The notes below the pieces were generated by a model, which worked only from the letters and a program-made list of their open reading frames with translations, was not told where the DNA came from and did no database searches. A program made the translations under genes and the position numbers. 55,206 bases of DNA from an uncultured Dehalococcoidia bacterium (GTDB taxonomy: Bacteria; Chloroflexota; Dehalococcoidia; GIF9; UBA5629): positions 1 through 55,206 of the forward strand of contig CAIMUM010000139.1 in NCBI GenBank assembly GCA_903844685.1, written 5' to 3'. Positions 1-55,206 of the stretch are shown here, piece after piece. Each line of letters begins with the position of its first letter. Position 1 is the stretch's first letter.

Positions 1-1
1 C

Positions 2-256
2 GGCGGAACCGTCCAGACCTTTACGATCAATTACGTGGCCGCCGAGGGCCGCGAGTCCGAGGCGCCCTATATCGTGGCGATCGTAGAACTGGACGACGGT
101 CCCTGGATCATGGGCAACATCGTCGACCTCAAGCCGGAGGAGGCTACCATGGACATTATGGGCAGAAAGGTGATCATGGAGGGGTCGGCTGTCTTCGCCG
201 GGGACAGGTACTCCTCAGGCGAGACAGCCCGCCCGCTTTTCAAACTGGTAACTTAG
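2..256 (+). CDS. DUF35 OB-fold / acyl-CoA-associated protein, C-terminal part (5' truncated by window)
   Basis: The reading frame is open to the left edge of the window, so this is the C-terminal end of a longer gene; the GTG at 35 in the ORF track is internal. The visible 84 residues run from 'GGTVQTFTINYV' through 'EAPYIVAIVELDDGP' and 'MGNIVD' to the TAG at 254-256. This is the pattern of the OB-fold half of DUF35 proteins, which usually follows an N-terminal rubredoxin-like zinc ribbon. Family members are normally encoded beside a thiolase or SCP-x-like enzyme and act as an accessory subunit of acyl-CoA condensation or cleavage. The zinc ribbon and any thiolase partner would lie outside the window. 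Family assignment is by motif pattern only. Confidence 0.75.
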   Translation, partial: GGTVQTFTINYVAAEGRESEAPYIVAIVELDDGPWIMGNIVDLKPEEATMDIMGRKVIMEGSAVFAGDRYSSGETARPLFKLVT

Positions 257-261
257 GGCAC

Positions 262-329
262 GGGCGCACCTGAAGGTACGCCCCTACGTTTAGCTAATTT
301 GTAGGGGCGGGTTTTTAAACCCGCCCGCA
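262..329. repeat. Composite palindromic repeat, copy 1 (two hairpin units)
   Basis: Two hairpin-forming units lie directly after the DUF35 stop codon. Unit A at 262-287 is a near-palindrome built on 'GGGCGCACCT' and its complement. Unit B at 301-326 starts 'GTAGGGGCGGG' and folds on 'GGGCGGGTTT'/'AAACCCGCCC'. Unit A recurs as an exact 26-bp reverse complement at 10310-10335, and a variant of unit B recurs at 10348-10373. The units have no coding potential and no T-tract typical of a strong terminator, but they could form bidirectional hairpins at gene ends. Confidence 0.85.
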
Positions 330-336
330 ATCAATA

Positions 337-430
337 GTCATTGCGGTGAGCCGAAGCTGCGAGCCGAAGGCGTGGCAGGTAGCGAAGCAATCTCCGGAGA
401 TCGCCACGTCGCTCCGCTCCTCGCGATGAC
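337..430. repeat. MITE-like inverted-terminus repeat, copy 1
   Basis: The element begins 'GTCATTGCGG' and ends 'CCTCGCGATGAC', so its ends are near-perfect inverted repeats. Its last 24 bp (407-430, beginning 'CGTCGCTCCGCTCC') are identical to those of a second element exactly 100 bp downstream (507-530). It is short, non-coding and has the look of a MITE or REP-type dispersed repeat. No transposase is in the window. Confidence 0.75.
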
Positions 431-443
431 GATAATATGAGCT

Positions 444-530
444 GTCATTGCGAGGCCTGAAAGGCCGCGGCAATCTTTATATATTTGTCCTTCGCCTGCA
501 AGGATGCGTCGCTCCGCTCCTCGCGATGAC
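444..530. repeat. MITE-like inverted-terminus repeat, copy 2
   Basis: This is the second tandem copy of the element at 337-430, beginning 'GTCATTGCGAGG' and ending 'CCTCGCGATGAC' (12-bp terminal inverted repeats with one mismatch). It contains an internal hairpin 'GGCCTGAAAGGCC'. It ends 11 bp before the ribosome binding site of the flavodoxin-like gene, so it lies in that gene's promoter or leader. It also creates the spurious upstream extension seen in the ORF track (448). Confidence 0.75.
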
Positions 531-555
531 AGCAAAAGAAAAGGAGGTACAGGTC

Positions 556-1440
556 ATGAAGATACTGGGCATCGTGGGAAGCTGCCGCAAGCTTGGCAAC
601 ACGGAGATACTGGTCAAGGAAGCCCTGATGGCCGCGCAGGAACAGGGGGCCGAGGTCGACATCGTCAGGTGGACCAACTACGATATATTCCCCTGCGAAG
701 GCGACGCCGTCTGCATGTTCCTGGACAAGGACTGCAAGCACAAGGACAGGGACGGCCACGATTACCTGCTCAATATGATGTACGAGTTCGATGGCGTTGT
801 GCTGGGCGCGCCCTGCTATATACTGGAGGTGGAGGCCGTGATCAAACAGTTCATCGACCGTCTCTTTATATTGTCCAGCCGTCCCTCGAAGATGGTAGGC
901 AAGCCCGCCGCCATTATCGTGCCCTACGCCACGCGCGGCTGGACATCCTATGCCTTCCTCCAGCCCACCATCGTGCTGCACTTCCTGGGCATGCACGTCA
1001 TCGACAAACAGCTCATCCACATACAAGCCATGAGCGAGACGGCCGGCGACCCTCTGGCCAGGGAAAAGGCGCGCCGTATTGGCAAAGAGGTCGCGGACGC
1101 CGTCCGCACGGGCGACCACTCCTATAAGGGCGACCCTGGCATCTGCCCGGTCTGCCACGAGCGCAACATCCGCATTATGAGCGACAACCAGACCGTAGAG
1201 TGCGGCATCTGCGCCATCCGCGGCAGGCTCTCTATTGTAGACGGTAAGATAAGGGCAGAGTTTCCACAAGAACAACTCAAGTGGCACAGGTTCGCCCCCG
1301 AGAGCCTCTACCGCCACAGCACCTATGAGATAAAGCCCTCCAAGGACTACTTCATCAGGAAGTGGCCGGCACTCAAGCAGCAGCGAGGGATATACAAGGA
1401 GTTCCTCGATATCGACCGCGGAGCCAAGGAGGCCAGGTGA
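556..1440 (+). CDS. Flavodoxin/NADPH-dependent FMN reductase-like protein with C-terminal Cys4 motif
   Basis: The start is ATG 556, nine bases after a strong 'AAGGAGG' (541-547); the longer track ORF runs into repeat DNA. The 294-residue protein opens with 'MKILGIVGSCRKLGNTE', the phosphate-binding loop of the NADPH-dependent FMN reductase/WrbA-like flavodoxin fold, and 'GAPCYI' near residue 85 is a second flavin-loop motif. Such proteins bind FMN and transfer electrons or reduce quinones and nitro compounds in the cytoplasm. An additional C-terminal region carries C197-x2-C200 and C216-x2-C219, a Cys4 pattern suggesting a zinc ribbon or rubredoxin-like metal site, not part of the plain flavodoxin fold. 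The gene overlaps the next by ATGA, implying translational coupling. The specific substrate is unknown. Confidence 0.8.
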   Translation: MKILGIVGSCRKLGNTEILVKEALMAAQEQGAEVDIVRWTNYDIFPCEGDAVCMFLDKDCKHKDRDGHDYLLNMMYEFDGVVLGAPCYILEVEAVIKQFIDRLFILSSRPSKMVGKPAAIIVPYATRGWTSYAFLQPTIVLHFLGMHVIDKQLIHIQAMSETAGDPLAREKARRIGKEVADAVRTGDHSYKGDPGICPVCHERNIRIMSDNQTVECGICAIRGRLSIVDGKIRAEFPQEQLKWHRFAPESLYRHSTYEIKPSKDYFIRKWPALKQQRGIYKEFLDIDRGAKEAR

Positions 1441-1817
1441 TGGAAGAGCTAACCGCAGTGCTGAGATATTTCCCGCTCGATCCGGTAACCAACCCGCCCA
1501 ACCCCATCCTGCGGGACGACCTCGACCGCATAGCCGGCGAAACGGGCACGACGATCACCCTCGCTGCCGTGGTTGGCAAGAGCCGCACCGTGGAGGGGGA
1601 GGTAATACGCGAAGACACCATGAACAGCGCCATCGAGGACGTCAGCCAGGATGTCATAACCTTAACCGCAAAAGACGAGAAGGCCTTAACACTGGCTGTA
1701 CGTGCCCTTTTCAAACTCTACCGGGCGCCCCGCACCGTGTTCGGCGCCTGGGGCAGCTCGCCCCGCGGCAGGGAAATAGTTTACAGGCTCTGTGACGAGT
1801 ACGACGGCTGGTATTAA
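1440..1817 (+). CDS. Hypothetical protein, 125 aa, coupled to flavodoxin-like gene
   Basis: I do not recognise this family. The start is chosen at ATG 1440, which overlaps the upstream TGA (ATGA) and has 'AAGGAGG' at 1427-1433; the track start at 1362 lies inside the flavodoxin-like gene. The protein is soluble, mixed alpha/beta in appearance, with no signal peptide, membrane span or cysteine cluster. It has a conserved-looking aromatic C-terminus ('CDEYDGWY'). The tight overlap suggests that it works with the flavodoxin-like protein, perhaps as a partner or regulator. That is inference from context only. Confidence 0.7.
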   Translation: MEELTAVLRYFPLDPVTNPPNPILRDDLDRIAGETGTTITLAAVVGKSRTVEGEVIREDTMNSAIEDVSQDVITLTAKDEKALTLAVRALFKLYRAPRTVFGAWGSSPRGREIVYRLCDEYDGWY

Positions 1818-1829
1818 GGCATTAAAGAC

Positions 1830-2270
1830 ATGAAAGTTGAGAAGGATAGGCTGAACCAGTTAAAGCGCGATGCCATCCAGGGGTTCATCAAGTATATCGG
1901 CATGAAGGCGGTATCCATGTCGCCGGGCAAATTCACCACCAGATTAAAGCTGGAAAAACGCCATCTCCAGCAGGATGGCTTTGCGCATGCAGGTTTGGTG
2001 GCTGCTATGGCCGACCATACGGCGGGCTATGCCAGCTTTTCCCTGGTACCCGCGGACAGGCGCATCCTGACCATGGAATACAAGATCAGCTATTTCCGGC
2101 CCGCCGCCGGTGACTACCTGGAATGCAGGGGCCACGTTATCAAATCCGGCCGGCAGGTGCTCTTCACAGAGGCAGACGTCTACTCGGTGAAAGGCGGGGA
2201 GAAGACTTTGGTAGCCAGGGCTATGCATACCATGACCGCCGTTCCCGTGGACAAGATGCCCAAAGCCTGA
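1830..2270 (+). CDS. PaaI-type hotdog thioesterase
   Basis: The 146-residue protein has the length and layout of the PaaI/YdiI hotdog thioesterases, which hydrolyse acyl-CoA or aryl-CoA thioesters in the cytosol. The segment 'HAGLVAAMADHTAG' corresponds to the family core with the catalytic acid in 'MAD'; the usual 'HGG' reads 'HAG'. 'ILTMEYKISYFRPA' and 'GRQVLFTEADVYS' match the two hotdog beta-strand regions. It lies 12 bp after the orphan small protein and probably belongs to the same transcript, although its Shine-Dalgarno is weak. The substrate is unknown. With a DUF35 gene upstream, an acyl-CoA context is plausible. Confidence 0.8.
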   Translation: MKVEKDRLNQLKRDAIQGFIKYIGMKAVSMSPGKFTTRLKLEKRHLQQDGFAHAGLVAAMADHTAGYASFSLVPADRRILTMEYKISYFRPAAGDYLECRGHVIKSGRQVLFTEADVYSVKGGEKTLVARAMHTMTAVPVDKMPKA

Positions 2271-2318
2271 CAGGTACTAAACGGGGTTTTAGTTGGCGGC
2301 CCGGGGCCTGGATTTGCT

Positions 2319-3113
2319 TCATCCGATCTTAAAGCATCTCATCGAGATTGAACGATTCTGAAATCCTTCATAAATAAATTCCAGTGCATCATCTGTTTCC
2401 TGCATGCCGATGGCGCATATCATGGGAAGATAATGGTCGAGAGTAGGCACGGAGAGTGACGTTGCCCTGTTCATATTCTGGCAATCCAGCAAGTCTTTAT
2501 GGTTTCGATCCAGCAAATCGCGTTTAACTTTCTCATCAAATTCGATTGCCCACTCATACGGCTTTGCATCCATATTTTCCATGTCAACAACCCTGAGATT
2601 GTGAACAATATTACCGCTTCCAATTATCAGGACGCCTTTTTCCCTCAAAGGACCAAGCTGTCTCGCCAATTCGTAAAAATACTGCAAAGATTGGCGGTTC
2701 CACCCATTGTAAGGGGAGTAATCCAGGCTCAACTCGATGACAGGTATATCAGCGCTGGGATAGATATGTTTCAAAATCGACCACGCGGCATGATCAAGTC
2801 CCCAGGCATAATCGTTCTTAATTACCGGTTTTTTTGCTAATTCTGTTATCAGTTTTGCATCTTCGGGAGAGCCGGGACTGGGATAGTCCAGCCGGTACAA
2901 TTCGTTGGGGAATCCATAGAAATCGTAGATCGTTTTGGGTTTTTGCACGGATGTTACATAGGTGCCATCGGTTAACCAGTGAGCGGAAATTACCAGTATC
3001 GTTCTTGGCCTGGGTAATTCCTTCCCCAATTTGGCCAGGCGCCGCGTAAAGTCATTCTTCAAAATGATGTTCATGGGCGAGCCATGGCCTATAAACAAAA
3101 CCGGCATTTTCAT
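2319..3113 (-). CDS. LigB-type extradiol dioxygenase / 4,5-DOPA dioxygenase-like (YgiD family)
   Basis: The 264-residue protein matches the YgiD/DODA class III extradiol dioxygenases, metal enzymes that cleave catecholic rings with O2. Candidate metal or catalytic histidines are H10 ('GHGSPMN'), H45 ('SAHW'), H108 ('DHAAW') and H171 ('GSGNIVHNL'), all in family positions. The ATG at 3113 has 'GAGGAGG' seven bases upstream. The gene follows the pirin gene by 72 bp on the same strand. Oxygen-dependent ring cleavage is odd in an organism that otherwise looks anaerobic; the family has other uncharacterised activities, so the true reaction is uncertain. Confidence 0.85.
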   Translation of the reverse strand: MKMPVLFIGHGSPMNIILKNDFTRRLAKLGKELPRPRTILVISAHWLTDGTYVTSVQKPKTIYDFYGFPNELYRLDYPSPGSPEDAKLITELAKKPVIKNDYAWGLDHAAWSILKHIYPSADIPVIELSLDYSPYNGWNRQSLQYFYELARQLGPLREKGVLIIGSGNIVHNLRVVDMENMDAKPYEWAIEFDEKVKRDLLDRNHKDLLDCQNMNRATSLSVPTLDHYLPMICAIGMQETDDALEFIYEGFQNRSISMRCFKIG

Positions 3114-3185
3114 GACAGCGCCTCCTCACATATTTCTTAACCGGTTAACTTTCCTACGCACCTTTCAGGGTTCCAGGTTATATGA

Positions 3186-4040
3186 TTACGCGTGTTTGAT
3201 AAATGTCCCATCCCGGTATTCTTGAAATGCTATGCTCAGTTCCTCCTGAGTGTTCATCACTATGGGACCATACCAGGCGACCGGTTCTTTGATGGGTTGC
3301 CCCGAAATAAGCAGAAATCTTACTGACTTTTCCAGGGTACTGACCATAATCTCGTCACCGTCATGGAATGCCACGAGATGTTCCGGGCCCAATAAACTCC
3401 CGCTGCCAGCATCAAAATGCCCGGCGCCCTCTATAACATAGGCAAGCACAGTGCGTCCTTTGCCGGTGGCGCGTCTGAATTGGGAGTTGGGTGGCACCGT
3501 GATGTCCAGGTACTCCGGGGCTGTGACAATATCCTGGACAGGACCCGTGATATCATCGATCTTTCCGCATATGATTTTTACCGAGGCGCCGCCGGTAATA
3601 ATTGTGGGGATTTGACTGCTCTTAACATCGCGGTAGCGGGGCCCCATCATTTTATGCGAGGCCGGGAGATTAGCCCAAAGTTGAAAACCCCACATCAATC
3701 CGCCTTTCTGCCCTTTGGGCATTTCCTGGTGGATTATACCGCTCCCCGCTGTCATCCACTGGACATCTCCAGGATAGATTATGCCTTTGTTAGCCATGCT
3801 GTCACCATGTTCAATCTCGCCGTGGATCACGTATGTAATGGTCTCAATCCCCCGGTGAGGATGCCACGGAAAACCCTTAAGATAATCCGCAGGATTTTCC
3901 GAATGGAAATCATCCAACAGTAAAAATGGGTCGAAAAGCGGCGCTTCGCTATTTCCAAAGGCCCGTTTCAAATGGACACCTGCCCCTTCAATGGTAGGCT
4001 TGCCTTTGATTACCCTGTCTATCCTTCTAACCGCACACAT
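3186..4040 (-). CDS. Pirin family protein
   Basis: This is a bicupin of the pirin family. The N-terminal metal site is clear: 'WHPHRGIETITYVIHGEIEHGDS' contributes the HPH pair, and 'GSGIIHQEMP' the later His and Glu. Bacterial pirins bind iron and include quercetin 2,3-dioxygenases and redox-sensitive modulators, so the reaction cannot be fixed from sequence. The track ORF begins at a GTG (4052); I prefer ATG 4040, since 'AGGTGG' sits 8 bases upstream. The length of 284 residues is normal. A promoter-like 'TTGTGA'-17-'TAACAT' is present in the leader but is weak. Confidence 0.88.
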   Translation of the reverse strand: MCAVRRIDRVIKGKPTIEGAGVHLKRAFGNSEAPLFDPFLLLDDFHSENPADYLKGFPWHPHRGIETITYVIHGEIEHGDSMANKGIIYPGDVQWMTAGSGIIHQEMPKGQKGGLMWGFQLWANLPASHKMMGPRYRDVKSSQIPTIITGGASVKIICGKIDDITGPVQDIVTAPEYLDITVPPNSQFRRATGKGRTVLAYVIEGAGHFDAGSGSLLGPEHLVAFHDGDEIMVSTLEKSVRFLLISGQPIKEPVAWYGPIVMNTQEELSIAFQEYRDGTFIKHA

Positions 4041-4183
4041 ATTATCCACCACCTGCCTGTAACGCTATCCTCAATTTACATGTTAAGCTCGATACCCGGA
4101 AATCACAAATCTATGTGCGGGGAACTGTTGTGACTTAGGTGTCAAAGCAAATTATGATCAACCCCGGGGCACGACTTAGAGGC

Positions 4184-5653
4184 TCATCTGCCGGTATTAG
4201 ATTTCCTCAGGTACCCCGCATATTTGTTCAAAGCGGAGTAGGCACGGGAGGCCTGTGTGAAAGACGTGTAGCAGGCCGTGCCCGTCTCCTTCGTAAGCCG
4301 GGCTGCCGTCCCGGCGATGATATCAATATCGACAGGCAAAATGAGGGATACCAGTACCGGTTTACCGTAGCGGTCTTTCAAAACATTCATATCGCGGTAG
4401 TAGCGTTCAAACCTCTCTATCGCTCCATGCGCAAAGCCTTCAGTCATCGATTTGCTGCCCATCCTTTCCTCAATATACTTCCACATCGACTGCACCCCGC
4501 CCACCACACCCAGGACCATCAGGCCATCCAGTACCGGGCTTTCCAATAGTGCCTGCACCATATCCTCAGCCTCGCCCTTGACACCAGCCACGGTGTCTAC
4601 CGGATTGTTGTGCGACCAGATAGGTGGCAGTATCGCATCCAGCTTGTCCAGTGTGGCACGGTCCAGCTGGGGGACCTCCAGTCCCATCCTGGAACAGACG
4701 TCCGCCCCGATCACACCCCAGCCACCACCCGGCGCTATGATGCCGACTCTGTTGCCCACCGGCAATGGCTGGTTACTGAAGGCACAGGCCATGTCCACCA
4801 TTTCCTCGATGCTGTCCGCCCTAATGACGCCTGCCTGCCTCAGCAGGCTGGCGATTACCTCTTCGCTACCCGCCAGGGCCGCGGTGTGCGACCTGGCCGC
4901 CCTCGCCCCTGCCGCGGAGCTCCCTGCCTTCAACATGATCAGCGGCTTCTTGGCCGTCACCTTCTTGATCGCATCCGCAAAACGGCGGCCGTCCCTGATA
5001 CCCTCGACATAGGAAAGTACCACCGATACCCGGTCATCGCCAGCCAGGTATTCCAGATAGTCACCGATGCGCAGCACCGCCTCGTTGCCCGCGCTGATCA
5101 GGTGGCTGATTCCTATGCCACGGTCGCACAGCTGGAGGGAGATAATATCGGCCACGCTCCCGCTCTGTGCGACCACGGCTATCGAGCCCTTGAAAGGGTA
5201 AACCGGCATCATATGGCAATACAGGCTGCGGTGCGTGCTGATCATACCCACGCAGTTGGGGCCCACCAGTGCCAGCCCCGCGCGGCGTGCCAGGGCCGCT
5301 ATCTCAGCTTCGAGGGCGGCCCCTTCCGCTCCCACCTCTGAAAACCCGGACGTGATAACGATAGCCGCCCGCACGCCCTTGCGTACGCAGTCCTCAATGA
5401 CTGATTTCACGCCGGCTGTCGGCACCGTGATCACGCACAGGTCCACCGCGCCCGGTATATCACAGACGTTAGGGAACGACTCCAGGCCCAGCACTTCCTT
5501 CTCGCGAGGGTTGACCTGGTAGACCCTGCCCTTGAACCCCTTGTTAATGATGTTGAAGAGTACGCGGTGGCCGAACTTTTCCGGGCTGGCCGACGCGCCG
5601 GCCACGGCAACCGACCCGGGATAAAGCAGGTATTTCAAGTCAATTGATTGCAT
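4184..5653 (-). CDS. ADP-forming acyl-CoA synthetase, alpha (CoA-ligase) subunit
   Basis: The 489-residue protein has the CoA-binding domain (about 1-130, 'VAVAGASASPEKFGH') followed by succinyl-CoA-ligase-like domains (about 150-460). The phosphohistidine is H256 in 'RSHTAALAGSEE', matching 'SHTGALAG' of the family. These enzymes convert acyl-CoA, ADP and Pi to a carboxylic acid, ATP and CoA, conserving energy. Only the alpha part is present; no ATP-grasp beta subunit is fused or adjacent, so it must be encoded elsewhere or this is one of the stand-alone paralogues. It is the last gene of the nitroreductase/M28 peptidase cluster, 48 bp downstream of the peptidase gene. Confidence 0.88.
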   Translation of the reverse strand: MQSIDLKYLLYPGSVAVAGASASPEKFGHRVLFNIINKGFKGRVYQVNPREKEVLGLESFPNVCDIPGAVDLCVITVPTAGVKSVIEDCVRKGVRAAIVITSGFSEVGAEGAALEAEIAALARRAGLALVGPNCVGMISTHRSLYCHMMPVYPFKGSIAVVAQSGSVADIISLQLCDRGIGISHLISAGNEAVLRIGDYLEYLAGDDRVSVVLSYVEGIRDGRRFADAIKKVTAKKPLIMLKAGSSAAGARAARSHTAALAGSEEVIASLLRQAGVIRADSIEEMVDMACAFSNQPLPVGNRVGIIAPGGGWGVIGADVCSRMGLEVPQLDRATLDKLDAILPPIWSHNNPVDTVAGVKGEAEDMVQALLESPVLDGLMVLGVVGGVQSMWKYIEERMGSKSMTEGFAHGAIERFERYYRDMNVLKDRYGKPVLVSLILPVDIDIIAGTAARLTKETGTACYTSFTQASRAYSALNKYAGYLRKSNTGR

Positions 5654-5701
5654 GAGTCATCGTCCTTGAAATCAACCACCTGATGTAAAACACCCAAAAA
5701 T

Positions 5702-6940
5702 TTATACGGCATCCTTCTTTAATATGTATCCCCTGATAATCTTCAGAGCCGCCTCCACTGCTTCCGGCTCTATGTGCTTGCTTAAATCGTTTGGCGTGTG
5801 GTAGGCCCAGCCCTGGTCATAGTCCTTGAGATCGAAGCTCATAGCGCCCAGGTTGGTAGCTTCGATGCCGGCCTCCCCGAATGCAGCCGCATCGGTGCTG
5901 CCGCCGCCGAACGACATGGCTGAAATGGTGGAAGGGTATCCCAGGTCCTTGGCTATATCAACACAGTCCTGTGCCAGCTGGTGCGACAATTTGACGGTGG
6001 AATTGAGGTCTTTATCCAGGAAACTCAAGGCTTTGAGCTTATACAATGTGTCTAAGTTCAATACATAGGTTTTTGTATTCAGCAACTCCTCGCGGTGTTT
6101 CTTGATGAAGGCGCGGGCGCCGCGCAGGCCGGCCTCTTCAGCGTCGAAGGAGGCTATTATAAGGCGGGTGTGCTTCAGGGCGTTGCCACCGGTCTTCTTG
6201 ATATTACCGAAGAGGCCGGCAATTTCAGATACTATGGCCACCGCGATCATGTTATCTCCGGCGCCCGGCACAACCTGCCCGGTGGTGAAAAATGCCATGG
6301 GCAGCACCAGTATTCCGCCGGCTATAAGCACGACAGCTATCCACTGCGGCAACAAAATATTGAATACCAATAATACTGTAGCCACCAGGGATACGAGAAA
6401 CCCAAGAACCAAAAACAGTATGCCACTGTTAATAAGAAACGCGTAGTATTTCGGTGCCTTATCCAGCAGATGGAAAACGTATGCAGCGTCATGATGGGCA
6501 CTTACTACGATCTGCTGCTTAACCTCCCCGGAAGGTTCGATGCTGCCGTACACGTTATAGGCTTGCCGTTTGGGGAATAGCGGGTCGAGCAAATGCCAGT
6601 AGCGGACAAATTGCCCGTAGAAAACAAATAGGCCCAGTGCCATACCGGCAAAGGATATCCAGGCCAGGGTGGGCGCAAGGAAAAGCAGCACCACGCAGGC
6701 GAAATAGAGCACCACCAGGCCGGGTATATACTTTAGGAAACTCCACGGGTGGATATCGAACTGATCGACTTTGACCGTGCCCGCATCGCAGTACTTTTCG
6801 AACTCCTCCTTAACCCTCAGGCTGGCTTTGCGCACCGCCTCACTGCCGGCCACGCGGCCGGGGAAATTCTCCACCACCTCGTCGCAGAATGCAAAGGTGT
6901 GCTTGACCTGCTGTTCAGATATGTTTGCTATCTCTGGCAT
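5702..6940 (-). CDS. Membrane-associated M28-family zinc peptidase
   Basis: The 412-residue protein has the M28 aminopeptidase metal set: His in 'VSAHHDA', bridging Asp in 'GAGDN', catalytic Glu pair in 'DAEEAGLRG', Asp in 'LNLDT' and His in 'YHTPND'. Four hydrophobic segments interrupt the fold, two near residues 70-110 before the first His and two near 165-215 between the first His and Asp, so the enzyme is anchored in the membrane. A peptidase or amidohydrolase role with two catalytic zincs is expected. ATG 6940 has 'AAGGAGG' upstream, and the gene lies 16 bp behind the nitroreductase stop, so they are likely cotranscribed. The substrate is unknown. Confidence 0.87.
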   Translation of the reverse strand: MPEIANISEQQVKHTFAFCDEVVENFPGRVAGSEAVRKASLRVKEEFEKYCDAGTVKVDQFDIHPWSFLKYIPGLVVLYFACVVLLFLAPTLAWISFAGMALGLFVFYGQFVRYWHLLDPLFPKRQAYNVYGSIEPSGEVKQQIVVSAHHDAAYVFHLLDKAPKYYAFLINSGILFLVLGFLVSLVATVLLVFNILLPQWIAVVLIAGGILVLPMAFFTTGQVVPGAGDNMIAVAIVSEIAGLFGNIKKTGGNALKHTRLIIASFDAEEAGLRGARAFIKKHREELLNTKTYVLNLDTLYKLKALSFLDKDLNSTVKLSHQLAQDCVDIAKDLGYPSTISAMSFGGGSTDAAAFGEAGIEATNLGAMSFDLKDYDQGWAYHTPNDLSKHIEPEAVEAALKIIRGYILKKDAV

Positions 6941-6956
6941 CTCGTACCTCCTTCGC

Positions 6957-7622
6957 TTAGAAGCCCAGCCAGGTGGTTATCTTATCCACCGGTTCACGCG
7001 GGGTGATCATCTTGTTGACGGCGAAGCCTTCGTCCGGGTAGCCGATGGTGATGCCCGCGATCAGGCGCTTGGTCTCGGGGATGCCGGCGTGTTTGCGCCA
7101 GACCTGATCGTACATGATACCCTGGTCGGCGATGCAGGTACCCAGCCCGAAATCCAGCGCGGCTAAGCAAATGCTCTGGCATATGGCGCCGATGCCCAGC
7201 ATATCCAGGTGGTACTGCATCTCCTTCTCGGCGCAGATAACGATCTGGCAGGGGGAATCGAAGAAGCGGAACCCGCGCAGCATCCACTTCTTGCGCGCCT
7301 CCTTGTCCTCGCGGCTGATGCCGATGATCTTGAATATCTCCATGGCCAGGTCGACCTGGCGCTGTCGGTAGATCCCCTCGTAGGGCTTGCGCAGCATATC
7401 GTTGGTGGGGAATGAGCCCTCGTTGAAGAGTTTGCTGCATTCCTCCCGTATCTCGTCCAGCACCTTTCCGCTGGCCACTACGAACTCCCAGGGCTGCGTG
7501 TTCATGCCTGAGGGCGTGCGGACGGCCGCCTCCAGTATCTTGTGGATGACATCTTTGGGCACGGGGTCCTTCTTAAATCCGCGAATGCTCCTGCGGGAAT
7601 TCAAAGCCTTTATAACGTCCAA
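6957..7622 (-). CDS. Nitroreductase family FMN oxidoreductase
   Basis: The protein opens 'DVIKALNSRRSIRGFKKDPV' and continues 'AAVRTPSGMNTQPWEF', the FMN-binding signature of nitroreductases. 'GIGAICQSICLAALDFGLGTC' and the C-terminal 'IAGITIGYPDE' also match. These enzymes use NAD(P)H and FMN to reduce nitro compounds, quinones or other acceptors. The track ORF starts at 7682, but no Shine-Dalgarno supports it. A TTG at 7622 has an ideal 'AAGGAGG' six bases upstream and gives the standard family N-terminus, so I choose it (221 aa). It probably leads an operon with the M28 peptidase and the CoA-ligase subunit, behind a 25-bp palindrome. Confidence 0.87.
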   Translation of the reverse strand: MDVIKALNSRRSIRGFKKDPVPKDVIHKILEAAVRTPSGMNTQPWEFVVASGKVLDEIREECSKLFNEGSFPTNDMLRKPYEGIYRQRQVDLAMEIFKIIGISREDKEARKKWMLRGFRFFDSPCQIVICAEKEMQYHLDMLGIGAICQSICLAALDFGLGTCIADQGIMYDQVWRKHAGIPETKRLIAGITIGYPDEGFAVNKMITPREPVDKITTWLGF

Positions 7623-7680
7623 TGCATGCCTCCTTAAAATAATCGGCCTGTATTCTACAATTAATAAGGGGGTAAATTCC

Positions 7681-7705
7681 AAACCGTTACAATTTGTTAC
7701 GGTTT
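7681..7705. promoter_or_regulatory. 25-bp near-perfect palindrome, candidate operator for the nitroreductase operon
   Basis: The arms 'AAACCGTTACAA' and 'TTGTTACGGTTT' flank a central T with one mismatched pair (12-1-12). It lies 59 bp upstream of the TTG start of the nitroreductase gene. On the minus strand a -10-like 'TAGAAT' (7652-7657) lies between the palindrome and the start. There is no T-tract, so a terminator is unlikely; a dimeric repressor site (TetR or MarR type) is the natural reading. Confidence 0.6.
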
Positions 7706-7766
7706 CATTATTCTGGTTTTGATGTGACGTGGTTGCAGGAGGTTATATTTATAAGTAATTAATTGA

Positions 7767-7946
7767 CTACTGACTGCCAAGCATCCTGGTGATGTGCCTG
7801 GCTAAACTCTCGGTTATTTCGCGGTGCCGCGGTACAGGTTGAGAAACCTTAGTATGCTGATTTTGATACCAATCGTGCCTGGCGCCGTGACGAATTAAGA
7901 CACACCCCAGTTTCTCTAATTGCTTAATGAGCTCAACTCTTTTCAA
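7767..7946 (-). CDS. hicA: HicA family mRNA interferase toxin
   Basis: This gene is absent from the ORF track (59 aa, TTG start). The translation begins (M)KRVELIKQLEKLGC and contains 'RHGARHDWY' and 'PVPRHREI', the HicA double-stranded-RNA-binding-like fold with the catalytic His in 'RHG'. HicA toxins cleave mRNA and are neutralised by HicB. The TTG at 7946-7944 overlaps the hicB stop (TTGA), so translation is coupled. The order is hicB then hicA, the reverse of many loci. The length is normal and there is no disruption, so the toxin appears intact. Confidence 0.85.
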   Translation of the reverse strand: MKRVELIKQLEKLGCVLIRHGARHDWYQNQHTKVSQPVPRHREITESLARHITRMLGSQ

Positions 7947-8134
7947 CGCACCACCAGTTCACCATGTTTGCGCACGTTAGGGATTTCTCCAGAGGTGAGA
8001 TCTGCGTAAATATCAACAAGGTTCTCTTTTAGCTCCTCCAACGTCGTTCCCTGAGTACGGTAATCAGGATACTCCTCCAGCCATCCAACCCACATATCAT
8101 TTTCCTGGTAATAAATAAACTTCTTTGTTTCCAT
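7943..8134 (-). CDS. hicB: HicB family antitoxin (short form)
   Basis: The 63-residue protein contains 'WVGWLEEYPDYRTQG' and 'TLEELKENLVDIYADL', the degraded RNase H fold of HicB antitoxins. It lacks the C-terminal DNA-binding domain of long HicB proteins, as do many short family members. I set the start at ATG 8134, which gives the usual HicB N-terminus (METKKFIYY) and has a purine-rich 'CAGGGGG' upstream; the track start at 8260 runs across the promoter. It is expected to bind and inhibit the co-encoded HicA. Confidence 0.85.
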   Translation of the reverse strand: METKKFIYYQENDMWVGWLEEYPDYRTQGTTLEELKENLVDIYADLTSGEIPNVRKHGELVVR

Positions 8135-8206
8135 TGTTGCCCCCTGCTTGGGCCTATTGCACCTGGCTGGAAATTTGTTTAACAACAGGTAATAAGCCGT
8201 AGCGAT

Positions 8207-8215
8207 ATTATAGCA
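8207..8215 (-). promoter_or_regulatory. Extended -10 promoter of hicBA
   Basis: On the minus strand the sequence reads 'TGCTATAAT', a perfect -10 hexamer with the TG extension, about 73 bp before the hicB ATG. No good -35 was found at 17 bp, as is common for extended -10 promoters. Confidence 0.5.
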
Positions 8216-8292
8216 AATAGCCTCATCCCTGTGCAGTACGCAGAGAGAATTTTCTACCACCCCACCCCCACTCCATGTTAATATGTCGGGAA

Positions 8293-8856
8293 ATGAAGGT
8301 CATCGGCGTCGTGGGCGAGATAGGCTCGGGCAAGGACGAGGTGCTCAAGTACCTGCGCGACCGGTACGATATGCCCTACCTCTCCACCGGCGATATCGTG
8401 CGCAAAATGGCTGGAGAGCAGGGCGTGGAGGGCACCCGGGAGAACCTGGAGGCCATCTCACGGCGCTGCTTCCAGGATATGGGGAAGGGCTGCTTCGTGC
8501 GGATGGCGGGGGAGGAGATAATCCGCCAGGGCTGGAAGGTGGCAGGCATCAGCGGCGTGAGGACACCGGACGATGTGGAACTGCTGCGTAAAACCTTCGG
8601 CGAGGATTTCATCCTGGTGCGCGTCAATATCGCGGACCCGCTGGTGCGCTACGACCGCGTCCGGAAACGTAATGAAGAACGCGATCCGCTGACCTATGAA
8701 GCATTCCAGGCGCAGGACCGGGAAGAGGAGGAGACCTTCAATATCAGCAAAGCTGTTGCCATGGCGGACTGCACCGTGGATAACAGCGGCCCCCTGGAGG
8801 GCCTGCATGCCGAAATAGATGCGATGGTTGCCTCCGGTTGCCTGCCGGTCAAATAA
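8293..8856 (+). CDS. UPF0200-type P-loop nucleotide kinase
   Basis: The protein begins 'MKVIGVVGEIGSGKDE', with the Walker A loop 'GEIGSGKD', followed by 'YLSTGDIVR', where adenylate-kinase-like and dephospho-CoA-kinase-like enzymes bind the acceptor. The whole layout fits the UPF0200 family, widespread in archaea and found in some Chloroflexota. I start at ATG 8293, which gives the family N-terminus; the track start at 8275 adds six residues. The length of 187 aa is normal. A small-molecule or nucleotide kinase activity is expected but the acceptor is unknown. It is monocistronic and divergent from hicBA. Confidence 0.75.
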   Translation: MKVIGVVGEIGSGKDEVLKYLRDRYDMPYLSTGDIVRKMAGEQGVEGTRENLEAISRRCFQDMGKGCFVRMAGEEIIRQGWKVAGISGVRTPDDVELLRKTFGEDFILVRVNIADPLVRYDRVRKRNEERDPLTYEAFQAQDREEEETFNISKAVAMADCTVDNSGPLEGLHAEIDAMVASGCLPVK

Positions 8857-8993
8857 CTTCACATCCACTCTTATTTTTCCCCGCAAAAGCAATTTTTGAT
8901 ATGCTATATGGATTGTGCGCCCTCATTTGAAGAGCGTAATATCTCAACGGAAAGCAACATATCAGCGTTAACTAATTAAAAGGTGATATTTTT

Positions 8994-10313
8994 ATGAAAA
9001 AGCTAAGCAGCCTGGTTGCTTTGATTATTTCGGCAACGCTTATATTGACCTCCTGCAGCGACCCCACCACGGAGTATCTCAGGCAGGGCGACACCTACTT
9101 CGACCAGGGCCAGTTCGTGGAGGCCATCGCGGAGTATACCAAGGCTATCGAGCACAATCCCAATATAGTGGCGGCCTACACGCACCGCGGCGCGGTTTAT
9201 AACGCCCAGGCGGAATGGGACCTGGCCATCGCCGACCTCAGCAAAGCCATACAGCTCGACCCCAATCGCGCCGACGACTACCAGAACCGCGCCTTCGCCT
9301 ATTTAGCCAAGGAACAGTACGACCCCGCCATCGCCGACCTGAATAAGACGGTTTCGCTGGACCCGAATTCGACGTTGGCCTTCTCCAATCTGAGCTGGCT
9401 CTATGTGCACAAGGGTGAATGGGACAAGGCCATCGAGGCAGGCAGCAAGGCTATCGCGCTGAACCCCAACCTCTACGATGCTTATTACAACCGCGGCACG
9501 GCCTATTACGCTAAAGGCGACATGAAGAACGCGCTGGCCGATATGGACGCCGCGCTCGCCATCAACACTAACCTTGCCCCGGCCTATAACTACCGCGGCA
9601 AGATATATATTTATACCGACAATATCACGGGCGCCGTGCAGGACTTTACCAATGCGCTGGCCATCGATCCCGATATGGCGGAGGCTTACAAGCTGCGCGG
9701 CTTCCTCGAGATCGAACTCAAGCGCAGCGCCGAGGCGCTGGCCGATCTTAATAAGGCCATCGAGCTGGACGATGCGGATGCCATGGCCTATTTCTACCGC
9801 GGCCACCTATATAACTCCAACGAGGATTTCGATAAGGCGCTGGACGACCTCAATCGTGCCCTGGCCTTAAACCCGCCGGCAGGTTCGGCCACTACAACGT
9901 TCGACCCCTTCCGCTACGATGCCGGCGGCATAAACCTCGAGCGGGCTGTTGCCCTGCGGGGCAAGCAACAGCTCACCCTGGCCGTGGAAGCGGGCAGGAA
10001 GGCGGTGGAACTCGATCCCAATTACGCCCGCGCTTATGTTACACTGGGCGAGATGCTCATCGTGAACGGCGATCTGGAAGAGGCCCTTACCACCCTTGGC
10101 AAGGCCATCTCGCTGGATCCGAACCTGGCGGAAGCCTACTATAACCGCGCCGTCGCCTACGAGGTAACCGCCATCACGTCCAAGAATTTCAACTACTATG
10201 ACCTGGCGGCTGCCGACCTCAAAATGGTGCTCAAGGTTACGACGGAACCCAACATCATCGCGGCGGCCAATGACGGGCTGCGCGCGATGCAGAGCCACGG
10301 GTATATCCCGTAG
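8994..10313 (+). CDS. TPR-repeat lipoprotein
   Basis: The N-terminus is a lipoprotein signal, basic 'MKK', a hydrophobic core and the lipobox 'LTSC' with C21 as the lipidated residue. The rest is about ten tetratricopeptide repeats of 34 residues, with repeated 'AIELDPN/AIALNPN' and 'AYYNRG' segments, interrupted around residue 295-315 by a Pro/Ser/Thr-rich linker ('NPPAGSATTTF'). It should be anchored on the outer face of the membrane and act as a protein-interaction scaffold. 'AAAAGGTG' precedes the ATG. A weak promoter-like 'TTGTGC'-18-'TAATAT' lies at 8913-8942. The TAG stop at 10311-10313 lies inside the repeat at 10310-10373. Confidence 0.88.
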   Translation: MKKLSSLVALIISATLILTSCSDPTTEYLRQGDTYFDQGQFVEAIAEYTKAIEHNPNIVAAYTHRGAVYNAQAEWDLAIADLSKAIQLDPNRADDYQNRAFAYLAKEQYDPAIADLNKTVSLDPNSTLAFSNLSWLYVHKGEWDKAIEAGSKAIALNPNLYDAYYNRGTAYYAKGDMKNALADMDAALAINTNLAPAYNYRGKIYIYTDNITGAVQDFTNALAIDPDMAEAYKLRGFLEIELKRSAEALADLNKAIELDDADAMAYFYRGHLYNSNEDFDKALDDLNRALALNPPAGSATTTFDPFRYDAGGINLERAVALRGKQQLTLAVEAGRKAVELDPNYARAYVTLGEMLIVNGDLEEALTTLGKAISLDPNLAEAYYNRAVAYEVTAITSKNFNYYDLAAADLKMVLKVTTEPNIIAAANDGLRAMQSHGYIP

Positions 10314-10373
10314 GGGCGTACCTTCAGGTGCGCCCGAATCCACCATCGGGCGGGTTTGAAAACCCGGCCCTAC
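10310..10373. repeat. Composite palindromic repeat, copy 2, between convergent genes
   Basis: Unit A' (10310-10335) is an exact reverse complement of unit A at 262-287 over 26 bp. Unit B' (10348-10373) is a near copy of the reverse complement of unit B. Both outer ends read GTAGGG inward. The left GTAG supplies the TAG stop of the TPR lipoprotein (10311-10313), and the right one supplies, on the minus strand, the TAG stop of the alpha/beta hydrolase (10372-10370). It probably forms hairpins in both transcripts. Confidence 0.85.
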
Positions 10374-11005
10374 AAAACATCCCTGAAAAAGCCTGCCACC
10401 CTGTCCGCCATAGGTCCCTCGTAACCTCCCCAGAAGTGGTCGGCGCCTTTAATTATCTGGCACGTTTTAGGCTCCGCTGCATCTCTGCCATATTGCTCTA
10501 CTTCGGAGACAGGCGCCATATCATCATTGCCGCCGCCTATGATCAGCTTGGGTTTGTGGCAGCTCCTCAATAAAGCGGTCGGCGGACTCTCGAAATAGGG
10601 CGAAATAAGCGCCACTCCTTTTACCCTCTCGTCCGAGCAGGCCACCGGCAGGGCCACACCGCCGCCGAACGAATACCCTACCAGTCCCAGCCTGCCTGTA
10701 TCAACATTCTGCTGTCCCTGCAGCCAGTCGAGCGCAGCCGCGATATCCTGCTGCTCGGAGCTCCCGCCGCTGTGCCTGCCCCCGCTTCTGCCCACACCGC
10801 GGAAGTTGAAGAGCAGCGCGGCCATACCCGATTTCACCAGCGCATCGGCGACTGCATAAGTGACGTTGTTGTGCATCGACCCGCCGTAGAGCGGATGGGG
10901 ATGGCAGACGACAACCGCCGGGGCGGGTTCCTTCGCTTCGATGCCATAGTAAAGCCCCTCCAGCGTGATATCGCCGCAGGGGAAGGTGATGTGCCGCGGC
11001 TTCAT
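10370..11005 (-). CDS. Alpha/beta hydrolase (dienelactone hydrolase-like)
   Basis: The 211-residue protein contains 'VVVCHPHPLYGGSMHNN' near the oxyanion loop, the nucleophile elbow 'GYSFGG' (Ser), an Asp in 'GGGNDDMAP' and the catalytic His in 'GADHFWGG', the complete triad of small alpha/beta hydrolases of the YqiA/DLH-like CocE-NonD type. The start at ATG 11005 overlaps the rarA stop (ATGA) and is preceded by 'GAAGGA', so translation is likely coupled; the track start at 11032 lies inside rarA. It is the last gene of the tubulin-like/rarA/hydrolase unit. The substrate is unknown. Confidence 0.87.
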   Translation of the reverse strand: MKPRHITFPCGDITLEGLYYGIEAKEPAPAVVVCHPHPLYGGSMHNNVTYAVADALVKSGMAALLFNFRGVGRSGGRHSGGSSEQQDIAAALDWLQGQQNVDTGRLGLVGYSFGGGVALPVACSDERVKGVALISPYFESPPTALLRSCHKPKLIIGGGNDDMAPVSEVEQYGRDAAEPKTCQIIKGADHFWGGYEGPMADRVAGFFRDVL

Positions 11006-12378
11006 TCCTTCTTGTCCATCCGCGCGCCCCACCAGGCCCTTAGACGTGCCAGCACGGTCTTCTCGAAGCCCTGCTCGGTGGGGAAATAGTATCGCCTGCC
11101 TTTCATGGCATCCGGCAGGTTCTGCTGCTCAACGAAATGACCCTCGTATTCATGGGCGTATTTGTAACCTTTCCCGTACCCCAGGTTCTTCATCAGACCG
11201 GTCGGGGCGTTGCGCAGGTGCAGGGGCACGGGGTCGTTGCGTGTTGTTTCCACGTCCTTCTGCACGCGCCCGTAGGCGGTGTACAGGGAATTGCTCTTGG
11301 GCGCGGTGGCCAGGTAAACCACGGCCTGCGCCAGCGCCAGGTTGCCCTCCGGCATGCCCACGAAATGTACGGCCTGCTGTGCCGCCACGCAGACCACCAG
11401 CGCCTGGGGATCGGCCATGCCCACATCTTCGGAGGCGAAGCGTATCAGCCGGCGCACGATGTAGAGCGGGTCCTCGCCGGCCTCCAGCATACGCCCCAGC
11501 CAGTAGAGGGCGGCGTCGGGGTCGGAGCCGCGCAATGTCTTGTGCAGGGCGGAGATGAGATCGTAATGCTGCTCGCCGGCCTTGTCGTAGAGCAGCGCCC
11601 GCTTCTGCATCGACTCCTCGATATCGTTCAAAGCGACTTGCCTGCCGCCGTCGGCGCCAGGCCTGACGGCACGGGCCGCCATCTCAAGCGCATTAAGCGC
11701 CACCCGCGCGTCGCCGTTGGCCATGCTGACCAGCGTCTGCAGGGCATCCGGCGCCAGGTCAACTTTTAAATCCGCCAGCCCGTTTTCAGCGTCCGCCAGG
11801 GCACGCTCGACGATGGTCCGGACGTCGTCATCCGGCAGCGCATTGAGTGTATAGACGCGGCAACGTGAGAGCAAGGCCGAGATGACCTCGAAGGAAGGGT
11901 TCTCGGTAGTAGCGCCGATGAAGGTTACCTCACCGTTCTCGACATAAGGTAGTATGGCGTCCTGCTGCCCCTTGTTGAAACGGTGTATCTCGTCGATGAA
12001 GAGGATGGTGCGCTGTGCGGTCAGCTTCCTGCGTTTGCGGGCCTCGTCGACAACGCGGCGCAGGTCGGCCACGCCGGCGGTGACCGCGCTCATCGGTACG
12101 AAATAGGAGCTCGAAACGTTGGCAATGACCTGCGCCAGGGTGGTCTTGCCGCTGCCGGGTGGCCCCCATAGGATGACGGACGGTAGCTGGTCTGATTCGA
12201 TGGCCTTGCGCAGCACCTTGCCCTCGCCGATGATATGCTGCTGTCCTACGTATTCGCCGAAATTGCGCGGACGCATGCGCGCCGCCAGGGGCATTGTGGA
12301 ATTGTCGGCAGGCTGCTGCCTGTCCCCGGCTTCCTTATTCCCTCTCAGGTCGGGAGAGCCGAGGTCAAACAGGGTCAT
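11002..12378 (-). CDS. rarA: Replication-associated recombination protein RarA (MgsA/WRNIP1 family AAA+ ATPase)
   Basis: The protein starts with a short disordered stretch and then 'MPLAARMRPRNFGEYVGQQH', the RarA hallmark. Walker A is 'GPPGSGKT', Walker B 'FIDEIHRF', and sensor 1 lies in 'GATTENPSFEV'. The C-terminal clamp-loader-like helical region ('HKTLRGSDPDAALYWL') completes a normal 458-residue protein. RarA acts at stalled replication forks and on single-strand gaps, binding SSB and DNA ends. The start overlaps the tubulin-like gene by ATGA (12375-12378) and the stop overlaps the hydrolase start, forming a three-gene coupled unit. Confidence 0.95.
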   Translation of the reverse strand: MTLFDLGSPDLRGNKEAGDRQQPADNSTMPLAARMRPRNFGEYVGQQHIIGEGKVLRKAIESDQLPSVILWGPPGSGKTTLAQVIANVSSSYFVPMSAVTAGVADLRRVVDEARKRRKLTAQRTILFIDEIHRFNKGQQDAILPYVENGEVTFIGATTENPSFEVISALLSRCRVYTLNALPDDDVRTIVERALADAENGLADLKVDLAPDALQTLVSMANGDARVALNALEMAARAVRPGADGGRQVALNDIEESMQKRALLYDKAGEQHYDLISALHKTLRGSDPDAALYWLGRMLEAGEDPLYIVRRLIRFASEDVGMADPQALVVCVAAQQAVHFVGMPEGNLALAQAVVYLATAPKSNSLYTAYGRVQKDVETTRNDPVPLHLRNAPTGLMKNLGYGKGYKYAHEYEGHFVEQQNLPDAMKGRRYYFPTEQGFEKTVLARLRAWWGARMDKKE

Positions 12379-13484
12379 GGCTGCGGCGTCTCTTTTTGCC
12401 TGAGTTCTTCCACCGCTTTTGAAGCCCGCTCGTAGTAATCCTTGATCTTGTCCAGGTAGGTGATGCGCGATGCAATGAGTGTCACGGAGGCGTGGTCCTT
12501 GACCCCATAGAAATCGCCGCCCCTCACCTCGCCATTATTGGTCAACTCGCGCATGCGGTTGCCCACCGACCGCGCCATGTTGATATTGGCATTCTTGCCG
12601 GGCACGCAGAGGAGGTAAAGCGCCTTGCGGGCATCCTCCATACGGCATTGAATGGAGAAGTGGGCGAGGGCTGAACTCATGGCCTCCATGGCTTTGACTG
12701 TTTCCTCACCCTTGCTCTCGAAATGGTCACCGCGCTTGAAGAGCGAAAGACCGTATGAGGATATCTGCGCCTTGCCGTACCCGATGGCGGTCCAGCCGTT
12801 GAGCGACTGCACGATGTCGCCGATGCCGATATTGCTGGTGCCCAGGAATTTCGGGTCGACCTTCTCGCTGGCGCGCAGCAGGTCGAAGAATGGCGTCACG
12901 ATCTCGCGGTTGAGAGCGTCATTGGAGGCCGCCGATTTGATGCTGGCTTCCGACATCACCTTCTCGTTGTCAAAGAGGAATATAGCATCGGCGGTTTTAT
13001 CGATGGATTTAAGGCACAGCGCGGTGTTGTAAACATAGGCGGGCACATTGCTCTCAGCGGTCAGCGGCAGGACGATCAGGGCATATACGGGCTTATTCAC
13101 GTACCTTTCCTTGAACTTCCGCGCCAGTATGGATATGCCGCCGGACCCCACGCAGCCTGCGCTGCTGGCCACCAGCATGAAAGCGTCCGTCTCAAAGAAT
13201 TCCCCGGCGCGCATGGTGGCCAGGCACCGGTCACCGTTGGCGCGCATCACCTCCGCCCCCGCCTCGGACTCCCTGCCAGACCCGATGGGCGCCGGCAACT
13301 GTATGGTGATCAGCTTATCTCCGACCTTGCGTAGGGCGTTCAATTGCGCCGGGTCGTCATTAATAGCATAGGAGCGCACCAACACGTCCACGCCGGTCTC
13401 AGCCCTGGCGCGGTTCGCCAGCCGCACGAACTCCGCCGCGATATTGCTGCCACAATCGCCTATCCCGATGACCACCAGCTTCAT
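12375..13484 (-). CDS. Divergent tubulin/FtsZ-superfamily GTP-binding protein
   Basis: The 369-residue protein has tubulin/FtsZ nucleotide-binding loops: T1 'GIGDCGSN' (7-14), T3-like 'INDDPAQ' (41-47), the tubulin signature loop T4 as 'SSAGCVGSGG' (107-116, instead of GGGTGTG), and the base-contact helix 'NDALNREIVTPFFDLL' (188-203). The T7 synergy loop that normally carries NxDxxD reads 'GTSNIGIGDIV' (215-225); on my alignment neither catalytic Asp is kept, so GTP hydrolysis on polymerisation may be lost. It is not the main FtsZ. ATG 13484 has 'GGAGG' upstream. It is coupled by ATGA to rarA. Its role (filament, DNA positioning or membrane) is not known. Confidence 0.8.
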   Translation of the reverse strand: MKLVVIGIGDCGSNIAAEFVRLANRARAETGVDVLVRSYAINDDPAQLNALRKVGDKLITIQLPAPIGSGRESEAGAEVMRANGDRCLATMRAGEFFETDAFMLVASSAGCVGSGGISILARKFKERYVNKPVYALIVLPLTAESNVPAYVYNTALCLKSIDKTADAIFLFDNEKVMSEASIKSAASNDALNREIVTPFFDLLRASEKVDPKFLGTSNIGIGDIVQSLNGWTAIGYGKAQISSYGLSLFKRGDHFESKGEETVKAMEAMSSALAHFSIQCRMEDARKALYLLCVPGKNANINMARSVGNRMRELTNNGEVRGGDFYGVKDHASVTLIASRITYLDKIKDYYERASKAVEELRQKETPQP

Positions 13485-13610
13485 ATCTTTTGCCTCCGGT
13501 CGGTCCCGCGCACGGGCAAGATTGCCGGCTGGCGAATTTCAGACAGAAAAGTCCAACGCATACCCTTGTTATATACCATAACAGATAGAGGATGTCATGG
13601 CAACCGTCTT

Positions 13611-14126
13611 TTACCTGTAGCGCCTGACTTCGAAGCGATATAGCTTGACAGGTTCCGAAGGCATGATGCCCGCCTTCTGGCGGCAGATGGATATCTGCAT
13701 GTCCACACTGTCGACGCCCTCCAGGTCCGGCAGCAGCAGGCCCCTGCGGCGGCCGGCTGCCACGATAACCCCGTATTTTTTCGCATCAAGCAGCGTCCTG
13801 TCTTCCACCGGCTCGGGATGTGTCAGGATATCAACGCTGTAATCGAGGATATCGAGCTCACCAGTACCGACCGGGCTGAACCGCGGGTCACCGGTAGCCG
13901 ATGATATGGCATTGCGGATTATCTCCTCCGCTACGCTCGGCTGCGTGGGCTCGAAGGTGCCGATGCAGCCGCGCAATTGCCCGTGCTTCTTGAGTGAAAC
14001 GAACACGCCGGCCCGCTCCTTCATCTCCGGCGATAGCTCACCCGGGCTGATCACTTCGTGCTTTTGCACATAGCTTTCCACTGCCCTTCTGGCTAACTGC
14101 ACCAGGGGATGCGCTTTCTTTTCCAT
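13611..14126 (-). CDS. amrA: AmmeMemoRadiSam system protein A (AMMECR1 family)
   Basis: The protein contains '[21 protein letters not shown]' and '[11 protein letters not shown]', diagnostic of AMMECR1 proteins, whose 'LRGCIG' motif is nearly invariant. The start is ATG 14126 with 'AGAGGTG' upstream (171 aa); the track start at 14288 overlaps the MEMO gene and is not supported. It follows amrB by 11 bp and amrS, making the classic A/B/radical-SAM set. The function of the system is not settled; co-occurrence suggests a radical SAM-dependent modification in which A and B take part. Confidence 0.92.
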
Positions 14127-14137
14127 ATTTGCACCTC

Positions 14138-14944
14138 TTACCTGCTGACTATTATGCCGGCGTAGCCCACCACGCTGGAGTAATCCCCCGAGCTGTCGCC
14201 GCTGGTCTGGTATTTGACCAGCTCGGCTTTCTTCGCTCCCAGTTCCTTTGCAGCGGTTATCATGCTGATGACCGGGGCGTAGCCGCACATGCTGATATCG
14301 TGTTTGGCGATGCGCCTGACCAGCTCATCCGAGTCGAGGTTGAGTATGGCCTCAATGGCCAGCTTGTCCTTGGCTTTGGCTTTCTCTTGCGGCTCGTAAT
14401 GGGTCATATCGCTGCTGGCCACGATGATGGCCTCCTCGCCGGCCTCCTTGAACCCCTTGACAACCGCCCGGCCTATCTCCTCATAAACATCGGGGTGCGC
14501 AATTGACAGTACGATGGGGACTATCTTCACGCCAGGTTTGAAATATTGCAGGAAGGGCACCTGCACCTCAAGTGAATGCTCATAGTGGTGCGCCAGCGTA
14601 TCTTCCTCCAGGCGCCCCGATGCCTTGAGTATCGCCCCGGCCAGTTCGGTATTGATCTCCACCTCGCCCAGCGGCGTCCTCCACCTGCCCGACGTGGTGA
14701 TGCTGAAAGGCTTGCCCGCCCCGCGGTGGTTGGGGCCAATCAGGATGAAGGTATCGGTGAACTTTATGCGAGAGAAGACCGCACCGGCCACCGGCCCTGA
14801 GTAGATGTAGCCGGCATGCGGTGATACCACCCCTACTGCATCTATTTTGGCCTTCTCACGCGAGGTCATGTATTCAATGGTCTCCTTCAGCTCCTCCGGC
14901 CAGGCCGGGTAGAATTGTCCCGCAACCGCAGCTTCCCTGATCAT
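14138..14944 (-). CDS. amrB: AmmeMemoRadiSam system protein B (MEMO1 family)
   Basis: This MEMO family protein (268 aa) is related in fold to class III extradiol dioxygenases. Characteristic stretches are '[12 protein letters not shown]', '[18 protein letters not shown]', '[13 protein letters not shown]' and '[16 protein letters not shown]'. His residues in 'SPHAGY', 'EHSLEVQ' and 'DMTHYEP' fit the metal or active-site positions of the family. I set the start at ATG 14944, which overlaps the amrS stop (ATGA). The ORF track start at 14995 lies in amrS. It is expected to act with AmrA and AmrS. Confidence 0.92.
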
Positions 14945-15984
14945 GGTTTCACCCCTGTTTTTATGGTATTCCTGATATTCAGGTCGGCGCCGCACCGGGC
15001 GCAGCTTGAACCCCTGACGCCGGTCACTTTTATATCATAACCCACCCGCTCGATAGCCATATTGCCGCATTTATAGCAGACGGTGTTCTCATATTTGTGC
15101 CCCGGTACGTTGCCTGTGTAAACGAAGCGCAACCCGGCTTCCCTGCCGATTTTATAGGCCCTCTCCAACGTGGCCACCGGTGTAGGCGGGATATGCAGCA
15201 GCCCGCGGTGCGGATGAAAGCGTGTTACATGCCAGGGCGTAAGTTCGCCCAGCTTCTCCTTTATCCATCCGGCGATGCCGGTTAATTGCTCATCGTCGTC
15301 ATTCAGCGAGGGGATGATATTGGTCACTACCTCGATGTGCATATCCCACCTGTCTTTGGCCCGCTCGGCCGTTTCTAATATACCGCGCCAGTGCTTCACC
15401 TTCGCCAGTCCCTGGTACAATTTATCGGAGTAACCCTTGACGTCCACCCGCCAGGCATCAAGGTAAGGCCCGATGACGTCCAGCGCCTCGGGTGTCATGT
15501 AGCCGTTGGTGACATATACCGTGTAAAGACCGCTTTGGTGCGCCTGCCTGGCTGAATCGAGCGTGTATTCGAACCAGATGGCCGGCTCGTTGTAGGTCCA
15601 GGCCAGCCCGGCGCAGCCGTTCTCTTCGGCCATCTTGACAGCCTCGCGCGGCGTTACCTCGCGCAGGGCATGCCGTGCAGAGGCAGGATCGTCGACGCAG
15701 GCTATCTCCCAGTTCTGGCAATGAATGCAGTGGAAATTGCAGCCGACCGTGCCGAAGGAGAGCACGGAGCTGCCGGGGAAGAAATGGAAGAGCGGCTTTT
15801 TCTCGATGGGGTCGGCGGCTAACGAGGAGACTTTGGCATAATTGAGCAACTGCAGGGACCCTTTTTCGTTACGCCTCACGCCGCATACACCGGCCTTACC
15901 CGGATTAATCCGGCAGCGCCACAGGCAAACGTTGCAGCACACCCGCCTGTTATCCAGCCTGTCGTAAAGCAGAGCCTCCGCCAT
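14941..15984 (-). CDS. amrS: AmmeMemoRadiSam system radical SAM enzyme
   Basis: The 347-residue protein has the radical SAM motif C82-x3-C86-x2-C89 in 'GCNFHCIHCQNW', which binds the [4Fe-4S] cluster that cleaves SAM. An N-terminal Cys cluster ('CCNVCLWRC', plus 'GVCGVRR') and a C-terminal pair of CxxC motifs ('CYKCG', 'CARCG') are typical of this family, related to pyruvate formate-lyase activating enzymes. It heads the amrS-amrB-amrA operon behind an extended -10 promoter. The target of the radical chemistry is not known. Confidence 0.93.
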   Translation of the reverse strand: MAEALLYDRLDNRRVCCNVCLWRCRINPGKAGVCGVRRNEKGSLQLLNYAKVSSLAADPIEKKPLFHFFPGSSVLSFGTVGCNFHCIHCQNWEIACVDDPASARHALREVTPREAVKMAEENGCAGLAWTYNEPAIWFEYTLDSARQAHQSGLYTVYVTNGYMTPEALDVIGPYLDAWRVDVKGYSDKLYQGLAKVKHWRGILETAERAKDRWDMHIEVVTNIIPSLNDDDEQLTGIAGWIKEKLGELTPWHVTRFHPHRGLLHIPPTPVATLERAYKIGREAGLRFVYTGNVPGHKYENTVCYKCGNMAIERVGYDIKVTGVRGSSCARCGADLNIRNTIKTGVKP

Positions 15985-16007
15985 CGCCTTAGTATCTCCT
16001 CACGTAG

Positions 16008-16016
16008 ATTATAGCA
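16008..16016 (-). promoter_or_regulatory. Extended -10 promoter of the amr operon
   Basis: On the minus strand the sequence is 'TGCTATAAT', a perfect extended -10, 24 bp upstream of the amrS ATG. Transcription starting about 7 bp downstream gives a leader of under 20 nt. It is identical to the hicBA -10 element. Confidence 0.6.
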
Positions 16017-16195
16017 CGCTGATTTGCATTGACATCAAATTCATCCATCTGATACAATCTGACTCCGGGCCGGCATCTCTCCCTTCACCTGATGATTTGC
16101 GATACACCCGGGCATACTTATCATATACGTAATTCCGTTTAGCATGCCTGGCTTCACGGTTTGGCCGAAAATAAATATCATGCAAAGGAGGCTTA

Positions 16196-17290
16196 ATGAA
16201 ACTCACTATTAGTGTAATCAAGGCTGATATAGGTGGATGGGTGGGACATTGCAGCATGCACCCGGACCTGATGGCAGAAGGCGAGACCTGCATGGCTAAG
16301 GCTAAGAAGTCCGGGCTGCTCATCGATTACCATGTCACCCGCTGCGGCGACGACCTGCAGTTCATCATGACTCACAAGCACGGCATCGACAATAGCAAGG
16401 TCCACGAGATGGCCTGGAATGCTTTCAAGAGCTGCACCGCCATCGCCAAGAAATTAAAACTGCATGGCGCGGGACAGGACCTGCTCTCGGACGCCTTCTC
16501 CGGCAACGTCAAGGGCCAGGGGCCGGGCGTGGCCGAGATGGAAATCGACGAGCGCGAGGCAGAGCCGGTCATCGTCTTCATGGCCGATAAGACGGCCTCC
16601 GGCGCATGGAATCTGCCGCTTTACTCGATATTCTGCGACCCCTTCAACACCATCGGCCTGGTTATCTCCTCCAATATGCACGCGGGCTTCAAGTTCGAAG
16701 TGCATGACGTCAAAGAGAGCAAACGCATCATCTTTGACTGCCCCGACGAGATCTACGACATGCTCGTCTTCATAGGGGCGCCGTCACGCTATACGGTTAA
16801 GTCGGTTTATTCCCGCGAAACGGGTGAGATAGCTGCTACCTCATCCACGCAAAAGCTGTCCCTGCTTGCCGGGCGCTACGTGGGCAAGGATGACCCCGTC
16901 TGCATCGTGCGGGCGCAGGGCATCTTCCCGGCGGTCGGCGAAGTATTGGAGCCTTTCGCCCGGCCGCACATCGTGGAAGGCTGGATGCGCGGCTCGCATA
17001 ACGGCCCGCTCACACCCGTGTCGGTGAAAGGATGCAACCCCACGCGTTTCGACGGCCCGCCGCGCGTTATCGCCGCAGGCTTCCAACTCGCTGAAGGCAA
17101 GCTGGTGGGACCGGTCGACATGTTCGACGACGTGGCCTTCGACAATGCCCGGCAGCAGGCCATGGACATGGCCGATATGCTCAGGCGGCACGGCCCCTTC
17201 GAACCCCACCGGCTGCCTCTGGACGAGATGGAATATACCACCATGCCGCAGGTTATGAAAAAGCTGGCCAAACGCTTCGAGAAGCTTTAA
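16196..17290 (+). CDS. fbp: Fructose 1,6-bisphosphate aldolase/phosphatase (archaeal type, class V)
   Basis: The 364-residue protein matches the bifunctional FBP aldolase/phosphatase of archaea and deep-branching bacteria, which joins triose phosphates and dephosphorylates the product, making gluconeogenesis unidirectional. It opens 'MKLTISVIKADIGGWVGH', with the Asp and His used for Mg binding, and has 'RCGDDLQFIMTH'. The Schiff-base Lys and partner Tyr are seen as Y199-x2-K202 in 'SRYTVKSVYS'. 'AAAGGAGG' precedes the ATG. rdgB starts 8 bp downstream, suggesting cotranscription. The upstream 180 bp show no convincing promoter. Confidence 0.95.
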   Translation: MKLTISVIKADIGGWVGHCSMHPDLMAEGETCMAKAKKSGLLIDYHVTRCGDDLQFIMTHKHGIDNSKVHEMAWNAFKSCTAIAKKLKLHGAGQDLLSDAFSGNVKGQGPGVAEMEIDEREAEPVIVFMADKTASGAWNLPLYSIFCDPFNTIGLVISSNMHAGFKFEVHDVKESKRIIFDCPDEIYDMLVFIGAPSRYTVKSVYSRETGEIAATSSTQKLSLLAGRYVGKDDPVCIVRAQGIFPAVGEVLEPFARPHIVEGWMRGSHNGPLTPVSVKGCNPTRFDGPPRVIAAGFQLAEGKLVGPVDMFDDVAFDNARQQAMDMADMLRRHGPFEPHRLPLDEMEYTTMPQVMKKLAKRFEKL

Positions 17291-17298
17291 CCAACCCC

Positions 17299-17898
17299 AT
17301 GCTTAGGGTATTGCTGGCCACCACCAATAAGGGCAAGGCCGCCGAATACAGGGACCTGCTCAAAGGGCTGGATATCGAGACGGTAACGCTCGACCAGGCC
17401 GGCATCAGCCGGGAAGCTGAAGAGAACTATACTACATTTGAAGAGAACGCCCGCGCCAAGGCCGAGTTTTACGCGGCCCTGAGCGGGCTTCTTACATTAG
17501 CGGACGATTCCGGGCTGGAGGTGGATGCACTGGGAGGGGAACCCGGCGTACGCTCCTCGCGCTACGCCGGGGATAACGCCGCAGACGCCGAGCGCGTCAG
17601 CTTCCTGTTAAACAAGCTCAGGGATATCCCGCAGGACATGCGGCAGGCCAGGTTCAAATGCGTCATAGCTATCGCTCAACCGGGCAAGCTGACGCAGACC
17701 ACGGAGGGCATCTGTGTGGGCCGCATCGCTCTCGAGCCGAAAGGGGACAACGGTTTCGGCTATGATCCCATCTTCTTCCTGCCGGAATATAATAAGACCG
17801 TAGCCGAGTTGCCGCCCGACGTTAAGAACCTCATCAGCCACAGGGGACGGGCGGCCGAAAAAGCGCGCCGCCTGCTGGCCGGCCGGACCGGGGCGTAA
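17299..17898 (+). CDS. rdgB: XTP/dITP diphosphatase (RdgB/HAM1)
   Basis: This is a house-cleaning pyrophosphatase that removes deaminated purine nucleotides (dITP, XTP) from the pool. Family motifs are all present: 'LLATTNKGKAAEY' at the N-terminus, 'TFEENARAKA', 'ADDSGLEVDALGGEPGV', 'GFGYDPIF' and the C-terminal 'ISHRGRA'. The 199-residue length is normal. It lies 8 bp downstream of fbp and about 95 bp upstream of the Fur-family gene. Confidence 0.95.
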   Translation: MLRVLLATTNKGKAAEYRDLLKGLDIETVTLDQAGISREAEENYTTFEENARAKAEFYAALSGLLTLADDSGLEVDALGGEPGVRSSRYAGDNAADAERVSFLLNKLRDIPQDMRQARFKCVIAIAQPGKLTQTTEGICVGRIALEPKGDNGFGYDPIFFLPEYNKTVAELPPDVKNLISHRGRAAEKARRLLAGRTGA

Positions 17899-17956
17899 CT
17901 ACTCCCCGTGACTTCAACTTCTTTAAGCCCCCTGCACACTCGTTTCCGTATCTTTA

Positions 17957-17985
17957 TTGCAAATAATTTGCAGTAGCATTAATAT
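17957..17985 (+). promoter_or_regulatory. Candidate promoter of fur-feoA-feoB
   Basis: The -35 'TTGCAA' (17957-17962) and -10 'TAATAT' (17980-17985) are 17 bp apart. The expected start point falls at about 17992, next to the proposed GTG start, so the transcript may be leaderless. The -35 lies inside the Fur-box-like palindrome. Confidence 0.5.
17958..17972. promoter_or_regulatory. 7-1-7 inverted repeat, candidate Fur/Zur/PerR-type operator
   Basis: 'TGCAAATAATTTGCA' is a perfect 7-1-7 palindrome, the same architecture as Fur, Zur and PerR boxes (for example TGATAATNATTATCA). It overlaps the -35 region in front of a Fur-family gene and feoAB, consistent with metal-dependent autorepression. 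Confidence 0.6.
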
Positions 17986-17992
17986 TAATGGC

Positions 17993-18406
17993 GTGAAGCT
18001 CAATGAAACAATTCTGAAAAGCCCTGGTTCACGTATGACCTCACAGCGGGCCCTGGTATTCGACATCATCAGCCGCGGGGGCGTGCACCTTGGAGCAGAC
18101 GAGATTTACGCCAGGGCGCGCCGCAAAAACCCGCGCATCAGCCTTTCCACCGTCTACCGGGCTATAGGTAAATTTAAGGAACTGGGACTGGTGGTTGAAT
18201 CGCACCTGGGACAGGAGCACCACCACTACGAGGCCGGGCGTAACAGCAGCCACTTCCACCTGGTCTGCATAGGCTGCGGGTCCGTGATCGAATTTGAATA
18301 TCCATTAGTGAAAAGGGTCAGGAACGAGATCGCCAGGACCGGCGGCTTCAAAATCGTCAGCGCGGAAATGAACCTGAGCGGCTACTGCCCGCAGTGCCGG
18401 GCTTGA
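17993..18406 (+). CDS. Fur family metal-responsive transcriptional regulator
   Basis: The protein has the Fur winged-helix ('RMTSQRALVFDIIS', 'ISLSTVYRAIGKFKELGLV') and the dimerisation domain with metal ligands ('EHHHYEAG', 'HFHLVCIGCG') and the C-terminal structural zinc pair 'CPQC'. I choose GTG 17993, since the next in-frame ATG would cut the first helix and the track start (TTG 17957) overlaps the promoter; no Shine-Dalgarno is evident. It ends 3 bp before feoA, so it is likely an iron (Fur) regulator of the operon. Zur or PerR function cannot be excluded by sequence. Confidence 0.85.
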   Translation: MKLNETILKSPGSRMTSQRALVFDIISRGGVHLGADEIYARARRKNPRISLSTVYRAIGKFKELGLVVESHLGQEHHHYEAGRNSSHFHLVCIGCGSVIEFEYPLVKRVRNEIARTGGFKIVSAEMNLSGYCPQCRA

Positions 18407-18408
18407 GC

Positions 18409-18678
18409 ATGGAAAACGGCTTGATTACGCTTTCACAAATGAAGGACGGCCAGCAGGCGGTGGTATCGGCTGTGGAGGGAGGCCACGGACTTGAGGAGAA
18501 GCTCACGGCCATGGGCATCAGGCCGGGCAAGCTCATCACGCGGTTCTGCTCCATGTACCTGCGCGGTCCCATCACCGTGCGCATCGACAACGTGCAGGTT
18601 TCGCTGGGACGCGGCATCGCGGATAAAATACTGGTGGTACCGGGCGTAGTCACCGATGAAAATACTGCTTGCCGGTAA
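18409..18678 (+). CDS. feoA: Ferrous iron transport protein A (FeoA, SH3-like)
   Basis: The 89-residue protein has the FeoA SH3-like beta-barrel pattern, 'LTAMGIRPGKLIT' followed by 'GPITVRIDNVQVSLGRGIADKILV'. FeoA is a cytoplasmic accessory factor of the FeoB ferrous iron transporter. ATG 18409 lies just after the Fur stop. Its 3' end overlaps feoB by 23 bp, so translation of the two is probably coupled. Confidence 0.92.
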   Translation: MENGLITLSQMKDGQQAVVSAVEGGHGLEEKLTAMGIRPGKLITRFCSMYLRGPITVRIDNVQVSLGRGIADKILVVPGVVTDENTACR

Positions 18679-20365
18679 TCCCGGCGCTGGCAAGAGTGTC
18701 CTCTTCTCGCACCTGACGGGTTCGCACGTAATCTCGGATAATTACCCCGGCACCGCCATCGGCTTCTCCTCCGGGCACATGCAGGTAGGTCAGCAAGAGG
18801 CTGAGGTTATAGATACGCCCGGCGTCTATTCCCTGGAAAGCTCGGGCAAGGCCGGCGAGGTGGCGCGGCAGATGCTCAGGTCGGGCGACATCATCATCAA
18901 TGTGGTCAATGCCACCAACCTGGAGCGTGATTTATACCTGACTCTGGAGCTGCTCGAGGAAAGGATACCCGTAATCGTCGCTCTCAATGTCTGGGACGAC
19001 GCACGCCATATCGGCATTAGCATAGATTTAATCGCCCTCGAGCGCATGCTGGGCGTGCCCGTTATGCCCACCGTGGCCACCACGGGCGAAGGCATCAAGG
19101 ACCTGGTGGAAAGCATCCCGCGCGCTGTAATGCGTGCCAACCCCACCGCCACAAGGGAGGAACGCTGGGCACGGATCGGCGAGATAATCGGGCAGGTGCA
19201 ACAGGTCACGCACCGCCACCACACTTTCGGTGAAACCCTGGCCGACGCTACCGTGAAACCACTGTCCGGCACTCTCATAGCCCTGCTGGTAGCCGTCTCC
19301 GTTTTCCTGTTTGTTCGCTATGGCGGGGACGCCCTCTACCGCTTCGTCGCCGATCCGATTTTCAAAATGCTCTGGCTGCCGGTGGTATCGTGGGTAAGCA
19401 CCTTTACGGGCAGCAGCGGCTTTTTGCACGATATTTTAATCGGCAGGCTGGTCAACGGGCGGATAGATTTCGTGGAATCGTGGGGGTTGCTGACCACGGC
19501 CCTTTACGTGCCCTTCGCCCTGGTACTGCCCTATATCGTCACCTTCTACTTCGCGCTGGGACTGCTCGAGGATACGGGCTACCTGCCGCGCCTGGCGGTG
19601 ATGATCGATACCGTCATGCACCGCTTCGGCATGCACGGCTACGCCATCATACCCACCATCTTAGGTTTCGGCTGCAACGTACCGGCCATGCTGGCCACCC
19701 GCGTGCTGGAGAGCCGCAAGGAGCGCTTCATCGCCATGACGCTCATCTCCATCGCCGTGCCCTGCGCCTCACTGCAGGCACTCATCCTGGGTATTGTCGG
19801 CCAGCACGGCATACAGTATGTGGCCATTATCTATGCCACCCTGCTTCTGGCCTGGGTCATTATCGGCATCCTGCTTAACCTCATGGTGAAGGGCTTCACG
19901 CCGGAGTTGCTGATAGAGATACCCCCCTACCGATTGTTCCCCTGGAGGCTGACCGTGGAGAAGCTCTGGCTGAGGGTGCGTGGCTTTATCGTCGAGGCTG
20001 TCCCCATCATGATCATAGCCATCCCGGTCATCAATATACTTAATATGGTCGGCGTTTTCCAGGCCATCGCCAACTTCACCGCCCCGGTCATCAGCGGGCT
20101 GCTGGGTCTGCCTAAAGACGCCATAGCCGCCATCTTCGTCGCCTTCTTCCGCATGGATGCCGCCATGGCGCTGCTGGCCCCGCTGGGACTGTCCGCCAAG
20201 CAACTTGTAGTCAGCAGCATCGTACTGGTGATGTTCTTCCCCTGCATCGCCACCCTGGCCATCATGTTCAGGGAGATGGGCTTCCGCAGCCTGCTTAAAT
20301 CCCTGGGCATCATGATCCTGGCCGGCCTGACCGCCGGCGGGTTAATCAACCTGTTGCCTATCTGA
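18656..20365 (+). CDS. feoB: Ferrous iron transporter FeoB (short form)
   Basis: An N-terminal G domain shows G1 'GNPGAGKS', G2 region 'YPGTAIG', G3 'DTPGVYSL' and G4 'NVWD'. It is followed by a helical linker and a membrane domain of about seven to eight spans containing the two 'Gate' regions ('GFGCNVPAMLATR' and 'VMFFPCIATLAIM'). Fe(II) is imported across the cytoplasmic membrane. At 569 residues it is shorter than the roughly 700-residue E. coli form and has no C-terminal cytoplasmic extension. G1 has 'GAGKS' rather than the more common 'NSGKT/S'. The start overlaps feoA by 23 bp. Confidence 0.95.
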   Translation: MKILLAGNPGAGKSVLFSHLTGSHVISDNYPGTAIGFSSGHMQVGQQEAEVIDTPGVYSLESSGKAGEVARQMLRSGDIIINVVNATNLERDLYLTLELLEERIPVIVALNVWDDARHIGISIDLIALERMLGVPVMPTVATTGEGIKDLVESIPRAVMRANPTATREERWARIGEIIGQVQQVTHRHHTFGETLADATVKPLSGTLIALLVAVSVFLFVRYGGDALYRFVADPIFKMLWLPVVSWVSTFTGSSGFLHDILIGRLVNGRIDFVESWGLLTTALYVPFALVLPYIVTFYFALGLLEDTGYLPRLAVMIDTVMHRFGMHGYAIIPTILGFGCNVPAMLATRVLESRKERFIAMTLISIAVPCASLQALILGIVGQHGIQYVAIIYATLLLAWVIIGILLNLMVKGFTPELLIEIPPYRLFPWRLTVEKLWLRVRGFIVEAVPIMIIAIPVINILNMVGVFQAIANFTAPVISGLLGLPKDAIAAIFVAFFRMDAAMALLAPLGLSAKQLVVSSIVLVMFFPCIATLAIMFREMGFRSLLKSLGIMILAGLTAGGLINLLPI

Positions 20366-20449
20366 TAAAAGCGCATATTTGCCCGCCTGCCCTTATAAAG
20401 TGCTATCCTATTAAGTCGGCGCAAAATTTCTCATCTAAGGAGTCCCCCC

Positions 20450-22390
20450 ATGTCAGATAAATACGCAGTCCTCTTTCAGCCCATTAAAATCAATAGCATG
20501 GAGGTTAAAAACCGCCTGGCCGTCCCGCCCATGGGCAGCGGATTCGCCGCCGACGGCGGCGGGGTCTCAGACAGGCTGATCAAGTACCATGAGCAGAGGG
20601 CTAAGGGCGGCTTCGGCATGATCATAGTCGAGGTGACCGCCATCGACGGCGAGCGGGGACTGGGCAGCGGGCACCAGCTCTGCCTGCATGACGACAAGCT
20701 TATCCCCGGATTCCGCAGGCTGGCGGATACCGTGCATAAATACGGCACGAAACTGGTCATCCAGCTTTACCACCCGGGCCGCAGCACCTTCCCCATGTTC
20801 ATCGGCGGCAAAGCCCCTATCTCAGCCTCCGACGTACCCGACCCGGTACTGCGCCAGGTTCCCCAGGCCATGACCATTGATGAAATTAAAGACATGGTGG
20901 AGAAATACGCCCAGGGCGCGCGCCGCGCCAGGGAGGCAGGCTGCGACGCTGCAGAACTGCACGGTGCGCACGGCTACCTGATCGCCCAATTTATGTCCGC
21001 TTATGCCAACAGGCGCACTGACGAGTACGGTGGGGGTTTTGACGGCTTTGTGCGCTTCCCGCTCGAGATAGTCAAAAGGACGCGCGAACTGGTCGGGCCG
21101 GACTTCCCACTGCTCTTCCGCATCAGCGCCGACGAGGCCGTGCCGCTGGGACGTACCGTGCCCGAGAGCATCGAGGTTATGAAAAAGCTGGTAGCAGCCG
21201 GCATAGATGCCGTGGACGTCTCCATCGGGGTATATGAGTCAGCCCAGTATACCAGCGCACCGCCTGATATGCCTCAGGGCTTCAACGCGGAGACTTCACT
21301 GAAATTCAAGCAGGCTTTCAAAATACCGGTGCTGGTAGCGGGCCGCATCAATGCGCCGTCCGTGGCAGCGGATATCATCAGGTCGGGCAAGGCTGACATA
21401 GTGCACATCGGCAGGCAGTCGCTCAGCGACCCCGAATGGCCGAACAAGGTCAGGCAAGACAAGGAGAGCGAGATCGTCAAGTGCCTCTCCTGCAATGAAG
21501 CCTGCATCGAGGGACTGGCCATCTGGTTGAGGCCTTCCATCACATGCGTGCAGAACCTCGCCTGTGGCAGGGAGGAGTTGTACGCCCGGCCTAAGGCCGC
21601 GAAACCAAAGAGGGTGCTGGTGGCGGGCGGAGGCCCCGGAGGATTGGAGGCCGCGCGCACGGCAGCCCTGCGCGGACATAAAGTAACTCTGTATGAGAAA
21701 GACGGTTACCTCGGCGGGCAGACCAAGCTGACCTCAATCCCGCCCGGCAAGGAGGTCTACCAGGAGGTGGCAAGGTCCCGTATAGCCGCTCTCAAGAAGC
21801 TGGGCGTTGATATCCACTGCGGGCAGCGGCTGACCGCGGATATGGTCAGGCAGATCAAGCCTGATGTACTGATAATCGCCACCGGCTCTGAACCGGCCAT
21901 ACCCAATATACCCGGCGTTAACGGCAAGAACGTGATGAGCGCGCGCAAAGCCCTCTGCTTCGCCGAGGTCGGTGACAACGTGCTCGTCATCGGCGGAGGC
22001 CTGGTCGGCTGCGAAACAGCCGACTACCTGGCCGGCCAGGGTAAGAACGTCACCATCGTGGAAATGCTCAAATACACCGCCCATGACATCGGCCCGGCCG
22101 CGCGTTTCTTCCTGCGCAAACGCCTCAAAGAGAAGCAGGTGAAAATCCTCACCCAGGCCACCGTCAAATCAATTGCCGCCGAAGCTGTTACCATCGATTC
22201 TCCGGGCGGAGAGCAGAAGCTCGGCCCTTTCGACACCGTCGTGCTGGCAGCCGGGGCTACCGCCGTGAACGACCTCGAGGCACAGGTTAAAGGACTGGTT
22301 CCCGAGGTTTACGTTATCGGCGACGCGTCTAAGCCGGGGAAGATCCTGGCCGCGGTGGAAAAGGGCGCCGAGGTAGCGCTCGCGCTGTAA
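20450..22390 (+). CDS. Old-yellow-enzyme/2,4-dienoyl-CoA reductase-type NADH:flavin oxidoreductase
   Basis: The 646-residue protein has an N-terminal FMN TIM barrel (about 1-340; 'NRLAVPPMGSGF', 'AAELHGAHGYLIAQF', 'RRTDEYGG'), a four-Cys cluster motif ('CLSCNEAC' and later 'CVQNLACG') for [4Fe-4S], and a C-terminal FAD/NAD(P)H module ('VLVAGGGPGGLEAAR', 'VLVIGGGLVGCETADYL'). This is the layout of 2,4-dienoyl-CoA reductase and 2-enoate reductase. It probably reduces C=C bonds of enoates or dienoyl-CoAs. 'AAGGAG' precedes the ATG. It appears monocistronic. The substrate is unknown. Confidence 0.9.
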   Translation: MSDKYAVLFQPIKINSMEVKNRLAVPPMGSGFAADGGGVSDRLIKYHEQRAKGGFGMIIVEVTAIDGERGLGSGHQLCLHDDKLIPGFRRLADTVHKYGTKLVIQLYHPGRSTFPMFIGGKAPISASDVPDPVLRQVPQAMTIDEIKDMVEKYAQGARRAREAGCDAAELHGAHGYLIAQFMSAYANRRTDEYGGGFDGFVRFPLEIVKRTRELVGPDFPLLFRISADEAVPLGRTVPESIEVMKKLVAAGIDAVDVSIGVYESAQYTSAPPDMPQGFNAETSLKFKQAFKIPVLVAGRINAPSVAADIIRSGKADIVHIGRQSLSDPEWPNKVRQDKESEIVKCLSCNEACIEGLAIWLRPSITCVQNLACGREELYARPKAAKPKRVLVAGGGPGGLEAARTAALRGHKVTLYEKDGYLGGQTKLTSIPPGKEVYQEVARSRIAALKKLGVDIHCGQRLTADMVRQIKPDVLIIATGSEPAIPNIPGVNGKNVMSARKALCFAEVGDNVLVIGGGLVGCETADYLAGQGKNVTIVEMLKYTAHDIGPAARFFLRKRLKEKQVKILTQATVKSIAAEAVTIDSPGGEQKLGPFDTVVLAAGATAVNDLEAQVKGLVPEVYVIGDASKPGKILAAVEKGAEVALAL

Positions 22391-22455
22391 TCTTGCATTC
22401 CTCGCAGAAAGTGCTAAAATATTCGGCCAGATAACCGAAAGGATGAAAACAACAA

Positions 22456-22629
22456 ATGGAATTTTCCGTACAACCTGTAAAAATACAGAATGAAGACGGC
22501 CGGTGGTTCATGGTGGTCAGCCGCATTGAGGGTGGCTACCTGGCGCGTGACAGCGTAACCAGCGACCTGGTTTACATGAAGCACAGCGACATAGCCGGCA
22601 GGGAAGAGGCCGCGCCGGGCAACTGCTAA
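22456..22629 (+). CDS. Small hypothetical protein, 57 aa
   Basis: This ORF is below the track cutoff. ATG 22456 opens a 57-codon frame with a beta-strand-rich start ('MEFSVQPVKIQNEDGRW') and a single C-terminal Cys. 'AAAGGA' lies upstream at a long spacing (about 13 nt). It fills the space between the reductase gene and the rplU promoter. The sequence shows normal codon use for this genome and no recognised family; it could be a real small protein or chance. Confidence 0.45.
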   Translation: MEFSVQPVKIQNEDGRWFMVVSRIEGGYLARDSVTSDLVYMKHSDIAGREEAAPGNC

Positions 22630-22696
22630 ACTATTTACGGTTTGCCGCTCTGCTGCGCTGAATACGCATTTCAACAGCATTATCGCACTGTAAAAT

Positions 22697-22725
22697 TTGA
22701 CACAAAGGCGACCCGCTGATATATT
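22697..22725 (+). promoter_or_regulatory. Strong promoter of rplU-rpmA-rpmE
   Basis: Consensus -35 'TTGACA' (22697-22702) and -10 'TATATT' (22720-22725) are separated by 17 bp, with a TG extension before the -10. It lies 33 bp upstream of the rplU start and is close to the best possible housekeeping sigma promoter. Confidence 0.8.
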
Positions 22726-22758
22726 TATACGGTTATTGTTATTCGCAGGAATGAGGAA

Positions 22759-23139
22759 ATGAGCAATTCATACGCTATAGTCGCCACCGGCGGCAAACAA
22801 TTCAGAGTCAGGACCAGCCAGGTCATCAACGTCGAGCTCCTGCAAGTCGAAAAGGGCAAGGACGTTGAGTTGAGCCCGGTACTGATGATTGCCGACGGCG
22901 AAGAAGTCATCATCGGCACACCGGCAATCGAGGGAGCCAAGGTCATAGCTACCTGCATCGAGCAGGGCAAGAGCCGCAAGATAATAGTTTTCCGCTATAA
23001 GAACAAGGTGCGCGAACGCAGGAAGACCGGCCACAGACAACCTTATACCAGGCTATTGATAAAAGAGATCGTCAAGCCGGGCAGCAAGGTTACCAAAAAG
23101 ACCGCCAAAGCTAAGGCCGCCAGCGGAGGTGACAACTAA
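22759..23139 (+). CDS. rplU: 50S ribosomal protein L21
   Basis: This 126-residue protein matches L21: '[14 protein letters not shown]' at the N-terminus, '[21 protein letters not shown]' and '[18 protein letters not shown]' in the C-terminal half. L21 binds 23S rRNA in the large subunit. A Lys/Ala-rich tail extends the C-terminus slightly. 'AGGAA' precedes the ATG. The stop overlaps the rpmA start (TAATG). Confidence 0.97.
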
Positions 23140-23402
23140 TGGCACATAAAAAAGGCGGCGGCAGCACACGCGGCGGCCGCGATAGCAATCCTAAACGGCT
23201 GGGGGTCAAACGCTACGGTGGGGAAGCTGTGCGCGCCGGCACCATCATCGTCAGGCAGCGCGGCACCAGGATACACCCGGGCACCAATGTCGGCTGCGGC
23301 AGGGATTACACGCTCTTTGCCACCATAGATGGCCTGGTCACATTTGAGCCCCACGCCAAGAACAAGAAAAAGGTCAGCGTTTACCCGGGACAAACATCGT
23401 GA
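23139..23402 (+). CDS. rpmA: 50S ribosomal protein L27
   Basis: The protein begins '[22 protein letters not shown]', the highly conserved L27 N-terminus that reaches the peptidyl transferase centre, without the cleavable extension seen in Firmicutes. '[19 protein letters not shown]' is also typical. The length of 87 residues is normal. It overlaps rplU at its start and rpmE at its end (GTGA). Confidence 0.98.
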
Positions 23403-23614
23403 AAGAGAAAATTCATCCAAAGTATTTTACCGATGCCAAGGTGACCTGCTCATGCGGCAATACCTTTACCACGGGCTCCACCAGGCAGACCCTCAGGGTC
23501 GAGCTTTGCAATAAGTGCCACCCTTTCTTCACCGGCGAGCAAAAGATTATCGATACGGCCGGCCGCGTTGAGCGCTTCAACAAGAAGTACAAGCGGGAGA
23601 AAAAAGAACTGTAG
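23399..23614 (+). CDS. rpmE: 50S ribosomal protein L31 (zinc-binding type)
   Basis: The 71-residue L31 is of the C+ type: '[10 protein letters not shown]' and '[12 protein letters not shown]' supply the zinc ligands. It sits at the subunit bridge of the 70S ribosome. The start is a GTG that overlaps the rpmA stop. It ends just before a strong intrinsic terminator. Confidence 0.97.
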
Positions 23615-23631
23615 CCTCCTTTCGCACTACC

Positions 23632-23667
23632 AAAAGGGGCGGGCAAATCGGCCGCCCCTTTTTTTTA
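23632..23667 (+). terminator. Intrinsic terminator after rpmE
   Basis: A GC-rich stem 'AAAAGGGGCGG' pairs with 'CCGCCCCTTTT', with a short loop, and is followed by an unbroken run of T. The T-tract ends six bases before the ATG of the next gene. Confidence 0.88.
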
Positions 23668-23671
23668 TCGG

Positions 23672-24571
23672 ATGAATAAAGATAAGCCTTTTTACTACGG
23701 CGGGCAAGCATTGATGGGTGGCGTGATGATACGTGGCCGCAACAGCCTGGCCATAGCTGTGCGAAAAATGGATGGCAGCATCGACGTCAGCAGCCGCCCC
23801 CTGGCGACCCTCTATAAAGGCAAATGGCGGGAAATACCATTTATCAGGGGCGTCATCGCCCTCATCGAGGCCGTCGTCCTGGGCACAGGCGCCCTGATGT
23901 ACTCAGCCCAGGTATCCACTGAGACAGAGCAGGACAAAATCACCCCGGGCATGATCTGGGGCAGCGTGGCGCTGGGAGTGGCGCTGGCGGTCGCCCTGTT
24001 CTTTGTGCTGCCCCTGCTGGCGGCACGGCTGCTGGATCCTTTCATTTCCTCAGCATTCGTCAGTAACCTTATTGAAGGAATCATACGCATCATATTTTTC
24101 ATCGTTTACCTTGCGCTAATCGGCCGCATGAAGGACATCCACGAGATATTCGCCTATCACGGAGCCGAGCACATGTCGGTCAACGCCTACGAGGCCGGTG
24201 TGCCCCTCGAGGCAGGTGCGGTAAAGCATTATTCCACCGCCCACACACGTTGCGGCACCAGTTTCCTGCTGGTGGTGCTTGTACTTTCCATACTGGTCTT
24301 CGCCCTGCTCGGCCGCCCCAATATCTGGATCAGCATAATGTCACGTATACTGCTTATCCCCGTCATTGCTGCTATCAGCTACGAACTGATCAAGTTCGAG
24401 GCCGCCTACAGCGGCAACCGCTTCATCTACTGGCTGCTCCTGCCCGGCCTCTGGCTGCAGGCCCTGACCACGCGTCAGCCGGACGACAGCCAGCTCGAAG
24501 TGGCCATCCAGGCCATGAAAAAGGCGCTTGAAACTGATGGGGTAACGGTTTCAGAAGTTCAGGCTGCCTGA
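23672..24571 (+). CDS. DUF1385 family membrane protein
   Basis: The protein begins 'YYGGQALMGGVMIRGRNSLA', the DUF1385 hallmark, and contains 'IFAYHGAEHMSVNAYEAG' with conserved His and Glu, followed by 'HTRCGTSFLLVV'. About five membrane spans are visible. The family commonly lies between rpmE and prfA in Chloroflexota and Firmicutes, and its role is unknown. ATG 23672 is immediately after the rpmE terminator and has no Shine-Dalgarno, so expression may rely on terminator read-through or leaderless initiation. No prfA follows here; the neighbour is a stress protein. Confidence 0.88.
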   Translation: MNKDKPFYYGGQALMGGVMIRGRNSLAIAVRKMDGSIDVSSRPLATLYKGKWREIPFIRGVIALIEAVVLGTGALMYSAQVSTETEQDKITPGMIWGSVALGVALAVALFFVLPLLAARLLDPFISSAFVSNLIEGIIRIIFFIVYLALIGRMKDIHEIFAYHGAEHMSVNAYEAGVPLEAGAVKHYSTAHTRCGTSFLLVVLVLSILVFALLGRPNIWISIMSRILLIPVIAAISYELIKFEAAYSGNRFIYWLLLPGLWLQALTTRQPDDSQLEVAIQAMKKALETDGVTVSEVQAA

Positions 24572-24591
24572 CCATATCGATACGGCTGTAT

Positions 24592-24621
24592 TTGACAGTT
24601 CCTACAATAAAAACCTATTAT
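24592..24621 (+). promoter_or_regulatory. Promoter of the universal stress protein gene
   Basis: Consensus -35 'TTGACA' (24592-24597), an 18-bp spacer and -10 'TATTAT' (24616-24621), 45 bp upstream of the ATG. Confidence 0.65.
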
Positions 24622-24666
24622 CATCATGCATTTGCGTTGTCTGAATACGCTCCCGGGAGGTAAGCG

Positions 24667-25638
24667 ATGTATCTTAAAATACTTGTTCCGCTGGATGGTT
24701 CCGAGGTTGCTGAGTGTGTGCTGCCCCATGTTGAGGTACTGTCAAGAGGTTATGAAAACGCCAGCATCACTTTTTTGTACGTTGTCGCACCGCTCGACTC
24801 GCCCATGGTCAATCCCAATTACAGGTCAAAGGTAAGGGCAGAGGACAGGGGCGCTGTCGAAGACTACTTGAAAAACAGGTCAAAGATAGGGACAGAGGCC
24901 AGGGATGCTGCCGAAGACTACTTGAAAAAACTGTGTGCAAAAGCCAGTTTCAAGGACAGGGCATCGGGCAAGGTTATAGTCGGCAAGGTGGCTGATGCTA
25001 TCGTGGAGTATGCGGCTAAGAACAGGATGGACATCATCGTCATGGCCACGCACGGGAGCTCAGGCGTGAGCCACTGGTTCTACGGAAGCGTGGCTGAGAA
25101 AGTGGTGCACGGATCAAAAATCCCCATCTGGCTGGTCAAGGCTTCAAGCCGTCACACTGTATCCTACGCCCACAACAAGAAATTGAGCGTGCTGGTGTCG
25201 CTTGACGGCTCAGAGGTAGCAGAATCGGTACTGCCGCACCTCGTGGAATTGAGCAAGCAGTTACCCAAAAATAAGATGGACATAACGTTGATGCGGGTTT
25301 GCGAGATCTTCTCTGGTCCAATCACCTACCCTCCACCCGTGGCCATGAGCTGGGAAGAGTGCCTTGCCTATGAAACGAAGAGATGCAAGGAGATCTGCCA
25401 GGATTACCTCAACCAGATACAGGCCAAGCTGGAGAAATCCGGGCTTAACACCCATACGGAGGTGCCGGAGGGCAACCCGGCAGAGGTACTGATTAAGTAT
25501 ATTAATAATAATCCTGTCGACCTGGTCATAATGTCCACTCACGGCCGCACCGGCATCAGCAAGTGGGCATTTGGCAGCATTGCGGAGAAGGTGCTCAAAG
25601 GCGCTGAAAGCCCAATATTGCTTGTCAGGGCCAAATAG
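24667..25638 (+). CDS. Universal stress protein, two UspA domains
   Basis: Two UspA domains lie in tandem (about 1-160 and 170-323), each starting with a hydrophobic strand and a 'VPLDGSEVAE'/'VSLDGSEVAE' motif and ending with the ATP-binding pattern 'ATHGSSG-x6-GS' or 'STHGRTG-x6-GS'. Such proteins bind ATP and help cells survive stress or energy limitation. Domain 1 carries an 18-residue tandem duplication (about residues 53-88). 'GGGAGG' precedes the ATG. A paralogue lies at 48212. Confidence 0.92.
   Translation: MYLKILVPLDGSEVAECVLPHVEVLSRGYENASITFLYVVAPLDSPMVNPNYRSKVRAEDRGAVEDYLKNRSKIGTEARDAAEDYLKKLCAKASFKDRASGKVIVGKVADAIVEYAAKNRMDIIVMATHGSSGVSHWFYGSVAEKVVHGSKIPIWLVKASSRHTVSYAHNKKLSVLVSLDGSEVAESVLPHLVELSKQLPKNKMDITLMRVCEIFSGPITYPPPVAMSWEECLAYETKRCKEICQDYLNQIQAKLEKSGLNTHTEVPEGNPAEVLIKYINNNPVDLVIMSTHGRTGISKWAFGSIAEKVLKGAESPILLVRAK
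24822..24929 (+). repeat. In-frame 54-bp tandem duplication within the Usp gene
   Basis: Two adjacent 54-bp units begin 'CAGGTCAAAG' at 24822 and 24876 and end with the 'GACTACTTGAAAAA' segment. They encode 18-residue copies ending 'VEDYLKN' and 'AEDYLKK'. The copies have diverged at several positions, mostly conservative, so the event is not very recent. Confidence 0.85.
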
Positions 25639-25696
25639 GGATTGCCCCGCCTGCCCCACAGGTTTAGCAGGGGTATGCATATACTCGTCAGCTAGT

Positions 25697-25726
25697 TTGA
25701 CCCTACTTTCGCACGGGTGTTAGAAT
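25697..25726 (+). promoter_or_regulatory. Promoter of the SDR-SDR-dehydratase operon
   Basis: -35 'TTGACC' (25697-25702), 18-bp spacer and -10 'TAGAAT' (25721-25726), 56 bp upstream of the first SDR gene. A 'GTCA-7-TGAC' inverted repeat overlaps the -35. Confidence 0.6.
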
Positions 25727-25781
25727 ACCCCGCGTCTTTGATTCAGAGTTTTCACACAATAAATTCAGGAGGATAACATCC

Positions 25782-26552
25782 ATGGCAGACACTAATCAGC
25801 CCCTGCTGGGGAAAATTGCGCTGGTGACGGGCGCCGGCGGCGGCATCGGCAAGGCGACCGTGCTCAAACTGGCCGAGGCCGGTGCAGACATATTGATGTG
25901 CGATAAGAAGACCGATGACCTGCCGGGACTGGCCGGCGAAGTTGTGAAAAAGGGCAGGAAGGCGTTGTGGACGGGGACTGATATGGGCGCGATGGACGAT
26001 GTTAACAAGCTTATCGAAAAAGCCAAGGCCGATTTCGGCAAGATCGATATCCTGGTAAACTGCGCCGCGGTCAGCCCGTTCTTCGGCCCGGTGCTGCAGG
26101 CTGACGAAAGGCTGTGGGACAAGATCATGTCGGTCAACCTCAAGGGACCCTTCTTCCTGGCGCTGGGCATCGCCAAGCTGATGATCGAAAACAAGTCGCC
26201 CGGCAATATCATCAATATCGCCTCTGCAGGCGGCATGCGCCCCGACCCCATGCTGGCTGTTTACGCTATCAGCAAGGCCGGCATGATCCACATGACCAGG
26301 ATGCTGGCCACCGAACTGGGCCCCCATAAAATCAGGTGCAATTCCATCTCACCCTCCTTCATTCGCACACGCTTTTCTAAGCCTATCTGGGGATTCCCCG
26401 AGATACTGGACTGGGCGGTCAAGCAGATACCGCTGGGGCGCATTGGTGAACCCGAGGAAATTGCCAATGTGGTCTTGTTCCTGGCTTCCGACGCTTCGAG
26501 CTATGTCAACAGCGAAAACATCGTGGTGACCGGCGGCATGTACGCCGGCTAA
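25782..26552 (+). CDS. Short-chain dehydrogenase/reductase (SDR), copy 1
   Basis: This 256-residue classical SDR has the NAD(P)-binding 'TGAGGGIG', the structural 'NCAAVSP' in place of NNAG, and an intact Ser-Tyr-Lys triad ('NIASAGG', 'YAISK'). An acidic residue after beta 2 ('MCDKK') suggests NAD preference. It oxidises or reduces an alcohol/ketone, most likely a hydroxyacyl-CoA given the neighbours. It resembles the next gene and shares features such as 'FSKPIWGFPEIL'. ATG 25782 follows 'CAGGAGG'. It is the first gene of a three-gene operon. Confidence 0.92.
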   Translation: MADTNQPLLGKIALVTGAGGGIGKATVLKLAEAGADILMCDKKTDDLPGLAGEVVKKGRKALWTGTDMGAMDDVNKLIEKAKADFGKIDILVNCAAVSPFFGPVLQADERLWDKIMSVNLKGPFFLALGIAKLMIENKSPGNIINIASAGGMRPDPMLAVYAISKAGMIHMTRMLATELGPHKIRCNSISPSFIRTRFSKPIWGFPEILDWAVKQIPLGRIGEPEEIANVVLFLASDASSYVNSENIVVTGGMYAG

Positions 26553-26584
26553 GCAGTAAAAAATAGTTAAGGAAGGCAAGGCCA

Positions 26585-27337
26585 ATGGATGTTTTACTTA
26601 GAGGCAAGGTGGCGCTGGTAACCGGCGCCAGCCGCGGTATCGGGAGGGCTATCGCCCTGGAGATGGCCAAATCAGGCGCTGACTTGGTTATCGCCAGCCG
26701 CAAGCAGGCCGACCTGGAGAAGGTCGCGGACGAGATCAAGGCGCTGGGCAGGAAGTCACTCGCGGTGGCAGCCCATATCGGGCGCATGGAGGATATAACC
26801 AACCTGGTCAACAAGGCCAGGGCGGAATTCGGCAGGATAGATATCCTGGTCAATAACGCCGCCACTAACCCGACCATGGATGCCGCTATCGATGCTTCCG
26901 AGCGTGCCTGGGACTCACTCATGAACCTCAACCTCAAGGGACTCTTTTTCCTCAGTCAGGCCGTGGCCAGGGTGATGCGAGAACACGGCGGCGGCGTTAT
27001 CATCAATATCTCCTCAGCAGCCGGGGTCACCCCCGATATTTTGCCCATCTATTCCATCAGCAAAGCAGCTGTCAATATGGCTACCAGGGTCATGGCCAAG
27101 GAATGGGCGCAGTTCGGCGTCAGGGCTAACACGCTCTCGCCGGGTGAGACCAGGACGGTATTCAGCGAGGCGCTTTGGGGAAATCCTGAGATACTCAAGC
27201 ACATAGTCGAGCGTACACCGCTCAAGCGGATAGCGGAACCCGAGGAGATGGCCCATGCAGCGGTATTCCTGGCATCCGACAAATCGGGCTTTATCACCGG
27301 GCAGAACCTTGTCGTAGACGGCGGCATGACGATATAG
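26585..27337 (+). CDS. Short-chain dehydrogenase/reductase (SDR), copy 2
   Basis: The 250-residue classical SDR has 'TGASRGIG', 'NNAATNP', and Ser-Tyr-Lys in 'NISSAAG' and 'YSISK', so it is catalytically complete. 'ASRKQ' after beta 2 (Arg/Lys) suggests NADP preference, in contrast to copy 1. A paralogous segment 'FSEALWGNPEIL' matches copy 1. It lies 32 bp downstream of copy 1 and 28 bp upstream of the dehydratase gene. The two may act on successive or stereoisomeric intermediates, or form a heteromer. Confidence 0.92.
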   Translation: MDVLLRGKVALVTGASRGIGRAIALEMAKSGADLVIASRKQADLEKVADEIKALGRKSLAVAAHIGRMEDITNLVNKARAEFGRIDILVNNAATNPTMDAAIDASERAWDSLMNLNLKGLFFLSQAVARVMREHGGGVIINISSAAGVTPDILPIYSISKAAVNMATRVMAKEWAQFGVRANTLSPGETRTVFSEALWGNPEILKHIVERTPLKRIAEPEEMAHAAVFLASDKSGFITGQNLVVDGGMTI

Positions 27338-27365
27338 CTTTATAAATAGTAATTAAGGAGGCGTT

Positions 27366-28847
27366 ATGATCACATCGGGTGAGTACAAAAAAAGGCTGAG
27401 CAAGATGCGGCGCAACCTGTACAACAACGGCAAGCTGATCGACCGCGAGCACAAGCATATGCAGGGCGCGGTCAATATCATCGCTAAGACCTATGACATG
27501 ATAACCGACCCCGAGTTAAAACAATATGAGGACCTACTCACCGCTACCTCTCACCTGACGGGAGAGAAGATAAACCGCTTCAACCATATCCACCGCAGCA
27601 TGCAGGACCTGCTGGCCAAGCAGCGCATGACCAGGCTCGCCTCACACCAGGTGGGGGGCTGCATAGCCCGCTGCATGGGCATCGATTCCACCAACGCGCT
27701 CTCGGTCATCACCTACCTCACCGACCAAAAATACGGCACTGAATACCACAAGAGGTTCGAGAACTGGTTGAGGGATTTCCAGACCAATGACCGCACCTCC
27801 TGCTGCGCGCAGACCGATGTGAAAGGCAACCGGCCGTGGAGGCCGCATGAGCAGAAAGACCTCGATCTCTACGTGCGCGTGGTGGAAAAGAAGAGCGACG
27901 GCATAGTGGTACGCGGAGCCAAGGTGCATAACTCCTACGCGCCGGCTGTGGAGCAGATAAACGTTATCCCCACCCGGGCGCTCACCAAGGAGGAGGGCGA
28001 CTGGGCTGTAGCCTTCACCATCCCGTCGGATGCAGAAGGTGTAAAGCAGATAGTCAGCTTCGCCATGCCCGACTATCCCGATAACTACAGCGGGCCGGGT
28101 CCCTGGGGAGGCGCCGACTCCATGACCATCTTCGACGACGTCTTCGTCCCCTGGGAACGCGTCTTCCTCTGCGGCGAAACCGAGATGGGAGGCTACCTGG
28201 CCCTGCTCTTCGCCCTCTATCACAGGCACAGCTACACCGGCTGCAAGCCCGCCATGACCGACGTGCTGACCGGCGCCACGGCGCTGATGGCCGAGGTTAA
28301 CGGCATCGAGAAGGAGCACCATGTCAAAGAGAAGCTGGCCGAGCTCATCTGCACCTCTGAGCTTTGCTACGGAACGGGCATTGCCGCCGCCATCAACGGC
28401 TACCAATCGCCTTCCGGCACCTGGGTGCCGGACATCACCTACTGCAACGTCAGCCGCAGGCACGCCGGCCTGAATATCTACCACGAGTACGACATACTGG
28501 CCGATATCGCAGGCGGTATGCCGGCCACCTTACCACGCCCGGCAGACTGGGTAAACGAGGAGACCAGGCCTTTTATCGAGAAATATATGGTCCGCAACCC
28601 CAACATGGCTGTGCAGGACGTTCTCAAGGCCTTCGCCTGGGTGCAGGGCATCTCCTGCTCGGAGGCTTCGGGCGTCATGCAGTATGCGGGCGTACACGGC
28701 GGAGGCTCCCCCAGGATGGAGCAGATCGCCATCATGGGCGCCTACAACATGGAGAATACCAAGAACATCGCCAAGCGCCTGGCTGGCATCAAGACCGACA
28801 AGCCCTATACCTTCGACAGGCTCGGGACTACTCCTCCTCTAAAATAA
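27366..28847 (+). CDS. 4-hydroxybutyryl-CoA dehydratase/4-hydroxyphenylacetate 3-hydroxylase family (FAD, [4Fe-4S])
   Basis: This 493-residue protein belongs to the family that includes 4-hydroxybutyryl-CoA dehydratase and HpaB. The four [4Fe-4S] ligands of the dehydratase are all present: C99-x3-C103 ('GGCIARC') and H286-x6-C293 ('HRHSYTGC'). This argues for the radical dehydratase or vinylacetyl-CoA isomerase type rather than the oxygen-dependent HpaB type. The enzyme would dehydrate a 4-hydroxyacyl-CoA through a ketyl radical. 'AAGGAGG' precedes ATG 27366. It ends the SDR operon before a terminator. The actual substrate may differ from 4-hydroxybutyryl-CoA. Confidence 0.9.
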   Translation: MITSGEYKKRLSKMRRNLYNNGKLIDREHKHMQGAVNIIAKTYDMITDPELKQYEDLLTATSHLTGEKINRFNHIHRSMQDLLAKQRMTRLASHQVGGCIARCMGIDSTNALSVITYLTDQKYGTEYHKRFENWLRDFQTNDRTSCCAQTDVKGNRPWRPHEQKDLDLYVRVVEKKSDGIVVRGAKVHNSYAPAVEQINVIPTRALTKEEGDWAVAFTIPSDAEGVKQIVSFAMPDYPDNYSGPGPWGGADSMTIFDDVFVPWERVFLCGETEMGGYLALLFALYHRHSYTGCKPAMTDVLTGATALMAEVNGIEKEHHVKEKLAELICTSELCYGTGIAAAINGYQSPSGTWVPDITYCNVSRRHAGLNIYHEYDILADIAGGMPATLPRPADWVNEETRPFIEKYMVRNPNMAVQDVLKAFAWVQGISCSEASGVMQYAGVHGGGSPRMEQIAIMGAYNMENTKNIAKRLAGIKTDKPYTFDRLGTTPPLK

Positions 28848-28880
28848 GTAGAACTACTTACTTTAGCGGTCAAAGATACA

Positions 28881-28917
28881 GGCAGCAAGCACAAATTGTG
28901 CCTGCTGCCGTTTTTTT
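28881..28917 (+). terminator. Intrinsic terminator after the dehydratase gene
   Basis: A 14-bp stem with one mismatch ('GGCAGCAAGCACAA' pairing with 'TTGTGCCTGCTGCC') is followed by TTTTTTT. Confidence 0.88.
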
Positions 28918-28995
28918 ATCTGAAAACCTGTGTTGGCTTAGCGAAAAATTTAAACACCACATTTCCAAATATACGCATCATTGATTGACACTATA

Positions 28996-29004
28996 TGATA
29001 TAAT
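28996..29004 (+). promoter_or_regulatory. Extended -10 promoter of the substrate-binding protein gene
   Basis: 'TGATATAAT' is a perfect extended -10, 26 bp upstream of the ATG. The TTGACA at 28985-28990 is only 8 bp away and cannot serve as its -35. Confidence 0.6.
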
Positions 29005-29030
29005 AGCTTCACAATTATAAGGAGGTGGCA

Positions 29031-30413
29031 ATGAAGTCCAAGGGCACGATTCTATCATTACTCGTTATACTTACACTCGTAGCTGTGGTGGTGGTTACCG
29101 GATGCGCTCCGGCAGCGCCATCAGGCCCTAACACCGGGCCGATCGTGATCGGCTATGTCGGCGCAGCGGCCGGTCCCGGCACCAAGCCCTGCATAGACGC
29201 CCAGGCTATGGCGGTTGAGGAGATCAACGCGGCGGGCGGTATACTGGGCAGGCCGGTAAAATTCGTCGTTGAGGACAGCAAGGGCGAGGCCTCGCTGACG
29301 GTGGCCGGCGTAACCAGGCTGGTCATGGGAAGCAAGGTAACTGCCTATTCTGTGGAAGGCCGTACCGAGATGACCCTGCCGGCCAAGCAGAAGACAATTG
29401 AGCTGTACAAGGATTTCCCGCATATCATGGTCGGCAATGGGGCCAGCGGCGTGGAGGTCACGGAATCCGTTGTCAAGAACTACGCGACGGAGAAGATGAT
29501 CTTCCGCCAGTTCAACCCCGAACCGGGTCACTTTGCCTGGGCCAGCCTCATCATGTCGATGTCCAACCCCAGCAGCCCCGTGGCTTTGAAGGGTTTCGCC
29601 CCTAAGAAGTGGGCCCTGCTGTATGAAAACCTAGCGTGGACGCTGCTCTTCAGGAACGGCTGGAATAACCCAGATGCACCAGCGTTGACCTCCTGGGACC
29701 AGATGGCCAAGGATGACTACGGCATCAACGTGGTCTACAGCAAACCGGTGTCCGCCAGGACCGGCATGTGGCTCCCGGTGCTCGATGAAATCTCCAAGAG
29801 CGGCGCCGATATAATCTTCATGGTGTCAAGTTGGTTTACCGATACCGAAGTGCTCACCAAGCAATGGGCCGATTCACCCGCCAAGGATATCGAGATGTAC
29901 CTTTACGGCGGCGTGGGTCAGACACACGATTTCTGGCAGATGACCGGCGGCAAGGCGCTGGGCGTGCTGTCCGCTTCCTACGAAACCCCCATCACCGACG
30001 TGAATATGGCGTTCGTGAAGAAAGCTAACGCCAGGGGCATACCCGTCCAGATGAGTGTTAACTGCGCCTATGACGATATCTACTTCCTCAAGGCTGCTAT
30101 CGAGAAGGCCGGCGGCACCGCCGATATGGACAAGCTGATCGCAGCATACGAAACAGTTCAGGTCCCCGGCACTCTCGGCCTGCAAAGGATTGAGATGACT
30201 AAGGTCCCCGGCTTCTTCCACTCCCGCGTAGCTGCGGACCCCGCCAAGCCCAAGACACTCATCCCGGGCGCCATGGGCATCGGCATGGCCCAGTTCCAAC
30301 AGAACGGCGAGATGGTACCCATGTACCCCGAGAAATATGCTCAGCTTGATAAATACCAGTCACCTGCAGCCCTGCGCGCTGCGGCAGCCGCAGCCCCACC
30401 GGCAGCTAAATAA
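29031..30413 (+). CDS. ABC transporter substrate-binding lipoprotein (branched-chain amino acid/LivK type)
   Basis: The start is ATG 29031 with 'AAGGAGG' upstream; the track's GTG 29025 is six bases too early. A lipoprotein signal ends in 'VTGC' (C25). The mature part has the type I periplasmic-binding fold of LivK proteins: 'PIVIGYVGAAAGPGTKPCIDAQAMAVEEINAAGGILGRPVKFVVED'-type motifs at the N-terminus. It ends in an Ala/Pro-rich tail. It should deliver a carboxylate or amino-acid-like ligand to the LivHMGF transporter encoded on the opposite strand 6 kb away. The ligand is unknown. Confidence 0.9.
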   Translation: MKSKGTILSLLVILTLVAVVVVTGCAPAAPSGPNTGPIVIGYVGAAAGPGTKPCIDAQAMAVEEINAAGGILGRPVKFVVEDSKGEASLTVAGVTRLVMGSKVTAYSVEGRTEMTLPAKQKTIELYKDFPHIMVGNGASGVEVTESVVKNYATEKMIFRQFNPEPGHFAWASLIMSMSNPSSPVALKGFAPKKWALLYENLAWTLLFRNGWNNPDAPALTSWDQMAKDDYGINVVYSKPVSARTGMWLPVLDEISKSGADIIFMVSSWFTDTEVLTKQWADSPAKDIEMYLYGGVGQTHDFWQMTGGKALGVLSASYETPITDVNMAFVKKANARGIPVQMSVNCAYDDIYFLKAAIEKAGGTADMDKLIAAYETVQVPGTLGLQRIEMTKVPGFFHSRVAADPAKPKTLIPGAMGIGMAQFQQNGEMVPMYPEKYAQLDKYQSPAALRAAAAAAPPAAK

Positions 30414-30428
30414 TAAGGAGGTATTGAT

Positions 30429-31127
30429 TTGAGGAAGTTTTATTTACCTATTGCGATCCTGATGATAGCTGTCATGCTCGGCAGCATCGGCTGCGGCCCT
30501 TCCGCGCTAAAACCGTGCACCGTCGCGCTCGGCTATGTGTCCAACGAGTGGGCCGGCGAGGAAACCATCGCAGCCGACGTTTTACTCACCGTTAACAACC
30601 CCAACTCGGTCCCCGTTTCGCTCGACTCCCTGGACTACAACGTTTTTGCCAACAAAGCGAAGGTCGGCATGAAGACCCTGGCGCCTCGCCTGATCATCCC
30701 CGCCAACGGGTCTATCAGCCTCACCACTGTCAGCGTTATCGACTTCTCCGGTACCCTGGCTATCAACCCTAACTATCTTGGCCTGGGTAAGGACTATGTC
30801 ACGGCCCACGTTATGGCTGCCCCGCTGTGGAAGGCACTCGGTGGCAAAAAGCCCAACTTTTGGGCCTATCCGGCGCTGGGTATCCAGGCTATTGCCAATG
30901 GCGGACCCACCGTTGCTGATATCAAGGCCGGCACTGCCGATATGGCCGCTGCGGTTGGCGCTTATGCCAAGATCCGCGGCACCATCGATGCTGTCCAGGG
31001 CGCGATGGACAAGACCTGGACTGCTTCTCCTGACGGCCCCTGCCTCTACAACGTGACGGGCAAGGCAACTATTTCCTACGGTACGATGACCAAGGACACT
31101 TCTTTCGACCTCAATTACACGAAATAG
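30429..31127 (+). CDS. LEA14-like (LEA type 2/WHy domain) lipoprotein
   Basis: The TTG start at 30429 is set by an ideal 'AAGGAGG' seven bases upstream. A lipoprotein signal ends 'LGSIGC' (C22). Residues about 45-105 have the WHy/LEA14 pattern, 'ADVLLTVNNPNSVPVSLDSLDYNVF' in family style, a beta-sandwich linked to desiccation and stress proteins. The C-terminal half contains 'ADIKAGTADMAAAVGAYAKIRG' and a final beta-rich segment. It lies 15 bp after the substrate-binding protein gene and shares its transcript. A role in the transport complex or in surface stabilisation is possible, but not shown. Confidence 0.78.
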   Translation: MRKFYLPIAILMIAVMLGSIGCGPSALKPCTVALGYVSNEWAGEETIAADVLLTVNNPNSVPVSLDSLDYNVFANKAKVGMKTLAPRLIIPANGSISLTTVSVIDFSGTLAINPNYLGLGKDYVTAHVMAAPLWKALGGKKPNFWAYPALGIQAIANGGPTVADIKAGTADMAAAVGAYAKIRGTIDAVQGAMDKTWTASPDGPCLYNVTGKATISYGTMTKDTSFDLNYTK

Positions 31128-31151
31128 TAGGCTACTTATTTGGGTCACTTT

Positions 31152-31183
31152 AAGTGCCTCCCGGGATCGCCCGGGAGGCACTT
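31152..31183. terminator. Long perfect hairpin after the LEA14-like gene
   Basis: 'AAGTGCCTCCCGGG' pairs perfectly with 'CCCGGGAGGCACTT' around an ATCG loop, 24 bp after the stop codon. The T-tract is short (CTTTCGTT), so it may be a terminator or an RNA 3'-end stabiliser. Confidence 0.7.
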
Positions 31184-31227
31184 TCGTTAGATCACGGGTT
31201 TTATGATCAAGAATAAGGGGGAAAAGA

Positions 31228-31254
31228 AAAAGGGCCTCAAAAGGCCCTTTTATT
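31228..31254. terminator. Bidirectional intrinsic terminator between convergent operons
   Basis: The stem 'AAAAGGGCCT'/'AGGCCCTTTT' is flanked by a T-rich run on the plus side and, read on the minus strand, by TTTTTCTTTTC. It can stop both the plus-strand transport transcript and the minus-strand liv/CoA-transferase transcript. Confidence 0.85.
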
Positions 31255-31273
31255 TATGGCAATATGAAACTCC

Positions 31274-32596
31274 CTACTCCAAGTATTTCTCGCGCACATA
31301 AGTATTATCCTGCCCTATGCCGCATTTTACCCATTTAACGCGCGGTGGAGATTCGGACATCTTGATAAAGTTTACCGGCATGGTAAACTTCCCCAGCATC
31401 TCATCATCGAATTCCTGAAATGAGCGCCGCTTGTTCCAGTGCGGGTTCTGCCTGGCTGTAGCCGGCTTCTGCACTTCCATAATGATCGGCACACCGCCAC
31501 CCCGCCACTTCGAACGGGCGGATTTGATGCTGTAATCAAGGGCTTTCTTGACCAGTTCGCCGGAGGTATATTTAGTGGTTTGCTCCTCGATAATTTTATA
31601 AAATGCCTCTATCTGCGTGAGGATGTCAGGTATGCGGTCAAAGGTAAAACGGAAGTCATCTTCGTGCTTCCACAGGTTGAGCACCTTGAGCAATGCCCTG
31701 AAATCGTGGTCCCTGCCAGCAGCTATGGCTACGATTCCGTCCTTGCTCTTCCAGAACCCGTAGGGGTAAATGGCAAAGTCATGTTTGCCGATCCTTGGCC
31801 GGGCCTTGTCCCAGGTGAAACCGATAGTGACCGGGTAGCCTACCAGTGAAACATATGAATCGGCGGTTGCTACATCCACCATCTGGCCCTCCCCTGTGGC
31901 CCTTGTGTAGTACCTCGCAATAGCTCCACCCAGGGCCGCTTCCACGCCGGATATGTACCAGCCCAACCAGACACCTGCCCTCAAAGGCCAGTTCCAAGGC
32001 TCCCCCTCTCCCGGCATATCGCCTATATTTGCAGGTAATCCGGAGGCCGCCTGTGCAGTAATATCAGAATCTGGGATACCGATGAATTCCTGGGCCTTCT
32101 TGCCGTATTGGCCGTAGGGGCTGATAGCAATATACACCAGTCCCGGGTTGATCTCGCTCAATTGCCGGTAGCCGATGCCCCAGAAGTCCATTTTACCCGG
32201 CTCATAAGTCTCGATGATTACATGGGCTTTTTTCGCCAGTTTCTTGAATTCTTCCCTTCCCGCCTCCTCCCTGAGATCCAGGGTCATATAGCGCTTGTTG
32301 CGCGCCTCCATGATGAAGGGGACTCCAACGCCATTACGGTTCACACCATAAGGTGTAATCTTGCGGGAGGGGTCACCCTCGGGGGGCTCGATCTTGATTA
32401 CCTCAGCGCCGAATTCAGCATATATGCTCGAACATATGTCTCCCGACAAATTGGCGTAACTTACATCGAGTATTACTGCATCATCCAGCACCTCGGCTTT
32501 ACCATCAGGGTTCATCATGCCCTTGAGGAATATCTCACGTTCTTTACCGCTGCCGCCGTATCTTACCAGGATTTGTTCTTTTTCTTTATCGCTCAT
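31274..32596 (-). CDS. CaiB/BaiF class III CoA-transferase, copy 1
   Basis: The 440-residue protein has the class III CoA-transferase fold: 'VLDVSYANLSGDICSSIYAEFGAEVIKIEPPEGDPSR' style N-terminus, 'EARNKRYMTLDLR', and an Asp in 'DSDITAQAASG' at the place of the catalytic aspartate that forms the mixed anhydride. Such enzymes move CoA between carboxylic acids without ATP. It has an N-terminal extension of about 35 residues relative to short family members. It lies 20 bp after copy 2 and ends the liv operon. Partner acids are unknown. Confidence 0.9.
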   Translation of the reverse strand: MSDKEKEQILVRYGGSGKEREIFLKGMMNPDGKAEVLDDAVILDVSYANLSGDICSSIYAEFGAEVIKIEPPEGDPSRKITPYGVNRNGVGVPFIMEARNKRYMTLDLREEAGREEFKKLAKKAHVIIETYEPGKMDFWGIGYRQLSEINPGLVYIAISPYGQYGKKAQEFIGIPDSDITAQAASGLPANIGDMPGEGEPWNWPLRAGVWLGWYISGVEAALGGAIARYYTRATGEGQMVDVATADSYVSLVGYPVTIGFTWDKARPRIGKHDFAIYPYGFWKSKDGIVAIAAGRDHDFRALLKVLNLWKHEDDFRFTFDRIPDILTQIEAFYKIIEEQTTKYTSGELVKKALDYSIKSARSKWRGGGVPIIMEVQKPATARQNPHWNKRRSFQEFDDEMLGKFTMPVNFIKMSESPPRVKWVKCGIGQDNTYVREKYLE

Positions 32597-32616
32597 ATAT
32601 CTGCCCTAATTTATTT

Positions 32617-33951
32617 TCACTTGTAATTGAACATGGGATCTTTGTCGATATCGTAATAAACAGGCGGTTTAATGCCTGGCCTGTCGTCCCAGTTACCAAT
32701 GACACGCTCCTTCTCCAGTTGCTTGATTTCCTCATCTGAATAGCCGAGTATCGTCTTAAGGATGTAACGGTTGTGATAGCCCAACGGCCTTGCCAGCCAC
32801 TTGATCCTGCCGGGCGTTTTGCTCAGCATCTGTGAAGGACCGGGTATCATCAGTTTGCCGTACATCTCATCGGTGAATACAATTACACTCCCCCTCTCCT
32901 GCCGCCATTCATCATGAGTTATCTCGTAATCGTCTTCTACCTGCGCTATAGCGAAATGATGTTTCTTGGCCAGTTCAACAAGGTTATCAACATTGCTGCT
33001 GCCGACCCACTTGGATGTGGCATCGATTAACTCCTGTGCATTTCCGGCCTTAAGCCTTTCGAATGTGTCCTTGTACTTGTTTACCAGGTCCGGCCGCCCC
33101 ATTGCCTCGCAAATACCCTTGTATTGCTCGTCGGTAGCGGCGGCAACCGCCACAAATTTTCCGTCGCAGGACTTAAATATGCCGGACGGCGCCATGGTGG
33201 GATCCGTATTGCCCACGCGGCCGAGGTCTTCATTGGTAATACTTTCATAAGTGAAGTTGGGGAGTATCCTCATTAAAGCTTCGCCTTGGGCCAGGTCGAT
33301 ATACTGCCCTTTACCTGTCTTATTGCGGTAATTCAACGCCATAATGACCGCCAGGGCGCCGATATTGCCGGGGAAGAAATCGCCCACATAGTCGGGAAGT
33401 TTGTAATACTTATCGGTTCCCGGATAACCGGTCAGTGCGATAGCGCCGCTGGCTGCCTGCGCCAGCAGGTCCCATCCCGGGAAAAAGCGCATCGGCCCGT
33501 ACTGGCCATAGGTCGCGCAGCTGAGGTAAATTATGCCCGGGTTCGCCTTGCTTAACTGGCTGTAGCCAATGCCCCAGGTATCGGTGGTGCCGGCAGCAAA
33601 ATTCTCGATGACTACGTCGGCTTTCTCTGCCATCTTCAAGATGATCTCTTTGGCCTTGGGAAGCTTGAGGTTAAGCGCAAAGAAATATTTTCCGTACTGC
33701 ACGAAGTGAAAGCATACACTGGAATGCCTCCAGAAATTGCCCCAGTATACGCCGAACCGCCAGAGATCGCCGACCCAGGGCAATTCGAATTTAATTACCT
33801 CTGCGCCGTACTGTCCCAGTATCTTGGCTGCTGTCGGGCCATAAACAACATGTGTAAAGTCGAGTACCCTGAGCCCCTTGAAAACCTCCGGTTTCTCCTT
33901 TGTTTTGGCGGGATCGAATATTTTTTTTGTATAGTCGAAATAATTTTCCAT
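32617..33951 (-). CDS. CaiB/BaiF class III CoA-transferase, copy 2
   Basis: The 444-residue protein shows 'FKGLRVLDFTHVVYGPTAAKILGQYGAEVIKFE', 'MAEKADVVIENFAAGTTDTWGIGY' and the catalytic-Asp region 'GWDLLAQAASGAIALTG'. It is a diverged paralogue of copy 1. Adjacent pairs of this family can form hetero-oligomers, as BbsE and BbsF do in benzylsuccinate activation, so the two products may be one enzyme. Its start is 3 bp from the livF stop, so it is part of the transporter operon. This makes CoA activation of the transported acid the likely role. Confidence 0.9.
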   Translation of the reverse strand: MENYFDYTKKIFDPAKTKEKPEVFKGLRVLDFTHVVYGPTAAKILGQYGAEVIKFELPWVGDLWRFGVYWGNFWRHSSVCFHFVQYGKYFFALNLKLPKAKEIILKMAEKADVVIENFAAGTTDTWGIGYSQLSKANPGIIYLSCATYGQYGPMRFFPGWDLLAQAASGAIALTGYPGTDKYYKLPDYVGDFFPGNIGALAVIMALNYRNKTGKGQYIDLAQGEALMRILPNFTYESITNEDLGRVGNTDPTMAPSGIFKSCDGKFVAVAAATDEQYKGICEAMGRPDLVNKYKDTFERLKAGNAQELIDATSKWVGSSNVDNLVELAKKHHFAIAQVEDDYEITHDEWRQERGSVIVFTDEMYGKLMIPGPSQMLSKTPGRIKWLARPLGYHNRYILKTILGYSDEEIKQLEKERVIGNWDDRPGIKPPVYYDIDKDPMFNYK

Positions 33952-33954
33952 ATT

Positions 33955-34659
33955 TTAAATCCCCAGGTAGGCTTTCTTGACCAGATCACTATTTAGCAAG
34001 TCCTCGCTCTTGCCTGTATGCACCACTCTCCCATTTTCCATGATGTAACCGCGGCTTGCGATGAGCAGGGCCTGCTGGGCATTCTGCTCGGACAAAATCG
34101 TGGTGATTTTCTCATCTTTTAATTTGCTCAGAGTTTCGTAAACCAGCTCGAGTATCTTGGGCGCCAGGCCGAGGGAAGGTTCATCAACCATGAGCAATTT
34201 GGGGTTAGACATAAGGCCGCGACCTATCACCATCATCTGCTGTTCACCGCCGCTGAGAGTGCCAGCTAACTGGTTTTTCCTCTCCAGCAGGATAGGAAAC
34301 ATGTTGTAAACCTTTTCCAACGTTTTCTTCCTCAGCGACCAGGCCGTTTGGCTGTACGACCCGACCAGCAGGTTATCCGTCACAGTCATATAGGGGAATA
34401 TCCTGCGCGCTTCAGGCACCTGGGCGATGCCCCGCTTAACTATCTCATGAGGAGGCAATTTCTCGATGTTCTTCCCCTCGAATAGGATGACGCCCTTGGT
34501 CGGCTTCAACATTCCCAGTATAGTATTGATCAAGGTGGATTTGCCCGCTCCGTTGGAACCCAGCAATGCCACCATTTCATCAGCATTGATTGTCATGTTC
34601 ACGCCATGAAGCACGGGTGTGATGCCGTAGGAAACATATATATCTTTTACGTCAAGCAT
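33955..34659 (-). CDS. livF: Branched-chain-type ABC transporter ATPase LivF
   Basis: The 234-residue ATPase has Walker A 'GSNGAGKST', the full signature 'LSGGEQQ', Walker B 'LLMVDEPS' and the switch region ending 'LSEQNAQQA', as in LivF. It powers import with LivG at the cytoplasmic face of the LivHM channel. The start overlaps the livG 3' end by 8 bp, so translation is coupled. Confidence 0.93.
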   Translation of the reverse strand: MLDVKDIYVSYGITPVLHGVNMTINADEMVALLGSNGAGKSTLINTILGMLKPTKGVILFEGKNIEKLPPHEIVKRGIAQVPEARRIFPYMTVTDNLLVGSYSQTAWSLRKKTLEKVYNMFPILLERKNQLAGTLSGGEQQMMVIGRGLMSNPKLLMVDEPSLGLAPKILELVYETLSKLKDEKITTILSEQNAQQALLIASRGYIMENGRVVHTGKSEDLLNSDLVKKAYLGI

Positions 34660-35389
34660 GGCACGATCCTAAGTAGCATTCTATTACATACGGGTCATTG
34701 GCGATGTCCTGCGGCGGACCCTCGGCGATCTTCTTGCCATAATGCAGCACAACCACCCTTTGCGCTGCCTTCATCAGAGCCGCCATGACATGTTCGATCC
34801 ATAATATGGTAACACCGAATTCTTCTTTGGCGCGTTCAAGCAGCCTGACCGCCTTCATGGCTTCTCCGGGGTTCAGGCCGGCCATAACCTCATCTACAAA
34901 GATCACTTTGGGCGTGGTTGCCAGTGCCCTGGCCAGCTCAAGCCCTCTCAGCTCATAAAGTGTCAGGTCCTTGCCCAGGACATTGCGTTTGCTGAACAGG
35001 CCACAGAACTCAAGGTAATGGGTGGCTTCGGTGGCAGCATCCTCCAGGCCCTGGTTTACCCTGTCCTTGCCATACAGCGCGCTGACAGCAACGCTCATCA
35101 GCGCGGTCAATTCTGGGAACGGCCTGGGTATCTGGTAGGTGCGGCTGATGCCGAGTTTGCACCTCTTGTAAGGAGCCATCTTTGTTATATCATGGCCCAT
35201 GAATTGTATGTCGCCGCTATCGGCTATGTATTTGCCGGTTATCAGGTTTACCAGGGTCGTTTTACCGGCGCCGTTAGGCCCCATCAGTCCCAGGGTCTCG
35301 CCGGCATTTATTGTGAAGCTGACGTCATTGACGGCCATCAGGCCGCCGAAATGTTTGGAAACACCATTTACTCTTAATATCTCAGGCAC
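34652..35389 (-). CDS. livG: Branched-chain-type ABC transporter ATPase LivG
   Basis: The 245-residue ATPase has Walker A 'GPNGAGKTT' and Walker B region 'VIFVDEVMAGLNPGE' typical of LivG. The ABC signature is degenerate: 'LTLYELRGLELARAL' stands where LSxGQxxxxxIARAL is expected, and the Walker B 'DEP' reads 'DEV'. This form recurs in a subgroup of LivG homologues. One of the two ATP sites of the LivGF dimer may therefore be non-canonical. The start is GTG 35389 with 'GGAGA' upstream; livM ends 4 bp before. Confidence 0.92.
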   Translation of the reverse strand: MPEILRVNGVSKHFGGLMAVNDVSFTINAGETLGLMGPNGAGKTTLVNLITGKYIADSGDIQFMGHDITKMAPYKRCKLGISRTYQIPRPFPELTALMSVAVSALYGKDRVNQGLEDAATEATHYLEFCGLFSKRNVLGKDLTLYELRGLELARALATTPKVIFVDEVMAGLNPGEAMKAVRLLERAKEEFGVTILWIEHVMAALMKAAQRVVVLHYGKKIAEGPPQDIANDPYVIECYLGSCHA

Positions 35390-35393
35390 GTTA

Positions 35394-36431
35394 CTATCTC
35401 CTCACATGCAGCGTGGGCAGGTACTCCCTGTAGCGGCGCTTCCTGTACAGGCCGAACAGGCCTTCGGGGAGCGAAAGCAGAAGTACCAGCAATATGACCG
35501 GGAACAAAACCGTCGCCATGTCGCCGACTACGGAAATCAGGAAAAGCTCCAGGAAGGCAATAAAATATCCGCCGACCACGTTGCCATAAATCTGCACGCG
35601 TCCGCCGATCATGCTCACCATCAACACCTTCAACATGAACGTCAGCGGCAGGTAACTGATGCCGGAGAAAGTAGTGTAGTAGTGGGCATAAAACCAGCCT
35701 ATCACCGCGATCATCATGGCAGGTATGGCGAAGCTTATGACCTTGATCTTCTTTACATTTACGCCCATGGCCTCTGCCACTTCTTCGTCATCGTTGATGG
35801 CTGCCAGGGACGCCGAGAACTTGGAGCGCATGATTTTGTCCACGATAAACATGTACAACAGCATAATGAACAGGGAGAGCAGGCAAATCATCAACTGGTT
35901 GGTAGTATATGATCCCCCACTTAAAAACGGTGAAATACCGGAAAGGCCGGTATCACCCTTGAATATATCCGTATAGATAAAAGTAATCTCAAGGAAAACC
36001 AGCGGGAAGAGCAGCGTCAGCAGTGTGTAATAGAGGCCGCCGGCTATAATGCTTAACGGGCTCATCAGCAACCCGAACATCAACCCGACCACCAGAGTCA
36101 CGAGAAGAGTTACTGCGGGTGGCCAACCGAGGTGGATACTGCAGAGCGCCGCCGCATATCCCCCGGCGCCTATATAGAATTGCGGACCGAAGTTCATACG
36201 GCCGGTGCCGACCGTCATCCATCCCAGCGGTATAGCGATAGCAGCCAGCAGGTTGGCATCGACTAAAGTAGGCAGTGTCTGCGGGCTGAAGAAGTAAACC
36301 AGGACGGTAGCCAGCAGCAGAATACCAATATAGATAAACGGGTTGCGCCAGTAGCGGGGCTCAATGTGCCATTCGAATTTTTGCGTCCCGGCACGCAGTA
36401 CAATTTTTTCGCGTTTAATCTCTAATTCCAT
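35394..36431 (-). CDS. livM: Branched-chain-type ABC transporter permease LivM
   Basis: The 345-residue membrane protein has about nine to ten hydrophobic spans, preceded by an unusual 45-residue charged N-terminal segment ('REKIVLRAGTQKFEW'). Family motifs include 'GPQFYIGAGGYAAAL', 'AINDDEEVAEAMGVNV' (the EAA-like cytoplasmic loop that contacts the ATPase) and 'GGRVQIYGNVVGGYF'. It forms the channel with LivH. It starts 4 bp after livH, clearly in one operon. Confidence 0.93.
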   Translation of the reverse strand: MELEIKREKIVLRAGTQKFEWHIEPRYWRNPFIYIGILLLATVLVYFFSPQTLPTLVDANLLAAIAIPLGWMTVGTGRMNFGPQFYIGAGGYAAALCSIHLGWPPAVTLLVTLVVGLMFGLLMSPLSIIAGGLYYTLLTLLFPLVFLEITFIYTDIFKGDTGLSGISPFLSGGSYTTNQLMICLLSLFIMLLYMFIVDKIMRSKFSASLAAINDDEEVAEAMGVNVKKIKVISFAIPAMMIAVIGWFYAHYYTTFSGISYLPLTFMLKVLMVSMIGGRVQIYGNVVGGYFIAFLELFLISVVGDMATVLFPVILLVLLLSLPEGLFGLYRKRRYREYLPTLHVRR

Positions 36432-36435
36432 TTAA

Positions 36436-37311
36436 TCACCACAAACTTTCAGTCTTTGCTATGCCCTGAGGACGGAATAGCAGCATGATCACTACTACTA
36501 CCAGAGCCGCCAGGTTCATAAGACGGGGTTCCTTAACCACGAAGGACATAAACGCATGGGTCAAGCCGATAATGAAGGCGGCTATTATCGTTCCCCGGAT
36601 ATTGCCCAGGCCTCCCATGACCGAGACCAGGATGGCCGTCGTCATATACCCCCAGCCCATCCATGGGTCAACCGCCCAGACCGGGGCAATCATCAGCATG
36701 GCGATGATAACGGGGAGCAGCACCACCACCATGATGAACATGTAAATCTGTTCAACCTGGATCCCCATTATTTTCGAGGTGTTGATATCATAGGAAATAG
36801 CCCTGACTGCCAGGCCGGTCTTGGTCTTGAGGAAGAAGAGCACGAAAAATACCGTGACCAAGATGCCAAAAGCCGCTGCTAAAATCAACTGATAAGAAAT
36901 CTCCGTGCCACCGATGGCCATACTGCCGGGTATGATGGTGGTCGGCAGGTTGACGGCTACCTGGATCGGGTACCACCTGTTGGCCGCCTCCTGGGCGATC
37001 ATAGCGATGAGCAGCAGCCCGGTGATAATCTTCTCCTCCATTTTGACGTACCTGGCTATTATCCCTTTATATATGCCGATGGCAATGCCTGCCTGTACCA
37101 CTACCATTAATATAATAGATAACCATAACGGCAGATGGAGTGTATTGAAGAACATCCAGGTTAGATAGATAGTGGCTACGAATATGTAAGCATAGCCGAG
37201 GTGGAAGATCCTGAGTACGCCACAGATGAGAGAGAAACCGATAGAAACCAGCAGATAGAGAGAACCGAGTAACAGGGTGTAGACCAGCATTGTTTCAATT
37301 GTTGTCAGCAC
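36436..37311 (-). CDS. livH: Branched-chain-type ABC transporter permease LivH
   Basis: The 291-residue membrane protein has eight to nine spans and family motifs 'SLYLLVSIGFSLICGVLRIFHLG', 'AVRAISYDINTSKIMGI' (coupling loop) and 'VMGGLGNIRGTIIAAFIIG'. It is the first gene of the liv/CoA-transferase operon. The start is a GTG at 37311 with 'AAAGG' upstream. The promoter and a palindromic operator lie about 140-165 bp upstream, leaving a leader of about 130 nt. Confidence 0.93.
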   Translation of the reverse strand: MLTTIETMLVYTLLLGSLYLLVSIGFSLICGVLRIFHLGYAYIFVATIYLTWMFFNTLHLPLWLSIILMVVVQAGIAIGIYKGIIARYVKMEEKIITGLLLIAMIAQEAANRWYPIQVAVNLPTTIIPGSMAIGGTEISYQLILAAAFGILVTVFFVLFFLKTKTGLAVRAISYDINTSKIMGIQVEQIYMFIMVVVLLPVIIAMLMIAPVWAVDPWMGWGYMTTAILVSVMGGLGNIRGTIIAAFIIGLTHAFMSFVVKEPRLMNLAALVVVVIMLLFRPQGIAKTESLW

Positions 37312-37450
37312 GTTTTACCTTTCTCTACTTATTTTTTCCTCCTCCTCCCACGGACACCGAAGTAAGATGCTACCAGATAAATTTAAGACTGTCAACACAT
37401 CTTATGTAAATAGACGCAAATATTTTCAAACTCGAATTACGTGTGAACCA

Positions 37451-37478
37451 GATATAATGTCGGTTGACCGCCAGTCAA
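37451..37478 (-). promoter_or_regulatory. Candidate promoter of the liv/CoA-transferase operon
   Basis: On the minus strand -35 'TTGACT' (37478-37473), a 16-bp spacer and -10 'TATATC' (37456-37451) point toward livH. The -35 and part of the spacer lie inside an inverted repeat, 'TTGACCGCCAGTCAA' (37464-37478), suggesting repressor control. Confidence 0.5.
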
Positions 37479-37491
37479 TTCTTTAACCGAC
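37459..37491. promoter_or_regulatory. Nested inverted repeats, candidate operator
   Basis: Two inverted repeats are nested here: 'TTGAC-5-GTCAA' at 37464-37478 and 'GTCGGTT-19-AACCGAC' at 37459-37491. A third short one, 'CCGA-8-TCGG', follows at 37487-37502. Clustering of such dyads at a promoter is typical of TetR or GntR type control, though the regulator is not in the window. Confidence 0.55.
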
Positions 37492-37561
37492 AGTTCAATC
37501 GGTAAACATAATATAGTGGCACTTTCGATAAATAACCGGGTACACAGTCGTCGATATCATC

Positions 37562-37570
37562 TGTTATAAT
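37562..37570 (+). promoter_or_regulatory. Extended -10 promoter of the phosphohexomutase operon
   Basis: 'TGTTATAAT' is a perfect extended -10, ending 21 bp before the ATG at 37592. The predicted leader is about 15 nt and contains no Shine-Dalgarno. The same 9-mer occurs upstream of the stress protein gene at 48212. Confidence 0.6.
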
Positions 37571-37591
37571 CTTGTTAATCCTAAAACGTGT

Positions 37592-38956
37592 ATGATTAAC
37601 AAACCTTTATTCGGCACCAGTGGAGTGAGGGGTGTGGTTAACCAGGACCTTACTCCTGAATTATGCAAGAACGTGGGCAGGGCTCTCGGCACCCTGCTGC
37701 CCTCCGGCGCGGCGGTCTGTCTGGGGACTGACTCACGCCTGAGCCGTGAACTAATTAAATCCGCCGTAACCGAGGGGCTGACCGAAACTGGTATTAACGT
37801 GGCACAACCCGGCATCTTGCCGACTCCGGCACTCGCCCTTCTGACCCGCGAGGTTGGCTTCGGCGCCGGCGTGATGATTACAGCATCCCACAACCCTCCG
37901 GAATTCAACGGGATAAAGCTATTCAACGCAGACGCTATCGGGTACAGCAGGGTGCAGGAAGAGCAGGTCGAGCAAATTTATTACGGCGGCCTATTCCGCT
38001 CCGGGAAGACCGGGGCAGTCGAGCAGGTCCCACTCATGAAGGATAAGTATTTCGCGTTTATCAGGGCACTTACCGCAGGCTGGAACTTCAATTACGGCCT
38101 CAAATTGATGATCGACCCCGGCAACGGCGCAGCCGCCGGCTTTGCCAGTGAACTTTTCCGGCAGCTTGGGTTTACAGTCATACCGGTCAACGATGTGCCG
38201 GATGGACGCTTCCCGGGCCGCAGTTCGGAGCCCAAAGAGGATACGCTCCAGGCTACCATCAAGTTCCTGCGGCAGAAGAACGCCGACCTGGCCATCTGCT
38301 TTGATGGGGACGCCGACCGCGTGGTTTTCTGCGACCAGCAGGGCTTCATCGGCTTCAACGAGATGATCGCTTTTATTTCAAGGATAGCCATACAATCGTC
38401 CGGCAAGCTTACCGTGGCTACCACCGTAGAGACGGGTATGCTGCTTGACCTTGCTGTCAGGGACCTCGGCGGCAGTGTCATCCGCGGCAGGGTGGGAGAC
38501 GTTTACGCCGCCCATTTAGCCAGGGATAACGATGCTGCACTGGGCGTTGAATCGGTAGGGGTCTACATCCTGCCGCAGGCCGGTTACTACCCCGACAGTA
38601 TATTCGCCGCCCTGACTTTGCTCGGTTCAATCAGGCAGGCTGCTGATATCAGGTCCTTTCTCAATACTCTCCCGCCTCTGCATTTTTATAAAGATAAGGT
38701 GGCCTGTCCAAACGAAAATAAGGCGGTGGCCACGGAACTGGTCAGTAAGAAAGCACTATCACTGAAAGCCTCTCGCCTCAATAATTTAGACGGGCTGCGC
38801 TTCGAATTCGACGAAGGCTGGATGCTAATCCGGGCCAGCGGTACTGAACCGGCCATACGTGTCCTGGCTGAAGCCGGTAGCCGGACATTTGCGCGCAGCC
38901 TGCTGAACCGGGGTATGGTTATAGTTCAAGAAGCAGTTAAGGAGGCTGGAGCATGA
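37592..38956 (+). CDS. Phosphoglucosamine/phosphomannomutase family protein (GlmM-like)
   Basis: The 454-residue alpha-D-phosphohexomutase opens 'FGTSGVRGVVNQDLTPEL', has the phosphoserine loop 'VMITASHNPPEFNGIKLF', the metal loop 'DGDADRVVF' and the sugar-phosphate binding 'IRASGTEPAIRV'. It interconverts hexose 1- and 6-phosphates, probably glucosamine-phosphate given the nucleotidyltransferase next to it. Phosphomannomutase activity is equally possible. It overlaps the next gene by ATGA and begins a four-gene operon. No Shine-Dalgarno is visible before its ATG. Confidence 0.88.
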   Translation: MINKPLFGTSGVRGVVNQDLTPELCKNVGRALGTLLPSGAAVCLGTDSRLSRELIKSAVTEGLTETGINVAQPGILPTPALALLTREVGFGAGVMITASHNPPEFNGIKLFNADAIGYSRVQEEQVEQIYYGGLFRSGKTGAVEQVPLMKDKYFAFIRALTAGWNFNYGLKLMIDPGNGAAAGFASELFRQLGFTVIPVNDVPDGRFPGRSSEPKEDTLQATIKFLRQKNADLAICFDGDADRVVFCDQQGFIGFNEMIAFISRIAIQSSGKLTVATTVETGMLLDLAVRDLGGSVIRGRVGDVYAAHLARDNDAALGVESVGVYILPQAGYYPDSIFAALTLLGSIRQAADIRSFLNTLPPLHFYKDKVACPNENKAVATELVSKKALSLKASRLNNLDGLRFEFDEGWMLIRASGTEPAIRVLAEAGSRTFARSLLNRGMVIVQEAVKEAGA

Positions 38957-40278
38957 AGGTAGTATTCCTTTGCGGCGGCATCGGGAAAAGGATGTTCCCC
39001 ATCACCGAGGACAAATTCCTGTTGGATTTCATGGGCAGCCCGCTGCTGGCACACCAGGTAGAACTGGCCCGGCAGGCTGGTTTGGATAATTTCGTCATCA
39101 TATGCAATCCCGGCAATATCGACCAGGTGAAAGAGATCACAGCTTCAATAAAGGGAGCAAAATTTCAATTCGTTCTTCAGGAGCAACCGCTCGGCATTGC
39201 TGATGCGCTGAAGACCGCCGCGCCCCTCCTGGACAGCGCTGTAATCGTTGTGAACCCCAACGATGTTTTTGATGGCTCGGCTTATAGTATCGTATTAGAC
39301 GCCTACAAACAGCGGACCGCCTCCTCCTATATGCTGGGCTTCCGTGTCAAACAGTATTTCCCGGGCGGTTACCTGGCGGTGAACGAACACGATGAGCTTA
39401 CACGCATTGTGGAAAAACCGGAGCCCGGCACGGAGCCCGGAGACCTCGTGAACATATTGCTCCACCTTCACACAGACATTCATAAGCTATTTGAATACAT
39501 CGATATCGTGCAGACAACACGGGATGACGTCTACGAATGCGCCCTAGACGGCATGGCACGCCATGCCTACAAGATCAAGGTAGTCCGATATGAAGGTTTC
39601 TGGGCGCCGATTAAATATCCCTGGCATATCTTTGATGTCGTCAGGTATTTCCTGGACGGCAGCCAGCGCAGGGTCCCTCCTTCAGCGGCTGTCTCGGAGA
39701 ATGCGACAGTAGCTGGTAGTGTAGTCATGGGCGAAAACGTCCGCATCCTTGAGAACGCGGTGGTGCGCGGGCCGGTCTATATCGGGCCAAATACCATTAT
39801 CGGCAATAACGCCCTTGTCAGGGAATACAGCCACATCGGGGCAGACTGCGTGGTGGGCTTTTCCACCGAGATTAAAGGCTCTTACATAGGTAGCGGCTGC
39901 TGGTTCCACTCCAGTTATATCGGCGACTCAATTGTTGGCAATAGCTGCTCCTTTGGAGCAGGCAGCGTAACAGCTAACTTCCGCTTCGATGAGAAGGAGA
40001 TATCCGTAAATTACGGCGGACAAAACGTGGGAACGGAGAGGGACCATTTTGGAGCTATTATCGGCAACAACTGCAAGACAGGCATAAACTCTGGCATACT
40101 GCCGGGACGGCGCGTGGGACCGAACTCCATTGTCGGCTCCCATGTATGCCTGGCTGATGACCTTGAGCCCAATACGGCAGCCCTTGGCACACCCTCTAAC
40201 TACCTGGTTAAGAATACCATCGGACTGGATAACGCAATGCAGCAGGGACTGAAGGATACGCCGCCAAATAATGGTTGA
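38953..40278 (+). CDS. Sugar-1-phosphate nucleotidyltransferase with left-handed beta-helix domain (GlmU-like)
   Basis: The N-terminal 230 residues are a nucleotidyltransferase ('MKVVFLCGGIGKRMFPITEDKFL', 'VVNPNDVF', 'GFWAPIKYPWHIF'), and residues about 240-430 are hexapeptide repeats of a left-handed beta-helix ('ENAVVRGPVYIGPNTIIGNNALV'). This is the bifunctional GlmU/archaeal ST0452 layout, making UDP-GlcNAc or another nucleotide sugar. The NTP loop 'LCGGIGKRM' differs from the usual LAAGxGTRM. The start overlaps the mutase by 4 bp and the end overlaps uppS by 8 bp. Whether the acetyltransferase function is active cannot be told. Confidence 0.87.
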   Translation: MKVVFLCGGIGKRMFPITEDKFLLDFMGSPLLAHQVELARQAGLDNFVIICNPGNIDQVKEITASIKGAKFQFVLQEQPLGIADALKTAAPLLDSAVIVVNPNDVFDGSAYSIVLDAYKQRTASSYMLGFRVKQYFPGGYLAVNEHDELTRIVEKPEPGTEPGDLVNILLHLHTDIHKLFEYIDIVQTTRDDVYECALDGMARHAYKIKVVRYEGFWAPIKYPWHIFDVVRYFLDGSQRRVPPSAAVSENATVAGSVVMGENVRILENAVVRGPVYIGPNTIIGNNALVREYSHIGADCVVGFSTEIKGSYIGSGCWFHSSYIGDSIVGNSCSFGAGSVTANFRFDEKEISVNYGGQNVGTERDHFGAIIGNNCKTGINSGILPGRRVGPNSIVGSHVCLADDLEPNTAALGTPSNYLVKNTIGLDNAMQQGLKDTPPNNG

Positions 40279-40975
40279 TTCAAAGAAAATAAATCTGCCC
40301 ATGCATGTGGCTATTGTCATGGACGGCAACGGCAGGTGGGCTAAAAAACGCGGCAAGCCACGCCTTTATGGCCATAAGCAGGGCGCACTACGAGCCCGCG
40401 ACTTCGTGGAAATGTTTGCTACCTATAATATCCCTTACCTTACCCTGTACGCTTTTTCAACTGAGAACTGGAGCCGCCCAAAATCGGAGGTTAACGGCAT
40501 TTTCAAGCTCCTGTCTGAAAACCTCGACAAGGCGATTCAAATAGCTCACGGGCAGAATATCCGCATCAGGCACCTCGGCAGGATGGACAGGCTTCCTCCT
40601 GAGATACAGAAAAAGGCCAGGGCAGCCATAGATTTGACCGATAACAATACCGGGTTGACCGTCAATATCGCATTTAACTATGGGGGTAGAAGCGAGATAG
40701 CTGACGCCGTCAGGACAATTGTAACAAGCAAAATAAAGGCTGACAAAATAGATGAATTGCTCGTTTCCGGGCATCTTTATACGGCCGGTATGCCGGATCC
40801 CGACCTTCTCATCCGCACCGGCGGAGAAATGCGCCTGAGCAACTTCCTCATCTGGCAGGCGGCCTACACTGAACTCTATTTTACCCCGGTGCTGTGGCCG
40901 GACTTTGGCCGTGAGGAACTGGAAAAAGCTCTCTCCGTTTTCAGCAAAAGACAAAGGCGGTTCGGCGGCATCTGA
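40271..40975 (+). CDS. uppS: Isoprenyl transferase (undecaprenyl diphosphate synthase)
   Basis: This cis-prenyltransferase (234 aa) has all conserved regions: 'VAIVMDGNGRWAKKRG' with the catalytic Asp, 'LTLYAFSTENWSRP', 'NIAFNYGGRSEI' and 'PDPDLLIRTGGEMRLSNFL'. It extends farnesyl or geranylgeranyl diphosphate with isopentenyl units to make the lipid carrier for surface glycans. It overlaps the nucleotidyltransferase gene by 8 bp and is followed 45 bp later by a geranylgeranyl-reductase-like gene, rather than the usual cdsA, dxr and rseP genes. Confidence 0.95.
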   Translation: MVDSKKINLPMHVAIVMDGNGRWAKKRGKPRLYGHKQGALRARDFVEMFATYNIPYLTLYAFSTENWSRPKSEVNGIFKLLSENLDKAIQIAHGQNIRIRHLGRMDRLPPEIQKKARAAIDLTDNNTGLTVNIAFNYGGRSEIADAVRTIVTSKIKADKIDELLVSGHLYTAGMPDPDLLIRTGGEMRLSNFLIWQAAYTELYFTPVLWPDFGREELEKALSVFSKRQRRFGGI

Positions 40976-41020
40976 AAGCTCCACTGATTGACTGTTTCGT
41001 TAATATTATCAAGGTTCAAT

Positions 41021-42226
41021 ATGTACGATGTTATTATCATAGGCGCTGGAGTAACCGGCAGCTACGCAGCGGGCGAACTTGCCCGGTTGGGATACCATGT
41101 TTGCGTCCTGGAAAAACAGCAGCAGCCCGGCCTGAAAACGAGTTGCACCGGCATCATCAGCCGTGAATGCCTGGAGATGCTGGAGATTGACCACAGCCTC
41201 ATTCAGAATCAAGCACGGTCTGCCCGCATTTTTGCGCCGTCGGGAAAATACCTGCGGATAGAACGTGAAGACGCTCAAGCTTATATCCTGGACCGTCCCG
41301 GGCTTGATCGCCTGATGGCGCATAAAGCTCAGCAAAAAGGGGCGGAATTTCATTTTTCAACCCCGGTTACCGCCATCCGCCACGAAAACCGGCATGTGAC
41401 GGTAGAGGCTACCGCCATTCAGTCTGAAACGGCCCTATTCAAGGCCAGGTGCGTCATCATCGCCTGCGGCGCCGCCGTCGGCCTGGCACAGTCTGCAGGC
41501 CTCGGCCGGATTCGTGAATTTGCTCATGGTGCCCAGGCGCAGGTGGAATGCACTGATGTCAGCGAAGTGGAGATATATTCAGGCATAACAACTGCGCCCG
41601 GCTTTTTCGCCTGGCTGGTTCCTGCCGGCGGAAAGCAGGGCAAGGCTGGTCTGCTCTGCCGGGGTAATCCCAGGCCTTACCTAACAGCATTATTGGACCG
41701 GTTGCTCAAACAGAATAGGATTACTTCGATTACATCTGACATACGCTATGGCAGTATCCCATTGAAGCCACTATCGAGGACATACTCGGACCGTCTGCTG
41801 GTTATCGGTGATGCCGCAGGGCAGGTTAAGCCAACTTCGGGCGGCGGCATTTATTTCGGTATACTCTGTGCCCAACAGGCAGTGCTTATATTGGACGAAT
41901 GCCTGAAAAGCGGCGAATTATCGTCAGATAAGCTTTCGCAGTACCAGAAACGCTGGCATAAACTATTGAAAAGGGAACTCAGCATTGACTATTGGGCATA
42001 CAGGTTTTACCAGGGACTGGATGATAAACAGGTCGATCACATTTTCAATATAATCGTAAAACATGGCATACATGAATCCCTGCTGACATCCCCTGATATA
42101 ACCTTCGATTGGCACAGCATGGTGATACTTGATGCTATCCGGCACCGCTCCCTGCAAAGGTCGCTGGAAAAGCTCAAAGCGGCCCCTCTGCGTTTTCTCG
42201 AAGCCCGGATCCGCCCTCGTGGGTAA
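41021..42226 (+). CDS. Geranylgeranyl reductase family FAD-dependent oxidoreductase
   Basis: The start is ATG 41021, which gives the usual 'MYDVIIIGAGVTGSYAAGEL' FAD Rossmann N-terminus; the track TTG at 40988 is not supported. 'CTGIISRECLEML' and the second FAD motif 'VIGDAAGQVKPTSGGGIYFG' are diagnostic of the geranylgeranyl reductase family (401 aa). Members saturate double bonds in prenyl chains of chlorophyll, archaeal lipids, menaquinone or dolichol. Being cotranscribed with uppS, a likely substrate here is a polyprenyl carrier or quinone tail. This is inference. Confidence 0.88.
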   Translation: MYDVIIIGAGVTGSYAAGELARLGYHVCVLEKQQQPGLKTSCTGIISRECLEMLEIDHSLIQNQARSARIFAPSGKYLRIEREDAQAYILDRPGLDRLMAHKAQQKGAEFHFSTPVTAIRHENRHVTVEATAIQSETALFKARCVIIACGAAVGLAQSAGLGRIREFAHGAQAQVECTDVSEVEIYSGITTAPGFFAWLVPAGGKQGKAGLLCRGNPRPYLTALLDRLLKQNRITSITSDIRYGSIPLKPLSRTYSDRLLVIGDAAGQVKPTSGGGIYFGILCAQQAVLILDECLKSGELSSDKLSQYQKRWHKLLKRELSIDYWAYRFYQGLDDKQVDHIFNIIVKHGIHESLLTSPDITFDWHSMVILDAIRHRSLQRSLEKLKAAPLRFLEARIRPRG

Positions 42227-42257
42227 ATGCTTGATTTCGTAAGTCGTATGCTCCTAT

Positions 42258-42286
42258 TTGCATTTTCGGTTAAGATGTGATAACAT
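42258..42286 (+). promoter_or_regulatory. Possible nusA operon promoter
   Basis: -35-like 'TTGCAT' (42258-42263), 17-bp spacer, -10-like 'TAACAT' (42281-42286) with a TG extension. If used, the transcript would pass through the hairpin at 42311-42338 before nusA. Confidence 0.35.
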
Positions 42287-42310
42287 AATTCTTGAATTCA
42301 ATACTTGTCC

Positions 42311-42340
42311 AAAAAGTGGGTCCTTGTACCCACTTTTTTA
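42311..42340 (+). terminator. Intrinsic terminator upstream of nusA
   Basis: A perfect 11-bp stem 'AAAAAGTGGGT'/'ACCCACTTTTT' closes a six-base loop and ends in a T-run. It lies 85 bp after the geranylgeranyl-reductase-like gene and 38 bp before nusA. It most simply ends the uppS operon. It could also act as an attenuator for nusA if the promoter lies upstream. Confidence 0.82.
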
Positions 42341-42377
42341 TTGGAATTTAAATGCATAATGAGGGAGACCGACCATA

Positions 42378-43799
42378 ATGGCAAAGAGTGAGTTCATGAA
42401 TGCCCTCGTGCAACTTGCGGCAGAGAAAAACCTGCCCAAGGAGATCATTCTGACTGCGCTGGAATCAGCCCTTGTTTCAGCCTACAGGAAGGAGTCTTTC
42501 ACGCACGGCGAGGACATCTCAGTCAAGATACACTCGGTGACCGGCGAGGTTAAGCTGACACTGAAAAAAGTAGTCGCTGAAGTCCTGGAAGATGAATACC
42601 GCGAGATATCCCTCAAAGATGCCAGGAAAAAGGATAAGACCCTCAAGGCCGGCGATAGTGTTACCTATGATCTGCCTGCCCCCAATGCCGGCCGCATACC
42701 CGCACAGATAGCCAAACAGGTCATCCTGCAGAAGCTGCACGATGCTGAGCGCGGCGCTATCTATGAAGAATACGTGGGCAAAGAGGGTGAGATAGTCACC
42801 GGTACAGTTCAACGGGTCACGCCTGAGCAGGTGGTTATCGACATAGGTAAGACCGAGGCTATAATACCGCAAAACGAAAAGACCCCGACCGAGCGCTACA
42901 GGCAGGGCCAGCGGCTCAAGCTTTATATTGTAGAGGTAGCCCGCACGACCCGCGGGCCGCAGGTTATCGCCTCGAGGGCACACAGGAACCTGCTCAGGGA
43001 CCTGCTGATACTGGAGATACCCGAGATCGCCAGCGGTACCGTGGAGATAAAAGGAGTGGCCAGGGAGGCCGGCTACCGCAGCAAGGTCGCAGTATTCACG
43101 CGCCAGAGCAGTATCGACCCGGTAGGCTGTTGCGTAGGCCTGCGCGGCATCCGCATACAGAATATAGTCAATGAGCTCAACGGCGAAAAGATAGATGTCG
43201 TTCAGTGGTCAGATGACCCGCGGACGTTTATAGCAAGCGCCCTCAGCCCCGCCCAGGTGTTGAGCGTGGTGCTCAATGAAGCCGAGACCACGGCGCTGGT
43301 CAAAGTGCCGGATAAACACCTCTCCCTGGCCATCGGAAAGGAAGGGCAGAACGTCCGCCTGGCTGCAAAGCTTACCGGCTGGCGTATCGATATCAAGAGC
43401 GCTTCTGATCTCGACGCAGCCAGGGCTCTCCAAAAGGGAGAGGCAGCGGAAAAGCCCGCTCCCGCTGAGGAAAAACACGTGGATGAGATCACAGAGGTTA
43501 TCGAAGAAACCGCAGAGGCATCCACCCCTGAGGAAGCTGAGACTGGGGAGCCGGCAACCGCAATCGCAGAGCCTACAGAGAGCGCTGGCATCGAGATACT
43601 TATGCCGGCTGAGGCGGTAGCATCCGCCAAGCCGTCACGCATCCGCTTCGCAGAGGAAATTATGGCAGGGCGAGACGGTAAATCAAGGAAAAAGGAAGCG
43701 GTAAAGAAAGACGAGGCCAAGGACGCCAGCGTGAAAGCCAAGAGCGTCAAGCCCAAGAAGAAAACTTATTATGAAGATGAAGACTTTGAAAGTCAATAA
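42378..43799 (+). CDS. nusA: Transcription termination/antitermination factor NusA
   Basis: The 473-residue protein has the NusA N-terminal RNA polymerase-binding domain (about 1-125, '[18 protein letters not shown]'), an S1 domain (about 135-200, '[28 protein letters not shown]') and two KH domains (about 205-345, '[23 protein letters not shown]', '[21 protein letters not shown]'). Beyond these is an acidic, Glu/Ala-rich tail of about 120 residues ending in a Lys-rich stretch, in place of the AR repeats of enterobacteria. It heads the conserved nusA-ylxR-infB-rbfA-truB operon; the rimP gene often found in front is absent. Confidence 0.96.
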
Positions 43800-44091
43800 T
43801 ACCTTGGGGATACAGAGGCAGAAACATTTGCCGGAGCGTACATGTGTAGCCTGCCGTGGCTCCAAAGGCAAACGAGATCTGATACGCCTCGTTTCTTCTC
43901 CCGCTGGGATCGAGATCGATCCAAAGGGTAAAAAGCCCGGCAGGGGCGTGTACCTCTGCGCCTGCTCCGTCTGTTGGGAACGGGGGCTGAAAAGCAACCG
44001 CATCGAGTTAGGGCTGCGCTCTAAAATGTCCGCGGAGAACCGGCGATCTCTGGTTGACTACGGTAGGAGCTTACCAGGGAAGGAAGATTAG
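43771..44091 (+). CDS. ylxR: YlxR/RnpM family RNA-binding protein
   Basis: The 106-residue protein has 'PERTCVACRGSKGKRDLIRLV', the YlxR (DUF448) signature, and 'KKPGRGVYLCACSVCWERGL'. Family members bind RNA and modulate RNase P in Bacillus. The ATG at 43771 overlaps nusA by 29 bp; a second in-frame ATG lies at 43777, so the exact start is uncertain. Its position between nusA and infB is the standard one. Confidence 0.92.
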   Translation: MKMKTLKVNNTLGIQRQKHLPERTCVACRGSKGKRDLIRLVSSPAGIEIDPKGKKPGRGVYLCACSVCWERGLKSNRIELGLRSKMSAENRRSLVDYGRSLPGKED

Positions 44092-44094
44092 ATA

Positions 44095-45882
44095 ATGAAT
44101 AACAGGCAGGAACAATCGGGCAGCCCCGCTGAAGGCGATCCCAAACAGGGGACGCAGCAGATAGGACTCCCTCCGGTGATAACGGTCAAACAGCTTGCTG
44201 ACCAGATAGGCGTCAGTGGTATTGAGATAATCAAGCAACTCATGCGCAACGGCGTAATGGCCAATATCAATCAGTCGTTAGATTACGACGTCGCCGCTTC
44301 AGTGGTGTCCGATTTCGGACTGACAGCAAAAAAGTTGCGCGTGGCTGCCCATGGTAAACAGAAAGCCGCGGCTAAAGGCGCTAAATTGCATGAGCGTCCA
44401 CCCGTTATCACCATTATGGGTCATGTCGACCACGGTAAAACCAGCCTGCTGGACGCCATACGGCGGACCAATGTCGTTGCCGGTGAAGCCGGCGCCATAA
44501 CCCAGCACATCGGCGCCTACCAGATTGAAATGAAAGGCCGTAAAATCACTTTCCTCGATACGCCCGGCCACGAAGCCTTTACCGCCATGCGCGCGCGCGG
44601 TGCGCGGGCTACTGACATCGCCGTACTGGTGGTGGCGGCCGATGACGGCGTTATGCCTCAGACCATCGAAGCGCTGGACCATGCGCGCGCCGCTGGTGTA
44701 AGCATCGTCATCGCGCTTAATAAGATCGATAAGGCCAACGCCAACCCCGACAGGATCAAGCAGCAGCTTTCCGACCTGGGCGTAGTCATCGAAGAGTGGG
44801 GCGGCGATGTAGTGTGCGTCCCCGTATCGGCCAAGAAAAAACAGGGCATCGACGACCTATTGGAAAACCTCATTCTCGTCGCTGACATCATGGAACTCAA
44901 GGCTGAAGTTGACTGCCTGGCTGAAGGTATCGTTATTGAGGCCAAACTCGATAAGACGCGCGGACCGATTGCCACTCTGCTGGTGCAGAAGGGTGTGCTC
45001 AAACCCGGTGATAATATCGTTATCGGCACGGTAGGGGGCAAAATCAAGGCCATGTTCAACGACGAGGGTAAAAATATCCGCAAGGCGGAGCCAGCCACCC
45101 CCGTGGAGATACTCGGTATGAACGCTGTGCCTGACGCGGGGCAGGTCTTCCAGGTTGTAGCCGATGAAAAGGAATCTAAAGCGCTTATCGAAAGAAACAG
45201 GATGGCGGGACTGAGCACCACGACTGCCAGGGGCGTTAGCCTGACTTCTGTAGCGGCCCAGGCCAGCAGTGGCGAGGTAAAGGAACTCAATATAATACTT
45301 AAGACGGATGTCCACGGCAGTATCGAACCTATCCGCGATTCACTGGAGCGCCTTAGCGATGATAAGATGCGCGTCAAAGTCATCCATGCGGGCACCGGCG
45401 CTATCATTGAAAGCGATATACAACTGGCAGTGGCCTCGAGGGCAGTCGTCATCGGCTTCAATAGCAAGCCGGAGCCGGGGGCTGTCCGGCTCGCTGAACA
45501 GGAAAAAATCAGCGTACGCCAGTACAACATTATTTATAAACTTATAGAGGATGTGGAAAAAGCCCTCAAAGGCCTGCTTGAACCGGAATACGTGGACGTG
45601 ACCGCAGGCCAGGCCGAAGTAAGGGCTGTCTTTGAAGCCGGCAAGAAAGGCAGGATCGCAGGCTCCCAGATAAAAGAGGGCAAGGCTACCCGCGATGCGC
45701 TGGTGAAGATAGTTCGCGGAGGCAAGGTAATCGCAGAATCACGCGTAGCCGGACTGCGTCGCTTTAAAGATGATGTTAAGGAGGTGACGACCGGTATGGA
45801 ATGTGGCGTAAAACTTGATAGCTTCAATGATTTCCAGGTCGGGGATATCCTTCAGTTTATCCGCCAGGAAAAAGTGGATTAA
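44095..45882 (+). CDS. infB: Translation initiation factor IF-2
   Basis: The 595-residue IF-2 has a compact N-terminal IF2_N region ('[25 protein letters not shown]'), then the G domain with G1 'GHVDHGKTS', G3 'DTPGHEAF' and G4 'NKIDK'. Domains II and III follow, and the C-terminal fMet-tRNA-binding domain ('[19 protein letters not shown]') ends the protein. It delivers initiator tRNA to the 30S subunit. The long disordered N-terminus of E. coli IF-2 is missing, as in many Dehalococcoidia. It starts 3 bp after the ylxR stop. Confidence 0.97.
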
Positions 45883-45938
45883 TCCCGGCCTCCCCACTTA
45901 AGCCTGCCAATCTTCGAAATATCGTTGTGGAGGAAGCT

Positions 45939-46331
45939 ATGACCAGGCGCACAGAACGTCTAAACCATTTAATTCAAATAGAGATAAGCGACCTTTTGCG
46001 TAAGCACATCAACGACCCGCGCCTTAACGGGCTTATCAGCGTTACCGGGGTTGAGATATCTAAAGACCTTAGAAATGCGGCAGTTTCCATCAGCGCGCTG
46101 GGGGATAACCTTGACAGAGAAGCGGTACTCAAAGGCTTCAAGTCAGCGGCCGGCTTCCTGCGCCGTGAACTGGCCCACCGGCTGAATATCCGCGTCACGC
46201 CTGAGCTAAGCTTCGAATTCGATGATTCCATCGAGCGCGGTGTTAAACTTGTCACTCTGATAGACAGCGTGGCTGCACATGACACTAAGGACGTAGTGGA
46301 TGGGCCTAAACGGCATACTAAACATAAATAA
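45939..46331 (+). CDS. rbfA: Ribosome-binding factor A
   Basis: The start is ATG 45939 with 'GGAGGAAG' upstream; the track GTG 45927 overlaps this site. The 130-residue protein begins 'RRTERLNHLIQIEISDLL' and contains 'DPRLNGLISVTGVEISKDL' and 'RRELAHRLNIRVTPELSFEFDDSIERG', all RbfA hallmarks. It helps mature the 16S 5' end. Its 3' end overlaps truB by 32 bp. Confidence 0.95.
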   Translation: MTRRTERLNHLIQIEISDLLRKHINDPRLNGLISVTGVEISKDLRNAAVSISALGDNLDREAVLKGFKSAAGFLRRELAHRLNIRVTPELSFEFDDSIERGVKLVTLIDSVAAHDTKDVVDGPKRHTKHK

Positions 46332-47193
46332 GCCGGCGGGACCGACCTCATTCAACATCGTAGCCCTTGTCCGCCGCCTGACAGGTGAGAAGCGCGTGGG
46401 TCACGCCGGCACTCTCGATCCGGCTGCCTGCGGCGTGCTGCCCGTCTGCCTGGGACAGGCCACCAGGATATCGGAATATTTGCACGCTTTCAGTAAAGAA
46501 TATCAGGCCGTTATTGAACTTGGCACAACCACAGACACCTATGATAGGGAGGGCAGGGTTACCGGGCGGGGGGATACGGACGGCATCACATTTCCCCTGG
46601 TACAGAAAACGCTGCAATCATTCGAAGGACTCATCGACCAGGTGCCCCCGGCCTTCAGCGCCATCAAGGTAAAAGGCAGGCAATCCTATGACCTGGCCAG
46701 GGCAGGGATAGAGATAGCTCATCGGCCGCGCAGGATATCCATCGACCGTATCGAAGTGCTTGAATTTAAATCCCCATGTATCAAGTTGGTCATCGTCTGC
46801 TCAAAAGGCACCTATATACGTTCATTGGCCCGCGATTTGGGAGAAAAGCTTGGCTGCGGTGCTTTCCTCAAAGACCTCGTCCGCAGTGCTTACGGCCCTT
46901 TCAAAGTAGGCGAAGCCGCAAGCCCTGAAAGCCTTCAGAATACTGTAACAGCCGGTCAATTGTCTTCACTGCTTTATCCTCTCGATTATCCGCTGACCGT
47001 CTGGCCGAAGTATATTACAACATCAGATGAGGCACTGAAGATTACAGGGGGCCTCGATATAAACCTCATCGGGGTAAATCCCGGCGACAATACCTATCAC
47101 CGCGCTTATCACCCCGATGGCCATTTTTTAGCGGTCATGAAATTCATGCCGGACAGCGGGCTGTGGCATCCTGAAAAGGTCTTCAATCTTTAA
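46300..47193 (+). CDS. truB: tRNA pseudouridine(55) synthase TruB
   Basis: The 297-residue protein has 'GILNINKPAGPTSFNIV', the catalytic 'VGHAGTLDPAACGVLPVC' with the essential Asp, 'QVPPAFSAIKVKGRQSYDLAR' and 'KGTYIRSLARDLGEKLG'. The C-terminal 60 residues resemble a PUA RNA-binding domain. It isomerises U55 in the tRNA T-loop. The start at 46300 overlaps rbfA by 32 bp, longer than usual; ATG 46300 is still the only good start because the conserved motif begins immediately. Confidence 0.95.
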   Translation: MGLNGILNINKPAGPTSFNIVALVRRLTGEKRVGHAGTLDPAACGVLPVCLGQATRISEYLHAFSKEYQAVIELGTTTDTYDREGRVTGRGDTDGITFPLVQKTLQSFEGLIDQVPPAFSAIKVKGRQSYDLARAGIEIAHRPRRISIDRIEVLEFKSPCIKLVIVCSKGTYIRSLARDLGEKLGCGAFLKDLVRSAYGPFKVGEAASPESLQNTVTAGQLSSLLYPLDYPLTVWPKYITTSDEALKITGGLDINLIGVNPGDNTYHRAYHPDGHFLAVMKFMPDSGLWHPEKVFNL

Positions 47194-47230
47194 AATCGTA
47201 AAGGATTTACCCTGATTTGCCTGAAAAAGC

Positions 47231-47259
47231 TTGACATGCCTACGCGTATTGGCTATATT
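47231..47259 (+). promoter_or_regulatory. Strong promoter of the DUF5679-like zinc-ribbon gene
   Basis: Consensus -35 'TTGACA' (47231-47236), 17-bp spacer, -10 'TATATT' (47254-47259). The arrangement is identical in hexamers and spacing to the ribosomal protein promoter at 22697. Confidence 0.8.
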
Positions 47260-47297
47260 AGCCTTAAGAGCTATAAATTAGCTTCAGGAGGTATTCA

Positions 47298-47441
47298 ATG
47301 ACACAGGCCTATTGCTTCAAAGACAGGAAGAAGGTGGAAATCAAAAACGCTCAGCACGTAAAACTGAAGAACGGGAGGCCCGCCACCAAGGGGATCTGCC
47401 CTCATTGTGGCACCAAGGTATACCGCATCGGCAAGAGCTAA
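47298..47441 (+). CDS. Small zinc-ribbon protein, DUF5679-like (47 aa)
   Basis: This ORF is too short for the track. ATG 47298 follows 'CAGGAGG' and a strong promoter. The sequence starts 'MTQAYCFKDRKKVEIKNAQ', continues 'LKNGRPATKGICPHCGTKVYRIG', and matches the DUF5679 pattern of a tiny protein with two zinc knuckles. The second knuckle 'CPHC' is intact; in the first, the usual 'CVKC' reads 'CFKD', so one ligand is lost. Related genes are common in Chloroflexota and of unknown role. The expression signals suggest an abundant product. Confidence 0.85.
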   Translation: MTQAYCFKDRKKVEIKNAQHVKLKNGRPATKGICPHCGTKVYRIGKS

Positions 47442-47465
47442 CCGGCAGACTCCCGGGCGGCAAAC

Positions 47466-48146
47466 TCAGGGCAGCCGCCTGATCCTCTGAAGCAGTTTCA
47501 AAGGGTTATGTTCGAGTATTTGTCTGTACTTGTGGCTGCTGATACCTGACTGGCTTAGAGTTTCTCTCGCCAGTTCCTTAGAGAGAAGGTCACCCTCATC
47601 GTGGCTGTCCGAATTCAAGAGCATTAGTGCCCCGGCCTCCTCTGCCAGTTTGGCAACATGAGCATTAGTTATACAATGCCCGCGCCTCGTAGTAATCTCA
47701 ATAAATACCCCGCTCTTCGCCGCCATCTTGGCGACCTCCCCGCTCATATGCCCCGGGTGCGCCAGTATATCGACATATGCTGACCTCACGGCCGACAGGT
47801 TCGTTCCCTCTTCCACCGGTTCCACGGGCGATTCCCCGTGCACGACAACCAGCCAGGCACCCAACTCTTTGGCTTTCCTGGCAACCTCATCAATAGCCGC
47901 ATGAGGAACATGTGTCAGTTCAACACCTGGAATAGCAAGGATATCCCAGCGGGCCCGGGCCAGTTCGCAGTCCGCGCTGACCTCATTGATAACCCTGCTC
48001 AGGGAGCCTACGCCGCAATGGTCTGTAACGGCGATAGCCGAATATCCCTTGACCGCAGCCCTCCTGATAAGCTCCAGCGTAGAAAGCATCCCGTCGCTGT
48101 GAAAAGTATGCGCGTGAAAGTCATAAAGCACGCTATAAATTAACAT
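47466..48146 (-). CDS. PHP-domain phosphoesterase/histidinol-phosphatase-like
   Basis: The 226-residue PHP protein has 'YDFHAHTFHSDGMLS', 'AVTDHCGVGS', 'PGVELTHVP' and 'DILAHPGH', with 'NSDSHDEGD' near the end, covering the metal-binding motifs of the PHP fold. I choose ATG 48146 rather than the upstream 48158 start because it gives the usual N-terminus and lies 9 bases after 'AGGTG'. A phosphatase or phosphodiesterase role is expected. It is convergent with the zinc-ribbon gene and divergent from the stress protein. The substrate is unknown. Confidence 0.85.
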   Translation of the reverse strand: MLIYSVLYDFHAHTFHSDGMLSTLELIRRAAVKGYSAIAVTDHCGVGSLSRVINEVSADCELARARWDILAIPGVELTHVPHAAIDEVARKAKELGAWLVVVHGESPVEPVEEGTNLSAVRSAYVDILAHPGHMSGEVAKMAAKSGVFIEITTRRGHCITNAHVAKLAEEAGALMLLNSDSHDEGDLLSKELARETLSQSGISSHKYRQILEHNPLKLLQRIRRLP

Positions 48147-48182
48147 AAAAATCTGCACCTGTACAAGGACGTGGCAATAATC

Positions 48183-48191
48183 TGTTATAAT
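48183..48191 (+). promoter_or_regulatory. Extended -10 promoter of the second Usp gene
   Basis: 'TGTTATAAT' ends 20 bp before the ATG, giving a leader of about 14 nt with no Shine-Dalgarno. It is the same motif and almost the same geometry as upstream of 37592. Confidence 0.6.
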
Positions 48192-48211
48192 AGTGCGGAT
48201 TTTCAGCGGAC

Positions 48212-49198
48212 ATGTTTAAGAAAATACTCGTCCCGCTTGATGGTTCCATTGAAGCGGAGACCGTACTACCATACGTCAGGGATATTGCAGCCAGGTTCGA
48301 TTCAGAAGTCGATATCCTGAGCGTTGGGCTCGGCAGCAAGCGGCGCCGGGTCAACCAGTTGCTGGAGGAATACGTCCAGCATGCCGTAGAACACCTGCAG
48401 CAGCATGAGATAACCAGCCGCGCGGTCCTGCTTTATAGCAGCGCTGAGGAGGAGACGGCTGCCTTTTCCGAAATCACCGCTCCCCAGGGCAAGTTGAAGG
48501 CCAAAGGGCAAGTAGTTTACGGAGGTCCCGCGGAAAACATACTGTCGTATACTCAGAGGAATCATGTCAACCTTGTTATCATGGCTACCCATGCGCACGG
48601 AGGCCTGTTGCGCTGGTGGTTGGGCAGCGTCTTTGAAAAAGTCGTATCGCGGTCGCTGGTCCCGATACTGGGCATACACAGCAAGCAGGTCAGGGAGATC
48701 GACCGCACTGGTAAAACTACGTTCCGCCGCATCCTGACCCCGCTGGACGGGTCCGAAGCCGGTGAAGCCGCGCTGCATGATGCAGAAGCAGTTGCGCTCA
48801 AGACGGGGGCATCGATAGTGTTGTTGCACGTCATACCGGCGCCCCATTCCGTAGAAGCTCGCTGGCTCGGCCCTGAATTGAACGATTTTGTCAGGGCCAT
48901 GCACGATGCCGGCCAGAAATACTTAGATAAGACAAAGAAAAGGCTGGAAGCCAGAGGCCTCGATATCGACATTAGAATTACTGCGGGCGACCCTGCGGAA
49001 ACCATAATCGATACTGCAAAAAAAGAGAAGGTTGACCTGATCGCCATATCCACGCACGGCCGCAGCGGCATACCCCGCTGGGTGCTGGGTAGCGTTGCTG
49101 ATAAGATACTGCATGAATCGAAGTTGCCAATGTGGCTGGTCAGGCCCAGGCAGATTATTAATCAAATGCTCAAGGAAAGCGAAAAACAAGCAAATTAA
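48212..49198 (+). CDS. Universal stress protein, two UspA domains (second paralogue)
   Basis: The 328-residue protein has two UspA domains (about 1-155 and 165-328), each with a 'VPLDGSIEAE'/'TPLDGSEAGE' start. The ATP-binding motif is intact in domain 2 ('STHGRSG-x6-GS') but reads 'ATHAHGG-x6-GS' in domain 1, where a Gly is replaced by Ala. It resembles the protein at 24667 but lacks the 18-residue duplication. It is divergent from the PHP gene, and its stop is 32 bp before ino1, which has its own Shine-Dalgarno. Confidence 0.92.
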   Translation: MFKKILVPLDGSIEAETVLPYVRDIAARFDSEVDILSVGLGSKRRRVNQLLEEYVQHAVEHLQQHEITSRAVLLYSSAEEETAAFSEITAPQGKLKAKGQVVYGGPAENILSYTQRNHVNLVIMATHAHGGLLRWWLGSVFEKVVSRSLVPILGIHSKQVREIDRTGKTTFRRILTPLDGSEAGEAALHDAEAVALKTGASIVLLHVIPAPHSVEARWLGPELNDFVRAMHDAGQKYLDKTKKRLEARGLDIDIRITAGDPAETIIDTAKKEKVDLIAISTHGRSGIPRWVLGSVADKILHESKLPMWLVRPRQIINQMLKESEKQAN

Positions 49199-49230
49199 AC
49201 ACTGCGTAAATCACGAAGGAGTTGGCCAGA

Positions 49231-50337
49231 ATGGGAAAAATTAACGTAGCCATTATAGGTGTAGGAAACTGCGCATCATCATTTGTACAGGGGGTGCACT
49301 ACTACAAGAAAGCCAAAGACGATGAATCCGTCCCAGGATTGATGCATGTCAGCCTGGGAGGCTACCATATACGGGACATTAACTTTGTAGCGGCTATCGA
49401 TATCGACAAGAATAAAGTTGGTAAGGATCTGTCCGAGGCCATTTTCACCTCCCCCAATAATACTTTCAAGTTCTGCGACGTCCCGTCAACCGGTGTCAAG
49501 GTTGTGCGCGGCATGACCCACGACGGCCTTGGTAAATACCTGAGTAAGATAATAGAAAAGGCGCCCGGCCCGACCGCCAATATCGTCAATATCCTCAAGG
49601 AGGTGAAGGCTGACGTGGCCATCAATTACCTGCCGGTAGGCAGCGAAGAGGCCACCAAGTGGTATGTTGAACAACTCCTCAATGCCGGTGTGGGACTGGT
49701 CAACTGCATCCCTGTCTTCATAGCCCGTGAACCGTACTGGCACAACCGCTTCCGCGAGGCGGGCTTGCCCATTATCGGCGATGATATCAAGTCCCAGGTG
49801 GGGGCTACCATCGTGCACAGGGTGCTCACGCGCCTTTTCCGCGACCGCGGCGTCAAACTTGAGCGAACCTATCAGCTAAATTTCGGCGGAAATACCGACT
49901 TCTATAATATGCTGGAGCGAGAACGGCTGGAATCCAAGAAGATATCCAAGACCAATGCCGTAACCTCGCAGCTCGATTTCGAGATGAACCCTGATAACAT
50001 CCACGTTGGGCCCAGCGATTACGTGCCCTGGCTGCTCGACCGCAAGTTCTGCCACATCAGGATGGAGGGCCGCACATTCGGCGACGTGCCTTTGAACCTC
50101 GAATGCAAACTGGAGGTCTGGGATAGCCCGAATTCGGCCGGAGTGGTCATCGATGCTGTCAGATGCCTTAAGATAGCCAGGGACCGCGGGTTATCCGGCT
50201 CCATAGTAGCCCCCAGTTCCTATTTCATGAAATCACCGCCTATACAATACTCGGACGACGAGTGCCGCAGGAGGGCTGAGCAGTTTATCAGCGGGCAGGG
50301 CGAGCAGCGCCCAATCAGCCTGCCGGAAATCGCCTGA
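49231..50337 (+). CDS. ino1: L-myo-inositol-1-phosphate synthase (actinobacterial type)
   Basis: The start is ATG 49231 ('[17 protein letters not shown]'), nine bases after 'AAGGAG'; the track TTG 49222 would abut that site. The 368-residue protein has the NAD Rossmann 'GVGNCASS', '[14 protein letters not shown]', '[17 protein letters not shown]' and '[26 protein letters not shown]', closely following Mycobacterium Ino1. It converts glucose 6-phosphate to inositol 1-phosphate. It is followed by a PimA-like glycosyltransferase and a phosphatidyltransferase, so the product is likely used for phosphoinositol lipids. Confidence 0.95.
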
Positions 50338-50373
50338 AACAGGCGACGTTAGCACCTTGGATTCGTCATTAGC

Positions 50374-51489
50374 ATGAAAATAGGCCTGGTTTCACCGTAC
50401 GACTACTCTCACCCGGGCGGCGTTATCAACCACGTTTCCTATCTGGCCCATCACCTTGACCTGATGGGACACCAGGTGAAAATAATCGCTCCCGTCCGCA
50501 GGACAGGAACGCGTTATTTTGGAGTGGAAGTTACAGCCATTGGCAGGCCTATACCCATTCCTTACGGCGGCACCACTGCGCGCATACCTCTCTCGCCCTG
50601 GCTGCCTTACCAAGTTAAAAGGGTGCTGAACCGTGAGGCTTTCGATATCATCCACCTCCATGAGCCGTTCATCCCCATGCTCTGCCTGAGCGTACTCCGC
50701 GAATCACCGGCCCCACTTAACGTGGGCACTTTCCACGCCTGCCACAAGGGCTCTGCGCTATACTGGCTTAACCGGCCTACCATGCGCAGGCTGGGAGAGA
50801 AGCTGCACGGCAAGATTGCCGTATCAAAGCCGGCCCGTGACTATATATCCAAATACCTGCCCGCCGATTACCGCATCATTCCCAACGGCGTTGATGTACA
50901 CCACTATCAGCCCGATGGACCCCTGCGTACCGAATTTAAAGATGACAGGCTTAATATATTTTTCGTAGGCAGGTTGGAGGAGCGTAAGGGGGTGGGAGAT
51001 CTGATAAGGGCCTGCGCGCTGGTTAAAAAGGATTTCCCGGGCTTCCGGCTTATCATAGCAGGGCCGGGCATCAGGTTGCGTTATTACTACAAGATGCTGG
51101 CCAAAAGCCTGGTAGGCGATAATGTCGTTTTCACTGACTACGTTCCCTTTTCTGAGTTGCCCAAGTATTACCGCACTGCCGATATCTTCTGCGCGCCCGC
51201 AACAGGGGGGGAAAGCTTCGGCATCGTCCTGATTGAAGCCATGGCCAGCGGCACTCCGGTTGTAGCCACCAGCATCCCTGGTTATGCCAGTGTGCTGACA
51301 AATGGGCAGGAGGGATTGCTGGCCAGGCCGGAGAACCCGCGCTCACTGGCGGATGCCCTGCTGAGACTGCTAAATGACCGCCAGGCCAGGCTCAAGATGG
51401 CGCAAAACGGGCTGGCTACTGCCGAACAATACAGCTGGGAGAATGTCAGCCGCCGGGTGCTGGAATATTATTTATCGCTATCAAAATAA
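50374..51489 (+). CDS. GT4 family glycosyltransferase, PimA-like
   Basis: The 371-residue GT-B enzyme opens 'MKIGLVSPYDYSHPGGVINHV' (compare the PGGVQ-HV start of PimA), has 'FVGRLEERKGVGDLI' and the donor-binding 'PATGGESFGIVLIEAMASGTPVVA' with the E-x7-E motif. PimA transfers mannose from GDP-mannose to phosphatidylinositol on the cytoplasmic leaflet. With ino1 upstream and a CDP-alcohol phosphatidyltransferase downstream this role is plausible, but a different sugar or acceptor cannot be excluded. It lies 36 bp after ino1. Confidence 0.87.
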   Translation: MKIGLVSPYDYSHPGGVINHVSYLAHHLDLMGHQVKIIAPVRRTGTRYFGVEVTAIGRPIPIPYGGTTARIPLSPWLPYQVKRVLNREAFDIIHLHEPFIPMLCLSVLRESPAPLNVGTFHACHKGSALYWLNRPTMRRLGEKLHGKIAVSKPARDYISKYLPADYRIIPNGVDVHHYQPDGPLRTEFKDDRLNIFFVGRLEERKGVGDLIRACALVKKDFPGFRLIIAGPGIRLRYYYKMLAKSLVGDNVVFTDYVPFSELPKYYRTADIFCAPATGGESFGIVLIEAMASGTPVVATSIPGYASVLTNGQEGLLARPENPRSLADALLRLLNDRQARLKMAQNGLATAEQYSWENVSRRVLEYYLSLSK

Positions 51490-51506
51490 TTGCCGAGGAA
51501 AACCAA

Positions 51507-52103
51507 TTGTCAAACTTCCAGGATTTACGCAGGCAAGCCGGGCGGTTGATCACCGACCCTCTCGTGCCACTGATAAGCAGGCTCAGGCTGACTCCCGATA
51601 TTATGACCACCATCGGCCTGGTTGTTAACCTCGTAGCGGCTGTGGTCATAGGCTTCGGCCATCTGCTGTGGGGCGGCCTCATATTTTTGCTGGCCGGGCT
51701 TTTTGACCTGCTGGACGGCGCCCTGGCCCGCTACATGCAGAAGACCACGCGCTTCGGTGCGCTTTTCGATTCTACTGTGGATCGCGTTACCGAAGGGGCT
51801 CTGTTTCTCAGCTTCATCTTTATCACCGGCGTTGGGGCCTGGCCGTATAACGTGACCTTCCAGCTTGTTTTAATTTTCCTGGCACTTATCGGGTCTTTCC
51901 TGACAAGCTATATCAGGGCGCGCGCCGAGGGACTAAATATCGACTGCACTGTCGGCTTGTTTACCCGTGTTGAGAGGGTTATAATATTAGCGCTCGGACT
52001 GCTCCTGAGCCAGGTTTTTATAGCGCTGGCCATAGTGGTAGTCCTTTCTTTTGTAACCGTCGGACAGCGTTTTGTGCATGTCTGGCGACAGGCGAGAAAA
52101 TAA
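51507..52103 (+). CDS. CDP-alcohol phosphatidyltransferase (phosphatidylinositol-phosphate synthase-like)
   Basis: The 198-residue membrane protein has five to six spans and the complete CDP-alcohol motif D-x2-DG-x2-AR-x8-G-x3-D-x3-D in 'DLLDGALARYMQ', 'GALFDSTVDR'. It condenses CDP-diacylglycerol (or a similar lipid) with a polar alcohol. Placed after ino1 and a PimA-like gene, inositol 1-phosphate is the likely alcohol; glycerol 3-phosphate (PgsA) is the alternative. The start is TTG 51507, with 'GAGGA' upstream. Confidence 0.88.
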   Translation: MSNFQDLRRQAGRLITDPLVPLISRLRLTPDIMTTIGLVVNLVAAVVIGFGHLLWGGLIFLLAGLFDLLDGALARYMQKTTRFGALFDSTVDRVTEGALFLSFIFITGVGAWPYNVTFQLVLIFLALIGSFLTSYIRARAEGLNIDCTVGLFTRVERVIILALGLLLSQVFIALAIVVVLSFVTVGQRFVHVWRQARK

Positions 52104-52132
52104 AAGGAGTAGGAATAAAAAAAGGCGATCTG

Positions 52133-52354
52133 ATGAGCGACAGTGTCTTTGAGGCGGGAATTGTGATTATCTTCTGGCTGGTGATCGCATGGATTATCGC
52201 GGGTATTGGCATGGCGATTGCGGGAATACGCTGGGCAAATGTTGAATTGCCCCTGATGATCTTCCTTACCGTAATCATCGGCCTGGTTGTACTCATTCTC
52301 GGGGGCGGTACCCTGCTCTATTTCTGGGGCAAGAATTACATGTCCCGTGAATAA
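52133..52354 (+). CDS. Small membrane protein, 73 aa
   Basis: The protein has two hydrophobic spans (about 8-30 and 41-66) joined by a short polar turn containing 'GIRWANVELP', and a charged C-terminus. I do not recognise a family. It lies 29 bp after the phosphatidyltransferase, with a plausible 'AAAAGGAG' about 25 bases upstream but a weak site near the ATG. It is probably cotranscribed with the lipid genes. Its role is unknown. Confidence 0.65.
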   Translation: MSDSVFEAGIVIIFWLVIAWIIAGIGMAIAGIRWANVELPLMIFLTVIIGLVVLILGGGTLLYFWGKNYMSRE

Positions 52355-52425
52355 TCATTTTGTTTCACATATCCCCATTTACTATTTAATAAAAATTAAA
52401 GGCATGCCCGTTTCAGGATAAGAAA

Positions 52426-53709
52426 ATGTCAGTTGTAGCAGTTATTGGCGCCCAGTGGGGCGATGAAGGCAAAGGTAAAATCGTGGACCTCCTCGCGGAG
52501 AAGGCCGATGCGGTGATACGCTATTCGGGTGGTGACAACGCAGGCCATACTGTAATCAACCCTGACGGCGAGTTCAAGCTGCACATCGTACCATCGGGCG
52601 TCTTTTACCCGCGTGCCGCCTGTATCATCGGCAACGGCGTAGTCATCAATCCGAAAGTGCTGCTCGAAGAGCTTGACAGCCTGAAATCAAGGAGGGTGGA
52701 CACCTCCAACCTGCATATCAGCGACCGCGCCCACCTTATCATGCCCTGGCATATCATGCTCGATCGTCTTGAAGAGGAAAAGCGAGGGCAGGACGCCATC
52801 GGCACTACCGGCAAGGGCATCGGCCCTGCATTCTCCGACAAGACCGCCCGCAAGGGTATACGCGCCTGCGATATCCTCGATTCTGCAGCATTCAGAGCGA
52901 GATTGGCAGGGGTGCTGGCCCCCAAAAACGAGATATTGACCAAAATATACAACGCGGCTCCGCTTGACCTTGACGCCATTTTCAATGAATATTCGGTCTA
53001 TGCCGGTCGCCTGGCGCCTTATATCAAGGATACCACCTCCATGATAAACAGCCTTCTGGAAAAGGGCAGCAACATAGTGCTGGAAGGAGCCCAGGGCACC
53101 ATGCTCGATACCGATTTCGGCTCTTATCCATTCGTTACTTCATCATCACCGCTGGCCGCGGGCGCCTGCATAGGGTCTGGCATCAGTCCCCGCAAAATCG
53201 ACCGCGTGGTGGGCATTTTCAAAGCTTATACAACCAGGGTCGGCGGTGGACCCCTGCCCACTGAACTGAAAGACTCGGTCGGTGAATACATCAGGCAGCG
53301 CGCCCACGAATTTGGCGCCACAACCGGCAGGCCGCGCCGCTGCGGATGGTTCGACGCCGTGGTAGGGCGCTATAGCACGCAGCTCAACGGGTTTACCAGC
53401 GGCATACTCACCCGGCTGGATGTGCTGGATGAGATGGAAACCGTAAAGATCTGCGTGGCCTACAGAATAGGAAATAAGACTGTGGAACATTTCCCGGCGG
53501 ACATAGCGGCACTGGAGAAATGCATACCCGTATATGAAGAGCTGCCAGGTTGGAAAGTCAATACCAGCGAGGCACGCAAATCCGGGGAACTGCCACGCAA
53601 CGCGCTCAAATACATCAGGCGTCTCGAGCAGCTCATCGGCTGCCGCTTTCACATTATCTCCATCGGCCCGCGCCGCGAACAAAGCATTGTAATTAAAAAC
53701 GTTATCTAA
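52426..53709 (+). CDS. purA: Adenylosuccinate synthetase
   Basis: The 427-residue enzyme has the GTP loop 'GAQWGDEGKGKIVDLL', the IMP-binding 'GGDNAGHTV', 'GTTGKGIGPAFSDKTARKGIR', and 'EGAQGTMLDTDFGSYPFVTSS'. It converts IMP, aspartate and GTP to adenylosuccinate in AMP biosynthesis. All key regions are intact. It starts 71 bp after the small membrane protein, with 'AGGAT' upstream. No convincing promoter was found in the gap, which is AT-rich. Confidence 0.97.
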   Translation: MSVVAVIGAQWGDEGKGKIVDLLAEKADAVIRYSGGDNAGHTVINPDGEFKLHIVPSGVFYPRAACIIGNGVVINPKVLLEELDSLKSRRVDTSNLHISDRAHLIMPWHIMLDRLEEEKRGQDAIGTTGKGIGPAFSDKTARKGIRACDILDSAAFRARLAGVLAPKNEILTKIYNAAPLDLDAIFNEYSVYAGRLAPYIKDTTSMINSLLEKGSNIVLEGAQGTMLDTDFGSYPFVTSSSPLAAGACIGSGISPRKIDRVVGIFKAYTTRVGGGPLPTELKDSVGEYIRQRAHEFGATTGRPRRCGWFDAVVGRYSTQLNGFTSGILTRLDVLDEMETVKICVAYRIGNKTVEHFPADIAALEKCIPVYEELPGWKVNTSEARKSGELPRNALKYIRRLEQLIGCRFHIISIGPRREQSIVIKNVI

Positions 53710-53715
53710 GGAGCT

Positions 53716-54207
53716 ATGTCTGATAATAGTCAGCTGACAACCTATTGCGGGCTTTACTGTAAAGACTGCATCCCTTCTAAAACCGAGCTTTATATCGCAG
53801 CGGCCAGCCTGCAACGTCTGCTCGAAGAGCTCCAGTTCGCTAAATATGCCGAATTGAAGGCAGGCCAAACATACTGGGCCGAGGCCAACTCGGCTTTTAA
53901 GTATTACCCCGAATTCCTGGCTGTACTGAATGCTATCAGGGGGCTGGAATGCACCTCGCTTTGCCGCGAGGGTGGTGGTTGGAAAGGCGGGCGCTGCCAG
54001 GTCAGAAACTGCGCCATCGAAAAGGGCGTCGCTGGCTGCTGGGAATGTGATAGGTATAAGACCTGCGAGCACCTAGCGCCGCTACTTAAATTCCACCCCA
54101 ACCTCGCGTATCACCTGGAGCTTATCAAGAGCGAGGGCACAGACAGCTGGAGTAAAAAGCGCAAGGGCCATTACCCATGGCTTACGGAGAAAGAAGTCCC
54201 CGGTTGA
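53716..54207 (+). CDS. DUF3795 family Cys-rich protein
   Basis: The 163-residue protein begins with 'CGLYCKDC', followed later by 'CTSLCREGGG', 'CQVRNCAIEKGVAGCWECDRYKTCEHL', the spaced cysteines of DUF3795. The pattern suggests zinc or iron-sulfur binding. The family is frequent in anaerobic bacteria and archaea and has no known role. 'AAGGAG' lies just before ATG 53716, 6 bp after purA, so the two are cotranscribed. It is convergent with dapA. Confidence 0.85.
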   Translation: MSDNSQLTTYCGLYCKDCIPSKTELYIAAASLQRLLEELQFAKYAELKAGQTYWAEANSAFKYYPEFLAVLNAIRGLECTSLCREGGGWKGGRCQVRNCAIEKGVAGCWECDRYKTCEHLAPLLKFHPNLAYHLELIKSEGTDSWSKKRKGHYPWLTEKEVPG

Positions 54208-54222
54208 CGGCGGGAGCAAGTT

Positions 54223-55116
54223 TTATTTAACGGGCAGGTCTATATTGTAGTTCTTTAAGGTCTGCTCTATGGCGGCCCGAACCTTTTCATCTGGCACAAC
54301 CAGCGGCAGCCGCGGTTTACCCACCCGGAAACCCAGGTAGTTCAGCGCGTACTTTATTGGCATCGGGCTGCCTATCATGAACATGATGTTGATCAGCGGT
54401 ATGAAGTGGCGGTGCAGCTTGGCCGATTCCGCTACCCTGCCGGCGAAGAAATCGTCCATCATATGCTTGTACTGTTTGCCTACCAGGTGGGTGATAACGC
54501 CGATTACTCCGTATCCACCCAACCCGAGAATGGGGAAGGTGTCAGCATCATTGCCGCTGTAAACTAAAAAATCCTTATGCACTCCATCGATGATTCGGGC
54601 TATCTGCGCCAGGTCGGCGCTGGCCTCTTTAATACCCACGATGTTATCTATCTTGCTGAGATTGATCGCTGTCTCGGCCGACAGGTTGGTGATGGTGCGT
54701 GACGGCACGTTATAGACAATGCAGGGCAGCTTGGTAGCCCCCGCTATTGCCTTGAAATGCTCGTAGAGCCCTTCCTGGTTGGGCTTGTTGTAATACGGGA
54801 CGGTCAGCAGACAGGCGTCCACGCCCGTTTTCTCGGCCTCCCTGGTCAGATCGATGCTCTCCTGTGTATTGTAGTTGCCGGTACCCGCCACGATGGTCAC
54901 ATTATCGTCAACAACCGATTTAATCTCCACAAAAAGGCGCAGTTTCTCGGTGTTGGTCAGGGTCGGGCTCTCACCTGTCGTGCCTGCTACCACCAGGCCA
55001 TCGCTGCCAGACGCGAGCAGTGCTTTTGCCAGCTTCCTGGCCTGCGCGTAATCAACCTGACCCTTCTCCGTGAAAGGCGTTACCATTGCTGTCAGCAAAC
55101 GTCCGAACTTCTTCAT
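54223..55116 (-). CDS. dapA: 4-hydroxy-tetrahydrodipicolinate synthase
   Basis: The 297-residue protein has 'AMVTPFTEKGQVDYAQARKL', 'VVAGTTGESPTLT', the catalytic Tyr in 'IVYNVPSRT' and the Schiff-base Lys in 'VGIKEASADL'. It condenses pyruvate with aspartate semialdehyde in lysine/diaminopimelate synthesis. ATG 55116 follows 'GCGGAGG', and the gene lies 15 bp after asd, the gene for the enzyme that makes its substrate. Confidence 0.96.
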   Translation of the reverse strand: MKKFGRLLTAMVTPFTEKGQVDYAQARKLAKALLASGSDGLVVAGTTGESPTLTNTEKLRLFVEIKSVVDDNVTIVAGTGNYNTQESIDLTREAEKTGVDACLLTVPYYNKPNQEGLYEHFKAIAGATKLPCIVYNVPSRTITNLSAETAINLSKIDNIVGIKEASADLAQIARIIDGVHKDFLVYSGNDADTFPILGLGGYGVIGVITHLVGKQYKHMMDDFFAGRVAESAKLHRHFIPLINIMFMIGSPMPIKYALNYLGFRVGKPRLPLVVPDEKVRAAIEQTLKNYNIDLPVK

Positions 55117-55131
55117 CTCGTCCTCCGCTGG

Positions 55132-55206
55132 CTACTTATTGTTATTCTGCTGCTTTACCCAGCCCTGGTTGACGGCCTCCTCGGCTATCTGCACGGCATT
55201 AAGCGC
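55132..55206 (-). CDS. asd: Aspartate-semialdehyde dehydrogenase, C-terminal end (truncated by window)
   Basis: Only the last 24 codons are inside the window, reading 'ALNAVQIAEEAVNQGWVKQ' and ending at TAG 55134-55132. 'ALNAVQIAE' matches the C-terminal helix of bacterial aspartate-semialdehyde dehydrogenases, and the position directly upstream of dapA is the expected one. It is too short for a firm call by itself. Confidence 0.65.
   Translation of the reverse strand, partial: ALNAVQIAEEAVNQGWVKQQNNNK

Follow-up and report, generated by a model that had tools for sequence, protein, structure and literature searches.

A divergent CetZ-like tubulin paralogue encoded between AMMECR1 and rarA in Dehalococcoidia

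Organization of the tubA locus

The window, which is the whole 55,206-nt stretch of DNA analyzed, carries an intact tubulin-superfamily gene, tubA, between the genes of an AmmeMemoRadiSam system and rarA. The features of the locus are as follows.

14941‒15984, minus strand: AmmeMemoRadiSam radical SAM enzyme
14138‒14944, minus strand: AmmeMemoRadiSam system protein B (MEMO)
13611‒14126, minus strand: AmmeMemoRadiSam system protein A (AMMECR1), the gene found most consistently upstream of tubA
13485‒13610, minus strand: AMMECR1-tubA gap of 126 nt, with room for a putative separate promoter
12375‒13484, minus strand: TubA, a divergent CetZ-like protein of 369 aa; T1 GIGDCG, T4 AGCVGSG, T7 NIGIGD, D223 kept, tail-less
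12375‒12378, minus strand: ATGA, in which the tubA stop (TGA) and the rarA start (ATG) overlap by 4 nt; translational coupling is likely from this arrangement
11002‒12378, minus strand: RarA/MgsA-type AAA+ ATPase of 458 aa with MgsA_C (1.7e-73), AAA_assoc_2 (3.3e-27) and AAA domains
10370‒11005, minus strand: alpha/beta hydrolase, dienelactone-hydrolase-like, with a 4-nt overlap between the rarA stop and the likely start codon, the ATG at 11005

The initial annotation had reported that tubA overlaps rarA and that rarA overlaps the hydrolase gene. Both overlaps were confirmed, the second given the likely hydrolase start; an alternative, longer reading of the hydrolase ORF begins from a GTG at 11032.

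The source genome encodes three tubulin-family proteins, namely FtsZ, a well-conserved CetZ-like protein (hereafter TubB) and the divergent CetZ-like protein at 12375‒13484(-) (hereafter TubA). The ftsZ gene adjoins ftsA at C177 and the TubB gene is located at C231; tubA is separate from the ftsA-ftsZ pair.

TubA derives from the CetZ-like family

In profile searches, the N-terminal domain of TubA matched Pfam Tubulin (PF00091; 87.6 bits against a cut-off of 33, E = 1.8e-24) and the C-terminal domain matched CetZ_C (PF21011; 44.4 bits against a cut-off of 21.6, E = 1.6e-11). The best phmmer matches among solved structures were Haloferax CetZ1 (4b46) and CetZ2 (4b45). The AlphaFold2 model of TubA is confident (pLDDT 90.3, pTM 0.91), and a Foldseek search with this model placed CetZ2 (4b45), CetZ1 (4b46) and Methanosaeta CetZ (3zid) at ranks 1 to 3, followed by TubZ at rank 4. 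CetZ structures were likewise at the top for TubB. TubA is not a second FtsZ, since it scores 27 bits against the cut-off of 295.2 of the TIGR00065 equivalog and is separated from FtsZ in the tree.

TubA has the Tubulin GTPase domain and CetZ_C in common with archaeal CetZ1 and CetZ2 and with the CetZ-like proteins of Dehalococcoidia. It differs from them in the Q-to-D replacement in T1, a shortened T3, a degenerate T4 and the absence of the first T7 acid and of the tail. With FtsZ, it shares the fold, the T7 asparagine and the second aspartate. The tubulin fold is also common to the plasmid and phage proteins TubZ and PhuZ; unlike these, TubA is encoded without partition genes or phage context and groups inside the chromosomal CetZ-like family. 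Judged by its motifs, TubA is a divergent paralogue derived from the CetZ-like family and not a canonical member, because AGCVGSG and GIGDCG replace the intact GGTGSG/T loop and the T1 motif GxGQxG.

CetZ-like proteins of Chloroflexota-Dehalococcoidia were described previously by Santana-Molina 2023 (PMC9871819), and therefore the family itself is not new. Within a 400-genome sample of Chloroflexota, the CetZ_C domain occurred only in Dehalococcoidia, many of which have one to three CetZ-like copies besides FtsZ. This distribution rests on genome samples; a scan of GTDB contigs for related loci returned close relatives and one distant match only. A second CetZ-like copy accompanies TubA in 25 of the 28 TubA genomes and was not found in the other three, which are drafts (one 96% complete).

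TubA retains the second acid of the T7 loop

The T7 loop reads INLDFADI in the FtsZ of the source genome, VVDSSEI, VVDTSEV and VTDLGDF in CetZ structures, and SNIGIGDI in TubA. In this alignment, N218 corresponds to the asparagine of T7, the first aspartate has given way to G220, and the second acid is retained as D223, which lies at the start of H8, immediately past T7, in the AlphaFold2 model. Of the 27 TubA proteins, 17 have G and 10 have D at position 220. At position 223, 25 have D and two have E, so that the residue is acidic in all 27. The two positions are D in 89/93 and 92/93, respectively, of the other CetZ-like proteins of Dehalococcoidia. By alignment, D223 is equivalent to D212 of E. 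coli FtsZ, and the D212A mutant is cited in PMC8142252 as having its GTPase activity reduced to 7%. We found no report of CetZ T7 mutants in the literature searched.

The aligned sequences thus indicate that the first T7 acid is missing in most TubA proteins and the catalytic second acid in none. The initial annotation had read the signature loop as SAGCVGSGG and the T7 loop as SNIGIGDIV, which is correct, and had proposed that the NxDxxD acids are lost. The proposal holds for the first acid, replaced by G220, and fails for the second: the alignment with 129 relatives, with CetZ structures and with the FtsZ of the source genome puts D223 at the catalytic site, an outcome that the initial annotation had itself named as refuting, and rules out the loss of both aspartates.

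The GTP pocket is altered and the C-terminal tail is absent

Among the 106 columns at least 90% conserved in 87 rows of the main family, the TubA subclade of the source genome retains 66 and basal TubA proteins retain 77. The columns lost include Q10, the T3 loop, G111, T112 and D220. In T1, Q10 is replaced by D (GIGDCG); the T3 loop, GHGVGK in the family, is shortened and scrambled; and the T4 motif GGTGSG has become AGCVGSG through G111C and T112V. The residues lost from T1, T3 and T4 are about 100% conserved in the remaining family, and the view that TubA keeps the nucleotide-binding loops is not confirmed. TubA retains the base-side asparagines N173 and N192 as well as D223, and conserved residues specific to TubA have arisen.

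In tubulin and FtsZ structures, the T1, T3 and T4 loops lie on the γ-phosphate side of the pocket, and the losses in TubA are concentrated on this side. The altered residues agree with the earlier suggestion of a tubulin fold with a probably altered nucleotide cycle. The altered pocket could instead serve another ligand.

At their C-termini, the other CetZ-like proteins of Dehalococcoidia have a helical linker followed by a conserved peptide, for example KDIPSLL. In these proteins, including TubB, the peptide resembles the C-terminal peptide of FtsZ (SLDVPSFLRR in the FtsZ of the source genome), a likeness in sequence that may reflect either homology or convergence. With a relaxed pattern, the tail peptide was detected in 89/93 main-family proteins, in 0/27 TubA proteins, in 0/9 deep-branching relatives and in 5/1082 background ORFs, the background being the other ORFs of the fetched loci. 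No earlier report of a tail peptide in CetZ-like proteins was found in the literature searched. The ftsA gene is present beside ftsZ in the source genome, and SepF, a candidate partner of the tail, had no match in this genome, which is 78% complete.

TubA diverged rapidly and then came under constraint

In a tree of 69 rows (LG+C20), TubA forms a single clade with 100/100 support; the TubB proteins from these families form another (99/99). TubA descends from the Dehalococcoidia CetZ-like proteins through a gene duplication that took place in the common ancestor of families f1, f3 and f4 or at an earlier point within their order. Several members of this order (e.g. L050, L052, L054, L055 and L074) have a second CetZ-like copy in convergent orientation 2‒8 kb past the cluster, a position that would fit a local duplication. 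The stem to the TubA subclade of the source genome is long, about 0.69 changes per site, and the branches within it are short.

The dN/dS values among relatives are 0.055‒0.085 for TubA, 0.044‒0.076 for rarA and 0.050‒0.084 for TubB, with synonymous sites near saturation in the most distant pairs. The values for TubA indicate strong purifying selection and therefore a functional gene. The long stem and the lost motifs might suggest a decaying, pseudogene-like duplicate; this is almost certainly wrong, since it is already refuted by the dN/dS values, the ORF is intact in nearly all genomes (an internal stop occurs in one basal copy in a draft assembly), and new residues have become conserved. 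Rapid divergence followed by constraint is the pattern expected after a change of function.

tubA lies within an older AMMECR1-rarA neighbourhood

Almost every family f1 genome with TubA has the gene order radical SAM enzyme, MEMO, AMMECR1, tubA, rarA and hydrolase. AMMECR1 is the closest same-strand upstream gene of tubA in 26 of the 28 TubA genomes, the exceptions being a contig edge and G695. The rarA gene follows tubA directly on the same strand in about 25 of the 28. The adjacency, whose restriction to one genome would by the initial annotation have refuted its proposal, occurs in essentially every TubA genome of the family where the contig allows. In the subclade of the source genome, the two genes overlap by 4 nt or are at most about 10 nt apart wherever both are on the contig, and several basal TubA genomes have gaps of 39‒520 nt. 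No rarA was found at E ≤ 1e-50 in G082 (98% complete) and G123 (94%), both of which retain the AMMECR1-tubA pair.

The sister family f2 has 20 genomes in which AMMECR1 directly precedes rarA and no tubulin gene intervenes, with gaps that start at 20 nt (e.g. G067, G166, G291 and G097). In 22 genomes of eight further Dehalococcoidia families, the two genes are on the same strand within 2.5 kb, again with no tubulin gene between; these include complete f16 genomes, in which the CetZ-like genes are located elsewhere. The proximity of AMMECR1 and rarA is thus class-wide and older than tubA, and tubA was most likely inserted into this ancient pair. Since the pair is ancestral without tubA, the tubA-rarA pairing is weak evidence of a common function. 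As a two-gene system, TubA and RarA are not paired independently of the older synteny; the pairing is conserved within one lineage and is mainly an inherited position.

Other CetZ-like genes of Dehalococcoidia sit directly upstream of dnaX-ybaB-recR. A weak rarA match near these genes, considered as ruvB or a second rarA, proved to be the dnaX of a dnaX-ybaB-recR-recO operon, whose genes were named by reading the sequences and not by profile search. Literature searches returned nothing that links CetZ with RarA and nothing on the AmmeMemoRadiSam system that bears on the locus.

Possible role of TubA

We tentatively favor the reading that TubA is a neofunctionalised CetZ-like duplicate, a modified subunit that tunes filaments of TubB or possibly FtsZ. 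Hydrolysis in an FtsZ filament begins when a subunit inserts its T7 loop into the nucleotide pocket of the adjoining subunit (PMC8456036). By its sequence features, TubA would not be a self-sufficient filament former and would have no tail anchor; it may co-assemble with or cap the filaments formed by TubB, its sister protein, or by FtsZ. Through the T7/H8 face that carries D223, TubA would dock against the GTP held by a TubB (or FtsZ) subunit and trigger hydrolysis, and its own altered T1/T3/T4 pocket would offer the next subunit no normal GTP cycle. TubA may thereby restrain or turn over the filaments, by analogy with the tail-less FtsZ1 acting on FtsZ2 in chloroplasts. Plant FtsZ1 is without the C-terminal peptide present in FtsZ2 and restrains FtsZ2 assembly (PMC8142252). 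That system likewise has two paralogues, one tailed and one tail-less, the latter able to tune the filaments of the former; however, it belongs to the FtsZ family and not to CetZ, and the GTPase of FtsZ1 is functional. Co-assembly is demonstrated for FtsZ1 and FtsZ2 (PMC8142252), whereas for TubA and TubB we infer it. Against a TubA-TubB partnership, the two genes are at separate loci in the source genome with no sign of co-transcription, and the three draft TubA genomes mentioned above yielded no second copy. Expression of tubA with rarA would be a positional effect of the insertion, possibly exploited later for co-regulation.

Other readings account for parts of the same evidence. TubA may be a catalytically slow CetZ-like filament that polymerizes by itself and acts in cell shape or motility as archaeal CetZ does. 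The confident prediction of a complete CetZ fold and the retained D/E223 and N173/N192 are consistent with this, but the loss of the T1 glutamine, the T3 loop and the T4 threonine and glycine, together with the missing tail peptide as the putative link to membrane adaptors, makes it unlikely. It is quite improbable that TubA no longer works as a tubulin and that its fold was recruited for another task within the AmmeMemoRadiSam operon; AMMECR1, MEMO or the radical SAM enzyme might, for example, use it as a substrate, scaffold or ligand-binding partner. AMMECR1 is a steadier neighbour than rarA and the residues conserved only in TubA would suit such a recruitment, yet the T7 catalytic acid and the base-side residues are conserved, as fits a retained longitudinal contact, and AmmeMemoRadiSam loci of other families contain no tubulin gene at all.

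We regard as more doubtful still a dedicated TubA-RarA unit, in which TubA would be a cytoskeletal scaffold that localizes RarA at stalled forks or would couple replication stress to division. The same-strand adjacency in about 25 genomes, the tight spacing across the source subclade and the location of other CetZ-like genes of the class beside dnaX-ybaB-recR favor such a unit. On the other hand, AMMECR1 and rarA are ancestral neighbours throughout the class with no tubulin between them, G082 and G123 have tubA beside AMMECR1 and no detected rarA, and the gaps in several basal genomes are wide. Nothing in the analysis supports the earlier idea of chromosome or fork positioning. A two-subunit CetZ cytoskeleton in Dehalococcoidia is a highly speculative extension: the FtsZ-type tail peptide of TubB would plug into FtsA-based division machinery, tail-less TubA would supply the T7 acid, be unable to cycle GTP and cap or restrain TubB, and its RarA-coupled translation would let the filaments respond to replication stress.

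The tubA gene is a real, conserved and modified CetZ-like paralogue of a known family, and bacterial CetZ-like proteins are little noted in the literature searched. Should the FtsZ-like tail peptide prove real, bacterial division adaptors may connect to a cytoskeleton of the CetZ type, and tail-less TubA, with the T7 acid kept and the pocket altered, would be a natural separated-function variant with which the effect of this combination on tubulin-family filaments can be tested.

Gene neighbourhoods of the CetZ-like lineages

In the main CetZ-like lineage, the gene is part of a conserved string (enolase, HGD-D-like, GAPDH, cetZ-like, dnaX, ybaB, recR, recO) and is immediately followed by the clamp-loader gene. 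In a second CetZ-like lineage, the gene is convergent with that of an alanine-rich, coiled-coil-looking protein of ~570 aa with no Pfam match, often accompanied by a charged partner of ~145 aa. These two proteins are possibly filament-associated.

The genes of TubB, the well-conserved second CetZ-like copy of the genome, and of its f2 family counterparts each face, in convergent orientation, an isolated terminase-large-subunit-like gene plus a small ORF. The Terminase_6C match of the terminase-like gene (6.9e-4) was slightly under the cut-off. This arrangement is kept across the order, and no other phage genes were noticed there. The aldolase/phosphatase gene at 16196-17290 of the window keeps its place beside the AmmeMemoRadiSam operon in several relatives.

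Features and loci (L, loci of relatives)
Window 16196-17290: gene for a bifunctional-type fructose-1,6-bisphosphate aldolase/phosphatase, oriented divergently to the AmmeMemoRadiSam operon
L064, L078, L114, L134, L140-L142: enolase-to-recO string around cetZ-like
L060, L068, L083, L084, L094, L096, L097, L101, L102: second lineage, convergent ~570-aa protein
L046, L050-L052, L054, L055, L063, L074, L135: terminase-like gene convergent with TubB or f2 counterpart
L049:6337-7515, L064, L134, L142: examples with the C-terminal FtsZ-type peptide

T7 acids and C-terminal peptide

The first T7 acid position is Gly in the earliest-branching sequences of the divergent paralogue TubA (L050, L052 and L055; genomes G219, G123 and G082) and Asp in a nested basal TubA clade of 10 rows. 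Either the acid was regained, or there was gene conversion from TubB, or the acid was lost several times. Family f16 (L110, L111, L112) has independent, degenerate CetZ-like paralogues that parallel TubA; their T4 signature loop is GGTAAG, and both the first T7 acid and the tail peptide are lost. Among 129 CetZ-like rows, the second T7 acid is lost only in the L100 (G256) copy, where Asn replaces it (ADFGN).

In 89 of 93 CetZ-like proteins of Dehalococcoidia other than TubA, TubB among them, the C-terminal helix ends in a conserved peptide of the FtsZ type (KDIPSLL and variants), which TubA lacks. Through this tail, bacterial CetZ-like proteins may be connected to FtsA or other FtsZ-tail partners.
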